Origin: Sporosalibacterium faouarense | GTDB taxonomy: Bacteria; Bacillota; Clostridia; Tissierellales; VENL01 | Direction: 5' to 3' | DNA length: 54,180 nucleotides | NCBI RefSeq assembly: GCF_016765695.1 | Contig: NZ_JAETGO010000027.1 | Span: 1 to 54,180 of the forward strand | In this document: positions 1 through 54,180 of the stretch, in pieces | Position numbering within the stretch: the first letter of the stretch is position 1 | How the letters are laid out: every line of letters starts with the position of its first letter | Made by a program: the position numbers and the translations under genes | Notes under the pieces: model-generated | Told to the model about the DNA's origin: nothing | The model's input: the letters and a program-made list of their open reading frames with translations, nothing else | Databases searched by the model: none

Positions 1-74
1 ATCATACTTATATTATATCATAAAATGAATGATATCGAATCATTGATTTTATGGTGCTTACATGACTAGAGCTG

Positions 75-108
75 AAAGAATCCTAATAAGTATGGGATTC
101 TTTATTTT
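75..108 (+). terminator. Intrinsic terminator of an upstream gene outside the window
   Basis: A 9-bp stem (AAAGAATCC at 75-83 with GGATTCTTT at 95-103) is followed by a T-rich tail. The gene it ends lies before the window. Nothing else is recognisable in the first 195 bases. Confidence 0.65.
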
Positions 109-195
109 TATGCTTAATTCATAAATTATCTCCTGTTGGGGAAATTATAACTAGACTAAAAATATAATTTTCTTAAATAACTAGGAGGGAAATAA

Positions 196-1611
196 ATGGG
201 ACGTATTAAGATGCCAAGTGCATATACCATTTTGTTTTTAATTATTATAATTGTTGCAGTGCTAACATGGATAGTGCCTGCTGGTGAATATGATTATGTA
301 GATCCAGAAGCTGCTAAAAAAGAGCCAATACCCGGAACTTATCATAGCGTGGATCAGGAAAAACAAGGTATTTGGGATGTAGTCATGTCTCCAGTAGAAG
401 GATTTTATGAAGCTAAGGATGTAGCTTTATTTGTAATTGTAATAGGTGGTTTTCTAGGAGTTGTTATGAAAACTGGAGCAATAGATGCAGGAATTGCTAG
501 AGTAACCAGTACTCTTAAAGGTAATGAAAAATGGATGATTCCTATACTAATGATACTCTTTGGATTAGGAGGTACCAGCTTTGGTATGGCAGAAGAGACA
601 ATAGCCTTTTATCCACTACTCTTGCCTGTTTTCATAGCAGCTGGCTATGATTCTGTAACAGCTGTTTCAGTTATACTATTAGGAGCTGGAGTTGGAGTAC
701 TAGGATCTACTGTTAACCCATTTGCAACAGGAATAGCAGCTGGATTTGCAGGTGTTTCTATTGGGCAAGGAATAGGGTTAAGGTTACTTATTCTAATAGT
801 TGGTGAATTGGCTGCAATAATTTTCGTTATGAGATATGCGGAAAAAGTGAAAAAAGACCCATCAAAGTCTATAGTACATGATATGTGGGAAGAGAATAGG
901 AAATCTTTTTTATCTAAGGACGATGAAAATGAATTTCCTGAGTTGACTGGAAAAAGGAAACTTATTTTAATCTTATTTGGAGTAACTTTTTTAATTATGG
1001 TTTTTGGAGTTATACCATTTGAGGATATCGGTATAACAGCTATACCTACCTTATGGTGGTGGTTTGGTGAATTAACTGCACTATTCCTTGTTTCAGCCAT
1101 CATTATTGGTTTAGTTGCAGGACTAGGAGAGAAAAAGCTAATCTCATCCTTTGTTTCAGGAGCTAGAGATCTATTAGGAGTAGCATTAATCGTTGGTGTA
1201 TCCAGAGGTATAACAGTTGTTATGAATTCAGGAAAGATAACTGATACAGTATTAAATTTAGGTGAGAATACATTAGCAGATGTAGGATCAATAGCTTTTG
1301 CTGTACTTACTTATTTATTCTATATTCCTTTGTCATTCTTGATTCCATCTACATCAGGATTAGCCACTTTGTCTATGCCTATTATGGCACCATTAGGAGA
1401 CTTTGCAAATGTAGCTAGAGATATAGTTATAACAGCTTACCAGTCAGCATCGGGTATAGTTAACTTGATAACTCCTACAAGTGCTGTGGTTATGGGTGGA
1501 TTGGCAATAGCTAAGCTTCCTTATGATAGATGGCTTAGATATGTGTGGAAACTATTGGTTATATTGATGGTAATAATAATCGCTGCTTTAGTAGTTGGTG
1601 TAGTATTTTAA
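196..1611 (+). CDS. YfcC/DcuC-type carrier (basic amino acid or C4-dicarboxylate antiporter superfamily)
   Basis: A 471-residue polytopic membrane protein with about 11-12 hydrophobic segments and no large soluble domain. The N-terminus (PSAYTILFLIIIIVAVLTWI) followed by the VPAGEY motif, and the late PSTSGLATLSMPIMAPL motif, are typical of the YfcC family within the C4-dicarboxylate anaerobic carrier group. Such proteins exchange amino acids or dicarboxylates; the substrate cannot be read from sequence. ATG start with SD AGGAGGG 6 bases upstream. It stands alone between two terminators. In a peptide- and histidine-fermenting organism an amino-acid antiport role is plausible, but this is inference. 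Confidence 0.85.
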   Translation: MGRIKMPSAYTILFLIIIIVAVLTWIVPAGEYDYVDPEAAKKEPIPGTYHSVDQEKQGIWDVVMSPVEGFYEAKDVALFVIVIGGFLGVVMKTGAIDAGIARVTSTLKGNEKWMIPILMILFGLGGTSFGMAEETIAFYPLLLPVFIAAGYDSVTAVSVILLGAGVGVLGSTVNPFATGIAAGFAGVSIGQGIGLRLLILIVGELAAIIFVMRYAEKVKKDPSKSIVHDMWEENRKSFLSKDDENEFPELTGKRKLILILFGVTFLIMVFGVIPFEDIGITAIPTLWWWFGELTALFLVSAIIIGLVAGLGEKKLISSFVSGARDLLGVALIVGVSRGITVVMNSGKITDTVLNLGENTLADVGSIAFAVLTYLFYIPLSFLIPSTSGLATLSMPIMAPLGDFANVARDIVITAYQSASGIVNLITPTSAVVMGGLAIAKLPYDRWLRYVWKLLVILMVIIIAALVVGVVF

Positions 1612-1642
1612 AAATATATTTTAAATTTATATTGCATTAATT

Positions 1643-1670
1643 AAGAGGATACCTTAGGTATCCTTTTAAA
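1643..1670 (+). terminator. Intrinsic terminator after the YfcC-type gene
   Basis: AGGATACC (1646-1653) pairs with GGTATCCT (1657-1664), with a tight TTA loop and T-rich downstream bases. Confidence 0.75.
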
Positions 1671-1711
1671 CATTAAAAAAATAATTAATAATGGGTTTAT
1701 ATTATTCAGAA

Positions 1712-1740
1712 TTGTGGTAAAATTTACATATGTATACAAT
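1712..1740 (+). promoter_or_regulatory. Candidate SigA promoter of pepF
   Basis: TTGTGG (1712-1717), 17-base spacer, TACAAT (1735-1740). The predicted transcript starts about 68 bases before the pepF ATG. Confidence 0.5.
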
Positions 1741-1814
1741 ATAGAATTGATAAATTACACAAGAAATAATTTTATGGCTAAAATTAAGAATATTATTTAA
1801 GGAGTTGATTATTA

Positions 1815-3626
1815 ATGACAGATAAAAAGAATCAATTACTAGAGCGAAAGGATATTGAGGAAAAATACAAGTGGGACCTAACATCATTATATGGAAATGA
1901 TAAAAGGTGGGAAGAGGATTTTGAAGAATTAAAGAAATTATCAGAGGAAATTACTGAGTTCAAAGGGAATGTAACTCAAGATCCTAAAGCTTTATTAAAA
2001 GTAATAGAGCTTAAATTAGACATTTCAAGAAAGTCTGAAAATATATTCACTTATGCAAAAATGAGATTAGATGAAGATACAAGAAAAGACAAGTATCAAG
2101 GGCTAAATGATAAAGCTAAGAGCTTAATGGTCCAAGTAGAAGAACGACTATCCTTTATTGTTCCTGAGATTTTAAAACTCAGCAAAGAAGAGTTAGAGAA
2201 ATTCATGGAAGATGAACAGGAATTAAAGCAGTATAAGCATTACTTGGATGAAATATTAAGAAAAAGAGAACATATACTTAGTCCCACAGAGGAGGCCATA
2301 ATAGCACAAGTTGGTGATGTTGCTAATTCGCCAGAAGATACTTTCTCAATGTTAAATAATGCTGATATTAAATTCCCAGAAATCAAAAATGAGGATGATG
2401 AGACGGTAGAAATAACCCATGGTAAGTTTATTCCTCTAATGATGAGTAAAGATAGAAGAGTTAGAAAAGAAGCTTTTGAAGGGTTATATAAGACTTATGA
2501 AGGATTTAAAAACACTTTTGCATCTACTTTAACTGGAGAGATAAAAAAGAATATTTTCTATTCTAAAATAAGGAAATATGATTCAGCACTACAAGCTTCA
2601 TTAGATACAAATAATATACCTACATCAGTATATGATAATTTAATTAAAGCAGTTCATGACAATCTTGATTCTATGCATAAATATGTTAAATTAAGAAAAA
2701 AAGCTTTGAAGTTAGATGAGCTACATATGTATGATTTATACACTCCTATAGTTAAAAATGTTGAAATGAAAATACCTTATGATGAAGGTCAGCAAATTGT
2801 TTTAAAAGGCTTAAATCCTTTAGGTAAAGATTATCTAAATAGGGTAGAAGAAGGACTAGAGAATAATTGGATAGATGTTTATGAAAATAAGGGTAAAAGA
2901 AGTGGAGCATATTCATGGGGCACTTATGATTCAAATCCATTTATTTTACTAAACTATCAAGATACGCTAGATAATGTATTCACATTAGCTCATGAGATGG
3001 GTCATTCATTACATAGCTACTATTCGAGAGAGAATCAGCCATATGTATATGGAGGATATAGTATTTTTGTTGCAGAGGTTGCCTCAACTGCCAATGAAGC
3101 ACTTTTAATGGACTATATGCTTAAAAACACTAATGATAAGAATGAGAAGCTATACTTATTAAATCACTACTTAGAGCAATTTAGAGGAACTGTGTATAGG
3201 CAAACTATGTTTGCTGAGTTTGAAAAATTGATACATGAAGAGGCTGAAAAGGGAGAATCTATAACATCAGATAAACTAAGCAATATATATAAGGAATTAA
3301 ACGAAAAATACTATGGTTCAGATATGGTAATAGATGAAGAAATAGCTATGGAATGGGCAAGAATACCCCATTTTTACTACAACTTTTATGTTTTCCAATA
3401 TGCTACTGGTTTTTCAGCAGCAGTAGCATTAGCACAGAAAATTTTAAATGGCGAAGAGAAGGCTTTAGATAAGTATATAGGCTTCCTAAGTAGTGGAAGC
3501 TCCGACTATCCAATAAATGTTCTTAAAAAGGCTGGAGTGGATATGACGAGCCCACAGCCAGTTGATGATGCATTGAAGCTATTTGGAGAATTAGTTGATG
3601 AGATGGAAAAATTAATGGCTGAGTAG
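1815..3626 (+). CDS. pepF: Oligoendopeptidase F (M3B metallopeptidase)
   Basis: Cytoplasmic zinc endopeptidase that cuts oligopeptides of roughly 7-17 residues, part of intracellular peptide recycling. At 603 residues it has the usual PepF length. The M3 zinc site is intact: TLAHEMGHSLHSYY with H393, E394 and H397, and a downstream Glu in EVASTANE as third ligand. The helical N-terminal oligopeptidase F domain and the C-terminal aromatic segment (HFYYNFYVFQYATGF) are also typical. ATG start with SD AAGGAG 8 bases upstream. Monocistronic, with its own promoter; fits the amino-acid catabolism seen in the window. Confidence 0.96.
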   Translation: MTDKKNQLLERKDIEEKYKWDLTSLYGNDKRWEEDFEELKKLSEEITEFKGNVTQDPKALLKVIELKLDISRKSENIFTYAKMRLDEDTRKDKYQGLNDKAKSLMVQVEERLSFIVPEILKLSKEELEKFMEDEQELKQYKHYLDEILRKREHILSPTEEAIIAQVGDVANSPEDTFSMLNNADIKFPEIKNEDDETVEITHGKFIPLMMSKDRRVRKEAFEGLYKTYEGFKNTFASTLTGEIKKNIFYSKIRKYDSALQASLDTNNIPTSVYDNLIKAVHDNLDSMHKYVKLRKKALKLDELHMYDLYTPIVKNVEMKIPYDEGQQIVLKGLNPLGKDYLNRVEEGLENNWIDVYENKGKRSGAYSWGTYDSNPFILLNYQDTLDNVFTLAHEMGHSLHSYYSRENQPYVYGGYSIFVAEVASTANEALLMDYMLKNTNDKNEKLYLLNHYLEQFRGTVYRQTMFAEFEKLIHEEAEKGESITSDKLSNIYKELNEKYYGSDMVIDEEIAMEWARIPHFYYNFYVFQYATGFSAAVALAQKILNGEEKALDKYIGFLSSGSSDYPINVLKKAGVDMTSPQPVDDALKLFGELVDEMEKLMAE

Positions 3627-3699
3627 GAGTAGTTTCAAAGAAATTACAGAAAAGTCTTGCTTAGAATTATATAGTTTATGAAAATGATTCATGTTAATA

Positions 3700-3735
3700 A
3701 TTAGGGTGGTTATTCTTTTGAATATCTGCCCTAAT
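3700..3735 (+). terminator. Weak hairpin after pepF
   Basis: ATTAGGG (3700-3706) pairs with CCCTAAT (3729-3735) across a 22-base loop. There is no clear T tract, so the terminator call is tentative. I see nothing else in 3627-3920 apart from the SD of the next gene. Confidence 0.35.
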
Positions 3736-3920
3736 ATTGTTTATATCTACTTATTTCTATTTAACAATATTATAAAAAAATATAATTGATAGCTAGACAA
3801 AAAATAACTTAGATGCATCTTTAGTATCATATATCTAACATTCTTACTCTTTATATTGCATAATTCTTAAAAAGATTATAAAATTAATATTTAGAGTATC
3901 AAGAAAATGAGGGTCATACA

Positions 3921-5117
3921 ATGAAAAGACTAAGTAGTGAAAAAACTATTAAATTAACTATATATTCTCTATTAATAGTAGTTGGATTATTTCCCTTACT
4001 ATCCTTTATACCGTTGGTGTTTTTACTCTTGTTTATTGTTAGATTTAATGAAGGAGAATTTATTATAAAGGATATAATGAGTAGAAAAGAGCTTATACTA
4101 CTTACTATTTCTATGATTGCTTCTTCCATAGTTTCTGAACTATGGTATATTAGTATTTTCTTTACTATTTTGTTTATTATGAAAATGGTTTTTATTATTT
4201 TAGTTGGAAGATATATAAAAGAAAAGGACATGAATGAAGTAATAATAATAATATTAGGACTAGGATTTATAGTATCAATTATTGGTCTAATTCAATTTAT
4301 TACAGGAATTGGTGGTATGCCTGATAGTTGGATTGACCAAGGAACTTATACTATAAACTTTAGAGTTTTTTCAACATTCTATAATCCAAATATATTATCA
4401 GCTTTTTTAAATTTAGTAATAATTACAGGGTTTACTGTAACTATATATTTAGAGAATAATAGGTTAAAGATATATAGCTACGCTACAGTTGCCATAGCTC
4501 TAACAAGTTTATTATTAACTTATTCAAGAGGAGGATGGATATCCTTATGTATTGCTCTTGGGATTGCAAGTTTATATGAGAAATCATATATTAAATATAC
4601 ATTTATTGTAGTCATGGCTTTAGTGTGCTTTGATTATTTTACAGAAGCAGGAAGGTTGTCGGCTAATAAATTATTAACAGACTCTAGTATTTCATACAGA
4701 TTAGAAGTTTGGAAAGCATCGGTAAAAATAATAAAAGAGAATATTTTATTGGGCATAGGAAAAGGAACTTCATGGTATGAAATACATACTTATTCAGATA
4801 AAATAACTTGGTATGTATCCCATGCTCATAATTTATATTTACAAATATTGGTTGAGGGAGGAGTTATAGGACTAGGAGCATACGTATACTTGAGTAGATT
4901 AATATGGAAAAAAATAAAATTAGAAGCATTTAACAATACTTCTAATAGAAATATTATATCAACTATCTCATTTATATTCTTCGTATCGCTTTTAATATAT
5001 GGTATTGTTGATGCAGTACCCTTACTTGAACAAATAGACGTATTTATATGGTTACTAGTAGGGATTAATCTTGGGAATAAAGCTCCTCACATGAATATGA
5101 AATCTGCAGAAGTTTAG
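3921..5117 (+). CDS. O-antigen ligase-like (Wzy_C) membrane protein
   Basis: A 398-residue protein with about 10 membrane segments and one large outside loop before the last segments. The family signature region holds FNPNILSAF, YSRGGWISL and a loop with SYRLEVWKAS, GIGKGTSW and SHAHNLYLQILVEGG. The loop histidine in HAHN and the Arg in SRGGW are the usual functional residues. Members transfer or polymerise glycans at the outer face of the membrane, or glycosylate proteins. No other polysaccharide genes adjoin it, so the acceptor is unknown. ATG start with SD GAGGG. It converges on nadK, and the two stop ends overlap by 4 bases. Confidence 0.85.
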   Translation: MKRLSSEKTIKLTIYSLLIVVGLFPLLSFIPLVFLLLFIVRFNEGEFIIKDIMSRKELILLTISMIASSIVSELWYISIFFTILFIMKMVFIILVGRYIKEKDMNEVIIIILGLGFIVSIIGLIQFITGIGGMPDSWIDQGTYTINFRVFSTFYNPNILSAFLNLVIITGFTVTIYLENNRLKIYSYATVAIALTSLLLTYSRGGWISLCIALGIASLYEKSYIKYTFIVVMALVCFDYFTEAGRLSANKLLTDSSISYRLEVWKASVKIIKENILLGIGKGTSWYEIHTYSDKITWYVSHAHNLYLQILVEGGVIGLGAYVYLSRLIWKKIKLEAFNNTSNRNIISTISFIFFVSLLIYGIVDAVPLLEQIDVFIWLLVGINLGNKAPHMNMKSAEV

Positions 5118-5932
5118 ATAAACTTATCTTTTAGATTCCACCAGAAATTATGGGGGTCTAGGGTAAGTTTATTTATTGTCATGTCTGAGAGCTTTAGGTT
5201 TATTTCAACTATATTATCATATTTATGTTGAATTCCATCTACGACCATAAGGATTGAATTCTCATCTCTATATTCTGGATTTACCTTAATAACCATATCA
5301 TGTTGAACAATAGCACTGGTGGTTAATGAACGATAAACCTTTGAGCTAATTGGTGCTAAAGGGGTTATTTGAAGTACTTTTAAGGTAGGGAATATTATAC
5401 TCCCACCAGCAGAATAGCTATAAGCAGTACTTCCTGTTGGTGTTGATATTATTAGGCCATCACCACTAAATCTTTCTAGGTAATTATCTGCTATAGATAC
5501 GTTCATATGAATTACTTTAGAATTGATACCTTTTATGACTATTTCATTTATGCCCACAAGCTCTATGCAACTTGTTCTAGTACAGATTATGGCTTCTACT
5601 AAATAGATTTCTTCCATGGTATAATCTTTTTTCTTATAGGATTCTATAAAGTTATCTAAATCACTTGGTGATATTTCTTGAAAAAAACCAAGATGACCAG
5701 TGTTAACGCCTACAAAAGGTATATCTGGAAAAGAATAATTATGAACAGCCCTTAGAAAAGCTCCATCTCCTCCTATACAAATGTTTAATTCTGCACAATA
5801 GTCATAGGTATTTGAAACTTGATATCCATGTGATTTTAATTTTTTTGCTAGCTCTTCAGCAGTTTTTATCGACTCTTTATCATTATTATGTATAATATTA
5901 ATAATGTGATTATTTAAATTACAATTAGTCAA
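5114..5932 (-). CDS. nadK: NAD kinase
   Basis: Phosphorylates NAD to NADP in the cytoplasm. The signature GGDGAFLRAV, the region VGVNTGHLGFF, and SGDGLIISTPTGSTAYS are all present and intact. Start: a longer reading frame begins at a TTG at 5947, but that codon is part of the SD itself (GGAGGG, 5945-5940). The TTG at 5932, 7 bases beyond the SD, is therefore the better start, giving 272 residues. Divergently transcribed from the RluA-type gene across about 120 bases of AT-rich DNA. Confidence 0.95.
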   Translation of the reverse strand: MTNCNLNNHIINIIHNNDKESIKTAEELAKKLKSHGYQVSNTYDYCAELNICIGGDGAFLRAVHNYSFPDIPFVGVNTGHLGFFQEISPSDLDNFIESYKKKDYTMEEIYLVEAIICTRTSCIELVGINEIVIKGINSKVIHMNVSIADNYLERFSGDGLIISTPTGSTAYSYSAGGSIIFPTLKVLQITPLAPISSKVYRSLTTSAIVQHDMVIKVNPEYRDENSILMVVDGIQHKYDNIVEINLKLSDMTINKLTLDPHNFWWNLKDKFI

Positions 5933-6054
5933 TATAATTCCCTCCAACAGTATTAAGTATGATTATGAAAAATGTAATAAATGAGTTATAATATATATTA
6001 TATACACATATATTATACATCATTAACACAGATTAGAAAACTAGGGGTGAAAAT

Positions 6055-6951
6055 TTGAATTTAAAAGAAAATGAAAGTACTTTAGTATATACTGTTAAGT
6101 CTAATAATGAGAAATTAGAAGATGTTCTAAAAAATGATTTAGATATATCAGGTAGACTATTTAGAAAACTTTATAAGAATAAAAGGATTTTACATAATGG
6201 GGAAAAGGCAAATAAAAAAAGAGCTATAAAAAAAGATGATGTTATAGTCATAATTATGGAAGATGAACAGCATAATTACAAGCCAGAAAAGATGAAACTT
6301 GATATTATATATGAGGATAATGATTTGATTTTCATAAATAAGGAACCTGGTGTAGTTGTACACTCTACTAAGAGTCATACTTCAAATACATTGGCCAATG
6401 GAATTGCTTATTACTTTAAAGAAAAAAGTATTAAAAAGAAAATAAGATTTGTCAATAGATTAGATATGGATACATCTGGAATCGTAATAGTGGCTAAGAA
6501 TCCATTTGGACATCAGCAAATGTCTAAGCAATTTGATGATGATACAGTAGAGAAAAAATATTTGGTCTTAGTGGAAGGAAGGGTTGATGAAGATATAGGG
6601 GTAATAAATGAGCCTATAGGTAAGGATAAGAATGATACAATTAGAAACATTGTAACAGAAGATGGAAAGCCATCAATTACGGAATATAAAGCAGTACAGA
6701 AATTTAAAAATACTAGTCTTCTAGAAGCACAAATATTTACTGGAAGAACTCATCAGATTCGAGTTCATATGAAATATATTGGTCATCCTGTAATAGGAGA
6801 TGTATTGTACAATAAGCCCAGTACAGTTATAGCTAGGCAAGCTCTACATTCATATTCATTAAAGTTTAACTCTCCTAGAACTGGAGAAAGGCTAGAGGTT
6901 AAGGCCTCATTACCAAAAGATATACAAGAGGCTATAGATAAGTTAGGATAA
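6055..6951 (+). CDS. RluA-family pseudouridine synthase
   Basis: Isomerises uridine to pseudouridine in rRNA or tRNA. The N-terminal third (residues about 20-75) is an S4-like RNA-binding module. The catalytic motif RLDMDTSGIVIVAKN spans residues 135-149 with D137 as the catalytic aspartate. GRTHQIRVHMKYIGHPVIGD is the usual late RluA motif. At 298 residues it matches RluD/YlyB-type enzymes; which uridine is modified cannot be told. TTG start with SD AGGGGTGA close upstream. Confidence 0.95.
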   Translation: MNLKENESTLVYTVKSNNEKLEDVLKNDLDISGRLFRKLYKNKRILHNGEKANKKRAIKKDDVIVIIMEDEQHNYKPEKMKLDIIYEDNDLIFINKEPGVVVHSTKSHTSNTLANGIAYYFKEKSIKKKIRFVNRLDMDTSGIVIVAKNPFGHQQMSKQFDDDTVEKKYLVLVEGRVDEDIGVINEPIGKDKNDTIRNIVTEDGKPSITEYKAVQKFKNTSLLEAQIFTGRTHQIRVHMKYIGHPVIGDVLYNKPSTVIARQALHSYSLKFNSPRTGERLEVKASLPKDIQEAIDKLG

Positions 6952-6984
6952 GAAATCGAAAACTGATTTCTTATCCTTTGTTTT
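6946..6984 (+). terminator. Strong intrinsic terminator of the pseudouridine synthase gene
   Basis: A perfect 12-bp stem (6946-6957 with 6965-6976), 7-base loop and TTTGTTTT tail. The 5' arm contains the stop codon of the upstream gene. Confidence 0.9.
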
Positions 6985-6997
6985 ATAAAGAAATATG

Positions 6998-7135
6998 TTA
7001 TTGTCTTTTCATAGTCTCTTTTATACAGTATACAGGGACCTTCTTTCCGAGATGATGAGAAATACACTTTTCACATTCGTTATGATATTGACAATCTTTA
7101 ACTGGACATATACATTTATCTTCCTTACTACACAT
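6998..7135 (-). CDS. Small Cys-rich protein, probably metal-binding
   Basis: A 45-residue frame, read from an ATG at 7135 with a strong SD (AGGGAGGG, about 6 bases upstream) to a TAA at 6998. It carries seven cysteines (residues 2, 8, 10, 15, 21, 24, 37) and three histidines (18, 27, 28), the core reading KCICPVKDCQYHNECEKC. The spacing suggests a small zinc or Fe-S binding fold. It lies tail to tail with the pseudouridine synthase gene. Family not recognised; function unknown. It is supported by the SD and the dense regular cysteines, which are unlikely by chance in such AT-rich DNA. Confidence 0.7.
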   Translation of the reverse strand: MCSKEDKCICPVKDCQYHNECEKCISHHLGKKVPVYCIKETMKRQ

Positions 7136-7271
7136 CAAAATCCCTCCCTGTTAAAAATAGATTAATATCTTCAATATTATAGCTATATTATAGCATAAAA
7201 TCATAATGATTGACAAATTTTTAACGAATAATAATAAAAAAATTGAGGTAGAGTAAAAATGCATAGTTCAT

Positions 7272-7490
7272 CTATATTTTTGTAAACCAGATTATGTTTT
7301 TTCTTTTTAAGGAAGCTTTTCTAGAAAAGTTTATCTTGTTAATATAATCATATTTAACAGAATTATTACCCTCTATCATAAAAGTAGTATTATTAATAAT
7401 AATTTCTAAAGAATTTTGTTCAATTAAATCTCCAAAATAAACTAAACCATCATTTGTTTTAATCTGAACCTTTCTCATACAACTATCCAC
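7272..7490 (-). CDS. Hypothetical 72-residue protein
   Basis: GTG start (7490) with a strong SD, GAGGGGGAG, about 6 bases upstream. The N-terminal part (KVQIKTNDGLVYFGDLIEQN) looks like a small beta-rich fold; the C-terminus is basic (RKASLKRKN). No membrane segment and no known family recognised. It sits downstream of a perfect 22-bp inverted repeat (7539-7589), between the Cys-rich gene and the SASP gene, all on the minus strand. Confidence 0.6.
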   Translation of the reverse strand: MDSCMRKVQIKTNDGLVYFGDLIEQNSLEIIINNTTFMIEGNNSVKYDYINKINFSRKASLKRKNIIWFTKI

Positions 7491-7538
7491 AATATTCTCC
7501 CCCTCATTAAATTAAACATGAATAAACTTGTCCATTCT

Positions 7539-7589
7539 AAATACTATATTAATAGAGTAAAATCCCCTTACTCTATTAATATAGTATTT
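7539..7589. repeat. Perfect 22-bp inverted repeat with 7-base loop
   Basis: AAATACTATATTAATAGAGTAA and its exact reverse complement flank AATCCCC. The 51-base hairpin lies between two minus-strand genes, the SASP gene and the 72-residue gene. No T tract follows on either strand, so it is not a standard terminator. It could be a processing or stability hairpin in the mRNA, or a relic palindromic element. Confidence 0.8.
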
Positions 7590-7709
7590 AAGGTAAAAAT
7601 TAAATAGGTCAAGATACTTAAATTCGCTAAATTATTCAATATTTTGCTATAAAAGATGAAAAAGATACAATATTTTTAATTAAAGGAATTCCTTGTTAAA
7701 TTTTTATAC

Positions 7710-7750
7710 AAGAATATATCTAATTTGTAAATATCCAATCTTCTTAAATA
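7710..7750 (+). repeat. Degenerate dispersed repeat, copy A
   Basis: AAGAATATATCTAATTTG followed by TAAATATCCAATCTTCTTA resembles 8022-8060 and 41500-41536 in the same orientation. Copies A and B flank the SASP gene. In AT-rich DNA the similarity could be partly chance. Confidence 0.35.
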
Positions 7751-7759
7751 ATGACTTAT

Positions 7760-7945
7760 CTAGTCGTTGTAATCATCACCATAGTTTTCATATGACATTC
7801 TATCTTTATAGGCGTCCATGACTACAGTATTAATATTTTTTCCATCCTTCGACTCGGTATTTAAACCAATTTCACTAGACATTTCTATTTTGAACTGATT
7901 AAGAGCCTTTCTTGCTTCTGGCGCTATATTATTTTTTCTACTCAA
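7760..7945 (-). CDS. Divergent alpha/beta-type small acid-soluble spore protein
   Basis: 61 residues. EARKALNQFKIEMSSEIGL matches the conserved first helix of alpha/beta-type SASPs, including the Glu-Ile/Met germination-protease cleavage region; the second half (NTVVMDAYKDRM) is more divergent than in major SASPs. Such proteins coat and protect spore DNA in the forespore. TTG start with SD AGGAGGTG. Upstream on the minus strand, CATACTA (7973-7967) resembles a SigG -10 element, but its -35 is poor. Together with SpoVB and the collagen-like protein it marks a spore former. Confidence 0.85.
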   Translation of the reverse strand: MSRKNNIAPEARKALNQFKIEMSSEIGLNTESKDGKNINTVVMDAYKDRMSYENYGDDYND

Positions 7946-8021
7946 AGTTTCACCTCCTCATATTATTAGTATGATAAAAAATGAAATATTTATTTGAGAA
8001 AATTGCATGCTAAAATTTATA

Positions 8022-8060
8022 AAGAAATATATTTAATTTATAAATAGACAATTTCTTCAT
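8022..8060 (+). repeat. Degenerate dispersed repeat, copy B
   Basis: AGAAATATATTTAATTTA followed by TAAATAGACAATTTCTTCA. It shares about 30 of 37 positions with the copy at 41500-41536. Confidence 0.35.
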
Positions 8061-8242
8061 ATAGTAATGTCCTAGAATTTTAGTATTCCAAATTGAGAAA
8101 AATAATCTAAATGATTAAATCATTATTGTTAGGATGTCTTGCTGATATAATATCAAATTGCTATAAGGACTTATTTAAGTGTGGTTACTATTGACAAATA
8201 AAAATTATATACCTAGATAAATGATAAAATGGAGTGATAATA

Positions 8243-8452
8243 TTGGACTTAATAAAGAAGTGGAATCATAAGCTTAGGCAAGTAGAACAAGAGCTTGAGG
8301 ATTATAATGATATTCTTTATAATAACAAATTAAATAGTGACATGAAGTATTATTGTATTAGCAGGATTAAATCTAAAAAAGAATACAAGAAGCTCATAGA
8401 AAATACAATAGATGAGCTCCTTGCAAAGGAATATGATAAAACGAAACACTAA
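8243..8452 (+). CDS. Small helical hypothetical protein
   Basis: 69 residues, charged and probably all helix (KLRQVEQELEDYNDILYN, KSKKEYKKLIENTIDELL), compatible with a short coiled coil. The TTG at 8243 is preferred over the GTG at 8234 because GGAG at 8231-8234 then sits 8 bases before the start. A consensus TTGACA lies at 8191-8196, with a weak -10 (TAGATA) 17 bases on. Family not recognised. Its end overlaps the converging transglycosylase gene by 4 bases. Confidence 0.6.
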   Translation: MDLIKKWNHKLRQVEQELEDYNDILYNNKLNSDMKYYCISRIKSKKEYKKLIENTIDELLAKEYDKTKH

Positions 8453-9234
8453 TTATTTAGCTGTAAATACTTTTTTTCTCGACTTATTATGCCTCTAGAA
8501 TAACTAGTAACATAAGTGCCATGTTCATTATAATATTTCTTTAAATTATAAATGCCGCGATTATACTCAGATAGAATTTTATGATAGTTTTCTCCATATG
8601 CATTTTTTAAAATATGTAGATATAGCATACCTAAACCGATGTTATATTGTGGTTCAAAAATTTTATCAGAATCGTATTTTAAGTCCAATATGTAACCATA
8701 GGTTTCAGCTAACCATTTTTCGGTGCTAGGAATAATCTGGCAATAACCTCTATCATTATCTGCTCCAACTTCATATTGATTAAAATCACTTTCTAGATCT
8801 ATAAGGGCTAACACTAGAGAAATTGGTATATCTAATTTAGCACAATACTCTGCTACAACTTCAGCGGTTTCTAAAGATAGAGGAGTAGAGTTTATAATAT
8901 TTGAAATCTGTTGGTTAGTACTTTTAATACTTCCATTTTTTAATGCCACCATATTAGTTTTACTAGGTATTCTCTTAATATTTTCTTCAGATAACATCGT
9001 TATAGAATTTATTGAAATATTTTTATTTTCTTTCTTTACTTCGTTTATACACTTATTAATATCAGAAATATCATTATAAATTATTATATTTGATTTTGAT
9101 GATTCTTGATTTTCATTTTCTTTTGATTCAGTTGAATTATATTTAATAGACAATAATGGTTTTTTCAATGAACCAATAAAAAATAGAAAAATAATAATAA
9201 ATAAGCATAAAACTAACCTAATTTTAATTTTCAT
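8449..9234 (-). CDS. Membrane-anchored lytic transglycosylase (SLT domain)
   Basis: 261 residues. The N-terminal hydrophobic segment (LVLCLFIIIFLFFIGSL) is an uncleaved anchor or signal peptide. A variable linker follows. The C-terminal SLT fold runs from about residue 140, with catalytic Glu in LALIDLESDFNQ, then GYCQIIPSTEKW, NIGLGMLYL and ILSEYNRG. These enzymes cut peptidoglycan between MurNAc and GlcNAc. SPP-rich or LysM domains are absent. The ATG at 9234 has SD AAGGAG 6 bases upstream, better than the in-frame ATG at 9252 that overlaps the SD. Role in sporulation, germination or wall turnover is undetermined. Confidence 0.85.
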   Translation of the reverse strand: MKIKIRLVLCLFIIIFLFFIGSLKKPLLSIKYNSTESKENENQESSKSNIIIYNDISDINKCINEVKKENKNISINSITMLSEENIKRIPSKTNMVALKNGSIKSTNQQISNIINSTPLSLETAEVVAEYCAKLDIPISLVLALIDLESDFNQYEVGADNDRGYCQIIPSTEKWLAETYGYILDLKYDSDKIFEPQYNIGLGMLYLHILKNAYGENYHKILSEYNRGIYNLKKYYNEHGTYVTSYSRGIISREKKYLQLNN

Positions 9235-9368
9235 AACAATCTCCTTATACATTTAAAAAATTACATTAGATTAGTATGTCCAAATTTTTAATTTATATAC
9301 ATCCATATTTTGAAAGAAATTTGAGTTGAGAAAAAGGAAATAATATTTATATAATGAGGAGTGGATTT

Positions 9369-9623
9369 ATGCTTAACAAATTTAAGGAAATAAGAACAAG
9401 AAGAAGTAATGGGATATATAATTTAGAATTAAAGTTCAATGAAGAAGATTTCTTTCAACATTATAGCGAAGCTAATAGTGATGTAGCTAAAGAGATATTA
9501 GGAAGATATTTAGTAGGTAGAAAAGACCTGGGCAAAGCAGAAAACATTAGTATTATTCATAATCAAGACAATCACACTGTGGATCTTATTACTATATTAA
9601 GCTATAAAGATATTTTAGAATAA
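9369..9623 (+). CDS. Hypothetical 84-residue protein
   Basis: ATG at 9369 with SD GAGGAGTGG about 8 bases upstream; an in-frame ATG at 9354 lies just before that SD and is less likely. Soluble and mixed alpha/beta, with the pieces LELKFNEEDFFQHYSEAN and SIIHNQDNHTVDLITIL. No family recognised. It is followed by a strong terminator and is probably monocistronic. Confidence 0.65.
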   Translation: MLNKFKEIRTRRSNGIYNLELKFNEEDFFQHYSEANSDVAKEILGRYLVGRKDLGKAENISIIHNQDNHTVDLITILSYKDILE

Positions 9624-9627
9624 AAAA

Positions 9628-9697
9628 ATAAAGACAGATAAAAGCTCGTATATAACTGGCACAGATTAGCTCTTATCTGTCTTTATGTGTTTTTTTG
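9628..9697 (+). terminator. Intrinsic terminator with 14-bp stem
   Basis: ATAAAGACAGATAA (9628-9641) pairs with TTATCTGTCTTTAT (9673-9686); a T7 run follows. The 31-base loop carries AGCT-type inner pairing. The 3' arm also lies in the coding part of the small minus-strand frame 9666-9764. Confidence 0.85.
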
Positions 9698-9764
9698 TCT
9701 CGAAATTCAAAACTTCAACGCCTAAATATATTAGAAATGCAATAATAATGATAAGTACATTCAT
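9666..9764 (-). CDS. Possible 32-residue single-span membrane peptide
   Basis: ATG at 9764 preceded by AAGGGAG (spacing about 8) opens a frame with one hydrophobic helix (MNVLIIIIAFLIYLGVEVLN) and a short basic tail (FETKKHIKTDKS), the layout of small regulatory membrane proteins. The last third overlaps the terminator hairpin of the opposite gene. No family recognised. The SD and clean hydrophobic/charged split support it, but a frame this short could be chance. Confidence 0.45.
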   Translation of the reverse strand: MNVLIIIIAFLIYLGVEVLNFETKKHIKTDKS

Positions 9765-9873
9765 AATACCATCTCCCTTATTCTTATATTAAATATTATA
9801 TCATATGATAAGGAAGATAATTCCATTGTCACAGTAACGTAATAAAAATGTAAACATTGTAATAAAAAATATT

Positions 9874-10629
9874 TTATTCTTTACTTTCTTTGTCTTTGTC
9901 GTCATCATCATTAAGTAACTTAAGCATCTCTACCATACCCATAACTTCTTTTACCTTATCTTTATTAAAATTTTTATTCCCTTCTAAGAAGGGTAAAGCA
10001 AGTTCAATTATGTCTTCAATAGAAAATCGACTTTTCTTTGAAGGATTTAATACGCTAGAAGCAACATTTACAACGCTTTTAACTTTATCAGTATTAGTGA
10101 CGATATCTAAAATTGGTCTAATAGTTTTAGCTTTATCATCTGGAATTTCATCCTTAAGTACGTTAATAATATTTGCTAATCTTTCTTTATTACTAGTTAC
10201 CTCAGCAGAATAAATCGGTTCATATGAATTCGATGTAGAAACAAAGTCTACTAATGACATAATCCTATTGACTTTCTCAAAAGTAAGCACTAGATTATTT
10301 ACCGTAGGTATATGATTTTCTGGTAGATAAGGACCAACTTTTTTTAAAACCTCAATTTTGGGAGCTATTGTTCTAGGATCGAATGTTTTAGAGATATTTT
10401 CAAGATTTAAAGATTTAAAAGTATTATTAAGATTTAAAGACTTAAAAGTATTATTAAGATCTAGAGATTTTATAGTGTTATTAATTGGTTCTAAGATACT
10501 TTTAAAGGGACTGTTTTTTGAATCCTTTTCTATAAATAATAAAAGTAAGGGTAATAGTAGAATAATAAAATTATTCTGTAGAATTGATTTATTTTCCTTT
10601 GAAGGAACTAAAGCTTTTTCGCTCACCAT
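9874..10629 (-). CDS. Hypothetical protein with 9-residue tandem repeats
   Basis: 251 residues, starting at ATG 10629 with SD AGGAGG 4 bases upstream. A hydrophobic stretch (NFIILLLPLLLLFIE, about residues 20-34) may anchor it. Then comes a run of 9-residue repeats (NNTIKSLDL, NNTFKSLNL, NNTFKSLNL, ENISKTFDP) and a helical region ending in a very acidic tail (LLNDDDDKDKESKE). No catalytic motif or known family recognised. It stands between the small-gene run and the methyltransferase. The repeats suggest a structural or assembly role; that is inference. Confidence 0.7.
   Translation of the reverse strand: MVSEKALVPSKENKSILQNNFIILLLPLLLLFIEKDSKNSPFKSILEPINNTIKSLDLNNTFKSLNLNNTFKSLNLENISKTFDPRTIAPKIEVLKKVGPYLPENHIPTVNNLVLTFEKVNRIMSLVDFVSTSNSYEPIYSAEVTSNKERLANIINVLKDEIPDDKAKTIRPILDIVTNTDKVKSVVNVASSVLNPSKKSRFSIEDIIELALPFLEGNKNFNKDKVKEVMGMVEMLKLLNDDDDKDKESKE
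10402..10482 (-). repeat. Three tandem 27-bp repeats inside a coding gene
   Basis: Units at 10402-10428, 10429-10455 and 10456-10482. The first two differ by one base; the third is more diverged. Each encodes nine residues in the hypothetical protein 9874-10629, consistent with recent slippage or duplication. Confidence 0.85.
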
Positions 10630-10835
10630 TATGCCTCCTAATTTCAAATAATTTCATAACAAAATGATCTGTATATTATACTATGAAATTCACATAAATT
10701 TTGTTACTAGTAATTTATTTTAATAATGAAGAAGTACATAGTTACTAAATCAAATATAATCTTATAAGAATTTTAATATGTAATTTTCTCAATGATAAGG
10801 GTATAATTATAATAGAAAATTTAAGGAGTGATTAG

Positions 10836-11576
10836 ATGGGGTTCTATGAAGAGTTAAGTAAATACTACGATATTATTTTTCCTTATTCAAAAGTAAAGTT
10901 AGACTTTATGTTAGATAAAATTGAAGGTGAAGAACCAGTAAGTGTTTTAGATATAGCCTGTGGTACAGGGAGCTATTCAATTGAACTGGCAAAGCTAGGA
11001 CACAAGGTATCGGGTATTGACTTAGATGAAGATATGATAAGAATTGCTAAGGAAAAGTCAGCTGAGTTTGAGAATGAAATAGATTTTAGGGTGGCAGATA
11101 TGAGAGATATTAAAGAGATATTTAATACTACGTTTGATTTAATATATTGTATTGGAAATTCTCTTGTACACCTTCAGAGCTATGAAGATGTAATTAGTGA
11201 GTTAAAACTTATAAATGAAATGTTAAAGGAAAAAGGTAAGTTAGTGATTCAGATTATTAACTATGATAGAATTTTTAAATATGATTTAGAATGTCTTCCA
11301 ACAATTGATAGAGAAGAAGAAGGCGTTAAGTTTATTAGAAAATATGATTACAATCTTAAAGAAGACAAGATGTATTTCAATACAAAGATATTAATAGATA
11401 GAGACGGAGAAGCTAAGGGATATGACAATTCAGTTCCTCTTTTACCATTGAGAAGTAATGTGTTTAATAATATGTTAAAAGATTGTGGATTTAATAAAAT
11501 TAATTTTTACGGAGATTTTAATGGAAGTAAGTTTAATAGTGAATCATATCCTTTAATAGTAGTTGCAGAAAAGTAG
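10836..11576 (+). CDS. Class I SAM-dependent methyltransferase
   Basis: 246 residues. Motif I is VLDIACGTGSYSIELAKLG (SAM glycine loop, about residues 37-55), followed by the acidic end of strand 2 (VSGIDLDEDMI) and the motif II/III region (FRVADMRDI, FDLIYCIGNSLVHL). The C-terminal half forms the usual substrate lid. The substrate cannot be inferred. ATG start with SD AAGGAGTGA. Confidence 0.9.
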   Translation: MGFYEELSKYYDIIFPYSKVKLDFMLDKIEGEEPVSVLDIACGTGSYSIELAKLGHKVSGIDLDEDMIRIAKEKSAEFENEIDFRVADMRDIKEIFNTTFDLIYCIGNSLVHLQSYEDVISELKLINEMLKEKGKLVIQIINYDRIFKYDLECLPTIDREEEGVKFIRKYDYNLKEDKMYFNTKILIDRDGEAKGYDNSVPLLPLRSNVFNNMLKDCGFNKINFYGDFNGSKFNSESYPLIVVAEK

Positions 11577-11616
11577 CTTGTCTTAGATAAGAATTTATAT
11601 AGTTTCAGTAATATAT

Positions 11617-11656
11617 CCTTACTTTTATACATATAGATTTATGTATAAAAGTAAGG
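11617..11656 (+). promoter_or_regulatory. Perfect 17-bp hairpin abutting the SD of the next gene
   Basis: 11617-11633 pairs exactly with 11640-11656 around TAGATT. The 3' arm ends in AAGG, the beginning of the SD tract AAGGGGGGAG (11653-11662). No T tract follows, so it is not a terminator. Folding would compete with ribosome binding at the GTG start at 11668. Confidence 0.65.
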
Positions 11657-11667
11657 GGGGAGATATA

Positions 11668-11961
11668 GTGAGTGAAAACAATGATAAAGTTGAAAAAGTA
11701 ATAGACAAACTCAAGGATAAGTTAAACCCAACTGATGAGCAGTTAAGTAAATTAAAAGACTTGGCTAAGAAATATGATGGAAAATCTGAAGATGATATTT
11801 TTGTTGAGATAATTAAATTTAAAGATCAAATGAAGGAAAACATGGATGAAGAAGAGTTTGAGAAGAGAATGAAAAAACTGGAACGTATTCGTCCTATGTT
11901 AAATGAGAATCAAGCTAAGAAATTAGATAAATTACTACAGGCATTTAAGGAATCGGAATAA
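11668..11961 (+). CDS. Small helical acidic/basic hypothetical protein
   Basis: 97 residues from a GTG at 11668 placed 5 bases after SD GGGGGGAG; an upstream in-frame ATG at 11641 lies inside the hairpin and is unlikely. Very charged and all helical (KVEKVIDKLKDKLNPT, KMKKLERIRPML-like pieces), with no membrane segment or cysteine. No family function known to me. It follows the methyltransferase by about 90 bases but has its own leader hairpin and strong terminator. Confidence 0.75.
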   Translation: MSENNDKVEKVIDKLKDKLNPTDEQLSKLKDLAKKYDGKSEDDIFVEIIKFKDQMKENMDEEEFEKRMKKLERIRPMLNENQAKKLDKLLQAFKESE

Positions 11962-11978
11962 GTTTAGATAATTTAAGG

Positions 11979-12006
11979 AAGGCACACTTTCGTGTGCCTT
12001 TTATTT
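11979..12006 (+). terminator. Intrinsic terminator
   Basis: AAGGCACAC-TTTC-GTGTGCCTT followed by TTATTTT. Confidence 0.92.
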
Positions 12007-12055
12007 TACATAAAATATTGAATTGGAATATATGATAGATTAGAAGTACTAAAAT

Positions 12056-12084
12056 TAGACAAAATCATAAATTTATGCTATAAT
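12056..12084 (+). promoter_or_regulatory. SigA-type promoter of the ftsH-like gene
   Basis: TAGACA (12056-12061), 17-base spacer, extended -10 TGCTATAAT (TATAAT at 12079-12084). Confidence 0.75.
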
Positions 12085-12124
12085 ATATCTTCCGACATTA
12101 TGTAAACTAGGAAGGGTGATAAGA

Positions 12125-13897
12125 ATGAAGTTGACAAAAAAGAAAAAAATATTAGCTATTGTAATTTTGATAGCTATAATAACTTCATTGGGAATACACT
12201 TTACATTAAATAATAAAAAAGAATATACAGATTATTCATATACGGAATTTTTGGATAAAGTGGACATAGGAGAAATCAACAAAGTATTTTTAAGTGATAA
12301 CGAGAAAATAACTGGGACATTAAAAAATGGAAAGTATTTCAAAACAGATAATCCAAGAACAGAAGGGTTTAAAGAGAAGCTCTTAATGTCTGGAGTTACT
12401 GTTGAAGAGAATAGTGGTAATACATCAATAAAAGATATTGGTACTTTTATATTTGTAATTCTAGGATTTGCTGGAATTGCTTATTTCTTGAATAAGAATT
12501 CTCCAAAGCAAGCTGAGAAAGAAATTACTAAAATGTCCAATATTGATGATGATGGTAACAATTCATCAGTAATTACTTTTGACGATGTAGCGGGAAATGA
12601 AGAAGTTAAGGAAAGCTTAAAAGAAATGGTAGATTTCATAAAGAAACCTGAAAAATATGAAAAATACGGTGCTAGAATGCCTAGGGGTGTTATGTTATAC
12701 GGACCTCCTGGAACAGGAAAGACATTATTGGCAAAGGCATTAGCTGGAGAAGCAAAGGTTCCTTTCTTTGCAGTTACTGGATCTGATTTTATTCAAGTTT
12801 ATGCAGGACTTGGAGCTAGTAGAATAAGAAGCTTATTTAAAAAAGCAAGGGAATCAGAGAAATGTGTTATTTTCATAGATGAAATTGATGCATTAGGTAA
12901 AAAGAGAAGAGGGGGAGCATCTGGTAGTGGTAATGATGAAAGTGACAGAACACTAAATGCTTTATTAACTGAAATGTCAGGATTCAAAGGAAGCGAAGGA
13001 ATAGTAGTTGTCGGAGCAACAAATAGAATAGATACCTTGGATGAAGCTTTACTAAGACCTGGTAGATTTGATAGACAGATCGAGGTAGGTTTACCAGATG
13101 TAAATGCTAGACATAAAATATTAAAACTTCACAGTAGAAATAAACCTGTTTCTAAGGATGTTGATTTAGGAAAAGTAGCTTATCAAACTGTATACTTTAG
13201 TGGAGCTAAATTAGAAAATCTAATGAATGAATCTGCTATGATTGCTGCTAAGAGGAATGAAGAAAAGATTACTATGATCCATATTGATAAAGCATATTAT
13301 ACAGTTGTAGCTGGAGAAGAGAAAAAGGATAGAAGTGCAATTTCTCTCTCAGACAAAAAAATCACTGCTTATCATGAATCTGGACATGCTTTAGTAACTA
13401 AGCTTGTATCTCCAGAAAACAGGGTTACAAAAGTAACAATAATACCAAGTACCAAAGGTGCAGGAGGATTCAGTATGAACCTGCCACCAGATAAAATGTA
13501 TAGAACTAAGAGAGATATTATGAATAATATTATGATAGCCTTAGGAGGTAGAGCTGCTGAAGAAATTATCTTTGGTAAGGATATGATTACTACAGGAGCT
13601 TCAAATGACATAGAGAAGGCTACTGACATGGCTCTAACTATGATAAGTAGGCTAGGTATGGATAGTGAATCAGGTCTAGTGAACTATGATGTATTATTAG
13701 GTCATAACTCAGGAACAAATGCCCATGTTCAAGGAAGGGTTAAATCTCTAATTGATGACCAATATAAAAAGACTAGAAAGCTTTTAGAAGAAAATAGAGA
13801 TTTACTTGATAAGATAACAAACAGATTGTTAGAAACTGAAAATATAAATGAAGATGAATTAAACGAAATAATAGAAAATAAAGAGACTTTAAACTAA
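12125..13897 (+). CDS. ftsH: FtsH-family ATP-dependent zinc metalloprotease
   Basis: Membrane protease that extracts and degrades membrane and short-lived cytosolic proteins. From ATG 12125 (590 residues): first membrane helix at about 8-26, a small external FtsH_ext domain, second helix at about 107-122, AAA domain with Walker A GPPGTGKT (about 193-200), Walker B FIDEID (about 250) and second region of homology [10 protein letters not shown], then the protease with HESGH (H417, E418, H421) and a later Asp in [13 protein letters not shown]. All key residues are present. It is shorter at the C-terminus than many housekeeping FtsH proteins and lacks the usual tilS-hpt neighbours, so it may be a paralogue. 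The preferred start follows SD GGAAGGGTGA. Confidence 0.93.
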
Positions 13898-13900
13898 GGA

Positions 13901-13932
13901 AACTATGGGATGTAATCTCATAGTTTTTTTAT
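13901..13932 (+). terminator. Intrinsic terminator of the ftsH-like gene
   Basis: AACTATGGGAT pairs with ATCTCATAGTT (one G-T wobble, GTA loop), followed by a T run. Confidence 0.9.
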
Positions 13933-14133
13933 TTTATTAGAACTCTTGAAATATTATTTGATGATTTTTGATGTGAAATAGAATTATTTAAACTTAAAAA
14001 AATATGATAAAATCATAATTAAGAATTCATGGAATGAGTACCTGACTGGTCAAGCAATTATTAATTTTCTCAATTAAATTACTTATGATGATTAAATGCT
14101 TCCATAATATATAAAGAAAAGGAGTTGAAAATA

Positions 14134-14406
14134 ATGGGGAATATCAGATACATAGAAGACGAATACTATGATAGAGAGGCCATTAAGGGGCTATATAACG
14201 ACTCAAAGTGGTATGCCTATACAAATGATATGGATAGACTTATAGCTGCATTATAGAACTCTCTAAAGGTTATTACAGCATGGGATAGAGACAAACTTAT
14301 AGTTCTAATAAGAAAAGCAATATAAAGTCAAGTCTTGAAAAATAGAGGAAAAGCTCACATGGTTTACATAACACTAGATAATAGAAGGATTTTTAGGTTA
14401 ATGTAA
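14134..14406 (+). pseudogene. Decayed GNAT-family N-acetyltransferase
   Basis: Starts with a good SD (AAGGAG) and ATG, then reads YNDSKWYAYTNDMDRL, a TAG at codon 41 (14254), NSLKVITAWDRDKLIVLIRK, a TAA at codon 64 (14323), and a further 26 codons to a TAA at 14404, all in one frame. The order W-AYT-D-L-AL-NSL-V-AWD-DKL-LIR matches the N-terminal half of small GNAT acetyltransferases. The acetyl-CoA loop (Q/R-x-x-G-x-G/A) is missing, so a deletion as well as nonsense changes has occurred. Readthrough or sequencing error is unlikely with two internal stops plus a missing core. Confidence 0.75.
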
Positions 14407-14417
14407 AATTAATGGTT

Positions 14418-14445
14418 TTTACAAAACAGTATTTTGTAGTATAAT
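14418..14445 (+). promoter_or_regulatory. Promoter of the 6S RNA gene
   Basis: TTTACA (14418-14423), 16-base spacer, perfect TATAAT (14440-14445). Start predicted near 14452. Confidence 0.75.
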
Positions 14446-14451
14446 AAGAGC

Positions 14452-14655
14452 AACAAAACAATCCTGAGATGTTCGTTAGCCTTGATAATTCAACCGACAT
14501 TGAATTATCGGGAACTCGGGTCCTTCAATGTATGTCATGCCTAATTAGGACTTCAGAAATTGAAGGCAGAGTACCCACCTGCTAAGAAGCGGGCGTGAAT
14601 TATAAGAGCGACGACATAACGGGGGTTTACCCTAAGCTTTAGCTTAGGGATTTTT
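14452..14655 (+). ncRNA. ssrS: 6S RNA
   Basis: No frame is open here, but the ends carry 6S landmarks: TCCTGAGATGTTCG in the 5' arm (compare CTCTGAGATGTTCG in E. coli 6S) and GAGCGACGACAT in the 3' arm, as in E. coli GCGACGACAC. The arms close on each other (AAAC...ATGT with ACAT...GGGTTT) around a large internal bubble with side hairpins (TTGATAATTCAA-type and CCTGCTAAGAAGCGGG). The RNA binds SigA-RNA polymerase as an open-promoter mimic and down-tunes housekeeping transcription in stationary phase. Promoter and terminator frame about 200 nt, the length of Firmicute 6S RNAs. The exact 3' end is uncertain. Confidence 0.87.
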
Positions 14656-14662
14656 ATTTTTT
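14630..14662 (+). terminator. Terminator of 6S RNA
   Basis: CCCTAAGC-TTTA-GCTTAGGG followed by ATTTTTATTTTTT. Confidence 0.93.
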
Positions 14663-14798
14663 GGAAAAAAAGTTAATTGTTAACATTAGTTAAATAAATT
14701 TAGCTCTTTAATTAATATAATATTAACACCCTTTTAATACACTTTTTTAGAAATTATTGTATAGTGTAAATAGCATTAATTATATTAGGAGGGTTATT

Positions 14799-16019
14799 AT
14801 GGAAGGGGCTCTTAAACATAATTTGTATTATGAGTTTAAAGATATTATTGATAATAGAAAAATAAAAACACTTTATCAGCCAATTGTTGGACTGAAAAGT
14901 GGGGATATATTAGGGTATGAAGCTTTAAGTAGAGGTCCCCAAAACTCTTACTATTTTAGCCCACTAAACCTTTTTAAATCTGCTAGAGAATATGATATGC
15001 TTTGGGATTTAGAGCTGGTTTGTAGACAAAAAGCATTAGAAAATAGTCAAGCAAGGGTAGGAGATAAAAAGCTTTTTATAAATATAGACCCTAATACTAT
15101 ACAAGATAAGAAATTTAAACAAGGATTTACAAAACTACTATTACAAGATTTCAATATAAATCCTTATGATATTATTTTTGAAATAAATGAAAATACTGCA
15201 ATTAGTGACTATAGGAAGCTTAGAGATGCATTAGATAATTATTCTGAACAAGGATATCAGATTGCTTTGGATGATGCTGGGTCAGGATATTCTGGACTAG
15301 TTTTATTAGCAGAGACACATCCAAATTTTATCAAAATAGACATGAGCTTAGTTAGAGATATAGATAAAAATAAATTTAAACAAGATTTAATGAGGACATT
15401 TTGCGAGTTTTCTAAAAATACAAGCATAAAGGTAATTGCTGAAGGAATAGAAACAGAAAATGAGTTAAAGACATTAATTGAACTAGGCGTAGAGTATGGA
15501 CAAGGATACCTTCTACAGGAGCCAAAAGAAGAAATTTTTAAGAGCATAGACTTTAGAAAACTAGAGTTAATAAGCGACTTAAATTTTAAAGGGACAACTT
15601 TAAAAGAGGGAAATTTAAACGACTATTGTATTGGTAATATGTCTCGAAAGGATACTCCAATAGTTAAAACATCAACGATAAAGGATGTAAATGAAATTTT
15701 TGTAAATCATCATACATTACAGGGACTAGTAGTGGTAGAGGATGATAAACCAATTGGATTAATAATGAGAAATAAGTTCTATTTTAGATTACTTAAAGAT
15801 GGATTTAAGGGTACAGAAGAAAAATATATAGAAGATATAATGTTGAAATTGCCCTTAACAGTTGATTATAGAGCTTCAATAAAGAAAGTAGTTGAATTAG
15901 CTATGTCAAGAAGAGAAGAAAGAACCTATGATTACGTAATTGTTTCCAAGGATAATGAATATCATGGGATTGTTCCGATACTCACTATCCTGGAGTCACT
16001 TAAAAATGTTAATAAATAA
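14799..16019 (+). CDS. c-di-GMP phosphodiesterase: EAL domain plus C-terminal CBS pair
   Basis: Hydrolyses cyclic di-GMP to pGpG. From ATG 14799 (SD AGGAGGG) it has 406 residues. The EAL domain spans about 10-245 with GYEALSRGP (E at about 42), NIDPN, FEINEN, LDDAGSGYSGL, FIKIDMSLV and AEGIETENE, so the metal-binding and catalytic set appears complete. The C-terminal 140 residues (TPIVKTSTIKDVNEIF, VEDDKPIGLIMRNKFY, YVIVSKDNEYHGIVPILTIL) form two CBS-like repeats, probable nucleotide sensors. No membrane segment. It probably opposes the GGDEF protein at 32291-37648. No c-di-GMP riboswitch is visible in its leader. Confidence 0.92.
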   Translation: MEGALKHNLYYEFKDIIDNRKIKTLYQPIVGLKSGDILGYEALSRGPQNSYYFSPLNLFKSAREYDMLWDLELVCRQKALENSQARVGDKKLFINIDPNTIQDKKFKQGFTKLLLQDFNINPYDIIFEINENTAISDYRKLRDALDNYSEQGYQIALDDAGSGYSGLVLLAETHPNFIKIDMSLVRDIDKNKFKQDLMRTFCEFSKNTSIKVIAEGIETENELKTLIELGVEYGQGYLLQEPKEEIFKSIDFRKLELISDLNFKGTTLKEGNLNDYCIGNMSRKDTPIVKTSTIKDVNEIFVNHHTLQGLVVVEDDKPIGLIMRNKFYFRLLKDGFKGTEEKYIEDIMLKLPLTVDYRASIKKVVELAMSRREERTYDYVIVSKDNEYHGIVPILTILESLKNVNK

Positions 16020-16075
16020 GTTTATTATATAAATATAAGTTAAGTCTGCTAATTTGCTTATATTTTAGTTCCCAA

Positions 16076-16102
16076 ACAGCTGTTAATCAGCTGTATTTTT
16101 TT
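16076..16102 (+). terminator. Intrinsic terminator after the EAL gene
   Basis: ACAGCTG-TTAAT-CAGCTGT then ATTTTTTT. A second, weaker stem (AAATATAAG at 16031-16039 with CTTATATTT at 16057-16065) precedes it. Confidence 0.88.
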
Positions 16103-16148
16103 ACCTACTATTTTTATACAAAATACAAAATAATTTTTAATATCTATT

Positions 16149-17693
16149 CTATGACTTTTTAAATCCCAATCTGTCTGTAATTAAAGGAGGTAACCCTTTT
16201 GTTATAAGAAGAATTAAGATATACGATAAACCTCCAGATAAAAAACATGAGAAGAATACTACATAGTTTTTAATTCCTAAATCCTTCATAAAAATACCCA
16301 GCAACATCATTACTACTATAGAGAAAGCAGCAGATAAAAAAGGCTTAATTATGTGATTCTTAATACTTAGCTTAATATTTATAAATCTATTAAGCACTAT
16401 ATAATGTAATAAACATATTAGACATGTAGATGCTAAAAAACCTATAAAAAAACCGTTAATGCCTAAACTAGGTTTGCTAACTAAAAAATATGTAGAAGCT
16501 AATTGTATGCTCATGCCAATTACATAGTTAATAGTTGCATATACTTCCTTGCCCAAACCGTGTAAAATACCTGACATAGTATGTTGTAACGACAAGAAAA
16601 TAGTAGCATAGCCCATTATACCGATGTATTTTCCTACCAAAGGATCATTATAAAAGAAATTAGCTATAGAATTTGCAAAGAAAACATAGTAAAGGGTGAG
16701 GGGGATAGCTACGAATAAAGTGATTCTAATGCATGTAGAAATATTCCTTTTTATTGTTCTAAAATTTTTTAAAGCTAATTCCTCTGATAAATTTGGTATT
16801 ATATTTACAACTAACGCTGAAGTTACAATAAAGGGTAGAAATATTATTGGTAATGTCATTCCTGTAACTCTACCAAAGGTTGAAATTGCTTCTGACTTAG
16901 TAAATCCTGCGGCTACAAGTCTCTGAGGTATTAGAATAGCATTAAGCATTTGAAGAACCACATTAATAATTCTTGAGATAGTTATGGGCAAAGCAATTAA
17001 TGATACCTTTGAAAGTATTTCTATTGAAGAAATTCTACTTATAGATCTATTTATCATTTTTCTATTAACTAGTTTATAATTTAATATTAACCATAAAAGT
17101 CCAAATAGCTCTCCTACGCTAACTCCACACACAGCAATAAAAGCACCTAGTCTAGGGCTTACAGGATACAGTAAATAGATTACTAACAAAACAAATGAAA
17201 TTCTTGTTATTTGTTCTATTATTTGAGCTATTCCAGCTGGATTAATCTTCTTTAAGCCATAAAAGTAACCTCGCATTACAGAGGATAGAGATATAAATAA
17301 CATAGCTGGAGATAAAAGTATAACAGAAGGATAAACCTTTTCGCTTTCTAAAATTTCTATACTTATAAACTTACTAAATGCTAGGATGATACACGATAGT
17401 ATAAGAGCTACTATAAAAGTTAGACCAAATGCAACTTTAAAGGTTTTCTTTATGTCATTATGATTACCAAGGGAATTATGCTTAGCTACAATCCTTGACA
17501 CTGCAACAGGAACTCCAGCTGTGGTAATAGTTATAAAAACCATAAGAACTGGAAAAACCATTTGAAATAATCCTATACCTTCAGCACCAATTATCTTTGA
17601 AAGTATAATCTTATAGCTAAAACCTAATGCTCTAACAATAAAATTTACTATGGCTAATATAAATGCCCCATATAAAAAGCTTGATTTTTTCAA
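16149..17693 (-). CDS. spoVB: SpoVB/MurJ-like polysaccharide-lipid flippase
   Basis: 514-residue polytopic protein of the MVF/MATE-like flippase group with about 14 membrane segments. The N-terminus (FIVRALGFSYKIILSKIIGAEGIG), the motif TTAGVPVAVSRIVA and VMRGYFYGLKKI are typical of stage V sporulation protein B, which is needed for spore cortex formation, probably by lipid-linked precursor flipping in the mother cell. TTG start at 17693 with SD GAGGTGATAA. Divergent from motA. Spore-former lineages often keep several SpoVB-like paralogues, so assignment to the true orthologue is moderate. Confidence 0.88.
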   Translation of the reverse strand: MKKSSFLYGAFILAIVNFIVRALGFSYKIILSKIIGAEGIGLFQMVFPVLMVFITITTAGVPVAVSRIVAKHNSLGNHNDIKKTFKVAFGLTFIVALILSCIILAFSKFISIEILESEKVYPSVILLSPAMLFISLSSVMRGYFYGLKKINPAGIAQIIEQITRISFVLLVIYLLYPVSPRLGAFIAVCGVSVGELFGLLWLILNYKLVNRKMINRSISRISSIEILSKVSLIALPITISRIINVVLQMLNAILIPQRLVAAGFTKSEAISTFGRVTGMTLPIIFLPFIVTSALVVNIIPNLSEELALKNFRTIKRNISTCIRITLFVAIPLTLYYVFFANSIANFFYNDPLVGKYIGIMGYATIFLSLQHTMSGILHGLGKEVYATINYVIGMSIQLASTYFLVSKPSLGINGFFIGFLASTCLICLLHYIVLNRFINIKLSIKNHIIKPFLSAAFSIVVMMLLGIFMKDLGIKNYVVFFSCFLSGGLSYILILLITKGLPPLITDRLGFKKS

Positions 17694-17852
17694 GTTATCA
17701 CCTCATTAATCTAGTAAAGTTATATAAATAATAATGAAATATAACTTATAAACATTTCTATATAGATATTCAAAAGTTATTAAATTAATACTTCTTTAAT
17801 GAACTCTCTTGTTGATTTCCTCAAATATGTAAATGTAAAATTTGTAGAAATA

Positions 17853-17861
17853 TGATACAAT
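17853..17861 (+). promoter_or_regulatory. Extended -10 promoter element for motAB
   Basis: TGATACAAT (TG-n-TACAAT) about 30 bases before the motA start; the -35 region is poor. Confidence 0.4.
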
Positions 17862-17891
17862 TTAAGAGAGATTATGTAGAGGAGAGTTTAA

Positions 17892-18695
17892 ATGAAGTAT
17901 AGAATATTAGTCATTACATTATTGTTAATATTATTAGTACACTCAGTTTTAGGAAGTATTTCACTGAATGACTTCATAAATCTAAAAGCTTTAGAGCTTA
18001 TTATTGCTGGTATTGTACTGTCAATAATTATAAGTTATCCCTTTAATACTTTGCTCTCATCGGTAAAACTAATTAAAGAAAGCTTTAAAAATGATATTGA
18101 TTATGAAGTTGCGATTTTCAAAATATATAGATATGCAGTGAAAATCAAGAAAGCTGGTACACTAAAGGTTCAAAGTGATATTGAAAAAGAAGAGGATGGC
18201 TTTATTAAAAATGGCTTAACACTAGTATGTGATTACGAAAAATCAGAGGATATAGAAACGGTTTTGAGCAAAGAAATACATGCTAAGGAAGTAAATCTAT
18301 ATAGAACTTATAATGTTCTTAAAATGATAGCTCAGGTTGCGCCAGCCTTCGGGTTAGTTGGGACTTTAGTAGGAATGGTAGGGCTATTGTCCAATATTGA
18401 CCAGCCTGAATTAATAGCTTCTAATATGGCTACGGCTTTAGTTAGTACCCTTTATGGAGCTCTAATTGCAAACTTTATGGCTGTACCATTAATGGGTAGA
18501 GTTAAAGATTTTATTGATAAGAAGATGCTACTGTATAAAATTATTACAGAAGGAATTATTTTAATTGCTAAGAATGACTCCACTAGAAATGTTTTTGATA
18601 AAATGAATTCAATGTTGATGGATGATGAGAAATTAACTTATCCACGTGCTACTTCTGTGGAAGGGATGAGAAATTCATATGAAGTATTTAAATAA
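17892..18695 (+). CDS. motA: MotA/TolQ/ExbB-type proton channel subunit
   Basis: 267 residues with four membrane segments: two near the N-terminus (about 4-22 and 30-52) and two flanking VAPAFGLVGTLVGMVGLL and ATALVSTLYGALIANFMAVP. The conserved Pro and Thr residues of the channel are present in the last two helices. With the MotB-like partner it would form an inner-membrane ion-driven stator. ATG with SD AGAGGAGAG. The start of motB lies inside its last codons, implying translational coupling. No flagellar genes are within this window. Confidence 0.88.
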   Translation: MKYRILVITLLLILLVHSVLGSISLNDFINLKALELIIAGIVLSIIISYPFNTLLSSVKLIKESFKNDIDYEVAIFKIYRYAVKIKKAGTLKVQSDIEKEEDGFIKNGLTLVCDYEKSEDIETVLSKEIHAKEVNLYRTYNVLKMIAQVAPAFGLVGTLVGMVGLLSNIDQPELIASNMATALVSTLYGALIANFMAVPLMGRVKDFIDKKMLLYKIITEGIILIAKNDSTRNVFDKMNSMLMDDEKLTYPRATSVEGMRNSYEVFK

Positions 18696-19434
18696 AACTA
18701 ATAATGAAGAGATAGATATATCTAGTAATTGGATATTAACATATAGTGATATGGTCACTATTGTATTATGCTTTTTCATTATATTTTTCGTAACATCAGC
18801 AAATGAGAATAGTATACTCTATGATATTAAAGAAAAGCTAAATAGTAGAGTTGATGTTTTAGAAACAGAAAAGACTGAATTGCAGGGTGAAAATGAAAAT
18901 TTAGAAAAAGAAAACCAGAAACTTGAGGAAACTAATGTAACTTTAGCTGAAGAGCTTTTTAAATTAAAAAATATTGAAAAAGATATAACTACTTCAAACG
19001 AGAATTTTATTGAATATTTAAGAAATAATGAGCTATTAAATGACGTTTATCTCATTCAAAAGGATGATGGATTGCTTATTAGATTTAAGGATAGCATTCT
19101 TTTTAATAGTGCTCAAGCAGATTTAACTGATGAAGGATATGTAATTCTAGAGAAAATAGCTGATAAAATACAAGACTTAGAGAATGAAATTAGAATTGAA
19201 GGTTTCACTGATAATGTGCCTATTAATACGGAGCGATTTCCATCTAATTGGGAATTGTCTTCAGCTAGAGCTATTAGTGTTGTGAGGTATTTTGTTCAGG
19301 AAAAAGGAATGAGTCCTGAAAGATTTTCTGTAATAGGTTGGGGGGAACATAATCCTATTGAAGATAATGATTCAATTGAAGGAAGAAGTAAAAATAGGAG
19401 AATAGAGATTACTATACTAAATAAGCCTGATTAG
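18679..19434 (+). CDS. motB: MotB/OmpA-family stator subunit
   Basis: 251 residues. N-terminal plug and single helix NWILTYSDMVTIVLCFFIIF with the proton-carrying D24, then a long coiled coil rich in Glu/Lys/Asn (about 55-100), then the OmpA-like peptidoglycan-binding domain with EGFTDNVPI, WELSSARAISVVRYF, GWGEHNPI and GRSKNRRIEI. This is the standard stator layout: channel plus wall anchor. It overlaps motA by 17 bases. The coiled coil is longer than in most flagellar MotB proteins, so a non-flagellar role is possible. Confidence 0.9.
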   Translation: MKYLNKTNNEEIDISSNWILTYSDMVTIVLCFFIIFFVTSANENSILYDIKEKLNSRVDVLETEKTELQGENENLEKENQKLEETNVTLAEELFKLKNIEKDITTSNENFIEYLRNNELLNDVYLIQKDDGLLIRFKDSILFNSAQADLTDEGYVILEKIADKIQDLENEIRIEGFTDNVPINTERFPSNWELSSARAISVVRYFVQEKGMSPERFSVIGWGEHNPIEDNDSIEGRSKNRRIEITILNKPD

Positions 19435-19450
19435 GCTTATTTTTTATTTT
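19420..19450 (+). terminator. Terminator of motAB
   Basis: AATAAGCCT-GATT-AGGCTTATT with T run; the motB stop codon is in the loop and 3' arm. Confidence 0.92.
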
Positions 19451-19494
19451 TATTTGGGTAGTCTAATATTAAATTAAAATATGGAGGTATTAAA

Positions 19495-19680
19495 TTGGCT
19501 AAGAAATCAATGAAAGTTAAGCAGCAGAGGAAACCTAAGTACAAGACAAGGAGGTACAATAGATGTAGAATATGTGGTAGACCTCATGGTTATTTAAGGA
19601 AATTCGGGGTTTGTAGGATTTGTTTTAGAGAGTTAGCGTATAAAGGTGAGATACCAGGTGTTAGGAAAGCCAGTTGGTAA
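19495..19680 (+). CDS. rpsN: 30S ribosomal protein S14, zinc-binding type
   Basis: 61 residues, the short zinc-type S14. Two C-x2-C pairs (CRIC near residue 24 and CRIC near residue 40) bind one zinc ion. The C-terminal VRKASW and the [14 protein letters not shown] core are invariant in the family. It assembles into the head of the small subunit. TTG start with SD GGAGGT 6 bases upstream. The usual place for this gene is the spc ribosomal operon; here it stands alone after motAB and before a zinc-ribbon protein. Confidence 0.96.
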
Positions 19681-19715
19681 TACAAAAATAGACACAAGAA
19701 AGGAAAGGGATAGGT

Positions 19716-19958
19716 ATGGAGTTAATATGTCCTTTATGCAATGGACTAGTTGAATATAAACTGGAATGTCCAAAATGTAGAAGTAATATGACTGACCAAG
19801 GACCCTTAGTAGACTATTTAGATGATTATAGTCCATATTTAGCCAGTGATATAACTGAAAAAGTAGATGGTGTATCCCATAATAAATGTGTTCATTTATA
19901 TCAATGTGAGAATTGCAGCAATGATAAAAGAGTGACTATAAATAAAGTGATGAAATAA
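19716..19958 (+). CDS. Zinc-ribbon hypothetical protein
   Basis: 80 residues. Two treble-cleft-like halves: CPLC and CPKC at the N-terminus, then C58 and CENC further on. This gives seven cysteines, enough for one full zinc site and a possible second. No catalytic motif. It follows rpsN by 35 bases and likely shares its transcript; a bidirectional terminator ends it. Family function unknown to me. Confidence 0.75.
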   Translation: MELICPLCNGLVEYKLECPKCRSNMTDQGPLVDYLDDYSPYLASDITEKVDGVSHNKCVHLYQCENCSNDKRVTINKVMK

Positions 19959-19992
19959 AAATAGATTAGGGCATGGTCCCTAATCTATTTTT
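19957..19992. terminator. Bidirectional terminator
   Basis: A perfect 15-bp stem (AAAAATAGATTAGGG / CCCTAATCTATTTTT) with a 6-base loop serves both converging genes. The 3' arm includes the stop codon of the PHP gene. Confidence 0.93.
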
Positions 19993-20780
19993 ATGAATCG
20001 CTTTTTTCGATTCTTATAAACTGTTATATATTTATAATCTAAGCTTCTCAAAACGTCAATTGCTTCTTTATAGTGACTGCATATATCTTTAGGATTGTGA
20101 GCATCAGAACCTATGGTTATAGTTTCTCCGCCAAGTTCTTTATAAAGCTTTAGTATCTCATTACTTGGTAGAAAGGATTCTATACCATAACGTATACCAG
20201 AGGTATTTAACTCTATTCCCTTATCCATAGAAATTATTTCATTTAATACTTTTGACATAAGCTCTCTATAATCATCTAAATGTAACTTTTCATCCATGTA
20301 TTTTACATATCTTTCAATTAAATTTAAATGACCAACGACATCAAAATTATTAATACTATTTAAATTAGAAAGTACTTCTTCATAATACTTCTCATAAACA
20401 TCTTTAGAACTTTTTTCTTTAAAATAATTACCAACATGTAGATCTGAACCTTGAACCACATGAGTTGACATAATGATAAAATCAAAATCACAGCTGTTAA
20501 TAAAGTCTAGATTTTTCTTGCTTAGATGAGGTTGCATACCAATTTCTGCACCAATAAGCAGATTTAGTTGATCACCATATTTATTCTTAAGCTTATTAAA
20601 ATCCTTTAAGTAATCTTTAACATCAAAAACAAAATTTATATCAGGAGAACCATATTCATAATCTATATGGTCCGTAAAAGCTATAGACTTGACTCCTACT
20701 CTGATAGCTCCCTTTATCATATCCTCCATTGAATAACTGCAATCACCTGAAAAGCTACTATGAACATGAAAGTCATACAT
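19980..20780 (-). CDS. PHP-domain phosphoesterase, histidinol-phosphatase (HisJ) family
   Basis: 266 residues from ATG 20780 (SD AGGAG upstream; a GTG at 20792 overlaps the SD). PHP metal-site motifs are in order: DFHVHSSFSGD, FTDHIDY, GAEIGMQPH, STHVVQGSD, VVGHLNLIERY and GSDAHNP. They build the trinuclear metal centre that hydrolyses phosphomonoesters such as histidinol phosphate. No histidine biosynthesis genes adjoin, and the organism degrades histidine, so the natural substrate may be different. Confidence 0.85.
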   Translation of the reverse strand: MYDFHVHSSFSGDCSYSMEDMIKGAIRVGVKSIAFTDHIDYEYGSPDINFVFDVKDYLKDFNKLKNKYGDQLNLLIGAEIGMQPHLSKKNLDFINSCDFDFIIMSTHVVQGSDLHVGNYFKEKSSKDVYEKYYEEVLSNLNSINNFDVVGHLNLIERYVKYMDEKLHLDDYRELMSKVLNEIISMDKGIELNTSGIRYGIESFLPSNEILKLYKELGGETITIGSDAHNPKDICSHYKEAIDVLRSLDYKYITVYKNRKKRFIKID

Positions 20781-20823
20781 TAATCTCGTCACTCCTAGAA
20801 TAATTTTAATACAGAATCATTTT

Positions 20824-20875
20824 ATAAAAAATACAGAAAAAATACAAACATATTAACAGATTGTATTTTTTCTGT
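20824..20875 (-). terminator. Terminator of the ABC exporter operon
   Basis: On the minus strand a perfect 15-bp stem (20875-20861 with 20847-20833) is followed by ATTTTTTAT. Confidence 0.85.
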
Positions 20876-20940
20876 TTGAATTCCAAATAAGAAAATAATT
20901 AACAAATTTAAAATATAGTATGAATTAAACAATTATAGAT

Positions 20941-23055
20941 TTATAATATTTCTGAATCCTCTGGCGTGAAATTCTCTTTATATTGCAATCTATATAAATC
21001 ATAGTATATTCCACCTTTATCAAGCAATTCTTGATGGTTACCCATTTCTCTAATTTTACCTTTGTGAAGAACAATTATTTTATCAGAATGTTGTATTGTT
21101 GAAAGTCTATGGGCAATGGCTATAGAAGTTCTATTCTGTATTAATTTAAGTAATGCATCTTGAATAAGTACTTCAGTTTCTGTATCAATATTGGACGTTG
21201 CTTCATCTAAGACCAGAATATCTGGATCGAAGGCTAAAGATCTAGCAAAGGCCAATAATTGTCTTTGTCCAGAAGATAGCGTTGAACCTCTTTCCATAAC
21301 AGGCTCATCATATTTAGATGGTAGTTTACTTATAAATTTATGAGCGTTTACATATTTAGCGACTTCTTCTACCTTATCTTGGTCAATATTTTCATTATTT
21401 AATCTAATATTATCTCTAATATTTCCTGTAAATAAGAAAACATCTTGTAAAACTATTCCTATATGTTTTCTAAGCTCATATTTGTCTATTTCTTTTATAT
21501 TTTTACCATCAATTAAGATTTCACCTTTTTGAATATCATAGAATCTGTTAATAAGATTGATAATTGAAGATTTACCAGCTCCGGTAGCTCCTACAAGGGC
21601 AACAGATTCACCAGGGTTTATAGTAAAGCTTACATCTCTTAGGACCCAGTTTTCCTTTTCATAAGCAAACCAAACGTTTTTGAACTCAATTTTTCCCTTA
21701 ATTTTCTTTAAAGATTTTGGCTTTTCAACTGTTTTGATATCGGGCTTAGTATCTAGGATCTTAAATATTCTTTCAGATGAAGCCATAGCGGCCTGTAAGA
21801 TATTATACTTTTGAGTTAATTCCATAATTGGTCTAAAGAACTCTTGCAAATAATTAATGAAAGCGTATAAAACACCGAATTCAACAGCTCCCATTAATAC
21901 TCTGCCTCCACCATACCAAATGATGAGAGCTATTCCAACTGATCTTATGATTTCAATAGCAGGTCTAAAGGTAGCAAAGATTTTAACCTGTTTCTTAGTT
22001 GTTTCTAAGTAATCAGTATTAATTTCATCAAATTCTCTAAACTTTTTGTTTTCTTTCTTAAATATATGAACTGTCTTCATTCCAGTGATGTTCTCATTTA
22101 ATGTAGAGTTAATTTTAGCAATTTTTATTCTAACTGCTCTATAGACATGTCTTATATGATATCTAAATATAGCGGAAGCAATTAAAATAAAAGGTACTAC
22201 TGTAAAGCTTAAGAGAGCTAGCTTTAAATTTAACTGTAGCATAATTATTATTATTCCTACTAGTTTGAAAATATCTCTAAACAAATTAACCATAACATCT
22301 GTATACATTTCATTTAGTCGTTCAGTATCATTTGCTGTTCTAGTAACAAGTCTACCAACTGGATTCTTATCAAAGTATGCTAAAGACATTTTTTGAAGGT
22401 GTGAGAAAATCTCTTGTCTCATATTAAATATAATTTTCTTACTTGCATAATTCAGTATATATACCTGAGCATAGTTAAAGATGAATCCTAAAACGATTAT
22501 AGTTAGAAAGATTATACCAAGATTGGAAAGTCCGTTAAGATCGTTCTCTCTAAAGATTGAATACTCTTCGTTTGAAAGTAATCTTGCTGAGTATTCTTTA
22601 TTGTTAGACACAATATTATAATTTCCATTGTCCTCTTTTACTGTTATCTCCGACTTATTAACATTCTGACTCTCTATCTCAATAATACCATTTATAAGGT
22701 AATAATCTCCTTTTTCTTTAATAAGCATTTCCTTTTCAAGATCCATGTATCTTTCTTTTTGCTCCTGAGATAGTTTATTTTCTCTAACGTAAATTTTATC
22801 TTCAAATTCTATACCATCAACAGGTGAATCTCCTTTATTGAAAACATACATTGGAGTTGTATGTGCACTAATATGATCATCTATAGCTAACTTAATAATA
22901 TAAGGTCTAGCCAGTTGTGTTCCAGTGACAAACATTACCAGTATGATTGATATTAAAATTAAGAACCAGTAAGGTTTAGCATAAGAAAGTAATCGTTTCA
23001 TAAGCTTAGAATCATAGGCCTTACCGAGGGTTTCTTCGTTATGTATATTTGCCAT
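20941..23055 (-). CDS. Heterodimeric ABC multidrug exporter, catalytic-site subunit (BmrD-like)
   Basis: 704 residues: six membrane helices fused to an ATPase. An extra outside domain of about 115 residues sits between helices 1 and 2, as in BmrD/YheH. Walker A is GATGAGKSS (about 495), signature LSSGQRQLLAFARSL (about 595) and Walker B VLDEATSNIDTETE with the catalytic Glu (about 613); H-loop AHRLST. ATG with SD GGGGAGGGGAT. It starts 14 bases after the partner gene, so the two form an operon. Family role: ATP-driven export of drugs or lipid-like molecules. Confidence 0.92.
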   Translation of the reverse strand: MANIHNEETLGKAYDSKLMKRLLSYAKPYWFLILISIILVMFVTGTQLARPYIIKLAIDDHISAHTTPMYVFNKGDSPVDGIEFEDKIYVRENKLSQEQKERYMDLEKEMLIKEKGDYYLINGIIEIESQNVNKSEITVKEDNGNYNIVSNNKEYSARLLSNEEYSIFRENDLNGLSNLGIIFLTIIVLGFIFNYAQVYILNYASKKIIFNMRQEIFSHLQKMSLAYFDKNPVGRLVTRTANDTERLNEMYTDVMVNLFRDIFKLVGIIIIMLQLNLKLALLSFTVVPFILIASAIFRYHIRHVYRAVRIKIAKINSTLNENITGMKTVHIFKKENKKFREFDEINTDYLETTKKQVKIFATFRPAIEIIRSVGIALIIWYGGGRVLMGAVEFGVLYAFINYLQEFFRPIMELTQKYNILQAAMASSERIFKILDTKPDIKTVEKPKSLKKIKGKIEFKNVWFAYEKENWVLRDVSFTINPGESVALVGATGAGKSSIINLINRFYDIQKGEILIDGKNIKEIDKYELRKHIGIVLQDVFLFTGNIRDNIRLNNENIDQDKVEEVAKYVNAHKFISKLPSKYDEPVMERGSTLSSGQRQLLAFARSLAFDPDILVLDEATSNIDTETEVLIQDALLKLIQNRTSIAIAHRLSTIQHSDKIIVLHKGKIREMGNHQELLDKGGIYYDLYRLQYKENFTPEDSEIL

Positions 23056-23069
23056 ATTATCCCCTCCCC

Positions 23070-24821
23070 TTATTCATTTTTTAGTTTTTCTTCAAGCAAT
23101 TGTTTTTCATAAATGTCTCTATAAAGTCCATTGACTTTTAATAGTTCCTCATGGGTTCCTCTTTCTATAATTTTACCTTCATCCAATACGATTATTTCGT
23201 CTGAATTTTTAACAGTGGAAATCCTATGAGCAATAATTATATTGGTTCTATCTTCCATTACATTTTTTAAATTACTTAGGATTCTTTCTTCGGTTTGAGT
23301 ATCAACAGCTGATAAGCTATCGTCTAATATTAAAATATTAGGGTTTTTAATAATGGCTCTTGCCATAGCTGTTCTCTGTCTTTGGCCACCAGAAAGTGTG
23401 ACACCTCTTTCTCCTAGTTCAGTTTCAAATTGTTCTGGAAACTCCATTATATTATCGTATACTTCTGAAATTTTAGCTGCCTCATGAACTCTACTATCCT
23501 CAACCTCAGTTTCAAATGCAAAGGCAATATTACTTTTTATTGAATTAGAGAATAAGAAATTATCTTGAGATACATAACCTATATGTTCTCTAAGAGTTTT
23601 TAGTGGAATTTTAGAGCTTTGTATATCATCAACTAAGATTTCCCCTTCATCTATTTCAAATAATCTCAATAATAAATTAACAATTGTAGTCTTTCCACTT
23701 CCAGTTCTACCAACAATGCCTAGAGTGGAGCCTTTAGGAATCTTAAAACTAACATCTTTAAGGGCATATTCATTACTACTTGGATATTTAAAGGATACAT
23801 TATTAAATTCTATTTCTCCCTGTATATTTGTTTTATCTATTATGTTTTCATGGTCGTAAATCTCTGGATTTTCACCAAGAATCGTATTTATACGATCCAT
23901 TGAAGCTGCACCTCTTTGAAGTATATTTATGACAAATCCTAATGCCATCATTGGCCATACTAGCAAGCCTAAATAACTAGTAAAGGCAACAAAATCTCCC
24001 AATGATATGGTACCTCTTATTACTAAGGTTCCACCATACCATATAACAATTAGATAACTAAGAGCAGAAATAAAGTTAACCATTGGGTCAAATAAACCAT
24101 GAATTTTTATTAGATGCATATTAGCACTAAAATTACGTTGATTTGATTCAGTAAACTTCTCAATTTCTTGTTTTTCTTGCACAAAGGATTTAACTACCCT
24201 TATACCTGAAAAATTCTCTTGAACCTTGTCTGAAAGGTCAGAAAATGATTCTTGTACCAACTTTGAACGCTTAAATATAATCTTTCCAAACTTACCAACA
24301 GTAATTGCCAGGAAAGGCAATGGAATAAGGGCTAGTATAGCTAATTTAAAATTAGTTGTTTTTATCATCATAAATAAAACTGCAACTGTCATAAAAATAG
24401 CATCTGTTATCATAACAATACCTGGCCCTAATGCCGTTCTAATTCTGTTAATATCTTCAGTACCGTGGGCCATTAAATCTCCTGTTTTATGTCTATTAAA
24501 ATAATTAGTAGACAAAGTTTGAAGATGTTGAAATAGCTTGTTTCTTATATAGTACTCTAGCTTTCTTGAAGTACCTTGGATATATATTCTCCAGAAATAT
24601 CTTCCTAGACCAATAACTAATCCAGTTAGAATAATATATCCAGCATACTTTAACAACTCACTTGTGGTTAGCAGTTCTTGTTCTAATAAATCAGTAACTG
24701 TCTTTAAAATTTGAGGAACAATCAATTGCACTATATCTACAATAAGCAACCAAACTATGCCTATAATATAGTACCACTTATGTTTAATAAAAAAATCCTT
24801 AAGAGTCTTAAAGCTTCCCAT
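23070..24821 (-). CDS. Heterodimeric ABC multidrug exporter, degenerate-site subunit (BmrC-like)
   Basis: 583 residues: six membrane helices plus ATPase. Walker A GRTGSGKTT (about 377), signature LSGGQRQRTAMARAI (about 477), Walker B LILDDSLSAVDTQTE (about 497), H-loop AHRIST. The residue after the Walker B Asp is Asp instead of the catalytic Glu, the hallmark of the degenerate half of heterodimeric exporters. ATG with SD AGGAGG. First gene of the two-gene operon; no adjacent regulator (the MarR-type gene is about 7 kb away). Confidence 0.92.
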   Translation of the reverse strand: MGSFKTLKDFFIKHKWYYIIGIVWLLIVDIVQLIVPQILKTVTDLLEQELLTTSELLKYAGYIILTGLVIGLGRYFWRIYIQGTSRKLEYYIRNKLFQHLQTLSTNYFNRHKTGDLMAHGTEDINRIRTALGPGIVMITDAIFMTVAVLFMMIKTTNFKLAILALIPLPFLAITVGKFGKIIFKRSKLVQESFSDLSDKVQENFSGIRVVKSFVQEKQEIEKFTESNQRNFSANMHLIKIHGLFDPMVNFISALSYLIVIWYGGTLVIRGTISLGDFVAFTSYLGLLVWPMMALGFVINILQRGAASMDRINTILGENPEIYDHENIIDKTNIQGEIEFNNVSFKYPSSNEYALKDVSFKIPKGSTLGIVGRTGSGKTTIVNLLLRLFEIDEGEILVDDIQSSKIPLKTLREHIGYVSQDNFLFSNSIKSNIAFAFETEVEDSRVHEAAKISEVYDNIMEFPEQFETELGERGVTLSGGQRQRTAMARAIIKNPNILILDDSLSAVDTQTEERILSNLKNVMEDRTNIIIAHRISTVKNSDEIIVLDEGKIIERGTHEELLKVNGLYRDIYEKQLLEEKLKNE

Positions 24822-25058
24822 GTCATACCTCCTCTTCCTTTTCGGTCAAAATAAATATAAAAAATACTATTCTCTATAAATTATTTCGATACTCAAAATA
24901 TATTACCTTCTCATATAAAAATATTATATATTAAAAAAAAGTAATATTTCTAATTTTTTTGTAACTTATTTTTTATTATAAATAAAAAGTCATTGTACAT
25001 ATAAAAGTCTAATGTAAGAAAAAATAATATAGATAAAATCTTAGGAGGTGGAATTTTT

Positions 25059-25253
25059 ATGAATATGGATCAAAAAGACATGATTAAAAAGAAATTATTA
25101 GATGCACAAGAAATGGTTAGAGATTATGAAATGTTTTCCAAAAATACCAGTGATACAGAAATAGCGGAGACCTTTAAAATGTTTGCTGAAGAGACTGGAA
25201 TGCAAGCTAGAAGATTACAAGCAATTTTGGATAAAACAGAAAATAGAAAATAA
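25059..25253 (+). CDS. Small two-helix hypothetical protein
   Basis: 64 residues, strong SD AGGAGGTGG and ATG. Reads as a helical hairpin (KKLLDAQEMVRDYEMFSKN, TFKMFAEETGMQARRLQAIL). The E-T-x-x-x-F-x-E pattern is slightly reminiscent of rubrerythrin-like helices, but no full metal site is present. Monocistronic with its own terminator, divergent from the ABC exporter operon. Confidence 0.7.
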   Translation: MNMDQKDMIKKKLLDAQEMVRDYEMFSKNTSDTEIAETFKMFAEETGMQARRLQAILDKTENRK

Positions 25254-25273
25254 TTTTTTGGTATTTTAAAAGT

Positions 25274-25302
25274 GAAGTGGCAATCATGCCACTTCTTTTT
25301 TA
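25274..25302 (+). terminator. Intrinsic terminator
   Basis: GAAGTGGCA-ATCA-TGCCACTTC followed by T6. Confidence 0.93.
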
Positions 25303-25593
25303 ACTAATTTCAACTAATATTATTAAGAAAGTGTAATAATTAAAAACATTCTGATAATTCACTTTTTTTATTACCATTGGTATAATTATAATAATAAAGT
25401 AAAATATAGCACATAATTATTAACTAAAGAAATTGTAAATTAAAATTTATGGAAAAATAGAATTAATTTACAAATATATAGTTTCTAAACTAATAATTTA
25501 TGTCTAATTAATTAAAAAAGGAGGAATAATAGCACAAATTAAATATATGACTATCATTATGACAAAAATGCATCAACTAAAAGGGGGAATTTG
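25303..25593 (+). other. AT-rich intergenic leader of the 25.6-28.9 kb gene cluster
   Basis: No gene recognised. It contains an SD-like AGGAGG at about 25520 with no start codon at the right distance, and a 15-codon frame (25547-25594) whose TGA overlaps the next ATG. That frame lacks a usable SD. Promoter not identifiable with confidence. Confidence 0.4.
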
Positions 25594-27258
25594 ATGACTA
25601 CATATGGTGAAAATAGAAAGTATTATAAAACGATTATTGCAATATTAATCATATCTTTGGTCATTATAGGGATACATATGATGTTTAACTTAAGTGTTCA
25701 GACTCAGACTTTTTCAGAAGAATGGGGAAGAAGTATACAGGTTGGTACTAGTGAAAATAGTTGGAATCCTTTGATAGGGGATCTGGGAGACAAGCTTTTA
25801 ACAACTACTTTTAATAAAGATGGAAGCATAAACTATTTTTTATTAGAAAAAAGTGGGGAAGTAATAAAAAGTGGAAAAGTAGAAGATGAGACAATAAAGG
25901 TTACAAGTAAATGGAATGTAGATTTGGTAGATGATAAATTGTTTTATGTGGAAGGTAAAACATTATATTTAAATCAATTTGAGAGTGAAGCTGGTTTTGG
26001 AAATCCAAAAACTGTCTTTAAAGAAGTTACTAAATTTGATGCTAATAAAATTGGCAATAAATCCGTTATTCAAGCATTTAATAAAGACAAGGTTTATATT
26101 AGTGAGATGATAAACGGAAAGGTCAAGAATATCATAACCCTTGATAACATATGGAATCTATATAAGGTAATTTATAAAGAGATTGATAATAAACAATATA
26201 TTTTCTTAGTAAATAAACCAAACAATAATATGGTGGAAGTATTATATAGTAGTATTGAAAATGGAGAAGCGCAAGAAATAAAAAAATTAGGAGAGAAACA
26301 GCTAGGTACTAATTCTAGTCTTAATGATTTTGAAATAACTGAGCTTAATAACAAATATTATTTACTTTATGAAGCAACTCAAGTTTCTGGTGGAGCTAGA
26401 AGTGTATATGGTGATATAAGAATCATTGATAAAAACACATTAAATGAAGAAAGTAAAAAGTATATAATGCAAGGTGACATTGATTATGTTAGTGAAGTAG
26501 GTGAAGATTTCTTATTACACAAAAATGATTCAAAGGTACAGTTAATAACTACGGGACTGAATCAAAAAAATAAATATGCTGTAAAGCCTGATGTATTTAA
26601 GTTAGAAATTAAAGAGGATGGTAATCTTTCTGAACCGGAATTTCTAAGTAATACTGAGAGCATCTCTATTAAGCCAGCGATTATGGCAACAAATCATGGT
26701 GAATATTTAATATTTTTAGATATTACTTCAGGGACCCAGTATGCTTTAAATGTAAATAGCAATAATGATATTTTCGTAGCAAATGCTCAGAAACTAACAA
26801 AATCTGATTATATCAGTGCATTTTTAAAGGCTATAACAGCCCCAATCTTTGCATTTACATATATAATAATGACAACTGGAATTATAAATATAACATACAT
26901 AGTATTTGCTTTCCTAGGAGTATTTGCTATAATTAAGATGTTAAATATCAGGAAAGAAAAATTAAAGTTAGCTTTATTTATAATAACTTATATCTTAATA
27001 AACTTTATTAGATTTGATAATAATTTTTATTTATCCTCAGCTATAGCAATGATGCCAGATATTTTGACAACCTCTATAGTACCGTATGTAATGCCTATCC
27101 TTATAAATCTAATTACGGGATTGGTTACATATTTATTTTATAAGGAGCGTAAGAAAAGTGAATATTTTCCATATATTATATTTTTTATAGTGTTAGATTT
27201 ATATCTGTCAAATCTAATTTACGTACCATTTAACTTATTTAAGTCATTAGCGCAGTAG
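25594..27258 (+). CDS. Large hypothetical membrane protein with N-terminal extracytoplasmic domain
   Basis: 554 residues from ATG 25594 (SD GGGGGA, 7 bases). One N-terminal helix (about 12-32), then about 380 residues outside the membrane with repeated short beta-strand blocks (for example NYFLLEKSGEVIKSGKVEDE, KVQLITTGLNQ), suggesting a propeller-like fold, then about five membrane helices in the last 145 residues. No catalytic motif and no family recognised. The GDPD gene begins 9 or 12 bases later, so the genes are almost surely co-transcribed. Confidence 0.75.
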   Translation: MTTYGENRKYYKTIIAILIISLVIIGIHMMFNLSVQTQTFSEEWGRSIQVGTSENSWNPLIGDLGDKLLTTTFNKDGSINYFLLEKSGEVIKSGKVEDETIKVTSKWNVDLVDDKLFYVEGKTLYLNQFESEAGFGNPKTVFKEVTKFDANKIGNKSVIQAFNKDKVYISEMINGKVKNIITLDNIWNLYKVIYKEIDNKQYIFLVNKPNNNMVEVLYSSIENGEAQEIKKLGEKQLGTNSSLNDFEITELNNKYYLLYEATQVSGGARSVYGDIRIIDKNTLNEESKKYIMQGDIDYVSEVGEDFLLHKNDSKVQLITTGLNQKNKYAVKPDVFKLEIKEDGNLSEPEFLSNTESISIKPAIMATNHGEYLIFLDITSGTQYALNVNSNNDIFVANAQKLTKSDYISAFLKAITAPIFAFTYIIMTTGIINITYIVFAFLGVFAIIKMLNIRKEKLKLALFIITYILINFIRFDNNFYLSSAIAMMPDILTTSIVPYVMPILINLITGLVTYLFYKERKKSEYFPYIIFFIVLDLYLSNLIYVPFNLFKSLAQ

Positions 27259-27267
27259 GAGATGATA

Positions 27268-28005
27268 ATGATGAAGAAGACTTTTGTTATTGCTCATAGG
27301 GGAGCATCGGGACACGCCCCTGAAAATACTATGATATCCTTTCAGAAAGCAATAGATATGGGGGCCGATGGAATAGAACTAGATGTTCATATAAGTAAGG
27401 ATGACAAGTTAATAGTTTGTCATGATGAAAGAGTAGATAGAACAACTAATGGAATAGGCTTTATAAAGGATCTTACTTTAGATGAGATAAAGAAGTTAGA
27501 TGCTGGATACTGGTATGATAAAAAGTATGCTAATGAGAAGATACCAACCTTAGAAGAGGTTTTGTATTTATTTCAAGGGAAAGATATTCTTATTAATATT
27601 GAGCTGAAAAATGGAATAATTCAATATGACAAAATAGAGGAAAAAGTAATAAGAGTTCTAGAAAAATTTAAATTAATGGATAGAACAATAATATCTTCTT
27701 TTAATCATTATAGTTTAATCAAAATAAAAGAAATAAATAGCAGTATTAAGACAGGAGCATTGTATATGTGTGGCTTAGTAAATCCTTGGGATTATGTAAT
27801 TAGATTAAATATTGATGTCATACACCCAATTTATTTTGCACTTTATCCTGATCTTATAAAAAAATGCAAGGAAAGAAATGTTGAGATTAATACATATACT
27901 GTAAATTGTGATGAAGACATGAAGAAAGTCATAGATTTAGGGGTAAATGGTATTATCACAAATTATCCAGATAAAGCTAAAAAGATATTAGAAGGAATAT
28001 ACTAG
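27268..28005 (+). CDS. Glycerophosphodiester phosphodiesterase
   Basis: Hydrolyses glycerophosphodiesters to glycerol 3-phosphate and an alcohol. Core motifs: IAHRGASGHAPENT (catalytic His and Arg, Glu-Asn), GADGIELDVHISKD (metal ligands), CHDERVDRTTNG (second catalytic His) and a late NTYTVNCDEDM with GVNGIITNYPDKA. No signal peptide, so cytoplasmic. 245 residues from ATG 27268; the adjacent ATG at 27271 is equally usable. It sits between a membrane protein and a DUF4438 protein. Confidence 0.93.
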   Translation: MMKKTFVIAHRGASGHAPENTMISFQKAIDMGADGIELDVHISKDDKLIVCHDERVDRTTNGIGFIKDLTLDEIKKLDAGYWYDKKYANEKIPTLEEVLYLFQGKDILINIELKNGIIQYDKIEEKVIRVLEKFKLMDRTIISSFNHYSLIKIKEINSSIKTGALYMCGLVNPWDYVIRLNIDVIHPIYFALYPDLIKKCKERNVEINTYTVNCDEDMKKVIDLGVNGIITNYPDKAKKILEGIY

Positions 28006-28017
28006 AGGAGGTATGAT

Positions 28018-28881
28018 ATGATGAAAACTAATAAAGATAAATTAGTGAAGCAATCAGTTCAAGGCAAGGTACATCATCCCATGGCTCTTAATCCTTATAG
28101 ATTAAGTCATGAAGGAGAGTCTATGGCCTTACCTGCAACGGGAGGAATTACTTATAATGTTAAGATAGGTGATTCAGCGATGGATTGGGTAGGTGACCAT
28201 GTAGAGCCAGGAGTGAGTATAAAAAATAGTGATAAATATGCAAATGGAGGGTTAAATCTTTTATCTTGTATTGGAAATGAAGCTAGGATCGTCACAGGGG
28301 ATGCTAAAGGTGCAAAAGGTTTTGTTACAGGTACTCATGGTGGAATCGAACATGTACTGGTTTATTTTTCTGAAGAAGATTTAGAGAAAATGACTACGGA
28401 TGATAAGATACTTATTAAGTCTTGGGGACAAGGAATGAAACTATTGGATTATCCAGACATAAAGGTTATGAATATTGATCCAGAGTTGTTCTCAAAGCTG
28501 GGAATTGAAGATTTAGATGGGAAAATAAGTGTTCCTGTAGTGGCAGAGGTACCTCCATACCTTATGGGATCAGGAATTGGTTCTTCAAGTAGTTATAATG
28601 GAGACTATGATATAATGACTGCTGATAAAGAAGAAGTCAAAAAGTGGGGGTTAGATAAATTAAGATTTGGAGATTTGGTGTTATTGAGAGATTGTGATAA
28701 TAGTTATGGTAGAGGATATCTGAAAGGTGCAATAAGTATAGGTGTTGTAATACATAGTGATTGTATTAAAATGGGTCATGGGCCTGGCATAACTACTATT
28801 TTAACCTGTAAAGAAAATAAGATTATAGGAAAAGTGTCTAAGTCTGCTAATATTGCAAATTATATGGGTGTAAATGGATAA
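28018..28881 (+). CDS. DUF4438 family protein
   Basis: 287 residues. The block LLSCIGNEARIVTGDAKGAK, TGTHGGIEHVLVYF and later RGYLKGAISIGVVIHSDC fits the DUF4438 family, which has solved structures but no established reaction. Conserved Gly, His and Asp residues suggest a small-molecule or metal site. ATG with SD GAGGAGG, 12 bases after the GDPD gene; the three genes form a likely operon ending in a terminator. Confidence 0.75.
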   Translation: MMKTNKDKLVKQSVQGKVHHPMALNPYRLSHEGESMALPATGGITYNVKIGDSAMDWVGDHVEPGVSIKNSDKYANGGLNLLSCIGNEARIVTGDAKGAKGFVTGTHGGIEHVLVYFSEEDLEKMTTDDKILIKSWGQGMKLLDYPDIKVMNIDPELFSKLGIEDLDGKISVPVVAEVPPYLMGSGIGSSSSYNGDYDIMTADKEEVKKWGLDKLRFGDLVLLRDCDNSYGRGYLKGAISIGVVIHSDCIKMGHGPGITTILTCKENKIIGKVSKSANIANYMGVNG

Positions 28882-28899
28882 CCATAGAAGTATACTTTT

Positions 28900-28937
28900 A
28901 ATCCAGGTGGTTAAAATTTAACTGTCTGGATTTTTTT
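28900..28937 (+). terminator. Terminator of the three-gene cluster
   Basis: AATCCAG (28900-28906) pairs with CTGGATT (28926-28932) with inner TTAAA/TTTAA pairing; a T7 run follows. Confidence 0.85.
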
Positions 28938-29027
28938 CTTTATTTGATATATAATGATTTATTATGTTTTATAATTTATAAATAGGGAATATATGTGTAA
29001 ACTAGATTATTAAGGTAGGAGAATATT

Positions 29028-29918
29028 ATGAAAAAGATAAGAGTAATATATAATCCATCTTCAGGAACTCAGACTATTCAACGTAGACTAGATTTGATAT
29101 GCAAAATACTACTAGATAATGGATACATATTAGGTAAATTTGCAACAGAAAAGAAATATGATGCAATGAATGAAACCATAAGGACATGCAAGGAAGACTG
29201 GGATATAATTGTCGCTTGTGGAGGAGATGGAACAATTAATGAAGTAGCTAGTGGTATAGCTAAGAGTGAGAGAAAGATTCCGGTTGCTATATTAGCAGCT
29301 GGGACAGTAAATGACTTCGCAAATTCTTTAGGATTACCTAAAGATGCTAAAGAGTTTTGCAACATGATAATGAATGGGAAAACACTTGATGCTGATCTTG
29401 GAAAAATTAATGATAGCTATTTTGTTAATGTGGCTGCTGGAGGTCTGTTGACTAACATTGCCCATCAGGTTCCTAGTGAAGTGAAAACAGTTCTAGGAAG
29501 GATGGCATATTATATGGAAGGGTTAAAGGAAATACCGAGGCAAATGTTTAATGCATTTAAGGTAAATATTGAAAGTGAAGAATACTCCATAATGGGTGAA
29601 GAGATAGCTTTGTTTTTAATATCTAATAGCTCTTATATTGGCGGATTTAAAAAGCTAGCTCCGAAGGCAGATATAATGGATGGTAAACTTGATACTATCA
29701 TTATTAGAAAATCTGAAATTCAAGATATTATTACTATATTAATAGACTTAATAAAAGGCGAGCACATAAATCATCCAAAAGTTAAATATTTTAGGACTGA
29801 AAAGATTACTATTGATTGTGATAATCCAATAGATGTAGATATAGATGGAGAATATGGTGGTGAATTACCTGCAACTTTTAAAGTAGTACCAGGTTGTTTT
29901 AAAATATTTATAAAATAA
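29028..29918 (+). CDS. Diacylglycerol/lipid kinase (DagK/YegS family)
   Basis: 296 residues. Nucleotide-binding signature ACGGDGTINEVASGI (about 63-78) and AAGTVNDFANSLGLP are intact; the C-terminal half is the beta-sandwich lipid domain (YIGGFKKLAPKADIMDGKLD). Members phosphorylate diacylglycerol or related lipids at the membrane to recycle them to phosphatidate. ATG with SD TAGGAG. Monocistronic. Confidence 0.9.
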   Translation: MKKIRVIYNPSSGTQTIQRRLDLICKILLDNGYILGKFATEKKYDAMNETIRTCKEDWDIIVACGGDGTINEVASGIAKSERKIPVAILAAGTVNDFANSLGLPKDAKEFCNMIMNGKTLDADLGKINDSYFVNVAAGGLLTNIAHQVPSEVKTVLGRMAYYMEGLKEIPRQMFNAFKVNIESEEYSIMGEEIALFLISNSSYIGGFKKLAPKADIMDGKLDTIIIRKSEIQDIITILIDLIKGEHINHPKVKYFRTEKITIDCDNPIDVDIDGEYGGELPATFKVVPGCFKIFIK

Positions 29919-29920
29919 AC

Positions 29921-29944
29921 AAGGAGCCATTAGGCTCCTTTGTC
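29921..29944. terminator. Bidirectional terminator
   Basis: AAGGAGCC (29921-29928) and GGCTCCTT (29933-29940), with T-rich sequence on both sides. The loop holds the bactofilin stop codon. Confidence 0.88.
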
Positions 29945-30358
29945 AGCTTTTTGCGATTTCTTTTCAGATGAAGGGTTTTTATCTCCTTTATTTAAAGAAT
30001 TTGAGCTTTTCCCATCAATTTGCATTTTACATTTTCCTTCAAAAACTGCATTTTCATCTACAATGAAAGATTTAACCTTAATATCACCATTAATATGTCC
30101 GGCGTTTGTTAGATGTAATTGTTCTTTACAATCTATATTTCCTTCAACAGTACCAGAAATAACAATATTATTGCAGATAATATTACCTTTAACTACACCT
30201 TTATTTCCTATAATTATACTACCCTCAATTACTAAATCACCTACAAGTTCGCCATCAAGCCTTACAGTACCTTTAGCTTCAATTTTACCTTCTAATTTAG
30301 TATTTTGACCTATTAGTGTATCCATTTTATTAGATACCTTTGAACCTTTTCCTAGCAT
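29930..30358 (-). CDS. Bactofilin-family cytoskeletal protein
   Basis: 142 residues. The central region (about 15-105) is a run of short beta strands typical of the bactofilin right-handed beta-helix (TKLEGKIEAKGTVRLDGEL, GSIIIGNKGVVKGNIICNN, SGTVEGNIDCKEQLHLTNAG). Flexible charged tails flank it. Bactofilins self-assemble into nucleotide-free filaments at the membrane and place wall enzymes. SD GAGGAGG and ATG. It begins 22 bases after the M23 endopeptidase gene; this pairing is a well-known genomic partnership. Confidence 0.92.
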   Translation of the reverse strand: MLGKGSKVSNKMDTLIGQNTKLEGKIEAKGTVRLDGELVGDLVIEGSIIIGNKGVVKGNIICNNIVISGTVEGNIDCKEQLHLTNAGHINGDIKVKSFIVDENAVFEGKCKMQIDGKSSNSLNKGDKNPSSEKKSQKADKGA

Positions 30359-30380
30359 TTTATTACCTCCTCATCAGATG

Positions 30381-31385
30381 TTAATCATCATTGTTTAAAA
30401 CAGTTAATGGATTTACTGGATCTCCATGATACCTGACTTCAAAATGAAGGTGGGGTCCAGTACTTCTTCCTGTACTACCCATCTCAGATATTACTTGTCC
30501 CTTTTTAATTCTGTCGCCAACCTTAACTAAGAGCTTCCTATTATGAGCATATATCGACTCATATCCATAGCCATGTTTAACAACAATAACATATCCATAG
30601 CTACCATTATATCCTGCAAATGTTACAACTCCACTTCCAGCGGCTTTAACCTTTGTCCCATACCAGTTGGCGATATCAATCCCTGAGTGGAAATCTGTAC
30701 CACCAGTGAAGGGATCTTTTCTATAACCAAAAGGAGAAGTAATACTTCCCTTAGTTGGCTCTAAGTTAGGTTTAGCCTCTAAATAATCAAGTCTTTGTTC
30801 AACATCTTCAATTAGAACATTAAGATCTGTTTGACTTTTTTCTAACATTTGAGATATTGAGTTTATTTGTATTTGGGTGCTAGGTATATCCTCTAACTTT
30901 AGCGAATCCTTTCTTAGGATAGGAATAGTACCTCTAGTAATAGAAGTAGAGCTTTTTAATTTTGCATCTGTATTTTTTGATTCCGTAGACGAATCATTAC
31001 TTTCCTTCGATTCTTCCTTAGGTTGTCCATCAAGACCAACTAGACTTTTTACAGTTTGCTGTAACTCTGATATTGATTCTAATTCGTCATTAAATTCAGA
31101 GATAGTAGCTTCTAAGACCTTGATTTCTTCTTTCTGATTTGTAGTGATATTCGTTAGAGTATCCAGCCTCTTTGATTTAACAATATAGTCATCTTGTAAA
31201 TCACTAAAAGAGGTATACAGATCCCAAATAAAATAGCTTGAGGAGGATATGGTTATAATAATAAGTAATATCAGAAGCTTTGGTATCCACGATGCCACAT
31301 TAAATTGCTTAACATCATTAGATTGGGGAACTATTAATAGTGAAAATGATTTTGATTTTTTAGACCTAGTGTTTTTTGAATTCAC
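30381..31385 (-). CDS. Membrane-anchored M23 endopeptidase partnered with bactofilin
   Basis: 334 residues: basic cytoplasmic N-terminus, one helix (PKLLILLIIITISSSSYFI, about 30-50), coiled coil (about 60-105), Ser-rich linker, then the LytM/M23 domain. Zinc ligands are in FHSGIDIANW and HLHFEVR, preceded by SPFGYRKDPFTGG. Cuts peptide cross-links of peptidoglycan. GTG start. All zinc-binding residues are present, so it is probably active, unlike some M23 scaffolds. Likely positioned by the bactofilin encoded next in the operon. Confidence 0.92.
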   Translation of the reverse strand: MNSKNTRSKKSKSFSLLIVPQSNDVKQFNVASWIPKLLILLIIITISSSSYFIWDLYTSFSDLQDDYIVKSKRLDTLTNITTNQKEEIKVLEATISEFNDELESISELQQTVKSLVGLDGQPKEESKESNDSSTESKNTDAKLKSSTSITRGTIPILRKDSLKLEDIPSTQIQINSISQMLEKSQTDLNVLIEDVEQRLDYLEAKPNLEPTKGSITSPFGYRKDPFTGGTDFHSGIDIANWYGTKVKAAGSGVVTFAGYNGSYGYVIVVKHGYGYESIYAHNRKLLVKVGDRIKKGQVISEMGSTGRSTGPHLHFEVRYHGDPVNPLTVLNNDD

Positions 31386-31612
31386 GCTGCTCCCACCTTT
31401 TACAAAAATTCTTCTTCGTAGAAATAATATTCTATAAAAGAAATCGAAAACCTTCTTTTATTGACAAAAATATGTGTACAAGTTCAATAATATGACCAGA
31501 GTACTATTTTTAAAATAATAATTTTCATAGAGTGGAAACTTAGAAGTGTTGCTAAGAAGTAAATAAAATGATAATATATTTAGTATACCGAAGTAAAATG
31601 GAGGTTCGAAAA

Positions 31613-32074
31613 TTGAAAAATATAGATGTTGGAGAAAGTGTAATCGGCATAGAGAGGTACTTAAGAAAGACTGATCATATTATAAGAAAAAAAGGAAGGG
31701 AAATACTGAAAGACTTTAATATAACGGGTCCGCAATTTATCGCATTGCAATGGCTAATAAGTGATGGAGACTTGACTATTGGAGAACTGAGTCAGAAGAT
31801 GAAATTAGCATGCAGTACCATAACAGATTTAATTGATAGAATGGAGAAAAACGAATTGGTCGTAAGAACCAAGGATAAGAAAGATAAAAGGGTCGTAAGA
31901 ATACAAGTTCTAAAGAAGGGACACGATGTAGTCGATAAGGTTCTAGATAAAAGAAGACTTTTCTTATCTGACAAGCTAAGAAATTTTAAAGAAGAGGATA
32001 AGACCTTTTTAATGAAAAGTCTAGAGTCTTTGTATTTAGCTATGAAAGGTGACAACCAAACAGAAGAGGAATAG
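31613..32074 (+). CDS. MarR-family transcriptional regulator
   Basis: 153 residues. The winged helix spans about 35-105 with LTIGELSQKMKLACSTITDL as recognition region and the wing RTKDKKDKRVVRIQVL. Flanking helices form the dimer. The TTG at 31613 is preferred: SD ATGGAGGT lies 7 bases upstream, while upstream in-frame ATGs lie in or before that SD. A consensus TTGACA is at 31461-31466. It is divergent from the M23-bactofilin pair and followed by the giant signalling gene; its target is unknown. Confidence 0.9.
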   Translation: MKNIDVGESVIGIERYLRKTDHIIRKKGREILKDFNITGPQFIALQWLISDGDLTIGELSQKMKLACSTITDLIDRMEKNELVVRTKDKKDKRVVRIQVLKKGHDVVDKVLDKRRLFLSDKLRNFKEEDKTFLMKSLESLYLAMKGDNQTEEE

Positions 32075-32079
32075 ATTAT

Positions 32080-32170
32080 TAACCTAAGTTTACTATTATT
32101 CATGTTTTTATTTGTAATGGTATTATACCAGCTATCAATTATAGTATGAATATAAGTACACTTAGGTTTT
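32080..32170 (+). other. Long imperfect hairpin downstream of the MarR gene
   Basis: AACCTAAGT (32080-32088) pairs with ACTTAGGTT (32159-32167), continued by ACT/AGT and TATTCAT/ATGAATA inner pairs and a GGTATTATACC hairpin in the loop. TTTTT closes it. It may be an unusual terminator or a structured RNA end. Confidence 0.45.
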
Positions 32171-32231
32171 TAGTATTTATCAACAAATTTACATATTTTT
32201 TCTTCAGAAGCTTATTATAAATTACTATTTA

Positions 32232-32240
32232 TGGTATAAT
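32232..32240 (+). promoter_or_regulatory. Extended -10 promoter for the giant signalling gene
   Basis: TGGTATAAT (TG-n-TATAAT) about 50 bases before the ATG; the -35 region is weak. Confidence 0.5.
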
Positions 32241-32290
32241 TTAGAGATGAGCAATATTAAAGTTTATTTTTTTTGAAGGAAGTGTTAAAC

Positions 32291-35200
32291 ATGCAATTAC
32301 TGAACAATAGATACAAAATTGAAGGTATTCATGTAGAAGAGACTAATGGTACTGTCTATAAGGTTATTGACTTATGGAGTGGCAATAAAAAAATATTACT
32401 AAAAATTTGTGAGAAAAATTTAGCTAATAAAAAGATTTTTGATTTTTTTTGTAATAGCTTTTTAAATCTTACAAATATAAAAAATAAATATCTTCTACAA
32501 AACGGCAAATTTGATATATTAAGTGTAGTTGATAATAAAAAGACTACTAGAAATCAATTCTATTACACTAAGGAATACGCCGATGGAAGTACCTTAATTA
32601 ATAGTTCTGGCAGCCTGTCCTTCGAAGAAATTTTAGATATTACAAGGCAAATATGTGATTTAGTTGACTATTTTCAGTTTAGAGGAATAACATATGACTT
32701 TTTGAATCCAAACAATATTTATTGTATAAGACAAAGTGACAATATCAATATTAAGGTCAAAGATATTGCATCTATTTACGAATTGAAAATAAGAGATGAG
32801 TATGGAGAAAATAGTCGTTCATTTATAGCTCCAGAGTTTTTTATGGGTAAAGAAAAGGAAAATTTACGAAGTGATATTTATTCCATAGGTATGATTCTTA
32901 GCTTTCTTTTAGATAGATTTATTAAGGAAAATCCTGACGAGATAATGAAAAAGGAACATAGTATAAGAATTATAAAAGATTTGATAAATAGGATGACCAG
33001 TAAAGATAGTAATAGTAGAGAAGCAAACTTGAGACTTATTATTGAGTCTATAAATAGCATTTCGCAAACCAATTATAATTTAGACTTTAAAAATGAAAGA
33101 AATCACTTGAATTTTTCTACTGAAATAATTGGAAGGGAAAAAGAGCTTAATGAAGTATTTAAAATAGATGAAGAATTTGAAAACAGAGTATATGAAAAAA
33201 AAGTTTTTTCGATACATGGTGAAGAAGGAGTTGGAAAAACTAGATTATTGAAAGAATTAGATTTCTTGTTAAGAATGAAGGGAAGATCTGTTTACTATAC
33301 AACAGTTACTGATGGCAATACAAGTCAGTTAGGTCCAATAAAGAAGATACTCAGACAGATGATTAAAAACTGTGATAGTGATTTAATTGATAAATATGGC
33401 TGTGAGCTAGTTAAGATAATACCAGAATTAAGTGCTGTTAATGATATTGCTCCTTCTTCAGCCTTAAGTGGAGAGCGTGAGATGCTAAGATTATATGATA
33501 GGATATCTAATTTTATCGTAGACTTTATTAAGGGTAGACCGACTTATATCATTCTTGATGAATTTCATAATAGTGATATTGATACTTTGAGACTGATCAA
33601 TTATTTCATTAGGAACAAGGTGAATTCCTCACTATTGTTTATCATTTCATATAATGAAGCATTGATAGAAAATGATAAAGAGCTAGATAGCATTATAAAT
33701 AAATGGTCTAGCTACCATAAGGTTGAAGAGATTGACCTATTGAAATTTAATCTTCAAGAAACAGCACTTATGATTAAAAATATTTTAGGTCTTAGAAACA
33801 TGCCTGTGAAATTAGGCGCTAGACTTATGAATGAAACAGCAGGCAATCCTAGACATATTGAAGAGGTTATAAAGAATTTCCATGCAACAGGAGAGCTTTT
33901 TATAGATGAAATAGGTAATTGGGATTTAAAAACAGAAATATATTCTAATATATACATTCCATCTAACATTAATGAGGCTATAAAAAGACAAATAGATTTA
34001 TTAGAAAATGAAATGTATGAAGTAGCTAAAATTATTTCACTATTCAGAACTTCAGTTTCTAAGGGAATATTATCAAATATCTTAGGTTTGGATATTGAAG
34101 ACCTTGATAACATTATTGATAAGCTTCTAGCAATTAAGATAATTGATGAAAAAGTTGAAGACTGGGGTTATACCTATGATTTTTATAATCTTCAAACTAA
34201 GAAATATATTTATCATAGAATAGAGAAAAAAGAGAAGCAAGAGTTACATGAATTAATTTCTGAAGTTCTTGAAGATGTTTATAGTGATGGGAAAAGAAGA
34301 AATATTGACGAATTAGTATATCATTTGACCTTATCGAACCAAACGGAAAAGGCAATAAGGTATACAGTTGATTTAGCAAAAAGGATGGAAGGCTTTGTTG
34401 GAAATGTTCAAGCCATATCTCTATGGCAAAAAGCAGATGAGCTATTAAAGGATAGAATAGATATAAATAAGCTAGAAGTTCTAGTAAACTTGGGTAGATT
34501 GTATTCTTTCCAAGGACTTAATGATAAGGCTTTAGATCAGCTTTTTAAGGCTCTTGAAGGAGCAATATTATTAGGTGAGGAGAGGTTTATTGTTATTGCT
34601 AGAAATTCCATTGCTGATATATATCTTTGGAGAAATGCACTGGTAGAGGCAGAAGAACATATAAGTCAGGCGCAGGATTTAGCAAAAAGAGTTAATTATG
34701 TTGAGGGATATATCGAAGGTGCAAGATTAATGAATAAGCTTTACTTCCAGAAAAATGAATATAGTAAAATTTTAAATACAACTAATAAATATATAGATAC
34801 TGCGAAACAGGAAAAGCTTTATACACATGTAGCCCATTTCTATAATCATTTAGGGGTTTATTATATGTTCCATTATAATATTGAAAAAGCAAGGAAATGT
34901 TTTGCATCAAGTATAGAGTATTTCAATAAAGCTCAGGATTTCATTGAATCAACAAAAGCTATAAATAACATAGGAGTAATTTATGCAGATCATTATGATG
35001 ATTTAGATAAGTCAATGGAATACTTTGAAAAAGGGCTAAATGTTAGTCAAAAGTATAATTCATTTGAAAATGAAATAGTATTTTTTATTAATATTGGAGA
35101 AACGTATATACAGTTAAATCAATATGAAAAAGCGAAAGAATATATAAATTCTGCTAGGAAACTAGCTACAGAAATTCAGGATGAGATAGACTTATTCTTA

Positions 35201-37648
35201 ATAAATATTGATTTAGGCAGAATTTATTTAAATATGGGAGATTTTGAAAAGGCATATAAAATATACAAGACTGTTAAGGAACAGTTTTACAAGCAGCCTG
35301 AACAGGGACAAAATATAGGAGAGTATTACGATTTTCTAAGTGAATTCAATATCTATATAGGACAATGGGACGAGGCGTTAGATGCTTGTCAAAAATCTAT
35401 TGAGAATAACAATAAGCTTAAACTCACATTATTAGCAGAAAGTAGAATGTTAGTTATCAAGTATATCAAAGGAAATGTGTTAGATAAAAAATCTATAAAT
35501 GAGTTGAGGGCTAGTCTTGAGCATAGTGATTTGAAAAGTATAAGAAGGTTTGCTTTGCTTGAGTTTGCAAGGATATCAATAGATTCAGGAGATATTGAAT
35601 ATGCAAGACAAATCTTAAATGAAGATGAGAAAATATTATCTGAATTTACAACAGATTACTTAAATATAAAAAGAAACTTATTATTGACATACTTTGTTGA
35701 AGACCCAATTAGTGAATTACTTAATATAGAAAAAAATGAGAAAAATAAATATTTAGACTGTGACATGATTATTAACAGAAGACTAGGGATTGAGTATTAT
35801 AAAAAGAAAAACTATTATCAGTCCATATATTATTTTGTTATTACTTTAGATTTAATGCATAGAGCTATTAAGAAAATCTCTAGTCGAGATATGGCTATGC
35901 TATTATTAAAGGCTAATAATATAGATAGACTCTTAGAGAAGATTAATTTCATAATGGGTTCTCTAGCTGTAGAGAGTTATGAAAATGATATAACTGTTGA
36001 TATTTTCTTTGAAGAACACTTTGACTTAGCTGACTTTAGAGAATTGTTTAATAAAAAAGAGTTTTATTATGCTGTATTTGCTCATTTCAATGAAACTACA
36101 TTAGATAATATTGACGATTTAGATGAACTAGTTAAGCATTTTACAGGTAGTTATGAAGATAACCTAGATTTAATCTTAAAATTTGCGATGAAAGAAACCT
36201 TTGCAAGTAGGGGATTTATTTGTATCTATGATAGAGAAAAAGATAAACTGAAGATTCTAAAATCCTCAACAGGAAATTATGATATGACGATTATAAATCA
36301 AGTTATATCAAGGGTTAAGCAAAAAGAATCAGGATTATTAATTCAAAGTACTGCAAAATTTCATAAAGAATACGTATATTTGGAAGAAGATATTAAGTCT
36401 TTGATTTGTGTACCTATATATAAGAAGAAAAGAAACAGAGAAAGCTCTATGTCATTAGATGATGATAGACGTAAAGGCTGTGATAATTTCAATAGTGGTG
36501 AGATTGTTGGCTACATCTATTTAGACTCAGACCGCTTATTTAACAGATTTGATCAGGAGAGGTTTGAACTTATAGAAGCTCTGTCTTATTTATCATTCAT
36601 TAATATAGATAACTATAATTTAAAGAAGACTTCTTCAATAGATATGCTTACAGGAACTTATACTAGAAAATATTTCGATATATTATCAGGAGAAATATTA
36701 AAGAAAAATAAAAAAGCAGGATTGAGCCTTGCAGTGATTATGATAGATATTGATAAATTTAAAGTAGTAAATGATACATTTGGTCATAGAACAGGAGATG
36801 AAGTACTAAGTAAAGTCGGAGATATTATTTTAGACAATGTGAGAGATACAGATATAGTAGGAAGATATGGGGGAGAAGAATTTATTATAATGCTTCCTAA
36901 TACAAGTAAAGAAGATAGTATAAAGGTAGCTGAGAAGATTAGACAAAAAATTGAAAAGGCGCAATTATTAGGTGAGGAGCATCCATTAACAATTAGTTTA
37001 GGTATATCTATTTTACCTAAACATGGACAGTATAAAGAAGAATTAATAGAAAAAGCTGACCAAGCTCTTTATCATGCAAAACAAAACGGTAGAAATAACT
37101 TTGTTATGTGGAGTAGTGATATTGGAGGATCAAGAAAGAGATTAGATAGGTTGGTAGGAATTGTATCAGGGAATACTGTTCAAGACCAAAGAAATATATT
37201 AGCCATGGTAGAAATTATTGACCTTATTAAAGAAAAGGCATGTAAAAAAGATAAAATCTACAGGTTCTTAGGTAGGCTTATAGAAATAGTTGAGGGTAAA
37301 CAAGGGGCTTTATTTATAATAGAAGAAGATAAAAACATTAGTGAAGTATTTGCCCGGGAAATATTTAAAGAAGAATGGATTAATGAATTTAGATATAATG
37401 GAGAGGTCATCAATAGAGTCGTTAACAAAGGTGAAGGTGAATTTCTCATTGATTGGGAGGATGTTGAAAATATTAACGTATTAACAGGAACTCCTAATTG
37501 GCAATCTATAATTGTTACTCCTCTAATAGACCAAGGTCGAACTAAAGGAGTACTATTGATTTCTGTTCCCATTAAAGAAAAAGAGTTCGACTATAACACA
37601 TACAACTTTGTAAGAACAGTTGGAGATATTATGGCGGCTATTATATAA
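32291..37648 (+). CDS. Giant sensor: degenerate protein kinase, AAA-type ATPase, TPR, GAF, diguanylate cyclase, GAF
   Basis: 1,785 residues from ATG 32291 (the TTG at 32273 precedes the SD AAGGAAGTG). Domains in order: protein-kinase fold (about 1-265) with ILLKI Lys, an APE-type motif (IAPEFFMG) and RSDIYSIGMIL, but with YDFLNPNN in place of HRDxKPxN and DIA in place of DFG, so the catalytic Asp is lost; ATPase with HGEEGVGKTRLL Walker A (about 310) and YIILDEFHN Walker B (about 418), of the type found in PknK/MalT-like STAND regulators; TPR-like helices (about 700-1140); GAF (about 1290-1435); GGDEF cyclase with GRYGGEEF (about 1527) and inhibitory site RDTD five residues ahead; second GAF (about 1630-1785). 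No membrane segment. Likely makes c-di-GMP under control of the large sensory front end. Monocistronic. Confidence 0.9.
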   Translation: MQLLNNRYKIEGIHVEETNGTVYKVIDLWSGNKKILLKICEKNLANKKIFDFFCNSFLNLTNIKNKYLLQNGKFDILSVVDNKKTTRNQFYYTKEYADGSTLINSSGSLSFEEILDITRQICDLVDYFQFRGITYDFLNPNNIYCIRQSDNINIKVKDIASIYELKIRDEYGENSRSFIAPEFFMGKEKENLRSDIYSIGMILSFLLDRFIKENPDEIMKKEHSIRIIKDLINRMTSKDSNSREANLRLIIESINSISQTNYNLDFKNERNHLNFSTEIIGREKELNEVFKIDEEFENRVYEKKVFSIHGEEGVGKTRLLKELDFLLRMKGRSVYYTTVTDGNTSQLGPIKKILRQMIKNCDSDLIDKYGCELVKIIPELSAVNDIAPSSALSGEREMLRLYDRISNFIVDFIKGRPTYIILDEFHNSDIDTLRLINYFIRNKVNSSLLFIISYNEALIENDKELDSIINKWSSYHKVEEIDLLKFNLQETALMIKNILGLRNMPVKLGARLMNETAGNPRHIEEVIKNFHATGELFIDEIGNWDLKTEIYSNIYIPSNINEAIKRQIDLLENEMYEVAKIISLFRTSVSKGILSNILGLDIEDLDNIIDKLLAIKIIDEKVEDWGYTYDFYNLQTKKYIYHRIEKKEKQELHELISEVLEDVYSDGKRRNIDELVYHLTLSNQTEKAIRYTVDLAKRMEGFVGNVQAISLWQKADELLKDRIDINKLEVLVNLGRLYSFQGLNDKALDQLFKALEGAILLGEERFIVIARNSIADIYLWRNALVEAEEHISQAQDLAKRVNYVEGYIEGARLMNKLYFQKNEYSKILNTTNKYIDTAKQEKLYTHVAHFYNHLGVYYMFHYNIEKARKCFASSIEYFNKAQDFIESTKAINNIGVIYADHYDDLDKSMEYFEKGLNVSQKYNSFENEIVFFINIGETYIQLNQYEKAKEYINSARKLATEIQDEIDLFLINIDLGRIYLNMGDFEKAYKIYKTVKEQFYKQPEQGQNIGEYYDFLSEFNIYIGQWDEALDACQKSIENNNKLKLTLLAESRMLVIKYIKGNVLDKKSINELRASLEHSDLKSIRRFALLEFARISIDSGDIEYARQILNEDEKILSEFTTDYLNIKRNLLLTYFVEDPISELLNIEKNEKNKYLDCDMIINRRLGIEYYKKKNYYQSIYYFVITLDLMHRAIKKISSRDMAMLLLKANNIDRLLEKINFIMGSLAVESYENDITVDIFFEEHFDLADFRELFNKKEFYYAVFAHFNETTLDNIDDLDELVKHFTGSYEDNLDLILKFAMKETFASRGFICIYDREKDKLKILKSSTGNYDMTIINQVISRVKQKESGLLIQSTAKFHKEYVYLEEDIKSLICVPIYKKKRNRESSMSLDDDRRKGCDNFNSGEIVGYIYLDSDRLFNRFDQERFELIEALSYLSFINIDNYNLKKTSSIDMLTGTYTRKYFDILSGEILKKNKKAGLSLAVIMIDIDKFKVVNDTFGHRTGDEVLSKVGDIILDNVRDTDIVGRYGGEEFIIMLPNTSKEDSIKVAEKIRQKIEKAQLLGEEHPLTISLGISILPKHGQYKEELIEKADQALYHAKQNGRNNFVMWSSDIGGSRKRLDRLVGIVSGNTVQDQRNILAMVEIIDLIKEKACKKDKIYRFLGRLIEIVEGKQGALFIIEEDKNISEVFAREIFKEEWINEFRYNGEVINRVVNKGEGEFLIDWEDVENINVLTGTPNWQSIIVTPLIDQGRTKGVLLISVPIKEKEFDYNTYNFVRTVGDIMAAII

Positions 37649-37761
37649 ATGATAGTCGCATTTCTATATCTAATAAAATTATTGGATTTTGTCCTCAAAA
37701 ATTGGGAATATGTATTATAATAGGATATAAAAGAAATTATAAAATATAAGGTGGTGATAAT

Positions 37762-38769
37762 ATGACTGCAACTATTAAAGACGTAGCGAAATCAGCTGGT
37801 GTTTCCATTTCAACAGTGTCAAGGGTAATCAATAATTCAAAGCCAGTAAGTCCAGAGATTAAAAGAAAAGTTTTAGAAGTTATCAAGGAGTTAAATTATA
37901 GACCTAATGAAATAGCTAGAACACTGGTTACGAAAAAATCTTTTTTAATTGGAGTAATAGTTACAGACATTGGCAACTCAGATGTTACAGAAATGGTAAG
38001 AGGAATAGAGGAAATCGGGAAAATGTACGGCTATGATATTTTACTATGTAGTACATATGGAGATAAAAAGATGGAAGAGAGATATATGCATCTTTTAAAG
38101 ATGAAACAGGTAGAGGGAATAATACTTATTTCAAATGATCCAAATGAAGATATAGATAATCTCTTGACTGAACATGATATTCCATTTGTTTGTTTAAACA
38201 GGTTCTTTAATATAAGAAATCATTCTACTGTGTCTATTGATAATTTTGAAGCTACATATGAAATGACTAAATATCTGTTTGAGCTAAATCATCAAAAGGT
38301 AAAATACATAATGCATAAAGAGAGCAGTGATAGTGATGATGAATCCGTTGAGAGAATAAAATTTAATGGTTATAAGAAAGCCGTAGAAGAATATAGTAGT
38401 GTAATTGATGTAGCATATGCTAAAGGTAGAGAAATAAAGGATGGATATGAGGTGGCTATATCGTGTGATTTTAATGAGGTTACAGCAGTGTTTTGTAGCA
38501 GTGATAAACTTGCAATCGGTGTTATGAATTATTTCTATGATAATGGAATAAAAATTCCTGATGATATATCAGTTTCAGGGTATGGAGATATTAATCTAGC
38601 ATCTATTTTTAGACCTAAACTATCAACTGTTAGAGAACCTTTCTATGATATTGGAGCAGTTGCTATAAGAAGAATAATCAAAGAATTAAAGGGGGAAGAA
38701 ATTACGAATAAAGATATTGTATTACCTCATAAAGTTTTATCAAGGGAAAGTTGCAGGAAAAGAAAATAG
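37762..38769 (+). CDS. LacI-family transcriptional regulator
   Basis: 335 residues. N-terminal helix-turn-helix and hinge: TIKDVAKSAGVSISTVSRVI, NYRPNEIARTL. The rest is a periplasmic-binding-protein-like ligand domain (FLIGVIVTDIGNSDVTEM, GIILISNDP, SVSGYGDINLASIFRPKLST). It normally represses a sugar or nucleoside operon, but no such genes adjoin. SD AAGGTGGTGATAAT directly before ATG. It follows the giant sensor gene by 113 bases with no clear terminator between. Confidence 0.92.
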   Translation: MTATIKDVAKSAGVSISTVSRVINNSKPVSPEIKRKVLEVIKELNYRPNEIARTLVTKKSFLIGVIVTDIGNSDVTEMVRGIEEIGKMYGYDILLCSTYGDKKMEERYMHLLKMKQVEGIILISNDPNEDIDNLLTEHDIPFVCLNRFFNIRNHSTVSIDNFEATYEMTKYLFELNHQKVKYIMHKESSDSDDESVERIKFNGYKKAVEEYSSVIDVAYAKGREIKDGYEVAISCDFNEVTAVFCSSDKLAIGVMNYFYDNGIKIPDDISVSGYGDINLASIFRPKLSTVREPFYDIGAVAIRRIIKELKGEEITNKDIVLPHKVLSRESCRKRK

Positions 38770-38849
38770 CTCTTTTATAAGCTTTTAAGTATAAAAAACC
38801 TTTGCTGGACTAATAATATTTTATGAAAATATTTGGAGGTGAAGGTTTG

Positions 38850-39092
38850 ATGAGAAGAGTTGTTGTTGAAGATAGTTTAAGAAACGTTTCAGACTATTTA
38901 AGAAGCCAAGGTTGTGAAGTAAGTAGTTTAGGCAATGAGTCAGATATTGATAACTGCGATGCAGTTGTTATATCAGGACAAGATAAAAACTTTTCAGGAA
39001 TGCAAGATACCCTTACAAATGCCGTGGTAGTAGATGCAAGGGGAAGAACTCCAGAAGATATTTACAATTACATTAATTCAAATTTAAGATAA
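38850..39092 (+). CDS. YkuS-like UPF0180 family protein
   Basis: 80 residues from ATG 38850 (SD GGAGGTGA; an in-frame ATG at 38823 lies before the SD). The pattern VVVEDSLRNVSDYLRSQG, CDAVVISGQDKNFSGM and VVDARGRTPEDIYNYI matches UPF0180/YkuS, a small alpha/beta protein common in spore-forming Firmicutes with no assigned reaction. Monocistronic. Confidence 0.85.
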   Translation: MRRVVVEDSLRNVSDYLRSQGCEVSSLGNESDIDNCDAVVISGQDKNFSGMQDTLTNAVVVDARGRTPEDIYNYINSNLR

Positions 39093-39118
39093 GCAGCTTT
39101 TTGCTGCTTGTTTTATTT
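39091..39118 (+). terminator. Intrinsic terminator
   Basis: AAGCAGC-TTTTT-GCTGCTT then GTTTTATTT. Confidence 0.9.
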
Positions 39119-39259
39119 AAAATCAAAAGATTAGATATATAACTTTAATTTATATTAAAGATTTAATAAGTTAATTTGAGAAAAAAGATTTATTTAGATT
39201 GAATTAAATAATGAAAATTGGTAAAATAGCATTATTAATAATGTTGGAAGGGGGATTAT

Positions 39260-39622
39260 ATGACTGGAGAAAGCAATCAAGAAAACAAAGTAAGTTTTTT
39301 TAGAAGTAAGCATTTTTTTAAAGTAGTTATTGTTTCAATTATAATTCTTTTAATATTTGTTACTCTAAGTTTATTTGCTGATACCCAAGAAGCAAGGGTA
39401 AAAATAGTTTCAGATAATTTGTTTGCTGTATCACTATTGATATTAATATTTGCAGTTTTTGCAAGAAGTAGAGCCTGGTCATTATTTAAAAAGTCACTTA
39501 AGACTAATGATGAAGAGGTGTTGGAAAAATCCAAGAAAACTAAGTATCTATCTAAGGCTCTTACGTTCATAGGATTTTTTAACTTATTAGGAAGTATAAT
39601 AGCTTTATTTTTAATTTTATAA
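39260..39622 (+). CDS. Small membrane protein, possibly DUF3899 family
   Basis: 120 residues with three membrane segments (VVIVSIIILLIFVTLSLFA, LFAVSLLILIFAVFA, ALTFIGFFNLLGSIIALFL) and a basic loop between the second and third. Layout and the SDNLF motif before the second helix resemble DUF3899 proteins; assignment is tentative. ATG with SD GGAAGGGGGAT. Function unknown. Confidence 0.7.
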   Translation: MTGESNQENKVSFFRSKHFFKVVIVSIIILLIFVTLSLFADTQEARVKIVSDNLFAVSLLILIFAVFARSRAWSLFKKSLKTNDEEVLEKSKKTKYLSKALTFIGFFNLLGSIIALFLIL

Positions 39623-39714
39623 TATAGGAAAGACATTAATAATTTCTAGAATAATTACATAGTATAAATATTTATAAAGATATTAAGAAAATAAAATATT
39701 TTAAATTTTTAAAG

Positions 39715-39763
39715 GGGTAGACTGAAGTGAATAAACTTCACTCTATCCTTTTTGATTTTTTTG
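39715..39763 (+). terminator. Intrinsic terminator before the hut operon
   Basis: GGGTAGA-C-TGAAGT (39715-39728) pairs with ACTTCA-C-TCTATCC (39735-39748), one C-C mismatch; TTTTTGATTTTTTTG follows. Confidence 0.85.
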
Positions 39764-39849
39764 TTATAGGAGTGTTGTTATCTTCAATTGAGGTTCAGCT
39801 AATCATCAAATTAATGCTTTATCAAAGTAAAGAGAAAAACCGATAAAGC

Positions 39850-39918
39850 TTGAAAAATACACAATCTTTTTATATTTTTTGCAGGATATTTTAATCAAAT
39901 ACAGAATATTTTAATTAA
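39850..39918 (+). promoter_or_regulatory. Candidate hut promoter with two direct operator-like repeats
   Basis: TTGAAA (39850-39855), 17-base spacer, TATTTT (39873-39878). Just after it, CAGGATATTTTAATCAA (39882-39898) and CAGAATATTTTAATTAA (39902-39918) repeat at exactly 20-base spacing, two mismatches. With their upstream flanks both halves resemble the CodY box AATTTTCWGAAAATT at about 10 of 15 positions. CodY represses hut in B. subtilis; the link here is inference. Confidence 0.45.
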
Positions 39919-39946
39919 TGAAAATTTTAAAAGAAGGGATGATCAT

Positions 39947-41473
39947 ATGAATAAAGTAATACTTGATGGTAATAGTTTAACAATACAAGACGTAATAAAT
40001 GTTGCTAGAAATAACTACACTGTTGAATTAACAGATGCTGCAGTAGAAAAAGTCAATAAATCAAGAAAGCTTGTAGATAGATTTGTTGATAGTGAAAAGG
40101 TAGTATACGGTATTACAACTGGATTTGGAAAATTTAGTGATGTAGTTATTTCTAAGGAAGAAGCTGAGCAGCTTCAAACTAATTTGATTACAAGTCACTC
40201 TTGTGGGGTTGGAGAACAACTAGATGAGGAAATTGTTAGAGCAGTAATGCTATTGAGAGCAAATGCTCTTGCAAAGGGTTTTTCAGGGATTAGACTTTCA
40301 ACTCTGAAAAAGCTTATTGAGATGGTTAATAAAGGTGTTCATCCAATTATTCCTGAAAAGGGTTCATTGGGATCCAGTGGAGATCTTGCACCTCTTTCTC
40401 ATATGGTACTGGTGTTATTGGGAGAAGGAGAAGCAATATATAAAGGAGAAAGATTAAGTGGTAAGAAGGCTATGGAAGCTGCGGGAATAGATACCATTAG
40501 ACTTACATCTAAAGAAGGATTGGCTTTAATAAATGGTACTCAGGTTATGACTGCTATTGGTGCCTTAACTATATATGATTCTATAAATATTTCAAAAATG
40601 GCTGATATTGCAGCAGGATTAACTATGGAGGCTTTAAATGGTATAGTTACTGCTTTTGATGAAAAGGTTCATAGTGTTAGACCTCATAATGGACAAATGA
40701 ATACAGCAAAAAATATTCTAAGCATTTTGAATGGAAGTGAAATGACTTCTGAGCAAGGTGAGATAAGAGTACAGGATGCTTACACACTTAGATGTATCCC
40801 TCAAATCCATGGAGCAAGTAAAGATGCTATTGATTATGTGATTGAAAAGATAAATATAGAGATTAACTCTGCCACTGATAATCCACTTATATTTGAAGAG
40901 GTTGAAGAAGTTATATCTGGTGGTAATTTCCATGGTCAGCCAATGGCATTAAGCTTTGACTTTTTAAGTATAGCATTAGCTGAGCTAGGCAATGTTTCTG
41001 AGAGAAGATTAGAGAGATTAGTAAATCCTGCTTTAAGTAACCTACCTGCTTTTCTAGTTGAAAAGGGAGGTTTGAATTCAGGTTTTATGATTGTACAATA
41101 TTCAGCTGCTTCACTTGTATCTGAAAATAAAGTTTTATCCCATCCTTCAAGTGTTGATTCCATACCATCCTCAGCAAATCAAGAGGACCATGTTTCTATG
41201 GGAACTATTGGAGCTAGAAAGGCAAGAGAAATACTAGGGAATGTAAGAAAGGTTTTAGCTATGGAAATTCTAGGGGCATGCCAAGCTATAGACTTGAGAG
41301 GTAAAAAGCAATTAGGTGCAGGTACTAGTATAGCCTATAAAATTATAAGGGAAAATACTGATAAAATTGTAGATGATAAAATAATGTATAAAGAGATAAA
41401 TAAATGTGAAGATTTAATTAAATCTAATGAGATTGTGGCTGAAGTAGAAAAAGCCATTGGTAACTTGTTATAG
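39947..41473 (+). CDS. hutH: Histidine ammonia-lyase
   Basis: First step of histidine breakdown: L-histidine to urocanate and ammonia. 508 residues, normal length. YGITTGFGKFSDVVI (about 54-68), the MIO loop EKGSLGSSGDLAPLSH (about 138-152) and late QEDHVSMG are typical. Odd point: the self-cyclising triad that makes the MIO cofactor, normally Ala-Ser-Gly, reads Ser143-Ser144-Gly145. ATG with SD AGAAGGGATG. Leads the hutH-hutU-ftcD-hutI operon. Confidence 0.95.
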   Translation: MNKVILDGNSLTIQDVINVARNNYTVELTDAAVEKVNKSRKLVDRFVDSEKVVYGITTGFGKFSDVVISKEEAEQLQTNLITSHSCGVGEQLDEEIVRAVMLLRANALAKGFSGIRLSTLKKLIEMVNKGVHPIIPEKGSLGSSGDLAPLSHMVLVLLGEGEAIYKGERLSGKKAMEAAGIDTIRLTSKEGLALINGTQVMTAIGALTIYDSINISKMADIAAGLTMEALNGIVTAFDEKVHSVRPHNGQMNTAKNILSILNGSEMTSEQGEIRVQDAYTLRCIPQIHGASKDAIDYVIEKINIEINSATDNPLIFEEVEEVISGGNFHGQPMALSFDFLSIALAELGNVSERRLERLVNPALSNLPAFLVEKGGLNSGFMIVQYSAASLVSENKVLSHPSSVDSIPSSANQEDHVSMGTIGARKAREILGNVRKVLAMEILGACQAIDLRGKKQLGAGTSIAYKIIRENTDKIVDDKIMYKEINKCEDLIKSNEIVAEVEKAIGNLL

Positions 41474-41499
41474 TTTTATTAAGTGCGGAAGTTTCATAT

Positions 41500-41536
41500 A
41501 GAAATATATTTAAGATGTAAATATGTAATTTCCTCA
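41500..41536 (+). repeat. Degenerate dispersed repeat, copy C
   Basis: AGAAATATATTTAAGATG followed by TAAATATGTAATTTCCTCA, in the gap between hutH and hutU; similar to 8022-8060. Confidence 0.35.
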
Positions 41537-41572
41537 AGTTTCAAAATCCATTAATATGAAAGGAGAGTTTTT

Positions 41573-43603
41573 ATGATTAACAATGTTGACGTTTCACAAG
41601 CAATGAAAATTAAATTAGACAATACTTTGCCTAAAATGCCTGAATTTGTTGAGGGGATTAGAAGGGCACCAAAGAGAGAATTCAGACTGAATAAACATCA
41701 AACTGAGCTTGCCTTAAAAAATGCGTTGAGATATATACCTGAAGAATTACATGAAGAGTTAGCACCAGAGTTTTTGGAAGAACTACTTACAAAGGGAAGA
41801 ATCTATGGATATAGATTTAGACCTGAAGGAAATATAAAGGCTAAATCAATTGATGATTACAAGGGTAATTGTATTCAAGGTAAAGCATTCCAAGTAATGA
41901 TTGATAATAACTTAGATTTTGATATTTCCCTATATCCCTATGAACTTGTTACCTATGGGGAGACTGGACAGGTGTGCCAAAACTGGATGCAGTATAGATT
42001 AATAAAGAAATATTTGGAGGTATTAACTGATGAGCAGACATTAGTTATTGCTTCTGGACATCCATTAGGATTATTTAAATCTAGACCGGAAGCACCTAGA
42101 GTAATAATAACTAATGCTCTAATGATAGGAGCCTTTGACAATCAAGATTTCTGGCATAATGCCCAAGCTATGGGAGTTGCTAACTATGGTCAAATGACAG
42201 CAGGTGGATGGATGTATATAGGTCCTCAAGGTATTGTACATGGAACCTTTAATACAATCCTTAATGCTGGTAGAATGAAGCTTGGAGTTCCAGAGGATGG
42301 AGATTTAAGAGGACATTTATTTGTAAGTTCAGGACTAGGTGGAATGAGTGGAGCTCAGCCTAAAGCAGCAGAGATAGCAAATGGTGTGGCTATAGTTGCT
42401 GAAGTAGATTATTCAAGAATAGTTACTAGACATGAACAAGGCTGGGTAGGCGAAATAGCTAAGAGTCCTAAGGAAGCCTTTGATTTGGCCCATAAGTATA
42501 TGGAGAAAAAAGAGCCATTATCAATCGCATTTCATGGAAATATTATAGAATTATTGGAATATGCAGTGGAGAACGACGTTCATATAGAGCTATTATCAGA
42601 CCAAACATCTTGCCATGTACCTTATGATGGAGGATATTGCCCAGAAGGTTTATCATTTGATGAAAGAACAGAGCTATTGAAAAATGATAAAGCAAAGTTC
42701 AAGAAGTTAGTCGATGAATCCCTGCGCAAGCACTATGATTTAATTAAGAAATTAGTTGATAGAGGTACTTACTTCTTTGATTATGGTAACAGCTTTATGA
42801 AAGCAGTATATGATGCAGGAGTTAAAGAGATTGCTAAAAATGGTGTAGATGAAAGTGAAGGCTTTGTATTTCCGTCTTATGTGGAGGATATAATGGGACC
42901 TATGCTTTTTGATTATGGATATGGACCATTTAGATGGGTTTGCTTAAGTGGTAAGCATGATGACTTATTAAAAACAGATAAAGCTGCAATGGATATTATT
43001 GATCCAAATAGAAGAGGACAAGACAGAGATAACTATGTATGGATAAAGGATGCAGATAATAACAAGCTTGTTGTAGGAACAGAAGCTAGAATTCTTTATC
43101 AAGATGCATTGGGAAGAAGGGATATAGCCCTTAAATTTAATGAGATGGTTAGAAATGGTGAAGTAGGACCTATCATGCTTGGAAGGGATCATCATGATAC
43201 AGGGGGTACAGATTCACCATTTAGAGAAACAGCTAACATTAAAGATGGAAGTAATATAATGGCTGATATGGCAACACAATGCTTTGCAGGTAATGCAGCT
43301 AGGGGTATGAGTTTAATAGCCCTTCACAATGGTGGTGGAGTTGGTATTGGTAAGTCAATTAATGGTGGATTTGGTTTAGTGCTTGATGGAAGTAAAGAAG
43401 TTGATGAAATAATCAAATCATCTATCCCATGGGATGTTATGGGAGGAGTAGCAAGAAGAGCTTGGGCTAGAAATGAAAATTCCATAGAAACATCTATTGA
43501 ATACAATAAAATCAATGATGGAAAGGACCATATTACATTACCGTATATTCCTAAAAAAGGGTTAGTAGAAAATTTAGTAGAAAAGGCTTTGAAAAACAAC
43601 TAA
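41573..43603 (+). CDS. hutU: Urocanate hydratase, long form
   Basis: Second step: urocanate to imidazolonepropionate, using tightly bound NAD as electrophile. Family landmarks: YETGQVCQNW-like GETGQVCQNWMQY, ASGHPLGLF, VTGGWMYIGPQG-like TAGGWMYIGPQGIVHGT, GLGGMSGAQPKAA and DQTSCHVPYDGGYCP (catalytic Cys region), RDHHDTGGTDSPFRET and NGGGVGIG. 676 residues, longer than the roughly 550-560 of B. subtilis or Pseudomonas enzymes and like the long form of animals and some anaerobes. ATG with SD AAAGGAGAG. Confidence 0.95.
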   Translation: MINNVDVSQAMKIKLDNTLPKMPEFVEGIRRAPKREFRLNKHQTELALKNALRYIPEELHEELAPEFLEELLTKGRIYGYRFRPEGNIKAKSIDDYKGNCIQGKAFQVMIDNNLDFDISLYPYELVTYGETGQVCQNWMQYRLIKKYLEVLTDEQTLVIASGHPLGLFKSRPEAPRVIITNALMIGAFDNQDFWHNAQAMGVANYGQMTAGGWMYIGPQGIVHGTFNTILNAGRMKLGVPEDGDLRGHLFVSSGLGGMSGAQPKAAEIANGVAIVAEVDYSRIVTRHEQGWVGEIAKSPKEAFDLAHKYMEKKEPLSIAFHGNIIELLEYAVENDVHIELLSDQTSCHVPYDGGYCPEGLSFDERTELLKNDKAKFKKLVDESLRKHYDLIKKLVDRGTYFFDYGNSFMKAVYDAGVKEIAKNGVDESEGFVFPSYVEDIMGPMLFDYGYGPFRWVCLSGKHDDLLKTDKAAMDIIDPNRRGQDRDNYVWIKDADNNKLVVGTEARILYQDALGRRDIALKFNEMVRNGEVGPIMLGRDHHDTGGTDSPFRETANIKDGSNIMADMATQCFAGNAARGMSLIALHNGGGVGIGKSINGGFGLVLDGSKEVDEIIKSSIPWDVMGGVARRAWARNENSIETSIEYNKINDGKDHITLPYIPKKGLVENLVEKALKNN

Positions 43604-43646
43604 GTAGTTTATTGAAGCTTTAGTCTTAGTAATTTGCATATAATAA

Positions 43647-43688
43647 GTGAAGAATTAATTTAAAAGAATTGATTCTTCACATTCTTTT
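43647..43688 (+). terminator. Hairpin between hutU and ftcD
   Basis: GTGAAGAATTAATT (43647-43660) pairs with AATTGATTCTTCAC (43667-43680) with one wobble. The tail ATTCTTTT is only moderately T-rich, so it may be a partial terminator or mRNA stabiliser inside the operon. Confidence 0.55.
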
Positions 43689-43779
43689 GAATTACATTAA
43701 AAAAAGAACTATATAGTTTTAAGCTAAGATAATTTCAATGTTTCAATATTCTAGAGAGACAAAATAAGGAGGAATAAAA

Positions 43780-44676
43780 ATGGCAAAGATAGTACAATGT
43801 GTACCTAACTTTAGTGAAGGTAGAGATAAAGATATTATTGAGAAGATAGTTGAAGAGGTAAGAAAAGTAGAGGGAACTAAGTTATTAGACTATGCACCTG
43901 ACAAAGACCATAACAGATGCGTTGTTACCTTTATAGGTGATCCTAGTGCAGTTAAGGAAGCAGCTTTTAATTTATGTAAGAAAGCATCTGAGCTTATTGA
44001 TATGTCAAAGCACTCAGGAGAGCATCCAAGAATGGGAGCAACAGACGTTATACCTCTTATTCCTATATCAGAAGTTACTATGGATGAGTGTATAGATATG
44101 TCTAAAGAATTGGGTGAAAAAATAGGTAATGAATTAGGTATTTCAGTATTCTTATATGAGAAATCTGCTTCGGCAACCCATAGATCAAATTTAGCAAAAG
44201 TTAGAAAAGGCCAATATGAGGGTATGAATGAAAAGATGAAGGAAGAAATGTGGAAACCAGACTTTGGTCCAATTGAATTAAATACAAAATCAGGAGTTAC
44301 TGCTGTTGGAGCTAGAATGCCGTTAGTAGCTTTTAATGTGAATTTAGATACTAATGACCTTAAAATAGCAAATAAAATTGCTAGAGGTATTAGAGGAAGC
44401 AGTGGAGGACTAAAATATTGTAAAGCAATAGGTATAGAGATTAAGGAAAGAGATATAGTACAAGTATCTATGAATATGGTTGACTACACAAAAACTCCTT
44501 TATTTAGAGTATTTGATTTAATTGAAAGAGAAGCTAATAGATATGGAGTAAATGTAATAGGTAGTGAAATAATAGGACTTCTTCCTACAGCTGCATTAAT
44601 TAATTGTGCAGATTACTACCTAAAGCTTGAAGATTTCTCAGATGAACAATTGCTTGAAAAAAGAATTTATGAATAG
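43780..44676 (+). CDS. ftcD: Glutamate formimidoyltransferase
   Basis: Moves the formimino group of N-formimino-glutamate to tetrahydrofolate, releasing glutamate. 298 residues: only the two formiminotransferase subdomains (VPNFSEGRDKDI, SKHSGEHPRMGATDVIP with the active His, PLVAFNVNLDT, GSEIIGLLP). The cyclodeaminase domain found in animal FTCD is absent and no stand-alone fchA gene is visible nearby. ATG with SD AAGGAGG; hutI starts 9 bases after its stop. Confidence 0.94.
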   Translation: MAKIVQCVPNFSEGRDKDIIEKIVEEVRKVEGTKLLDYAPDKDHNRCVVTFIGDPSAVKEAAFNLCKKASELIDMSKHSGEHPRMGATDVIPLIPISEVTMDECIDMSKELGEKIGNELGISVFLYEKSASATHRSNLAKVRKGQYEGMNEKMKEEMWKPDFGPIELNTKSGVTAVGARMPLVAFNVNLDTNDLKIANKIARGIRGSSGGLKYCKAIGIEIKERDIVQVSMNMVDYTKTPLFRVFDLIEREANRYGVNVIGSEIIGLLPTAALINCADYYLKLEDFSDEQLLEKRIYE

Positions 44677-44685
44677 GAGGATTCT

Positions 44686-45960
44686 ATGATAGCTGATATA
44701 GTAGTTAAAAATATTTCTCAGCTAATAACTCTAGAAGGAGAAAATAGACCTAGAGTTGGTAAGGAAATGATGGAAATAGGCTTGATAGAAAATGGTATAT
44801 TAGCAATAAAAGATGGAGTAATAAAATACGTAGGTCAAGGAGAACTTCCATCGAATATACAAATGGATAACGATACACAAATAATTGATGGAAAAGGTAA
44901 AACAGTTACTCCAGGCTTAGTAGATCCCCATACTCATTTGGTTCATGGAGGATCTAGAGAGAACGAATTGGATATGAAATTAAAGGGAGCAAAGTATTTA
45001 GATATTCTAAAGGCCGGCGGTGGAATACACAGTACAGTTAAATCTACTAAAGGTGCTAGCTTTGAAGAGTTATATAAAAAGGCAGAAAAGAGCCTAAATA
45101 CTATGCTAGAATTTGGTATGACAACTGTAGAAGCAAAAAGTGGGTATGGATTAGATACAGAAACGGAATTAAAACAGCTAAGGGTAGCAAAAAAATTAAA
45201 TGAAAATCATCCTGCTGATATAGTTTCAACTTTTTTGGGGGCCCATGCAATTCCAACAGAATATAAAGGAAATGTTGATGAATTTGTTGATATAGTTGTT
45301 AATGACATGATGCCTAAGGTTCAAGAGGAAAAGCTTGCTGACTTTTGTGATGTTTTCTGTGAAGAGGGAGTTTTCACTGTAGAACAAACGAAAAAAATTC
45401 TAAATGCAGCTAAAAAATATGGTATGAAGTCAAAATTACATGCCGATGAAATTGAGCCATTAGGAGGAGCAGAATTATCAGCAGATGTAGAAGCAATCTC
45501 TGCTGACCATCTAGTAGCAGCTAGCGAAAAGGGTATGGAGATGATGGCAGAAAAAGGAGTAATTGCTGATTTACTACCTGGAACATCATTTAATCTTGGA
45601 ATGGGTAAATTTGCTAATGCTAGAAGAATGATAGAGCTAGGAGTTCCTGTGGCGTTGTCTACGGACTATAATCCAGGTAGCTGCCCTACAGAAAACATAC
45701 AATTCATAATGACTTTGGCATCCTTGAGAATGAAAATGACACCAGAAGAGGTAATTACAGCTGTAACAATAAATAGTGCTTGCTCAATTGGAAGACAAGA
45801 GGAAATCGGAAGCATAGCTGTAGGCAAAAAAGCAGATTTAGCTATATTTGATTCTCCTAATATTAGTTATATTATTTATCACTTTGGAATTAATCATATT
45901 GACAAAGTAATTAAAAATGGTCAACTTGTTGTTGACAATGGGAAAATTATAAATGTATAA
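44686..45960 (+). CDS. hutI: Imidazolonepropionase
   Basis: Third step of the pathway: opens 4-imidazolone-5-propionate to N-formimino-glutamate, the substrate of FtcD. 424-residue amidohydrolase with metal ligands DPHTHLVHGGSRENE, KLHADEIEPLGGAELS and LSTDYNPGSCPTENIQF. SD TAGGAGG overlaps the ftcD end, so translation is probably coupled. No hutG or hutF exists here, so the route goes through folate, typical of Clostridia. Confidence 0.96.
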   Translation: MIADIVVKNISQLITLEGENRPRVGKEMMEIGLIENGILAIKDGVIKYVGQGELPSNIQMDNDTQIIDGKGKTVTPGLVDPHTHLVHGGSRENELDMKLKGAKYLDILKAGGGIHSTVKSTKGASFEELYKKAEKSLNTMLEFGMTTVEAKSGYGLDTETELKQLRVAKKLNENHPADIVSTFLGAHAIPTEYKGNVDEFVDIVVNDMMPKVQEEKLADFCDVFCEEGVFTVEQTKKILNAAKKYGMKSKLHADEIEPLGGAELSADVEAISADHLVAASEKGMEMMAEKGVIADLLPGTSFNLGMGKFANARRMIELGVPVALSTDYNPGSCPTENIQFIMTLASLRMKMTPEEVITAVTINSACSIGRQEEIGSIAVGKKADLAIFDSPNISYIIYHFGINHIDKVIKNGQLVVDNGKIINV

Positions 45961-45972
45961 TTAAGTAGTTAT

Positions 45973-46016
45973 AATAGATAGTAGATACTAATTTGTGTTT
46001 ACTATCTATTTTTATT
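45973..46016 (+). terminator. Terminator of the hut operon
   Basis: AATAGATAGTA (45973-45983) pairs with TACTATCTATT (46000-46010), 16-base loop, T-rich tail. Confidence 0.85.
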
Positions 46017-46110
46017 AAAATTGTTTAAATACCTACTTTAGAGGTATTAACATTAAGAATAGATTAGATTTACACTTAATGTTTAAAGAACAGTTAAAGG
46101 AGTGATAATT

Positions 46111-46281
46111 ATGCTATCTAAAGAAAAGATTGCTAGAATAAACTTTTTGGCAAATAAATCGAAAAAAGAAGGATTAACTGATGAAGAGAAAGAAGAACAA
46201 CAGAAACTTAGAAAAGAGTATCTTAAAAACTTTAGAGAAAGCTTTAGAAAACAATTAGATAATATTGAAATAGTTGACTAA
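46111..46281 (+). CDS. YnzC-like UPF0291/DUF896 protein
   Basis: 56 residues: [20 protein letters not shown], then [20 protein letters not shown] and [15 protein letters not shown]. This is the two-helix pattern of the DUF896/YnzC family, small cytoplasmic proteins linked in Bacillus to the SOS-induced yneA operon, with no assigned reaction. ATG with SD AAAGGAGTGA. Confidence 0.9.
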
Positions 46282-46388
46282 ATATCAATTTTTTTTCTTG
46301 AAAGGCAGGAAATGTGCGAAAAATGTAGAATTAAGATATATATAAAGCTGTTGTAACGATTAAGATTAAAATAAAGGGGGTTTTATTC

Positions 46389-46844
46389 ATGGCTGAAAAC
46401 CAATATGTAGTATTCAAGCTTGGTAATGAAGAATATGGTATAGATATTATGAATGTAAGAGAGATAGTTCCTCATCAAGAAAGCATTAAGGTTCCAAATG
46501 CACCTAAGTTTGTCAGTGGTATTATTAACTTCAGAGGTAAGGTTATACCTATTGTAGATCTTAAGAAAAGATTTGATTTATTAGAGAAAGAAATTGATGG
46601 TAACACTAGAATAATAGTTATTAATTTAGATGACAGACAGATAGGTTTTATAGTAGATGAAGCATCTCAAACTATAAGACTTGAAGACAAGGATGTTGAC
46701 CCAGCTCCAGATATTGTAAGTAGCATTGAGAGAAGATATATTACAGGCGTTGGAAAAAAGGAAGATAGGTTAATTATCTTAATAGATTTGGAAAAAGTGT
46801 TAACTGAAGAAGAAAAAGAGAAAATAGAGTCTATGGATGTTTAA
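46389..46844 (+). CDS. cheW: CheW-type chemotaxis coupling protein
   Basis: 151 residues, single CheW domain: YVVFKLGNEEYGIDIMNVRE, SGIINFRGKVIPIVDLKKRF, RIIVINLDDRQIGFIVDEAS, ERRYITGVGKKEDRLIILID. It links chemoreceptors to CheA. No CheA, receptor or flagellar gene is close, so it is a stand-alone copy. ATG with SD AAGGGGG. About 100 bases of AT-rich leader after ynzC with no clear terminator. Confidence 0.95.
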   Translation: MAENQYVVFKLGNEEYGIDIMNVREIVPHQESIKVPNAPKFVSGIINFRGKVIPIVDLKKRFDLLEKEIDGNTRIIVINLDDRQIGFIVDEASQTIRLEDKDVDPAPDIVSSIERRYITGVGKKEDRLIILIDLEKVLTEEEKEKIESMDV

Positions 46845-46912
46845 TGAATAAATAAAATGTCTAAAGAAAATTATTGTAGCCTACAGTAGTTGATAAATTT
46901 TTTGCGATTAAT

Positions 46913-46947
46913 CCCCTATAATAAAATTAGTATATTTATTATAGGGG
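46913..46947 (+). promoter_or_regulatory. Perfect 13-bp hairpin that includes the SD of the next gene
   Basis: CCCCTATAATAAA (46913-46925) pairs with TTTATTATAGGGG (46935-46947). The only SD for the GTG at 46957 is AGGGGG (46943-46948), inside the 3' arm. No T tract follows, so translational gating is more likely than termination. Confidence 0.65.
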
Positions 46948-46956
46948 GTCTTATTT

Positions 46957-47436
46957 GTGAGAAGGTTTAAAATTTTACTTACATTGCTTATTTTTATAGC
47001 AATTGTGTTTTCTAGCCGATTAAGTGTACAAGCTTTTTCTTATCAAGATAAGTTTAATGACATAGAGTTATCAAATATAGAAGAATTATTGAGTGAGAGA
47101 ATGCATATTATGAATGAAGGCTTGTTTAATCAAATGGATATTGATACTGTAGAGGAAAAGCTTACCGGGATAGAAAGAGGAAAACTCCTTTTAGAGGATA
47201 TTAATATCATTAAAAAATCAAGAGAGCTACCTACAGATTATAGCTATCCTTTTGGGCTGAAAATAAAGTCTGTCGAAAGTGTTAAATATGAAGAAACAAA
47301 CGTTGAACTTTATTTAGTATTAGAGTGGGAAATAGCTTATAAAGATAAACAAACAAAGGAAGATTTTTTATATAAGATAAAATTATTAAAGCAAAAGGAA
47401 AGATATTATATTTATAATATTGAAGTAATTGAATAA
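46957..47436 (+). CDS. Secreted or lipid-free exported hypothetical protein
   Basis: 159 residues. Signal peptide: basic RRFK, hydrophobic LLTLLIFIAIVF, likely cleavage after SVQAFS-type region (near residue 26). The mature part is mixed alpha/beta with KSVESVKYEETNVELYLVLE and a C-terminal strand YYIYNIEVIE, resembling small NTF2/cystatin-like folds, but no family is recognised. GTG start, SD locked in the hairpin just upstream. Terminator follows. Confidence 0.75.
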   Translation: MRRFKILLTLLIFIAIVFSSRLSVQAFSYQDKFNDIELSNIEELLSERMHIMNEGLFNQMDIDTVEEKLTGIERGKLLLEDINIIKKSRELPTDYSYPFGLKIKSVESVKYEETNVELYLVLEWEIAYKDKQTKEDFLYKIKLLKQKERYYIYNIEVIE

Positions 47437-47440
47437 AGTG

Positions 47441-47465
47441 GCAGAGGGAAATCCTCTGCTTTTTT
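47441..47465 (+). terminator. Intrinsic terminator
   Basis: GCAGAGG-GAAAT-CCTCTGC then T6. Confidence 0.92.
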
Positions 47466-47495
47466 GATATAAAAAAACAGAATGATTTACATTAA

Positions 47496-47524
47496 TTGAC
47501 AATATTTGAACAAATAATTAAAAT
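47496..47524 (+). promoter_or_regulatory. SigA promoter of degSU
   Basis: Consensus TTGACA (47496-47501), 17-base spacer, TAAAAT (47519-47524). Leader of about 110 bases. Confidence 0.75.
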
Positions 47525-47640
47525 TATGATATTATTTTTACATAATAAAGGATAATTAAGCTTTAAAGTAGAATAGATATAGATATCTAGTCTAATTTAT
47601 TATCTTCTTATTTATGAAATATAAGGATGAGGAGTAAGAT

Positions 47641-48813
47641 ATGGAGAAAAATTTAGATAAAAATAGGATTAATGAAATACTTAAAGGTGTATTAGATACC
47701 ATTGAAAGTAGCAAGGAAGAAATTTTTGCTATTACTGAAAAAGTAAGAGAGAACTACCATAGAACAAAACAAGAGTTGGATGAATTGCAAGAGAAAGCTA
47801 GTAAAATAATTAGAGAAGTTGACTTATTAAGAGCCGAAGAGAGAAGACGGAGAAAGAAATTAGTAATAGTTAGTAAAGATTTTCAAACTTACTCTGAAAA
47901 GGATATAAAGGAAGCATATGAAAAGGCAAACGATTTGAGGGTAAAGCTTGTTTTGAAAAGAGAAGAAGAAAAAGCTATTATTGAAAAAAGAAAGAATTTA
48001 GAGTTGAGGTTAAAGGATTCTATAGAAGTACTGGAAAGAGCTGAGAGACTTACAACTCAAGTTAGTGTTGCAATGGGCTATTTAAGTGGTAATTTAAATA
48101 ATATAATTGACACTATTGATAATATGAATAAGAAGCAATTCCTTGGCATTAAAATTATAGAAGCACAAGAAGAGGAAAGGCAAAGAGTTGCAAGGGATAT
48201 TCATGATGGCCCAGCCCAATCTTTGGCTAATCTAGCGTTAAATGCTGAATTATGTGAGAAACTTTTATCCATTGACGTTAATAGAGCTAAAGAAGAACTA
48301 AGAAAACTGAAGCAAATAGTTAGAAGTAATCTAAAAGACGTAAGAAAAATAATATATGATTTAAGGCCCATGTCTTTAGATGACCTTGGATTGGTGCCTA
48401 CGGTTCAGAGATATGTTTCTGTTTTTTCTGAGGAGACAGGGATTAATTCTGACTTACAATTATCAAATGATAAGGAAGAAATTAATCAATATGTGGAAAT
48501 AGCAGCTTTTAGAATAATTCAAGAATCATTAAACAATATTAGGAAACATTCTAAAGCTAAGTATATAAAGGTCAAGATAGAAACAAATCAAGAAAATCTT
48601 AACCTTTATATTGAAGATGATGGAATAGGTTTTGATATGGATAAAGTATCGGAAGCTAATAGCTCGCCAAGTGGTGGTTTTGGATTAATTGGAATAAAGG
48701 AAAGAGCTGAGTTATTAGGCGGTACAATAGATATTGAATCCTCAGTAAACAATGGTACTAAAATTAATGTAAAAATACCTTTAAATGGGAAGGATGATTT
48801 AAATGAAGAGTAA
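47641..48813 (+). CDS. degS: DegS-like cytoplasmic sensor histidine kinase
   Basis: 390 residues, no membrane segment. N-terminal coiled-coil DegS sensor (about 1-170, dense Glu/Lys/Arg), then HisKA_3 dimerisation helix [17 protein letters not shown] with phosphorylated H188, then the HATPase with [22 protein letters not shown] and [16 protein letters not shown]. DegS senses cytoplasmic or surface cues and phosphorylates DegU, controlling exoenzymes, competence and multicellular behaviour in Bacillus. The reading frame overlaps degU by 11 bases. Confidence 0.92.
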
Positions 48814-49462
48814 AATAATAAAAGTATTAATAGCTGACGATCATTCCCTAATGAGACAGGGATTAAAAAAGATTTTAGAGTTAGAAAAGGACATTGAGGT
48901 AGTAGCACAGGCAGAAGATGGTGAAGAAACTGTAAAAAAGACATTAGAGCATAAACCTCATGTTATTTTGTTAGATATTAATATGCCTAGGATGAATGGA
49001 ATTGAAGCATTAAGGAGATTAAGAGATATAGGTGTCGAAACTAAGGTTATTATTTTAACTATACATGATGATAGGGAATATTTAAATGAGACAATAAATA
49101 TCGGTGCTAATGGATATGTTTTGAAGGATGCCGAATCCGATAGCTTAATTAAAGCTATTAGAGATGTAGCCAACGGAGAAACATACATTCAGCCTAGTAT
49201 ATCTAGTCTTTTGGCATCAGAAATGAGCAGTGAAGAGACTAAAACAGAAGATCAATTAAAAATTGAAGCATTAACTAAAAGAGAATATGAAGTTTTAATA
49301 TTAATTGCTGAAGGATTAAATAATAGAGAAATAGCTGAGAAGCTTTTTATTAGTGAAAAGACTGTGAAAAATCATGTTTCTAATATATTCAAAAAAATAG
49401 AAGTATGTGATAGAATTCAAGCTGCTATATTTGCATATAAAAATAATATTAAGAAGTTATAA
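48803..49462 (+). CDS. degU: DegU-like NarL-family response regulator
   Basis: 219 residues. Receiver: [10 protein letters not shown] with acidic pocket D12/D13, phospho-acceptor D58 in [13 protein letters not shown], Thr in ILTIHDD and Lys in [10 protein letters not shown]-terminal LuxR-type helix-turn-helix: [20 protein letters not shown] and [19 protein letters not shown]. Start lies inside degS, so the two are translationally coupled. Partner of the DegS-like kinase. Confidence 0.94.
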
Positions 49463-49549
49463 CTTTTTTTAATATTATTTGACATTTTTTTGTCACGTAT
49501 TGTAGTATAATATTTAGGAACACTAAATTTATATATTGGAGGGATATAC

Positions 49550-50977
49550 ATGTCAGAAAAATCAGAAGGCAAAAAATTACAGGAAAAGTTAACTCACAAG
49601 TGGAGCAATGTTTGGGAAAAAATTAGTGAAAGTGAACAAGAAAAGGTTTTCAGCTTTAATGATGAATATAAGACATTTCTTGATACAGGGAAAACAGAAA
49701 GAGAATCTGCTAGAGAGATAATTAGAATAGCAAAAGAAAATGGATACATAAGTATTGATGAAGCGATTGAAAAAAATATTGAATTAAGCCCTGGTACTAA
49801 AATATATGCTGATAACAAAGATAAGGGAGTAGTAATGTTTGTCATTGGTGAAGAGGATATAACAAAGGGTATGAATATTGTAGGTTCTCACATTGATGTT
49901 CCTAGAATAGACTTAAAACAATTCCCATTATATGAGGATTCAGAATTAGCTTTACTAAAGACTCATTATTATGGTGGAATTAAGAAATATCAATGGGTTG
50001 CTTTACCATTAGCTTTACATGGTACAGTAATCAAAAATAATGGAGAAAAAATTGATATTGTTATAGGTGAAGATGAAAATGAGCCTGTTTTTATGATTAC
50101 AGACTTACTTCCTCATTTAGCTAAAGATCAATATGCTAAAAAGCTAGGTGAAGGTATAACAGGTGAAGGCTTAAATATTATAATAGGAAGTATACCTTAT
50201 AATGAAGATGACCTTAAAGATAAGATTAAGCTTAATATCTTAAGTATGTTAAATGAAAAATATGGTATAACTGAAGAAGACTTTACTACTGCTGAATTAG
50301 AAGCTGTTCCAGCTGGTAAATCTCGTGACGTTGGATTAGATAGAAGTTTAGTTGGGTCATATGGTCACGATGATAGAGTTTGCGCATTTACATCTTTAAA
50401 AGCTATTCTAGAGGTAGATAAGCCAAGAAGAACTGCTGTAGGACTATTTGTTGACAAAGAAGAGATAGGTAGCGTTGGAAATACGGGTATGCAGTCTAAA
50501 TTCTTTGAAAATATGGTAGCTGAATTAGTGGCTCTTATGGATAGTCAGTATTCTGAAATCAAAACTAAGAGGGCAATGGCTAATTCAAGGGTATTATCTG
50601 CAGATGTTTCTGCTGGATTTGATCCAAATTATCCAGAGGTACTTGACAAAAGAAATGCTCCTTATATAGGAAAGGGTATAACTTTAGTTAAATTTACTGG
50701 AGTTAGGGGAAAAGCAGGAAGTAATGATGCTAACTCAGAATACATCAGCGATATTAGAAGAATTTTTAATGAGAATAATGTAGTTTGGCAAATGGGTGAA
50801 TTAGGAAAGGTTGATCAAGGTGGCGGTGGAACTATCGCTTATATGCTTGCTAACTATGGTATGGAAGTAGTTGATTGTGGAGTGCCAGTGTTAAGTATGC
50901 ATGCACCTTATGAACTTGTAAGTAAAGCAGATGTTTATATGACTTACAAGGGATATAAAGCTTTCTATCTAGCATAA
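49550..50977 (+). CDS. M18-family aminopeptidase
   Basis: 475 residues. Dinuclear zinc site: VGSHIDVPRIDLK, SYGHDDRVCAF, DKEEIGSVGNTGM (catalytic Glu pair), SADVSAGFDPNY and VLSMHAPYE. M18 enzymes form large dodecamers and remove acidic or neutral N-terminal residues from peptides in the cytoplasm. Works downstream of oligopeptidases such as PepF. ATG with SD TTGGAGGG. Confidence 0.95.
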   Translation: MSEKSEGKKLQEKLTHKWSNVWEKISESEQEKVFSFNDEYKTFLDTGKTERESAREIIRIAKENGYISIDEAIEKNIELSPGTKIYADNKDKGVVMFVIGEEDITKGMNIVGSHIDVPRIDLKQFPLYEDSELALLKTHYYGGIKKYQWVALPLALHGTVIKNNGEKIDIVIGEDENEPVFMITDLLPHLAKDQYAKKLGEGITGEGLNIIIGSIPYNEDDLKDKIKLNILSMLNEKYGITEEDFTTAELEAVPAGKSRDVGLDRSLVGSYGHDDRVCAFTSLKAILEVDKPRRTAVGLFVDKEEIGSVGNTGMQSKFFENMVAELVALMDSQYSEIKTKRAMANSRVLSADVSAGFDPNYPEVLDKRNAPYIGKGITLVKFTGVRGKAGSNDANSEYISDIRRIFNENNVVWQMGELGKVDQGGGGTIAYMLANYGMEVVDCGVPVLSMHAPYELVSKADVYMTYKGYKAFYLA

Positions 50978-51015
50978 GATCTTGTTAAATTGATTTATGA
51001 ATTAAATAGTAAAAG

Positions 51016-51047
51016 GAAACTCTGGATAATAATTTATCCAGAGTTTC
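51016..51047. terminator. Bidirectional terminator between converging genes
   Basis: GAAACTCTGGATAA (51016-51029) pairs exactly with TTATCCAGAGTTTC (51034-51047). Confidence 0.9.
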
Positions 51048-51050
51048 TAC

Positions 51051-51965
51051 TTATATATTCCTATTTACTGAAACATACTCAATTACAAAGTTTCTGAATG
51101 CTTGACCTAATGGAGACAAATGTCTATTTTTATGATATACAAAATAGAAATTTCTCTTTAAAGAAATATTCTTTATATCGTAGGATTTAAATAAACCCAA
51201 CTCAACTTCTCTTTCTATTGCTCGCTTAGAAATAATACTTATACCAGTCTTTAACTCAATAAATTTTTTAATAGTTGCTGTATCTTTAATACATGCTACT
51301 ACATTCAACTTATTGAGGTCAACACCACTATTTTTAAGTGCTTTTTCGAATAACAACCTCGATCCAGAACCCTTTTCTCTTAATATAACGTTTTCCTGAA
51401 GTATCGTATCTAAATCAAGGGTGGATTTATCTGCTAAATTGTATTTCTTATCACTAGGTGCAACGACTACTAATTCGTCCTCTATCAAGTCAATATAATC
51501 TAAATGAGGAGAGTGGAACTTTGCGCCGACAATTCCAAAATCATTAACTCCTGAAAGGATATTTTCAATAACATTTCTTGAATCATTATCATTTATTGAA
51601 AAAGTAATCTCTGGATATTTTTGAGAAAATTCCTTTAGAATATAAGGTAAAACATATTGTCTAGGAATAGAACTAGAGCTTATGTTTAAATGCCCTTGAA
51701 TCTTTCCTTTATATGATCCTATAGCGAATTGAGCCATGTCTCTCATATTAATAATATTTAAAGCATGCTTATATAATAGCGTGCCTGCTTCAGTAGCTGA
51801 AATATTTTTTCCAAGTCGATTAATAAGTAAAGTGCCCAATTCATTTTCGAGATTTTGAATATGATTTGTTATAGTAGGTTGTGTTAAATACAGTTTATCT
51901 GCCGCTTTAGAAAAGCTTTTAAGTTTTACTACCTCTACAAAGGTTTCAAGTTGTCTAAAATCCAT
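51051..51965 (-). CDS. LysR-family transcriptional regulator
   Basis: 304 residues. N-terminal winged helix (MDFRQLETFVEVVKLKSFSK, QPTITNHIQNLENELG), then a periplasmic-binding-like effector domain (GHLNISSSSIPRQYVLPYIL, REKGSGSRLLFEKAL). The pattern resembles the clostridial group often annotated as selenium-metabolism-associated LysR regulators, but no selenium genes are in view, so this is tentative. ATG with SD GGTGATAAA. Its own promoter is at 52024-51996. Confidence 0.92.
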   Translation of the reverse strand: MDFRQLETFVEVVKLKSFSKAADKLYLTQPTITNHIQNLENELGTLLINRLGKNISATEAGTLLYKHALNIINMRDMAQFAIGSYKGKIQGHLNISSSSIPRQYVLPYILKEFSQKYPEITFSINDNDSRNVIENILSGVNDFGIVGAKFHSPHLDYIDLIEDELVVVAPSDKKYNLADKSTLDLDTILQENVILREKGSGSRLLFEKALKNSGVDLNKLNVVACIKDTATIKKFIELKTGISIISKRAIEREVELGLFKSYDIKNISLKRNFYFVYHKNRHLSPLGQAFRNFVIEYVSVNRNI

Positions 51966-51995
51966 TTTATCACCGCTTTTGTTTTATTACCTTAA

Positions 51996-52024
51996 ATATT
52001 AAATTAAAATTGCATTAATGTCAA
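51996..52024 (-). promoter_or_regulatory. SigA promoter of the LysR gene
   Basis: On the minus strand: TTGACA (52024-52019), 17-base spacer, TAATAT (52001-51996). About 25 bases before the gene start. Confidence 0.7.
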
Positions 52025-52030
52025 TAAAGC

Positions 52031-52087
52031 AAAATAAAAAGCTTCTACTTAATAAGCAGAAGCTCCTGAGTTAAAAGGGGGACTCAG
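52031..52087 (-). terminator. Two adjacent hairpins ending in a T tract, upstream of the LysR promoter
   Basis: On the minus strand: CTGAGT/ACTCAG with a C5-rich loop (52087-52066), then AGCTTCTGCTT/AAGTAGAAGCT with a TATTA-type loop (52064-52040), then TTTTATTTT. It terminates a short transcript made before the LysR promoter. On the plus strand the order can also fold, but with a poorer T tract. Confidence 0.6.
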
Positions 52088-52135
52088 TTCTTTTATTAAT
52101 TTTGTAATTATATAATAACAAAATAACATTACCAT
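52049..52135 (-). CDS. Possible 28-residue peptide in the LysR upstream region
   Basis: ATG at 52135 to TAA at 52049. A hydrophobic start (MVMLFCYYIITKLIK) followed by ELSPPFNSGASAY; the end of the frame is built into the two hairpins. No convincing SD is present, so this is a candidate only. Confidence 0.25.
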   Translation of the reverse strand: MVMLFCYYIITKLIKELSPPFNSGASAY

Positions 52136-52313
52136 TTTATGACAACAATATTAAGATTATATTACAATGGGAGCTTGGAAAATCAAATATGCTAAGGGAT
52201 TTATTAATTTATGACAAAATAGGAGAAAGCGACATATAATATTATGCGGAAATTTAATAGCGACTGATTCATAAAGGCTGAAATTTATTATATTATAAAG
52301 TGAGTTGATATTA

Positions 52314-53393
52314 ATGATTAAAATAAGTCTTTGTATGATTGTAAAAAATGAAAAAGATACTTTAGGGAGGTGTCTTGAATCTGTTAAGGATTTAGTAGAT
52401 GAAATTATAATTGTAGATACAGGGTCAACAGATAATACAAAAGAAATAGCAAATGATTATACAGATAAAGTGTTTGATTTCGAATGGATTGATGACTTTT
52501 CAGCAGCTAGAAATTATTCTTTTTCAAAGGCAACTATGGATTATATACTCTGGTTAGATGCTGACGACGTGATTTTAGAAGAAGACCGCAAAAAATTTCT
52601 AGAATTAAAGAAAACTCTTGCTCCTGATATAGACGCTGTTTATATGAAATATAATTTGGGATGTAATAAAGAAGGTAAACCTTGTTTATCATACTATAGA
52701 GAAAGGCTAAGTAAAAGGGCTAAAAATTACAAGTGGATTGATCCAATCCATGAATATCTTGCTATATCAGGAAAAAAAATAAATACAGATATTTGTATTA
52801 CTCATAAAAAGATACATCCTAATCCTCCAGGAAGAAATATGAAGATATTTGAAAAGATGATTAAGGAAAATAGAAAATTTAGTCCCAGGAATCTATATTA
52901 TTATGCAAGGGAGCTATTTTTTAATGGAAAATATAATGAGTCCATAGAATATTATGAAAAGTTTTTAGAAACTGGTAGAGGGTGGATTGAAGATAATATA
53001 AGTGCATGCTTTGATCTATCACAAGTTTATAAGAATATTGGAGACTCTAAAGAGAGATTGAGAGCATTGTTTAGGAGTTTTGAGTATGATACTCCTAGGG
53101 CTGAAGTGTGCTGTGAAATAGGGTATTACTATAAAGAGCTTAGAAGATATAATAAAGCTATATTCTGGTTTGATTTAGCAATGAAGCTTGAGAAACCTAA
53201 AGATTCCTGGGGATTTATTCGTCATGATTCCTGGGACTATATACCTTTACTAGAACTATGTGTTTGTTATGATAAAATTGGAAATACTGATAAAGCAATC
53301 AAGTGTAATGAATTAGCTGAAAAAATTAAGCCAGATAGTAGAGCAGTTCAATATAATAAGAAGTATTTTGAAAGCCTAAAATCTAAAAGTTAG
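52314..53393 (+). CDS. Family 2 glycosyltransferase with C-terminal TPR
   Basis: 359 residues. GT-A fold in the first 200: KISLCMIVKNEKDTLGRCLE, IIIVDTGSTDNTKEIA, and LWLDADDVI with the metal-binding DxD. The second half is tetratricopeptide-like (RELFFNGKYNESIEYYEKFL, EIGYYYKELRRYNKAIFWFD). Such enzymes transfer a sugar to proteins or cell-surface glycans; close to the collagen-like protein gene it could glycosylate it, as BclA-type fibres are usually glycosylated, but that is inference. ATG 52314 is preferred over TTG 52305; the SD is weak. Confidence 0.9.
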   Translation: MIKISLCMIVKNEKDTLGRCLESVKDLVDEIIIVDTGSTDNTKEIANDYTDKVFDFEWIDDFSAARNYSFSKATMDYILWLDADDVILEEDRKKFLELKKTLAPDIDAVYMKYNLGCNKEGKPCLSYYRERLSKRAKNYKWIDPIHEYLAISGKKINTDICITHKKIHPNPPGRNMKIFEKMIKENRKFSPRNLYYYARELFFNGKYNESIEYYEKFLETGRGWIEDNISACFDLSQVYKNIGDSKERLRALFRSFEYDTPRAEVCCEIGYYYKELRRYNKAIFWFDLAMKLEKPKDSWGFIRHDSWDYIPLLELCVCYDKIGNTDKAIKCNELAEKIKPDSRAVQYNKKYFESLKSKS

Positions 53394-53479
53394 GATCAAA
53401 GAATTGAAAAATCAAATAATTTCATACAAAGGGTTTCAAATCTTTGAATTAGTAAAAAAAATTCTGAATGATAAAGAAT

Positions 53480-53509
53480 AAGCATAGATGGCTTAAGCCA
53501 TCTATGCTT
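53480..53509. terminator. Bidirectional terminator
   Basis: AAGCATAGATGGC-TTAA-GCCATCTATGCTT, perfect 13-bp stem, serving the glycosyltransferase gene and the converging collagen-like gene. Confidence 0.92.
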
Positions 53510-53570
53510 TGTCTTTTACTGCTATATTTTAAAACATATAATTTTCCACAAAATTTTAAATTTAGACAAA

Positions 53571-54180
<610 letters not shown>

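Follow-up and report, generated by a model that had tools for sequence, protein, structure and literature searches.

A kinase-like domain lacking the catalytic triad at the head of a giant predicted STAND-type ATPase, TPR, GAF and GGDEF protein of Sporosalibacterium faouarense and related bacteria

The giant gene, its architecture and its surroundings

The window, that is, the whole stretch of 54,180 nucleotides of Sporosalibacterium faouarense DNA analysed here, carries on its forward strand a single giant gene that lies between genes for a MarR-family and a LacI-family regulator (Table 1). The sequence-only reading of this DNA had described one gene of about 1,785 codons starting at ATG 32291, and the intact frame and the AAGGAAG box upstream agree with it. 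The mechanical open reading frame begins at TTG 32273, which abuts this box; ATG 32291 was preferred because the box sits 8 nt before it. Two terminator-like hairpins were found in the region (mean of 1.1 in shuffled sequences), and 47 promoter-like sites between positions 31950 and 37800 (37.6, sd 6.5, in shuffles).

Table 1. Features of the giant gene and its direct neighbours (window coordinates; residues are those of the giant protein)
Feature	Position	Strand	Basis or remark
MarR-family regulator	31568..32074	+	lies upstream; conserved in much of the order
Ribosome-binding site AAGGAAG	32276..32282	+	8 nt ahead of ATG 32291, read by eye
Giant gene, 1,785 codons + stop	32291..37648	+	ATG 32291, stop 37648, frame uninterrupted
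Pseudokinase domain (predicted), residues 1-270	32291..33100	+	Pfam Pkinase; 64-member alignment
Pseudokinase landmarks			K38, YDF 135-137, N142, DIA 158-160, APE 180-182, DIYSIG 195-200
AAA_16 P-loop ATPase, residues 279-451	33125..33643	+	Walker A GEEGVGKT 310-317; Walker B Asp 423, Glu 424
Post-ATPase region, residues 461-700	33671..34390	+	position and conservation; STAND subdomain site by inference
TPR superhelix, residues ~701-1150	34391..35740	+	Pfam TPRs
GAF 1 (putative), residues ~1286-1440, divergent	36146..36610	+	hhalign to GAF 2; PDE2A match
GGDEF diguanylate cyclase (predicted), residues 1449-1603	36635..37099	+	GGEEF 1527-1531, inhibitory RDTD 1518-1521
Conserved linker GGDEF-GAF 2, residues 1606-1640	37106..37210	+	83% and 74% identical to two nearest orthologues
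GAF 2 (putative), residues ~1641-1785	37211..37645	+	Pfam GAF_2 (weak); profile matches
Terminator-like hairpin, 3' end of giant gene	37634..37659	+	consensus match only
LacI-family, CcpA-like regulator	37762..38769	+	directly downstream, conserved neighbour in the order

Pfam and profile searches bore out the order of segments that had been proposed (kinase-like, AAA_16, TPR, GAF, GGDEF, GAF). A Pfam scan of the whole protein gave AAA_16 at residues 279-451 (E 6e-12), TPRs, and GGDEF at residues 1449-1603 (E 4e-45), while Pkinase is absent among the best 25 of the 28 families listed. With NCBIfam, residues 2-203 resemble a Ser/Thr kinase model and residues 273-719, the ATPase part, a kinase/cyclase fusion model, both far under the cut-off. 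A search of contigs from named genomes with the full protein returned one relative, matching in the GGDEF part only.

Of 120 genomes of the order, one of them the window's own, 55 gave a match. Four of these (G065, G066, G090 and G103) match in the ATPase/TPR part only and were left out, so that 51 of the 120 genomes hold a member. The member is a nearly full-length frame in 45 of the 51 and is split or cut at contig ends in G067, G076, G080, G085, G092 and G105; the 45, plus a second copy in G002, make up the order alignment (n = 46). Wider searches, in which relatives with other outputs also count, gave at least one match at E <= 1e-10 in 45 of 391 genomes of the class and 19 of 398 of the phylum, and the addition of 18 class and phylum members, hand-picked as long frames, brought the alignment to 64. 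Median identity between the window protein and the 45 other order members is highest in GGDEF (54%) and in the linker that joins it to GAF 2 (51%), followed by GAF 2 (43%), the ATPase (41%), the post-ATPase region (40%), GAF 1 (36%), the pseudokinase (32%), the TPRs (31%) and residues 1151-1285 (21%).

The surroundings were compared by hand counts over 51 order loci, 45 of them with enough downstream sequence. A LacI homologue follows on the same strand in 39 of these 45 (exceptions L044-L047, L054 and L085); a MarR homologue stands within 900 nt upstream in 35 of the 51, and a homologue of the lipid kinase at window position 29028 within 2,500 nt in 36 of the 51, upstream sequence being short or missing in some loci. 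This synteny of the order may reflect shared ancestry as much as function. Among the 18 class and phylum members, a MarR homologue was found in one (L139) and a LacI gene beside the giant gene in none, so any nutritional link drawn from the LacI neighbour belongs to the order. The LacI gene of the window is the only match in its genome to the ccpA model, at 258.7 bits, below the cut-off of 442. Further downstream, hutH, hutU, ftcD and hutI (histidine utilisation) lie in a row at 39947-45960, and in L044, L045 and L046, where LacI was not detected, a homologue of the histidine ammonia-lyase at 39947 comes just after the giant gene.

As to c-di-GMP, the genome gives 20 matches to GGDEF, of which two fall in one broken stretch, 6 to EAL and 2 to PilZ, together with 4 c-di-GMP-I riboswitches above gathering score. 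In the window itself an EAL domain gene is found at 14844-15524, just after a 6S RNA (14458-14629), the sole match there in a search that gave no c-di-GMP riboswitch above gathering score.

A kinase-like domain without the catalytic triad

Taken alone, residues 1-275 of the window protein pass the Pfam cut-off for Pkinase (39.3 bits against 31.7), and the same family matches all 46 order sequences at E <= 0.01. Alignment with MELK sets YDFLNPNN on HRDLKPEN and DIA on DFG, as the motifs had been read before. The β3 Lys (K38), the catalytic-loop Asn (N142) and the DFG Asp (D158) are kept, and the HRD catalytic Asp (replaced by Phe), the DFG Gly, the glycine loop and the αC Glu are lost. The domain had been called a degenerate kinase, and the description fits these four losses but not the DFG Asp, which is still there. 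The combination expected of an active Ser/Thr kinase (β3 Lys, HRD Asp and DFG Asp) is incomplete in this protein, and realignment to an intact HRD/DFG pair could be ruled out, the nearest acid, D136, being Lys in 35 of the 64 members. K38, N142 and D158 may still allow the window protein to bind nucleotide, although this would not be a general feature of the family: all three are present in 25 of 64 members, the window protein among them. Not all kinases of this genome are degenerate, because it also encodes a canonical one with HRDIKPHN and DFG (L187). AlphaFold, run on the single sequence, gave a pLDDT of 36 for residues 1-280 and of 33 for residues 1279-1785.

None of the 64 aligned members, whether from the order, the class or the phylum, has the triad of β3 Lys, HRD Asp and DFG Asp. 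Position 137, that of the HRD Asp, is occupied by Tyr (15 members), His (15), Phe (8), Asn (6), Leu (5), Ser (3), Asp (3) and others. The three members with Asp are L043, L153 and L175, none of which has the rest of the triad complete: L043 (YVDFKADN) keeps the Asp and the Lys but has Ser in place of the DFG Asp, and in L153 and L175 both the β3 Lys and the DFG Asp are missing, so that each was discarded as an intact kinase. The αC position is Glu in 11 of 64 members, and the glycine loop is not conserved among the 46 of the order. Residues that shape the kinase fold are kept, with G132 in 62 of the 64, the APE Glu (E182) and D195 in 55 each and G200 in 57. The earlier claim of a pseudokinase is therefore strongly supported by sequence criteria, and with the triad absent from all 64 it holds for the family at large. 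The gene is found again in many related bacteria, so that the kinase domain, dead by its sequence, looks like a part that has been kept rather than one that is decaying. We found no earlier report of this family-wide loss of kinase catalysis in the open-licence PMC literature.

Predicted cyclase, GAF domains, ATPase and relatives with other outputs

The GGDEF segment of the window protein has the motifs of a diguanylate cyclase, GGEEF together with the metal-binding Asp D1486, and its RDTD is an RxxD site five residues ahead of GGEEF, the arrangement associated with product inhibition. GG(E/D)E is present in 64 of 64 members, followed by Phe in 60, Ile in 2, Tyr in 1 and Leu in 1. In all 46 order members D1486, both Gly and the last Glu of GGEE are invariant, with a single Glu-to-Asp change at the remaining position. 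The RxxD site is found in 59 of 64 members and lost in L054, L151, L153, L154 and L175. It is by these motifs that the proposal of an active, feedback-inhibited cyclase is supported.

Residues 1275-1446 of the window protein, which cover GAF 1, match no Pfam family at E <= 0.01, and PF01590 (GAF) is found over this region in 2 of 46 order sequences. The profile of GAF 1 aligns with that of GAF 2 (hhalign, 88.9%), and its best match among solved structures is PDE2A (E 7e-4). GAF 2 gives a weak Pfam match at residues 1671-1785 of the window protein (GAF_2, E 1e-4, below its cut-off), and GAF_2 is found over the C-terminal region in 24 of 45 members (E <= 0.01). The best solved match of the GAF 2 profile is 3ksf, an uncharacterised protein of 160 residues that presumably has a GAF fold (E 8e-4), and the next is PDE6 (E 0.004). 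A GAF placed after the GGDEF had been called unusual; it is no peculiarity of the window protein, the region being present in 63 of 64 members, and in the one that lacks it, L052, the frame ends early, 122 bases before the contig end. With the GAF 2 profile, matches at E <= 1e-8 came from 36 of the 391 genomes of the class, the strong ones mostly in frames of about 1,800 aa. About a dozen matches fall in frames shorter than 600 aa (e.g. G225, 52 aa; G331, 51 aa; G399, 297 aa), which are possibly contig cuts or tandem copies. In class genomes of group f39 (e.g. G225, G350 and G433) the family is often represented by cut frames near 1,100 aa in length, and the contigs that carry them also have short GAF 2 matches, a pattern that looks like tandem copies breaking the assemblies.

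The ATPase has a P-loop with Walker A and Walker B, above the cut-off for AAA_16, followed by TPRs, which is the layout of a STAND NTPase, and we infer from it a STAND-type assignment for the ATPase and the region behind it. Walker A GK(T/S) is kept in 61 of 64 members and the Walker B Asp in 56 (the first acid is other than Asp in 8); 26 members have Asn in place of the second Walker B acid. An ATP-driven switch had been proposed; nucleotide binding is backed by the Walker A counts, but hydrolysis is less so, and because both Walker B acids vary, a cycle of ATP hydrolysis cannot be taken for granted.

Relatives in the same phylum share the front end, as judged by the family profile, and the last 480 residues were scanned in 20 of them. 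These end in a histidine kinase in eight (L146, L155, L157, L158 and L161-L164), in a LuxR-type HTH in nine (L165-L169 and L171-L174), in an AraC-type HTH in one (L170) and in TPRs only in two (L176 and L177). The kinase part is incomplete or absent in L146, L166, L170, L172, L176 and L177. Of the relatives with other outputs that could be aligned over the kinase, 8 of 17 keep the triad and nine lose it, with the N-lobe missing from the aligned sequence in two of the nine (L166 and L172).

A tree built by a quick method from the ATPase region, with 86 rows of which several are long-branched or odd in composition, sets the 65 rows that bear GGDEF on one side of a branch with an SH-aLRT of 97. 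For this to indicate a single origin of the GGDEF fusions, the root would have to fall within the remaining 21 rows. L156 (G435, minus strand) falls among those 21 by a kinase-ATPase frame of 948 aa, and beyond a run of N and short frames that strand also carries a 703-aa frame that matches the family profile from TPR to GGDEF (RYGGDEI). The kinase part of L156 keeps HRD and has Asn at the β3 Lys and DFG Asp positions, so that it too is without the triad. L156 may be a split system or an assembly gap, one gene or two. At another locus, L147 (G269), two full-length family copies lie near each other on one strand, both with GGEEI and one with a divergent Walker A region, CPQGTGKS. The gene is in two frames in L061 (G080) and in three in L049 (G085), by decay or assembly error.

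A possible one-component receptor and its known counterparts

The reading that we consider probable, though by no means assured, is that of a soluble (cytosolic) one-component receptor acting in c-di-GMP signalling, in which the pseudokinase, the TPRs and the GAFs would detect a ligand or partner, with a nucleotide switch setting the activity of the cyclase. The parts, their catalytic losses and their conservation are read from the sequence; the coupling of front end to cyclase is deduced from them. The pseudokinase would no longer phosphorylate anything and, with the TPR superhelix, would offer docking or ligand-binding surfaces. Binding there would free the neighbouring STAND-like ATPase, which would take up ATP and open or oligomerise; with ligand bound by the flanking GAF domains and the ATPase open, two GGDEF domains would pair and make c-di-GMP, until the accumulating product shut the pair off through the RxxD site. 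The conserved CcpA-like neighbour would suggest a nutritional signal, and the c-di-GMP-I riboswitches and PilZ proteins of the same genome could read the product.

A more extended version adds a history, and we put it forward as tentative and rather doubtful. An ancestral kinase-ATPase-TPR front end would have gained, once, a diguanylate cyclase that replaced a histidine-kinase or transcriptional output; it would also have acquired the second GAF and given up kinase catalysis. The pseudokinase would then have become an allosteric input gating the STAND ATPase and, through it, the synthesis of c-di-GMP, and the CcpA-like neighbour would be a tie to carbon status. This single-origin reading is weakened by L156, where a GGDEF frame lies near a kinase-ATPase frame from the other side of the tree.

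Two other views of the kinase-like domain have to be set against the receptor reading. It might be a decaying passenger without function, and this would agree with its place among the less conserved segments of the protein, with the erosion of its motifs, including APE and D195, in some distant members (L152-L154 and L175), and with the loss of the triad in relatives with other outputs as well. But the pseudokinase is about as conserved as the TPRs and GAF 1, its structural residues are kept in 84-97% of the 64 members, it is recognised as Pkinase throughout the order alignment, and the only order members whose match is without it are G085, at a contig end, and G080, a split gene with the kinase in the next frame; we hold decay to be unlikely. 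Alternatively, the domain could still be an enzyme with unusual chemistry, as an HRD-Asp-less kinase or by some other nucleotidyl transfer. Some eukaryotic kinases without the HRD Asp retain weak activity, and K38, N142 and D158 persist in the window protein and two dozen others. Against this, position 137 is varied, the αC Glu is infrequent, the glycine loop is unconserved and no other conserved acid stands near the site, D136 being mostly Lys, which makes an unusual enzyme the least probable of the alternatives.

At the other end of the protein, the GGDEF domain could serve mainly as a receptor of c-di-GMP or GTP, with the ATPase/TPR part or the MarR and LacI neighbours as the outputs. GGDEF domains can act as receptors, the RxxD site is intact in the window protein, and across the order the gene keeps its place beside the genes of two transcription factors. 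However, the catalytic positions of the domain are invariant in the 46 order sequences save for the single Glu-to-Asp change, and the five members that lose RxxD keep GGEE, the opposite of what is expected of a pure c-di-GMP receptor. We therefore regard this role as quite improbable, and the cyclase of the one-component reading remains the output that we prefer.

If that reading is true, c-di-GMP is regulated here by a protein kinase fold that has no catalysis left and acts as a sensor instead of by phosphorylation. The gene usually occurs once per genome across the order and is found more widely in the phylum, and its single polypeptide lets a pseudokinase, a STAND-like switch and a cyclase be studied together. 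In the open-licence PMC literature we found nothing in print on a pseudokinase controlling a bacterial second-messenger cyclase, and no paper on the function of any family member. The nearest idea, in a survey by Krupa and Srinivasan from 2005, is the kinase-like domain of eukaryotic guanylate cyclases, which is without catalytic residues (PMC1262709).

The same survey lists a 1,826-aa protein of Clostridium thermocellum ATCC 27405 as "Kinase + 6 TPR repeats + GGDEF" and classes it as a Ser/Thr kinase, one of the largest, even though its methods excluded sequences lacking the catalytic Asp (PMC1262709). The frame of L142 is 1,826 aa from the aligned Met, and the C. thermocellum protein is probably this orthologue. 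Its named parts come in the same order as in the window protein, whereas the survey passages on it name no ATPase or GAF (PMC1262709). Unlike the Ser/Thr kinase label, L142 has a degenerate HRD region (LKNLDHKS) and a degenerate DFG region (IGMPG), and if the pseudokinase reading is true, a protein listed as a Ser/Thr kinase since 2005 is not one. The sequence-only reading had named an architecture already characterised as one thing that would speak against it, and this applies in part: the domain order had been listed in print, but no characterisation was seen in the survey passages on it (PMC1262709). The cyanobacterial dual kinases of the HstK/cbSTKIII type are likewise large proteins that unite a kinase, a GAF and a signalling output, but their output is a histidine kinase instead of a GGDEF, and all cbSTKIII members are called KD kinases, hence with the catalytic Asp kept (PMC2176072). 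With a GGDEF output and the HRD Asp lost, the window protein falls outside the HstK type.

The fungal CHK1-type histidine kinases, which form group X, also carry a Ser/Thr-kinase-like domain and a GAF ahead of the output, as in the window protein; to our knowledge, they are eukaryotic histidine kinases with no GGDEF. In vivo effects are reported for CHK1 from which the kinase-like domain and the GAF domains have been deleted (PMC9069115). Among the relatives described above, five with LuxR-type outputs match the Pfam family TPR_CHK1 weakly, one of them above the cut-off.
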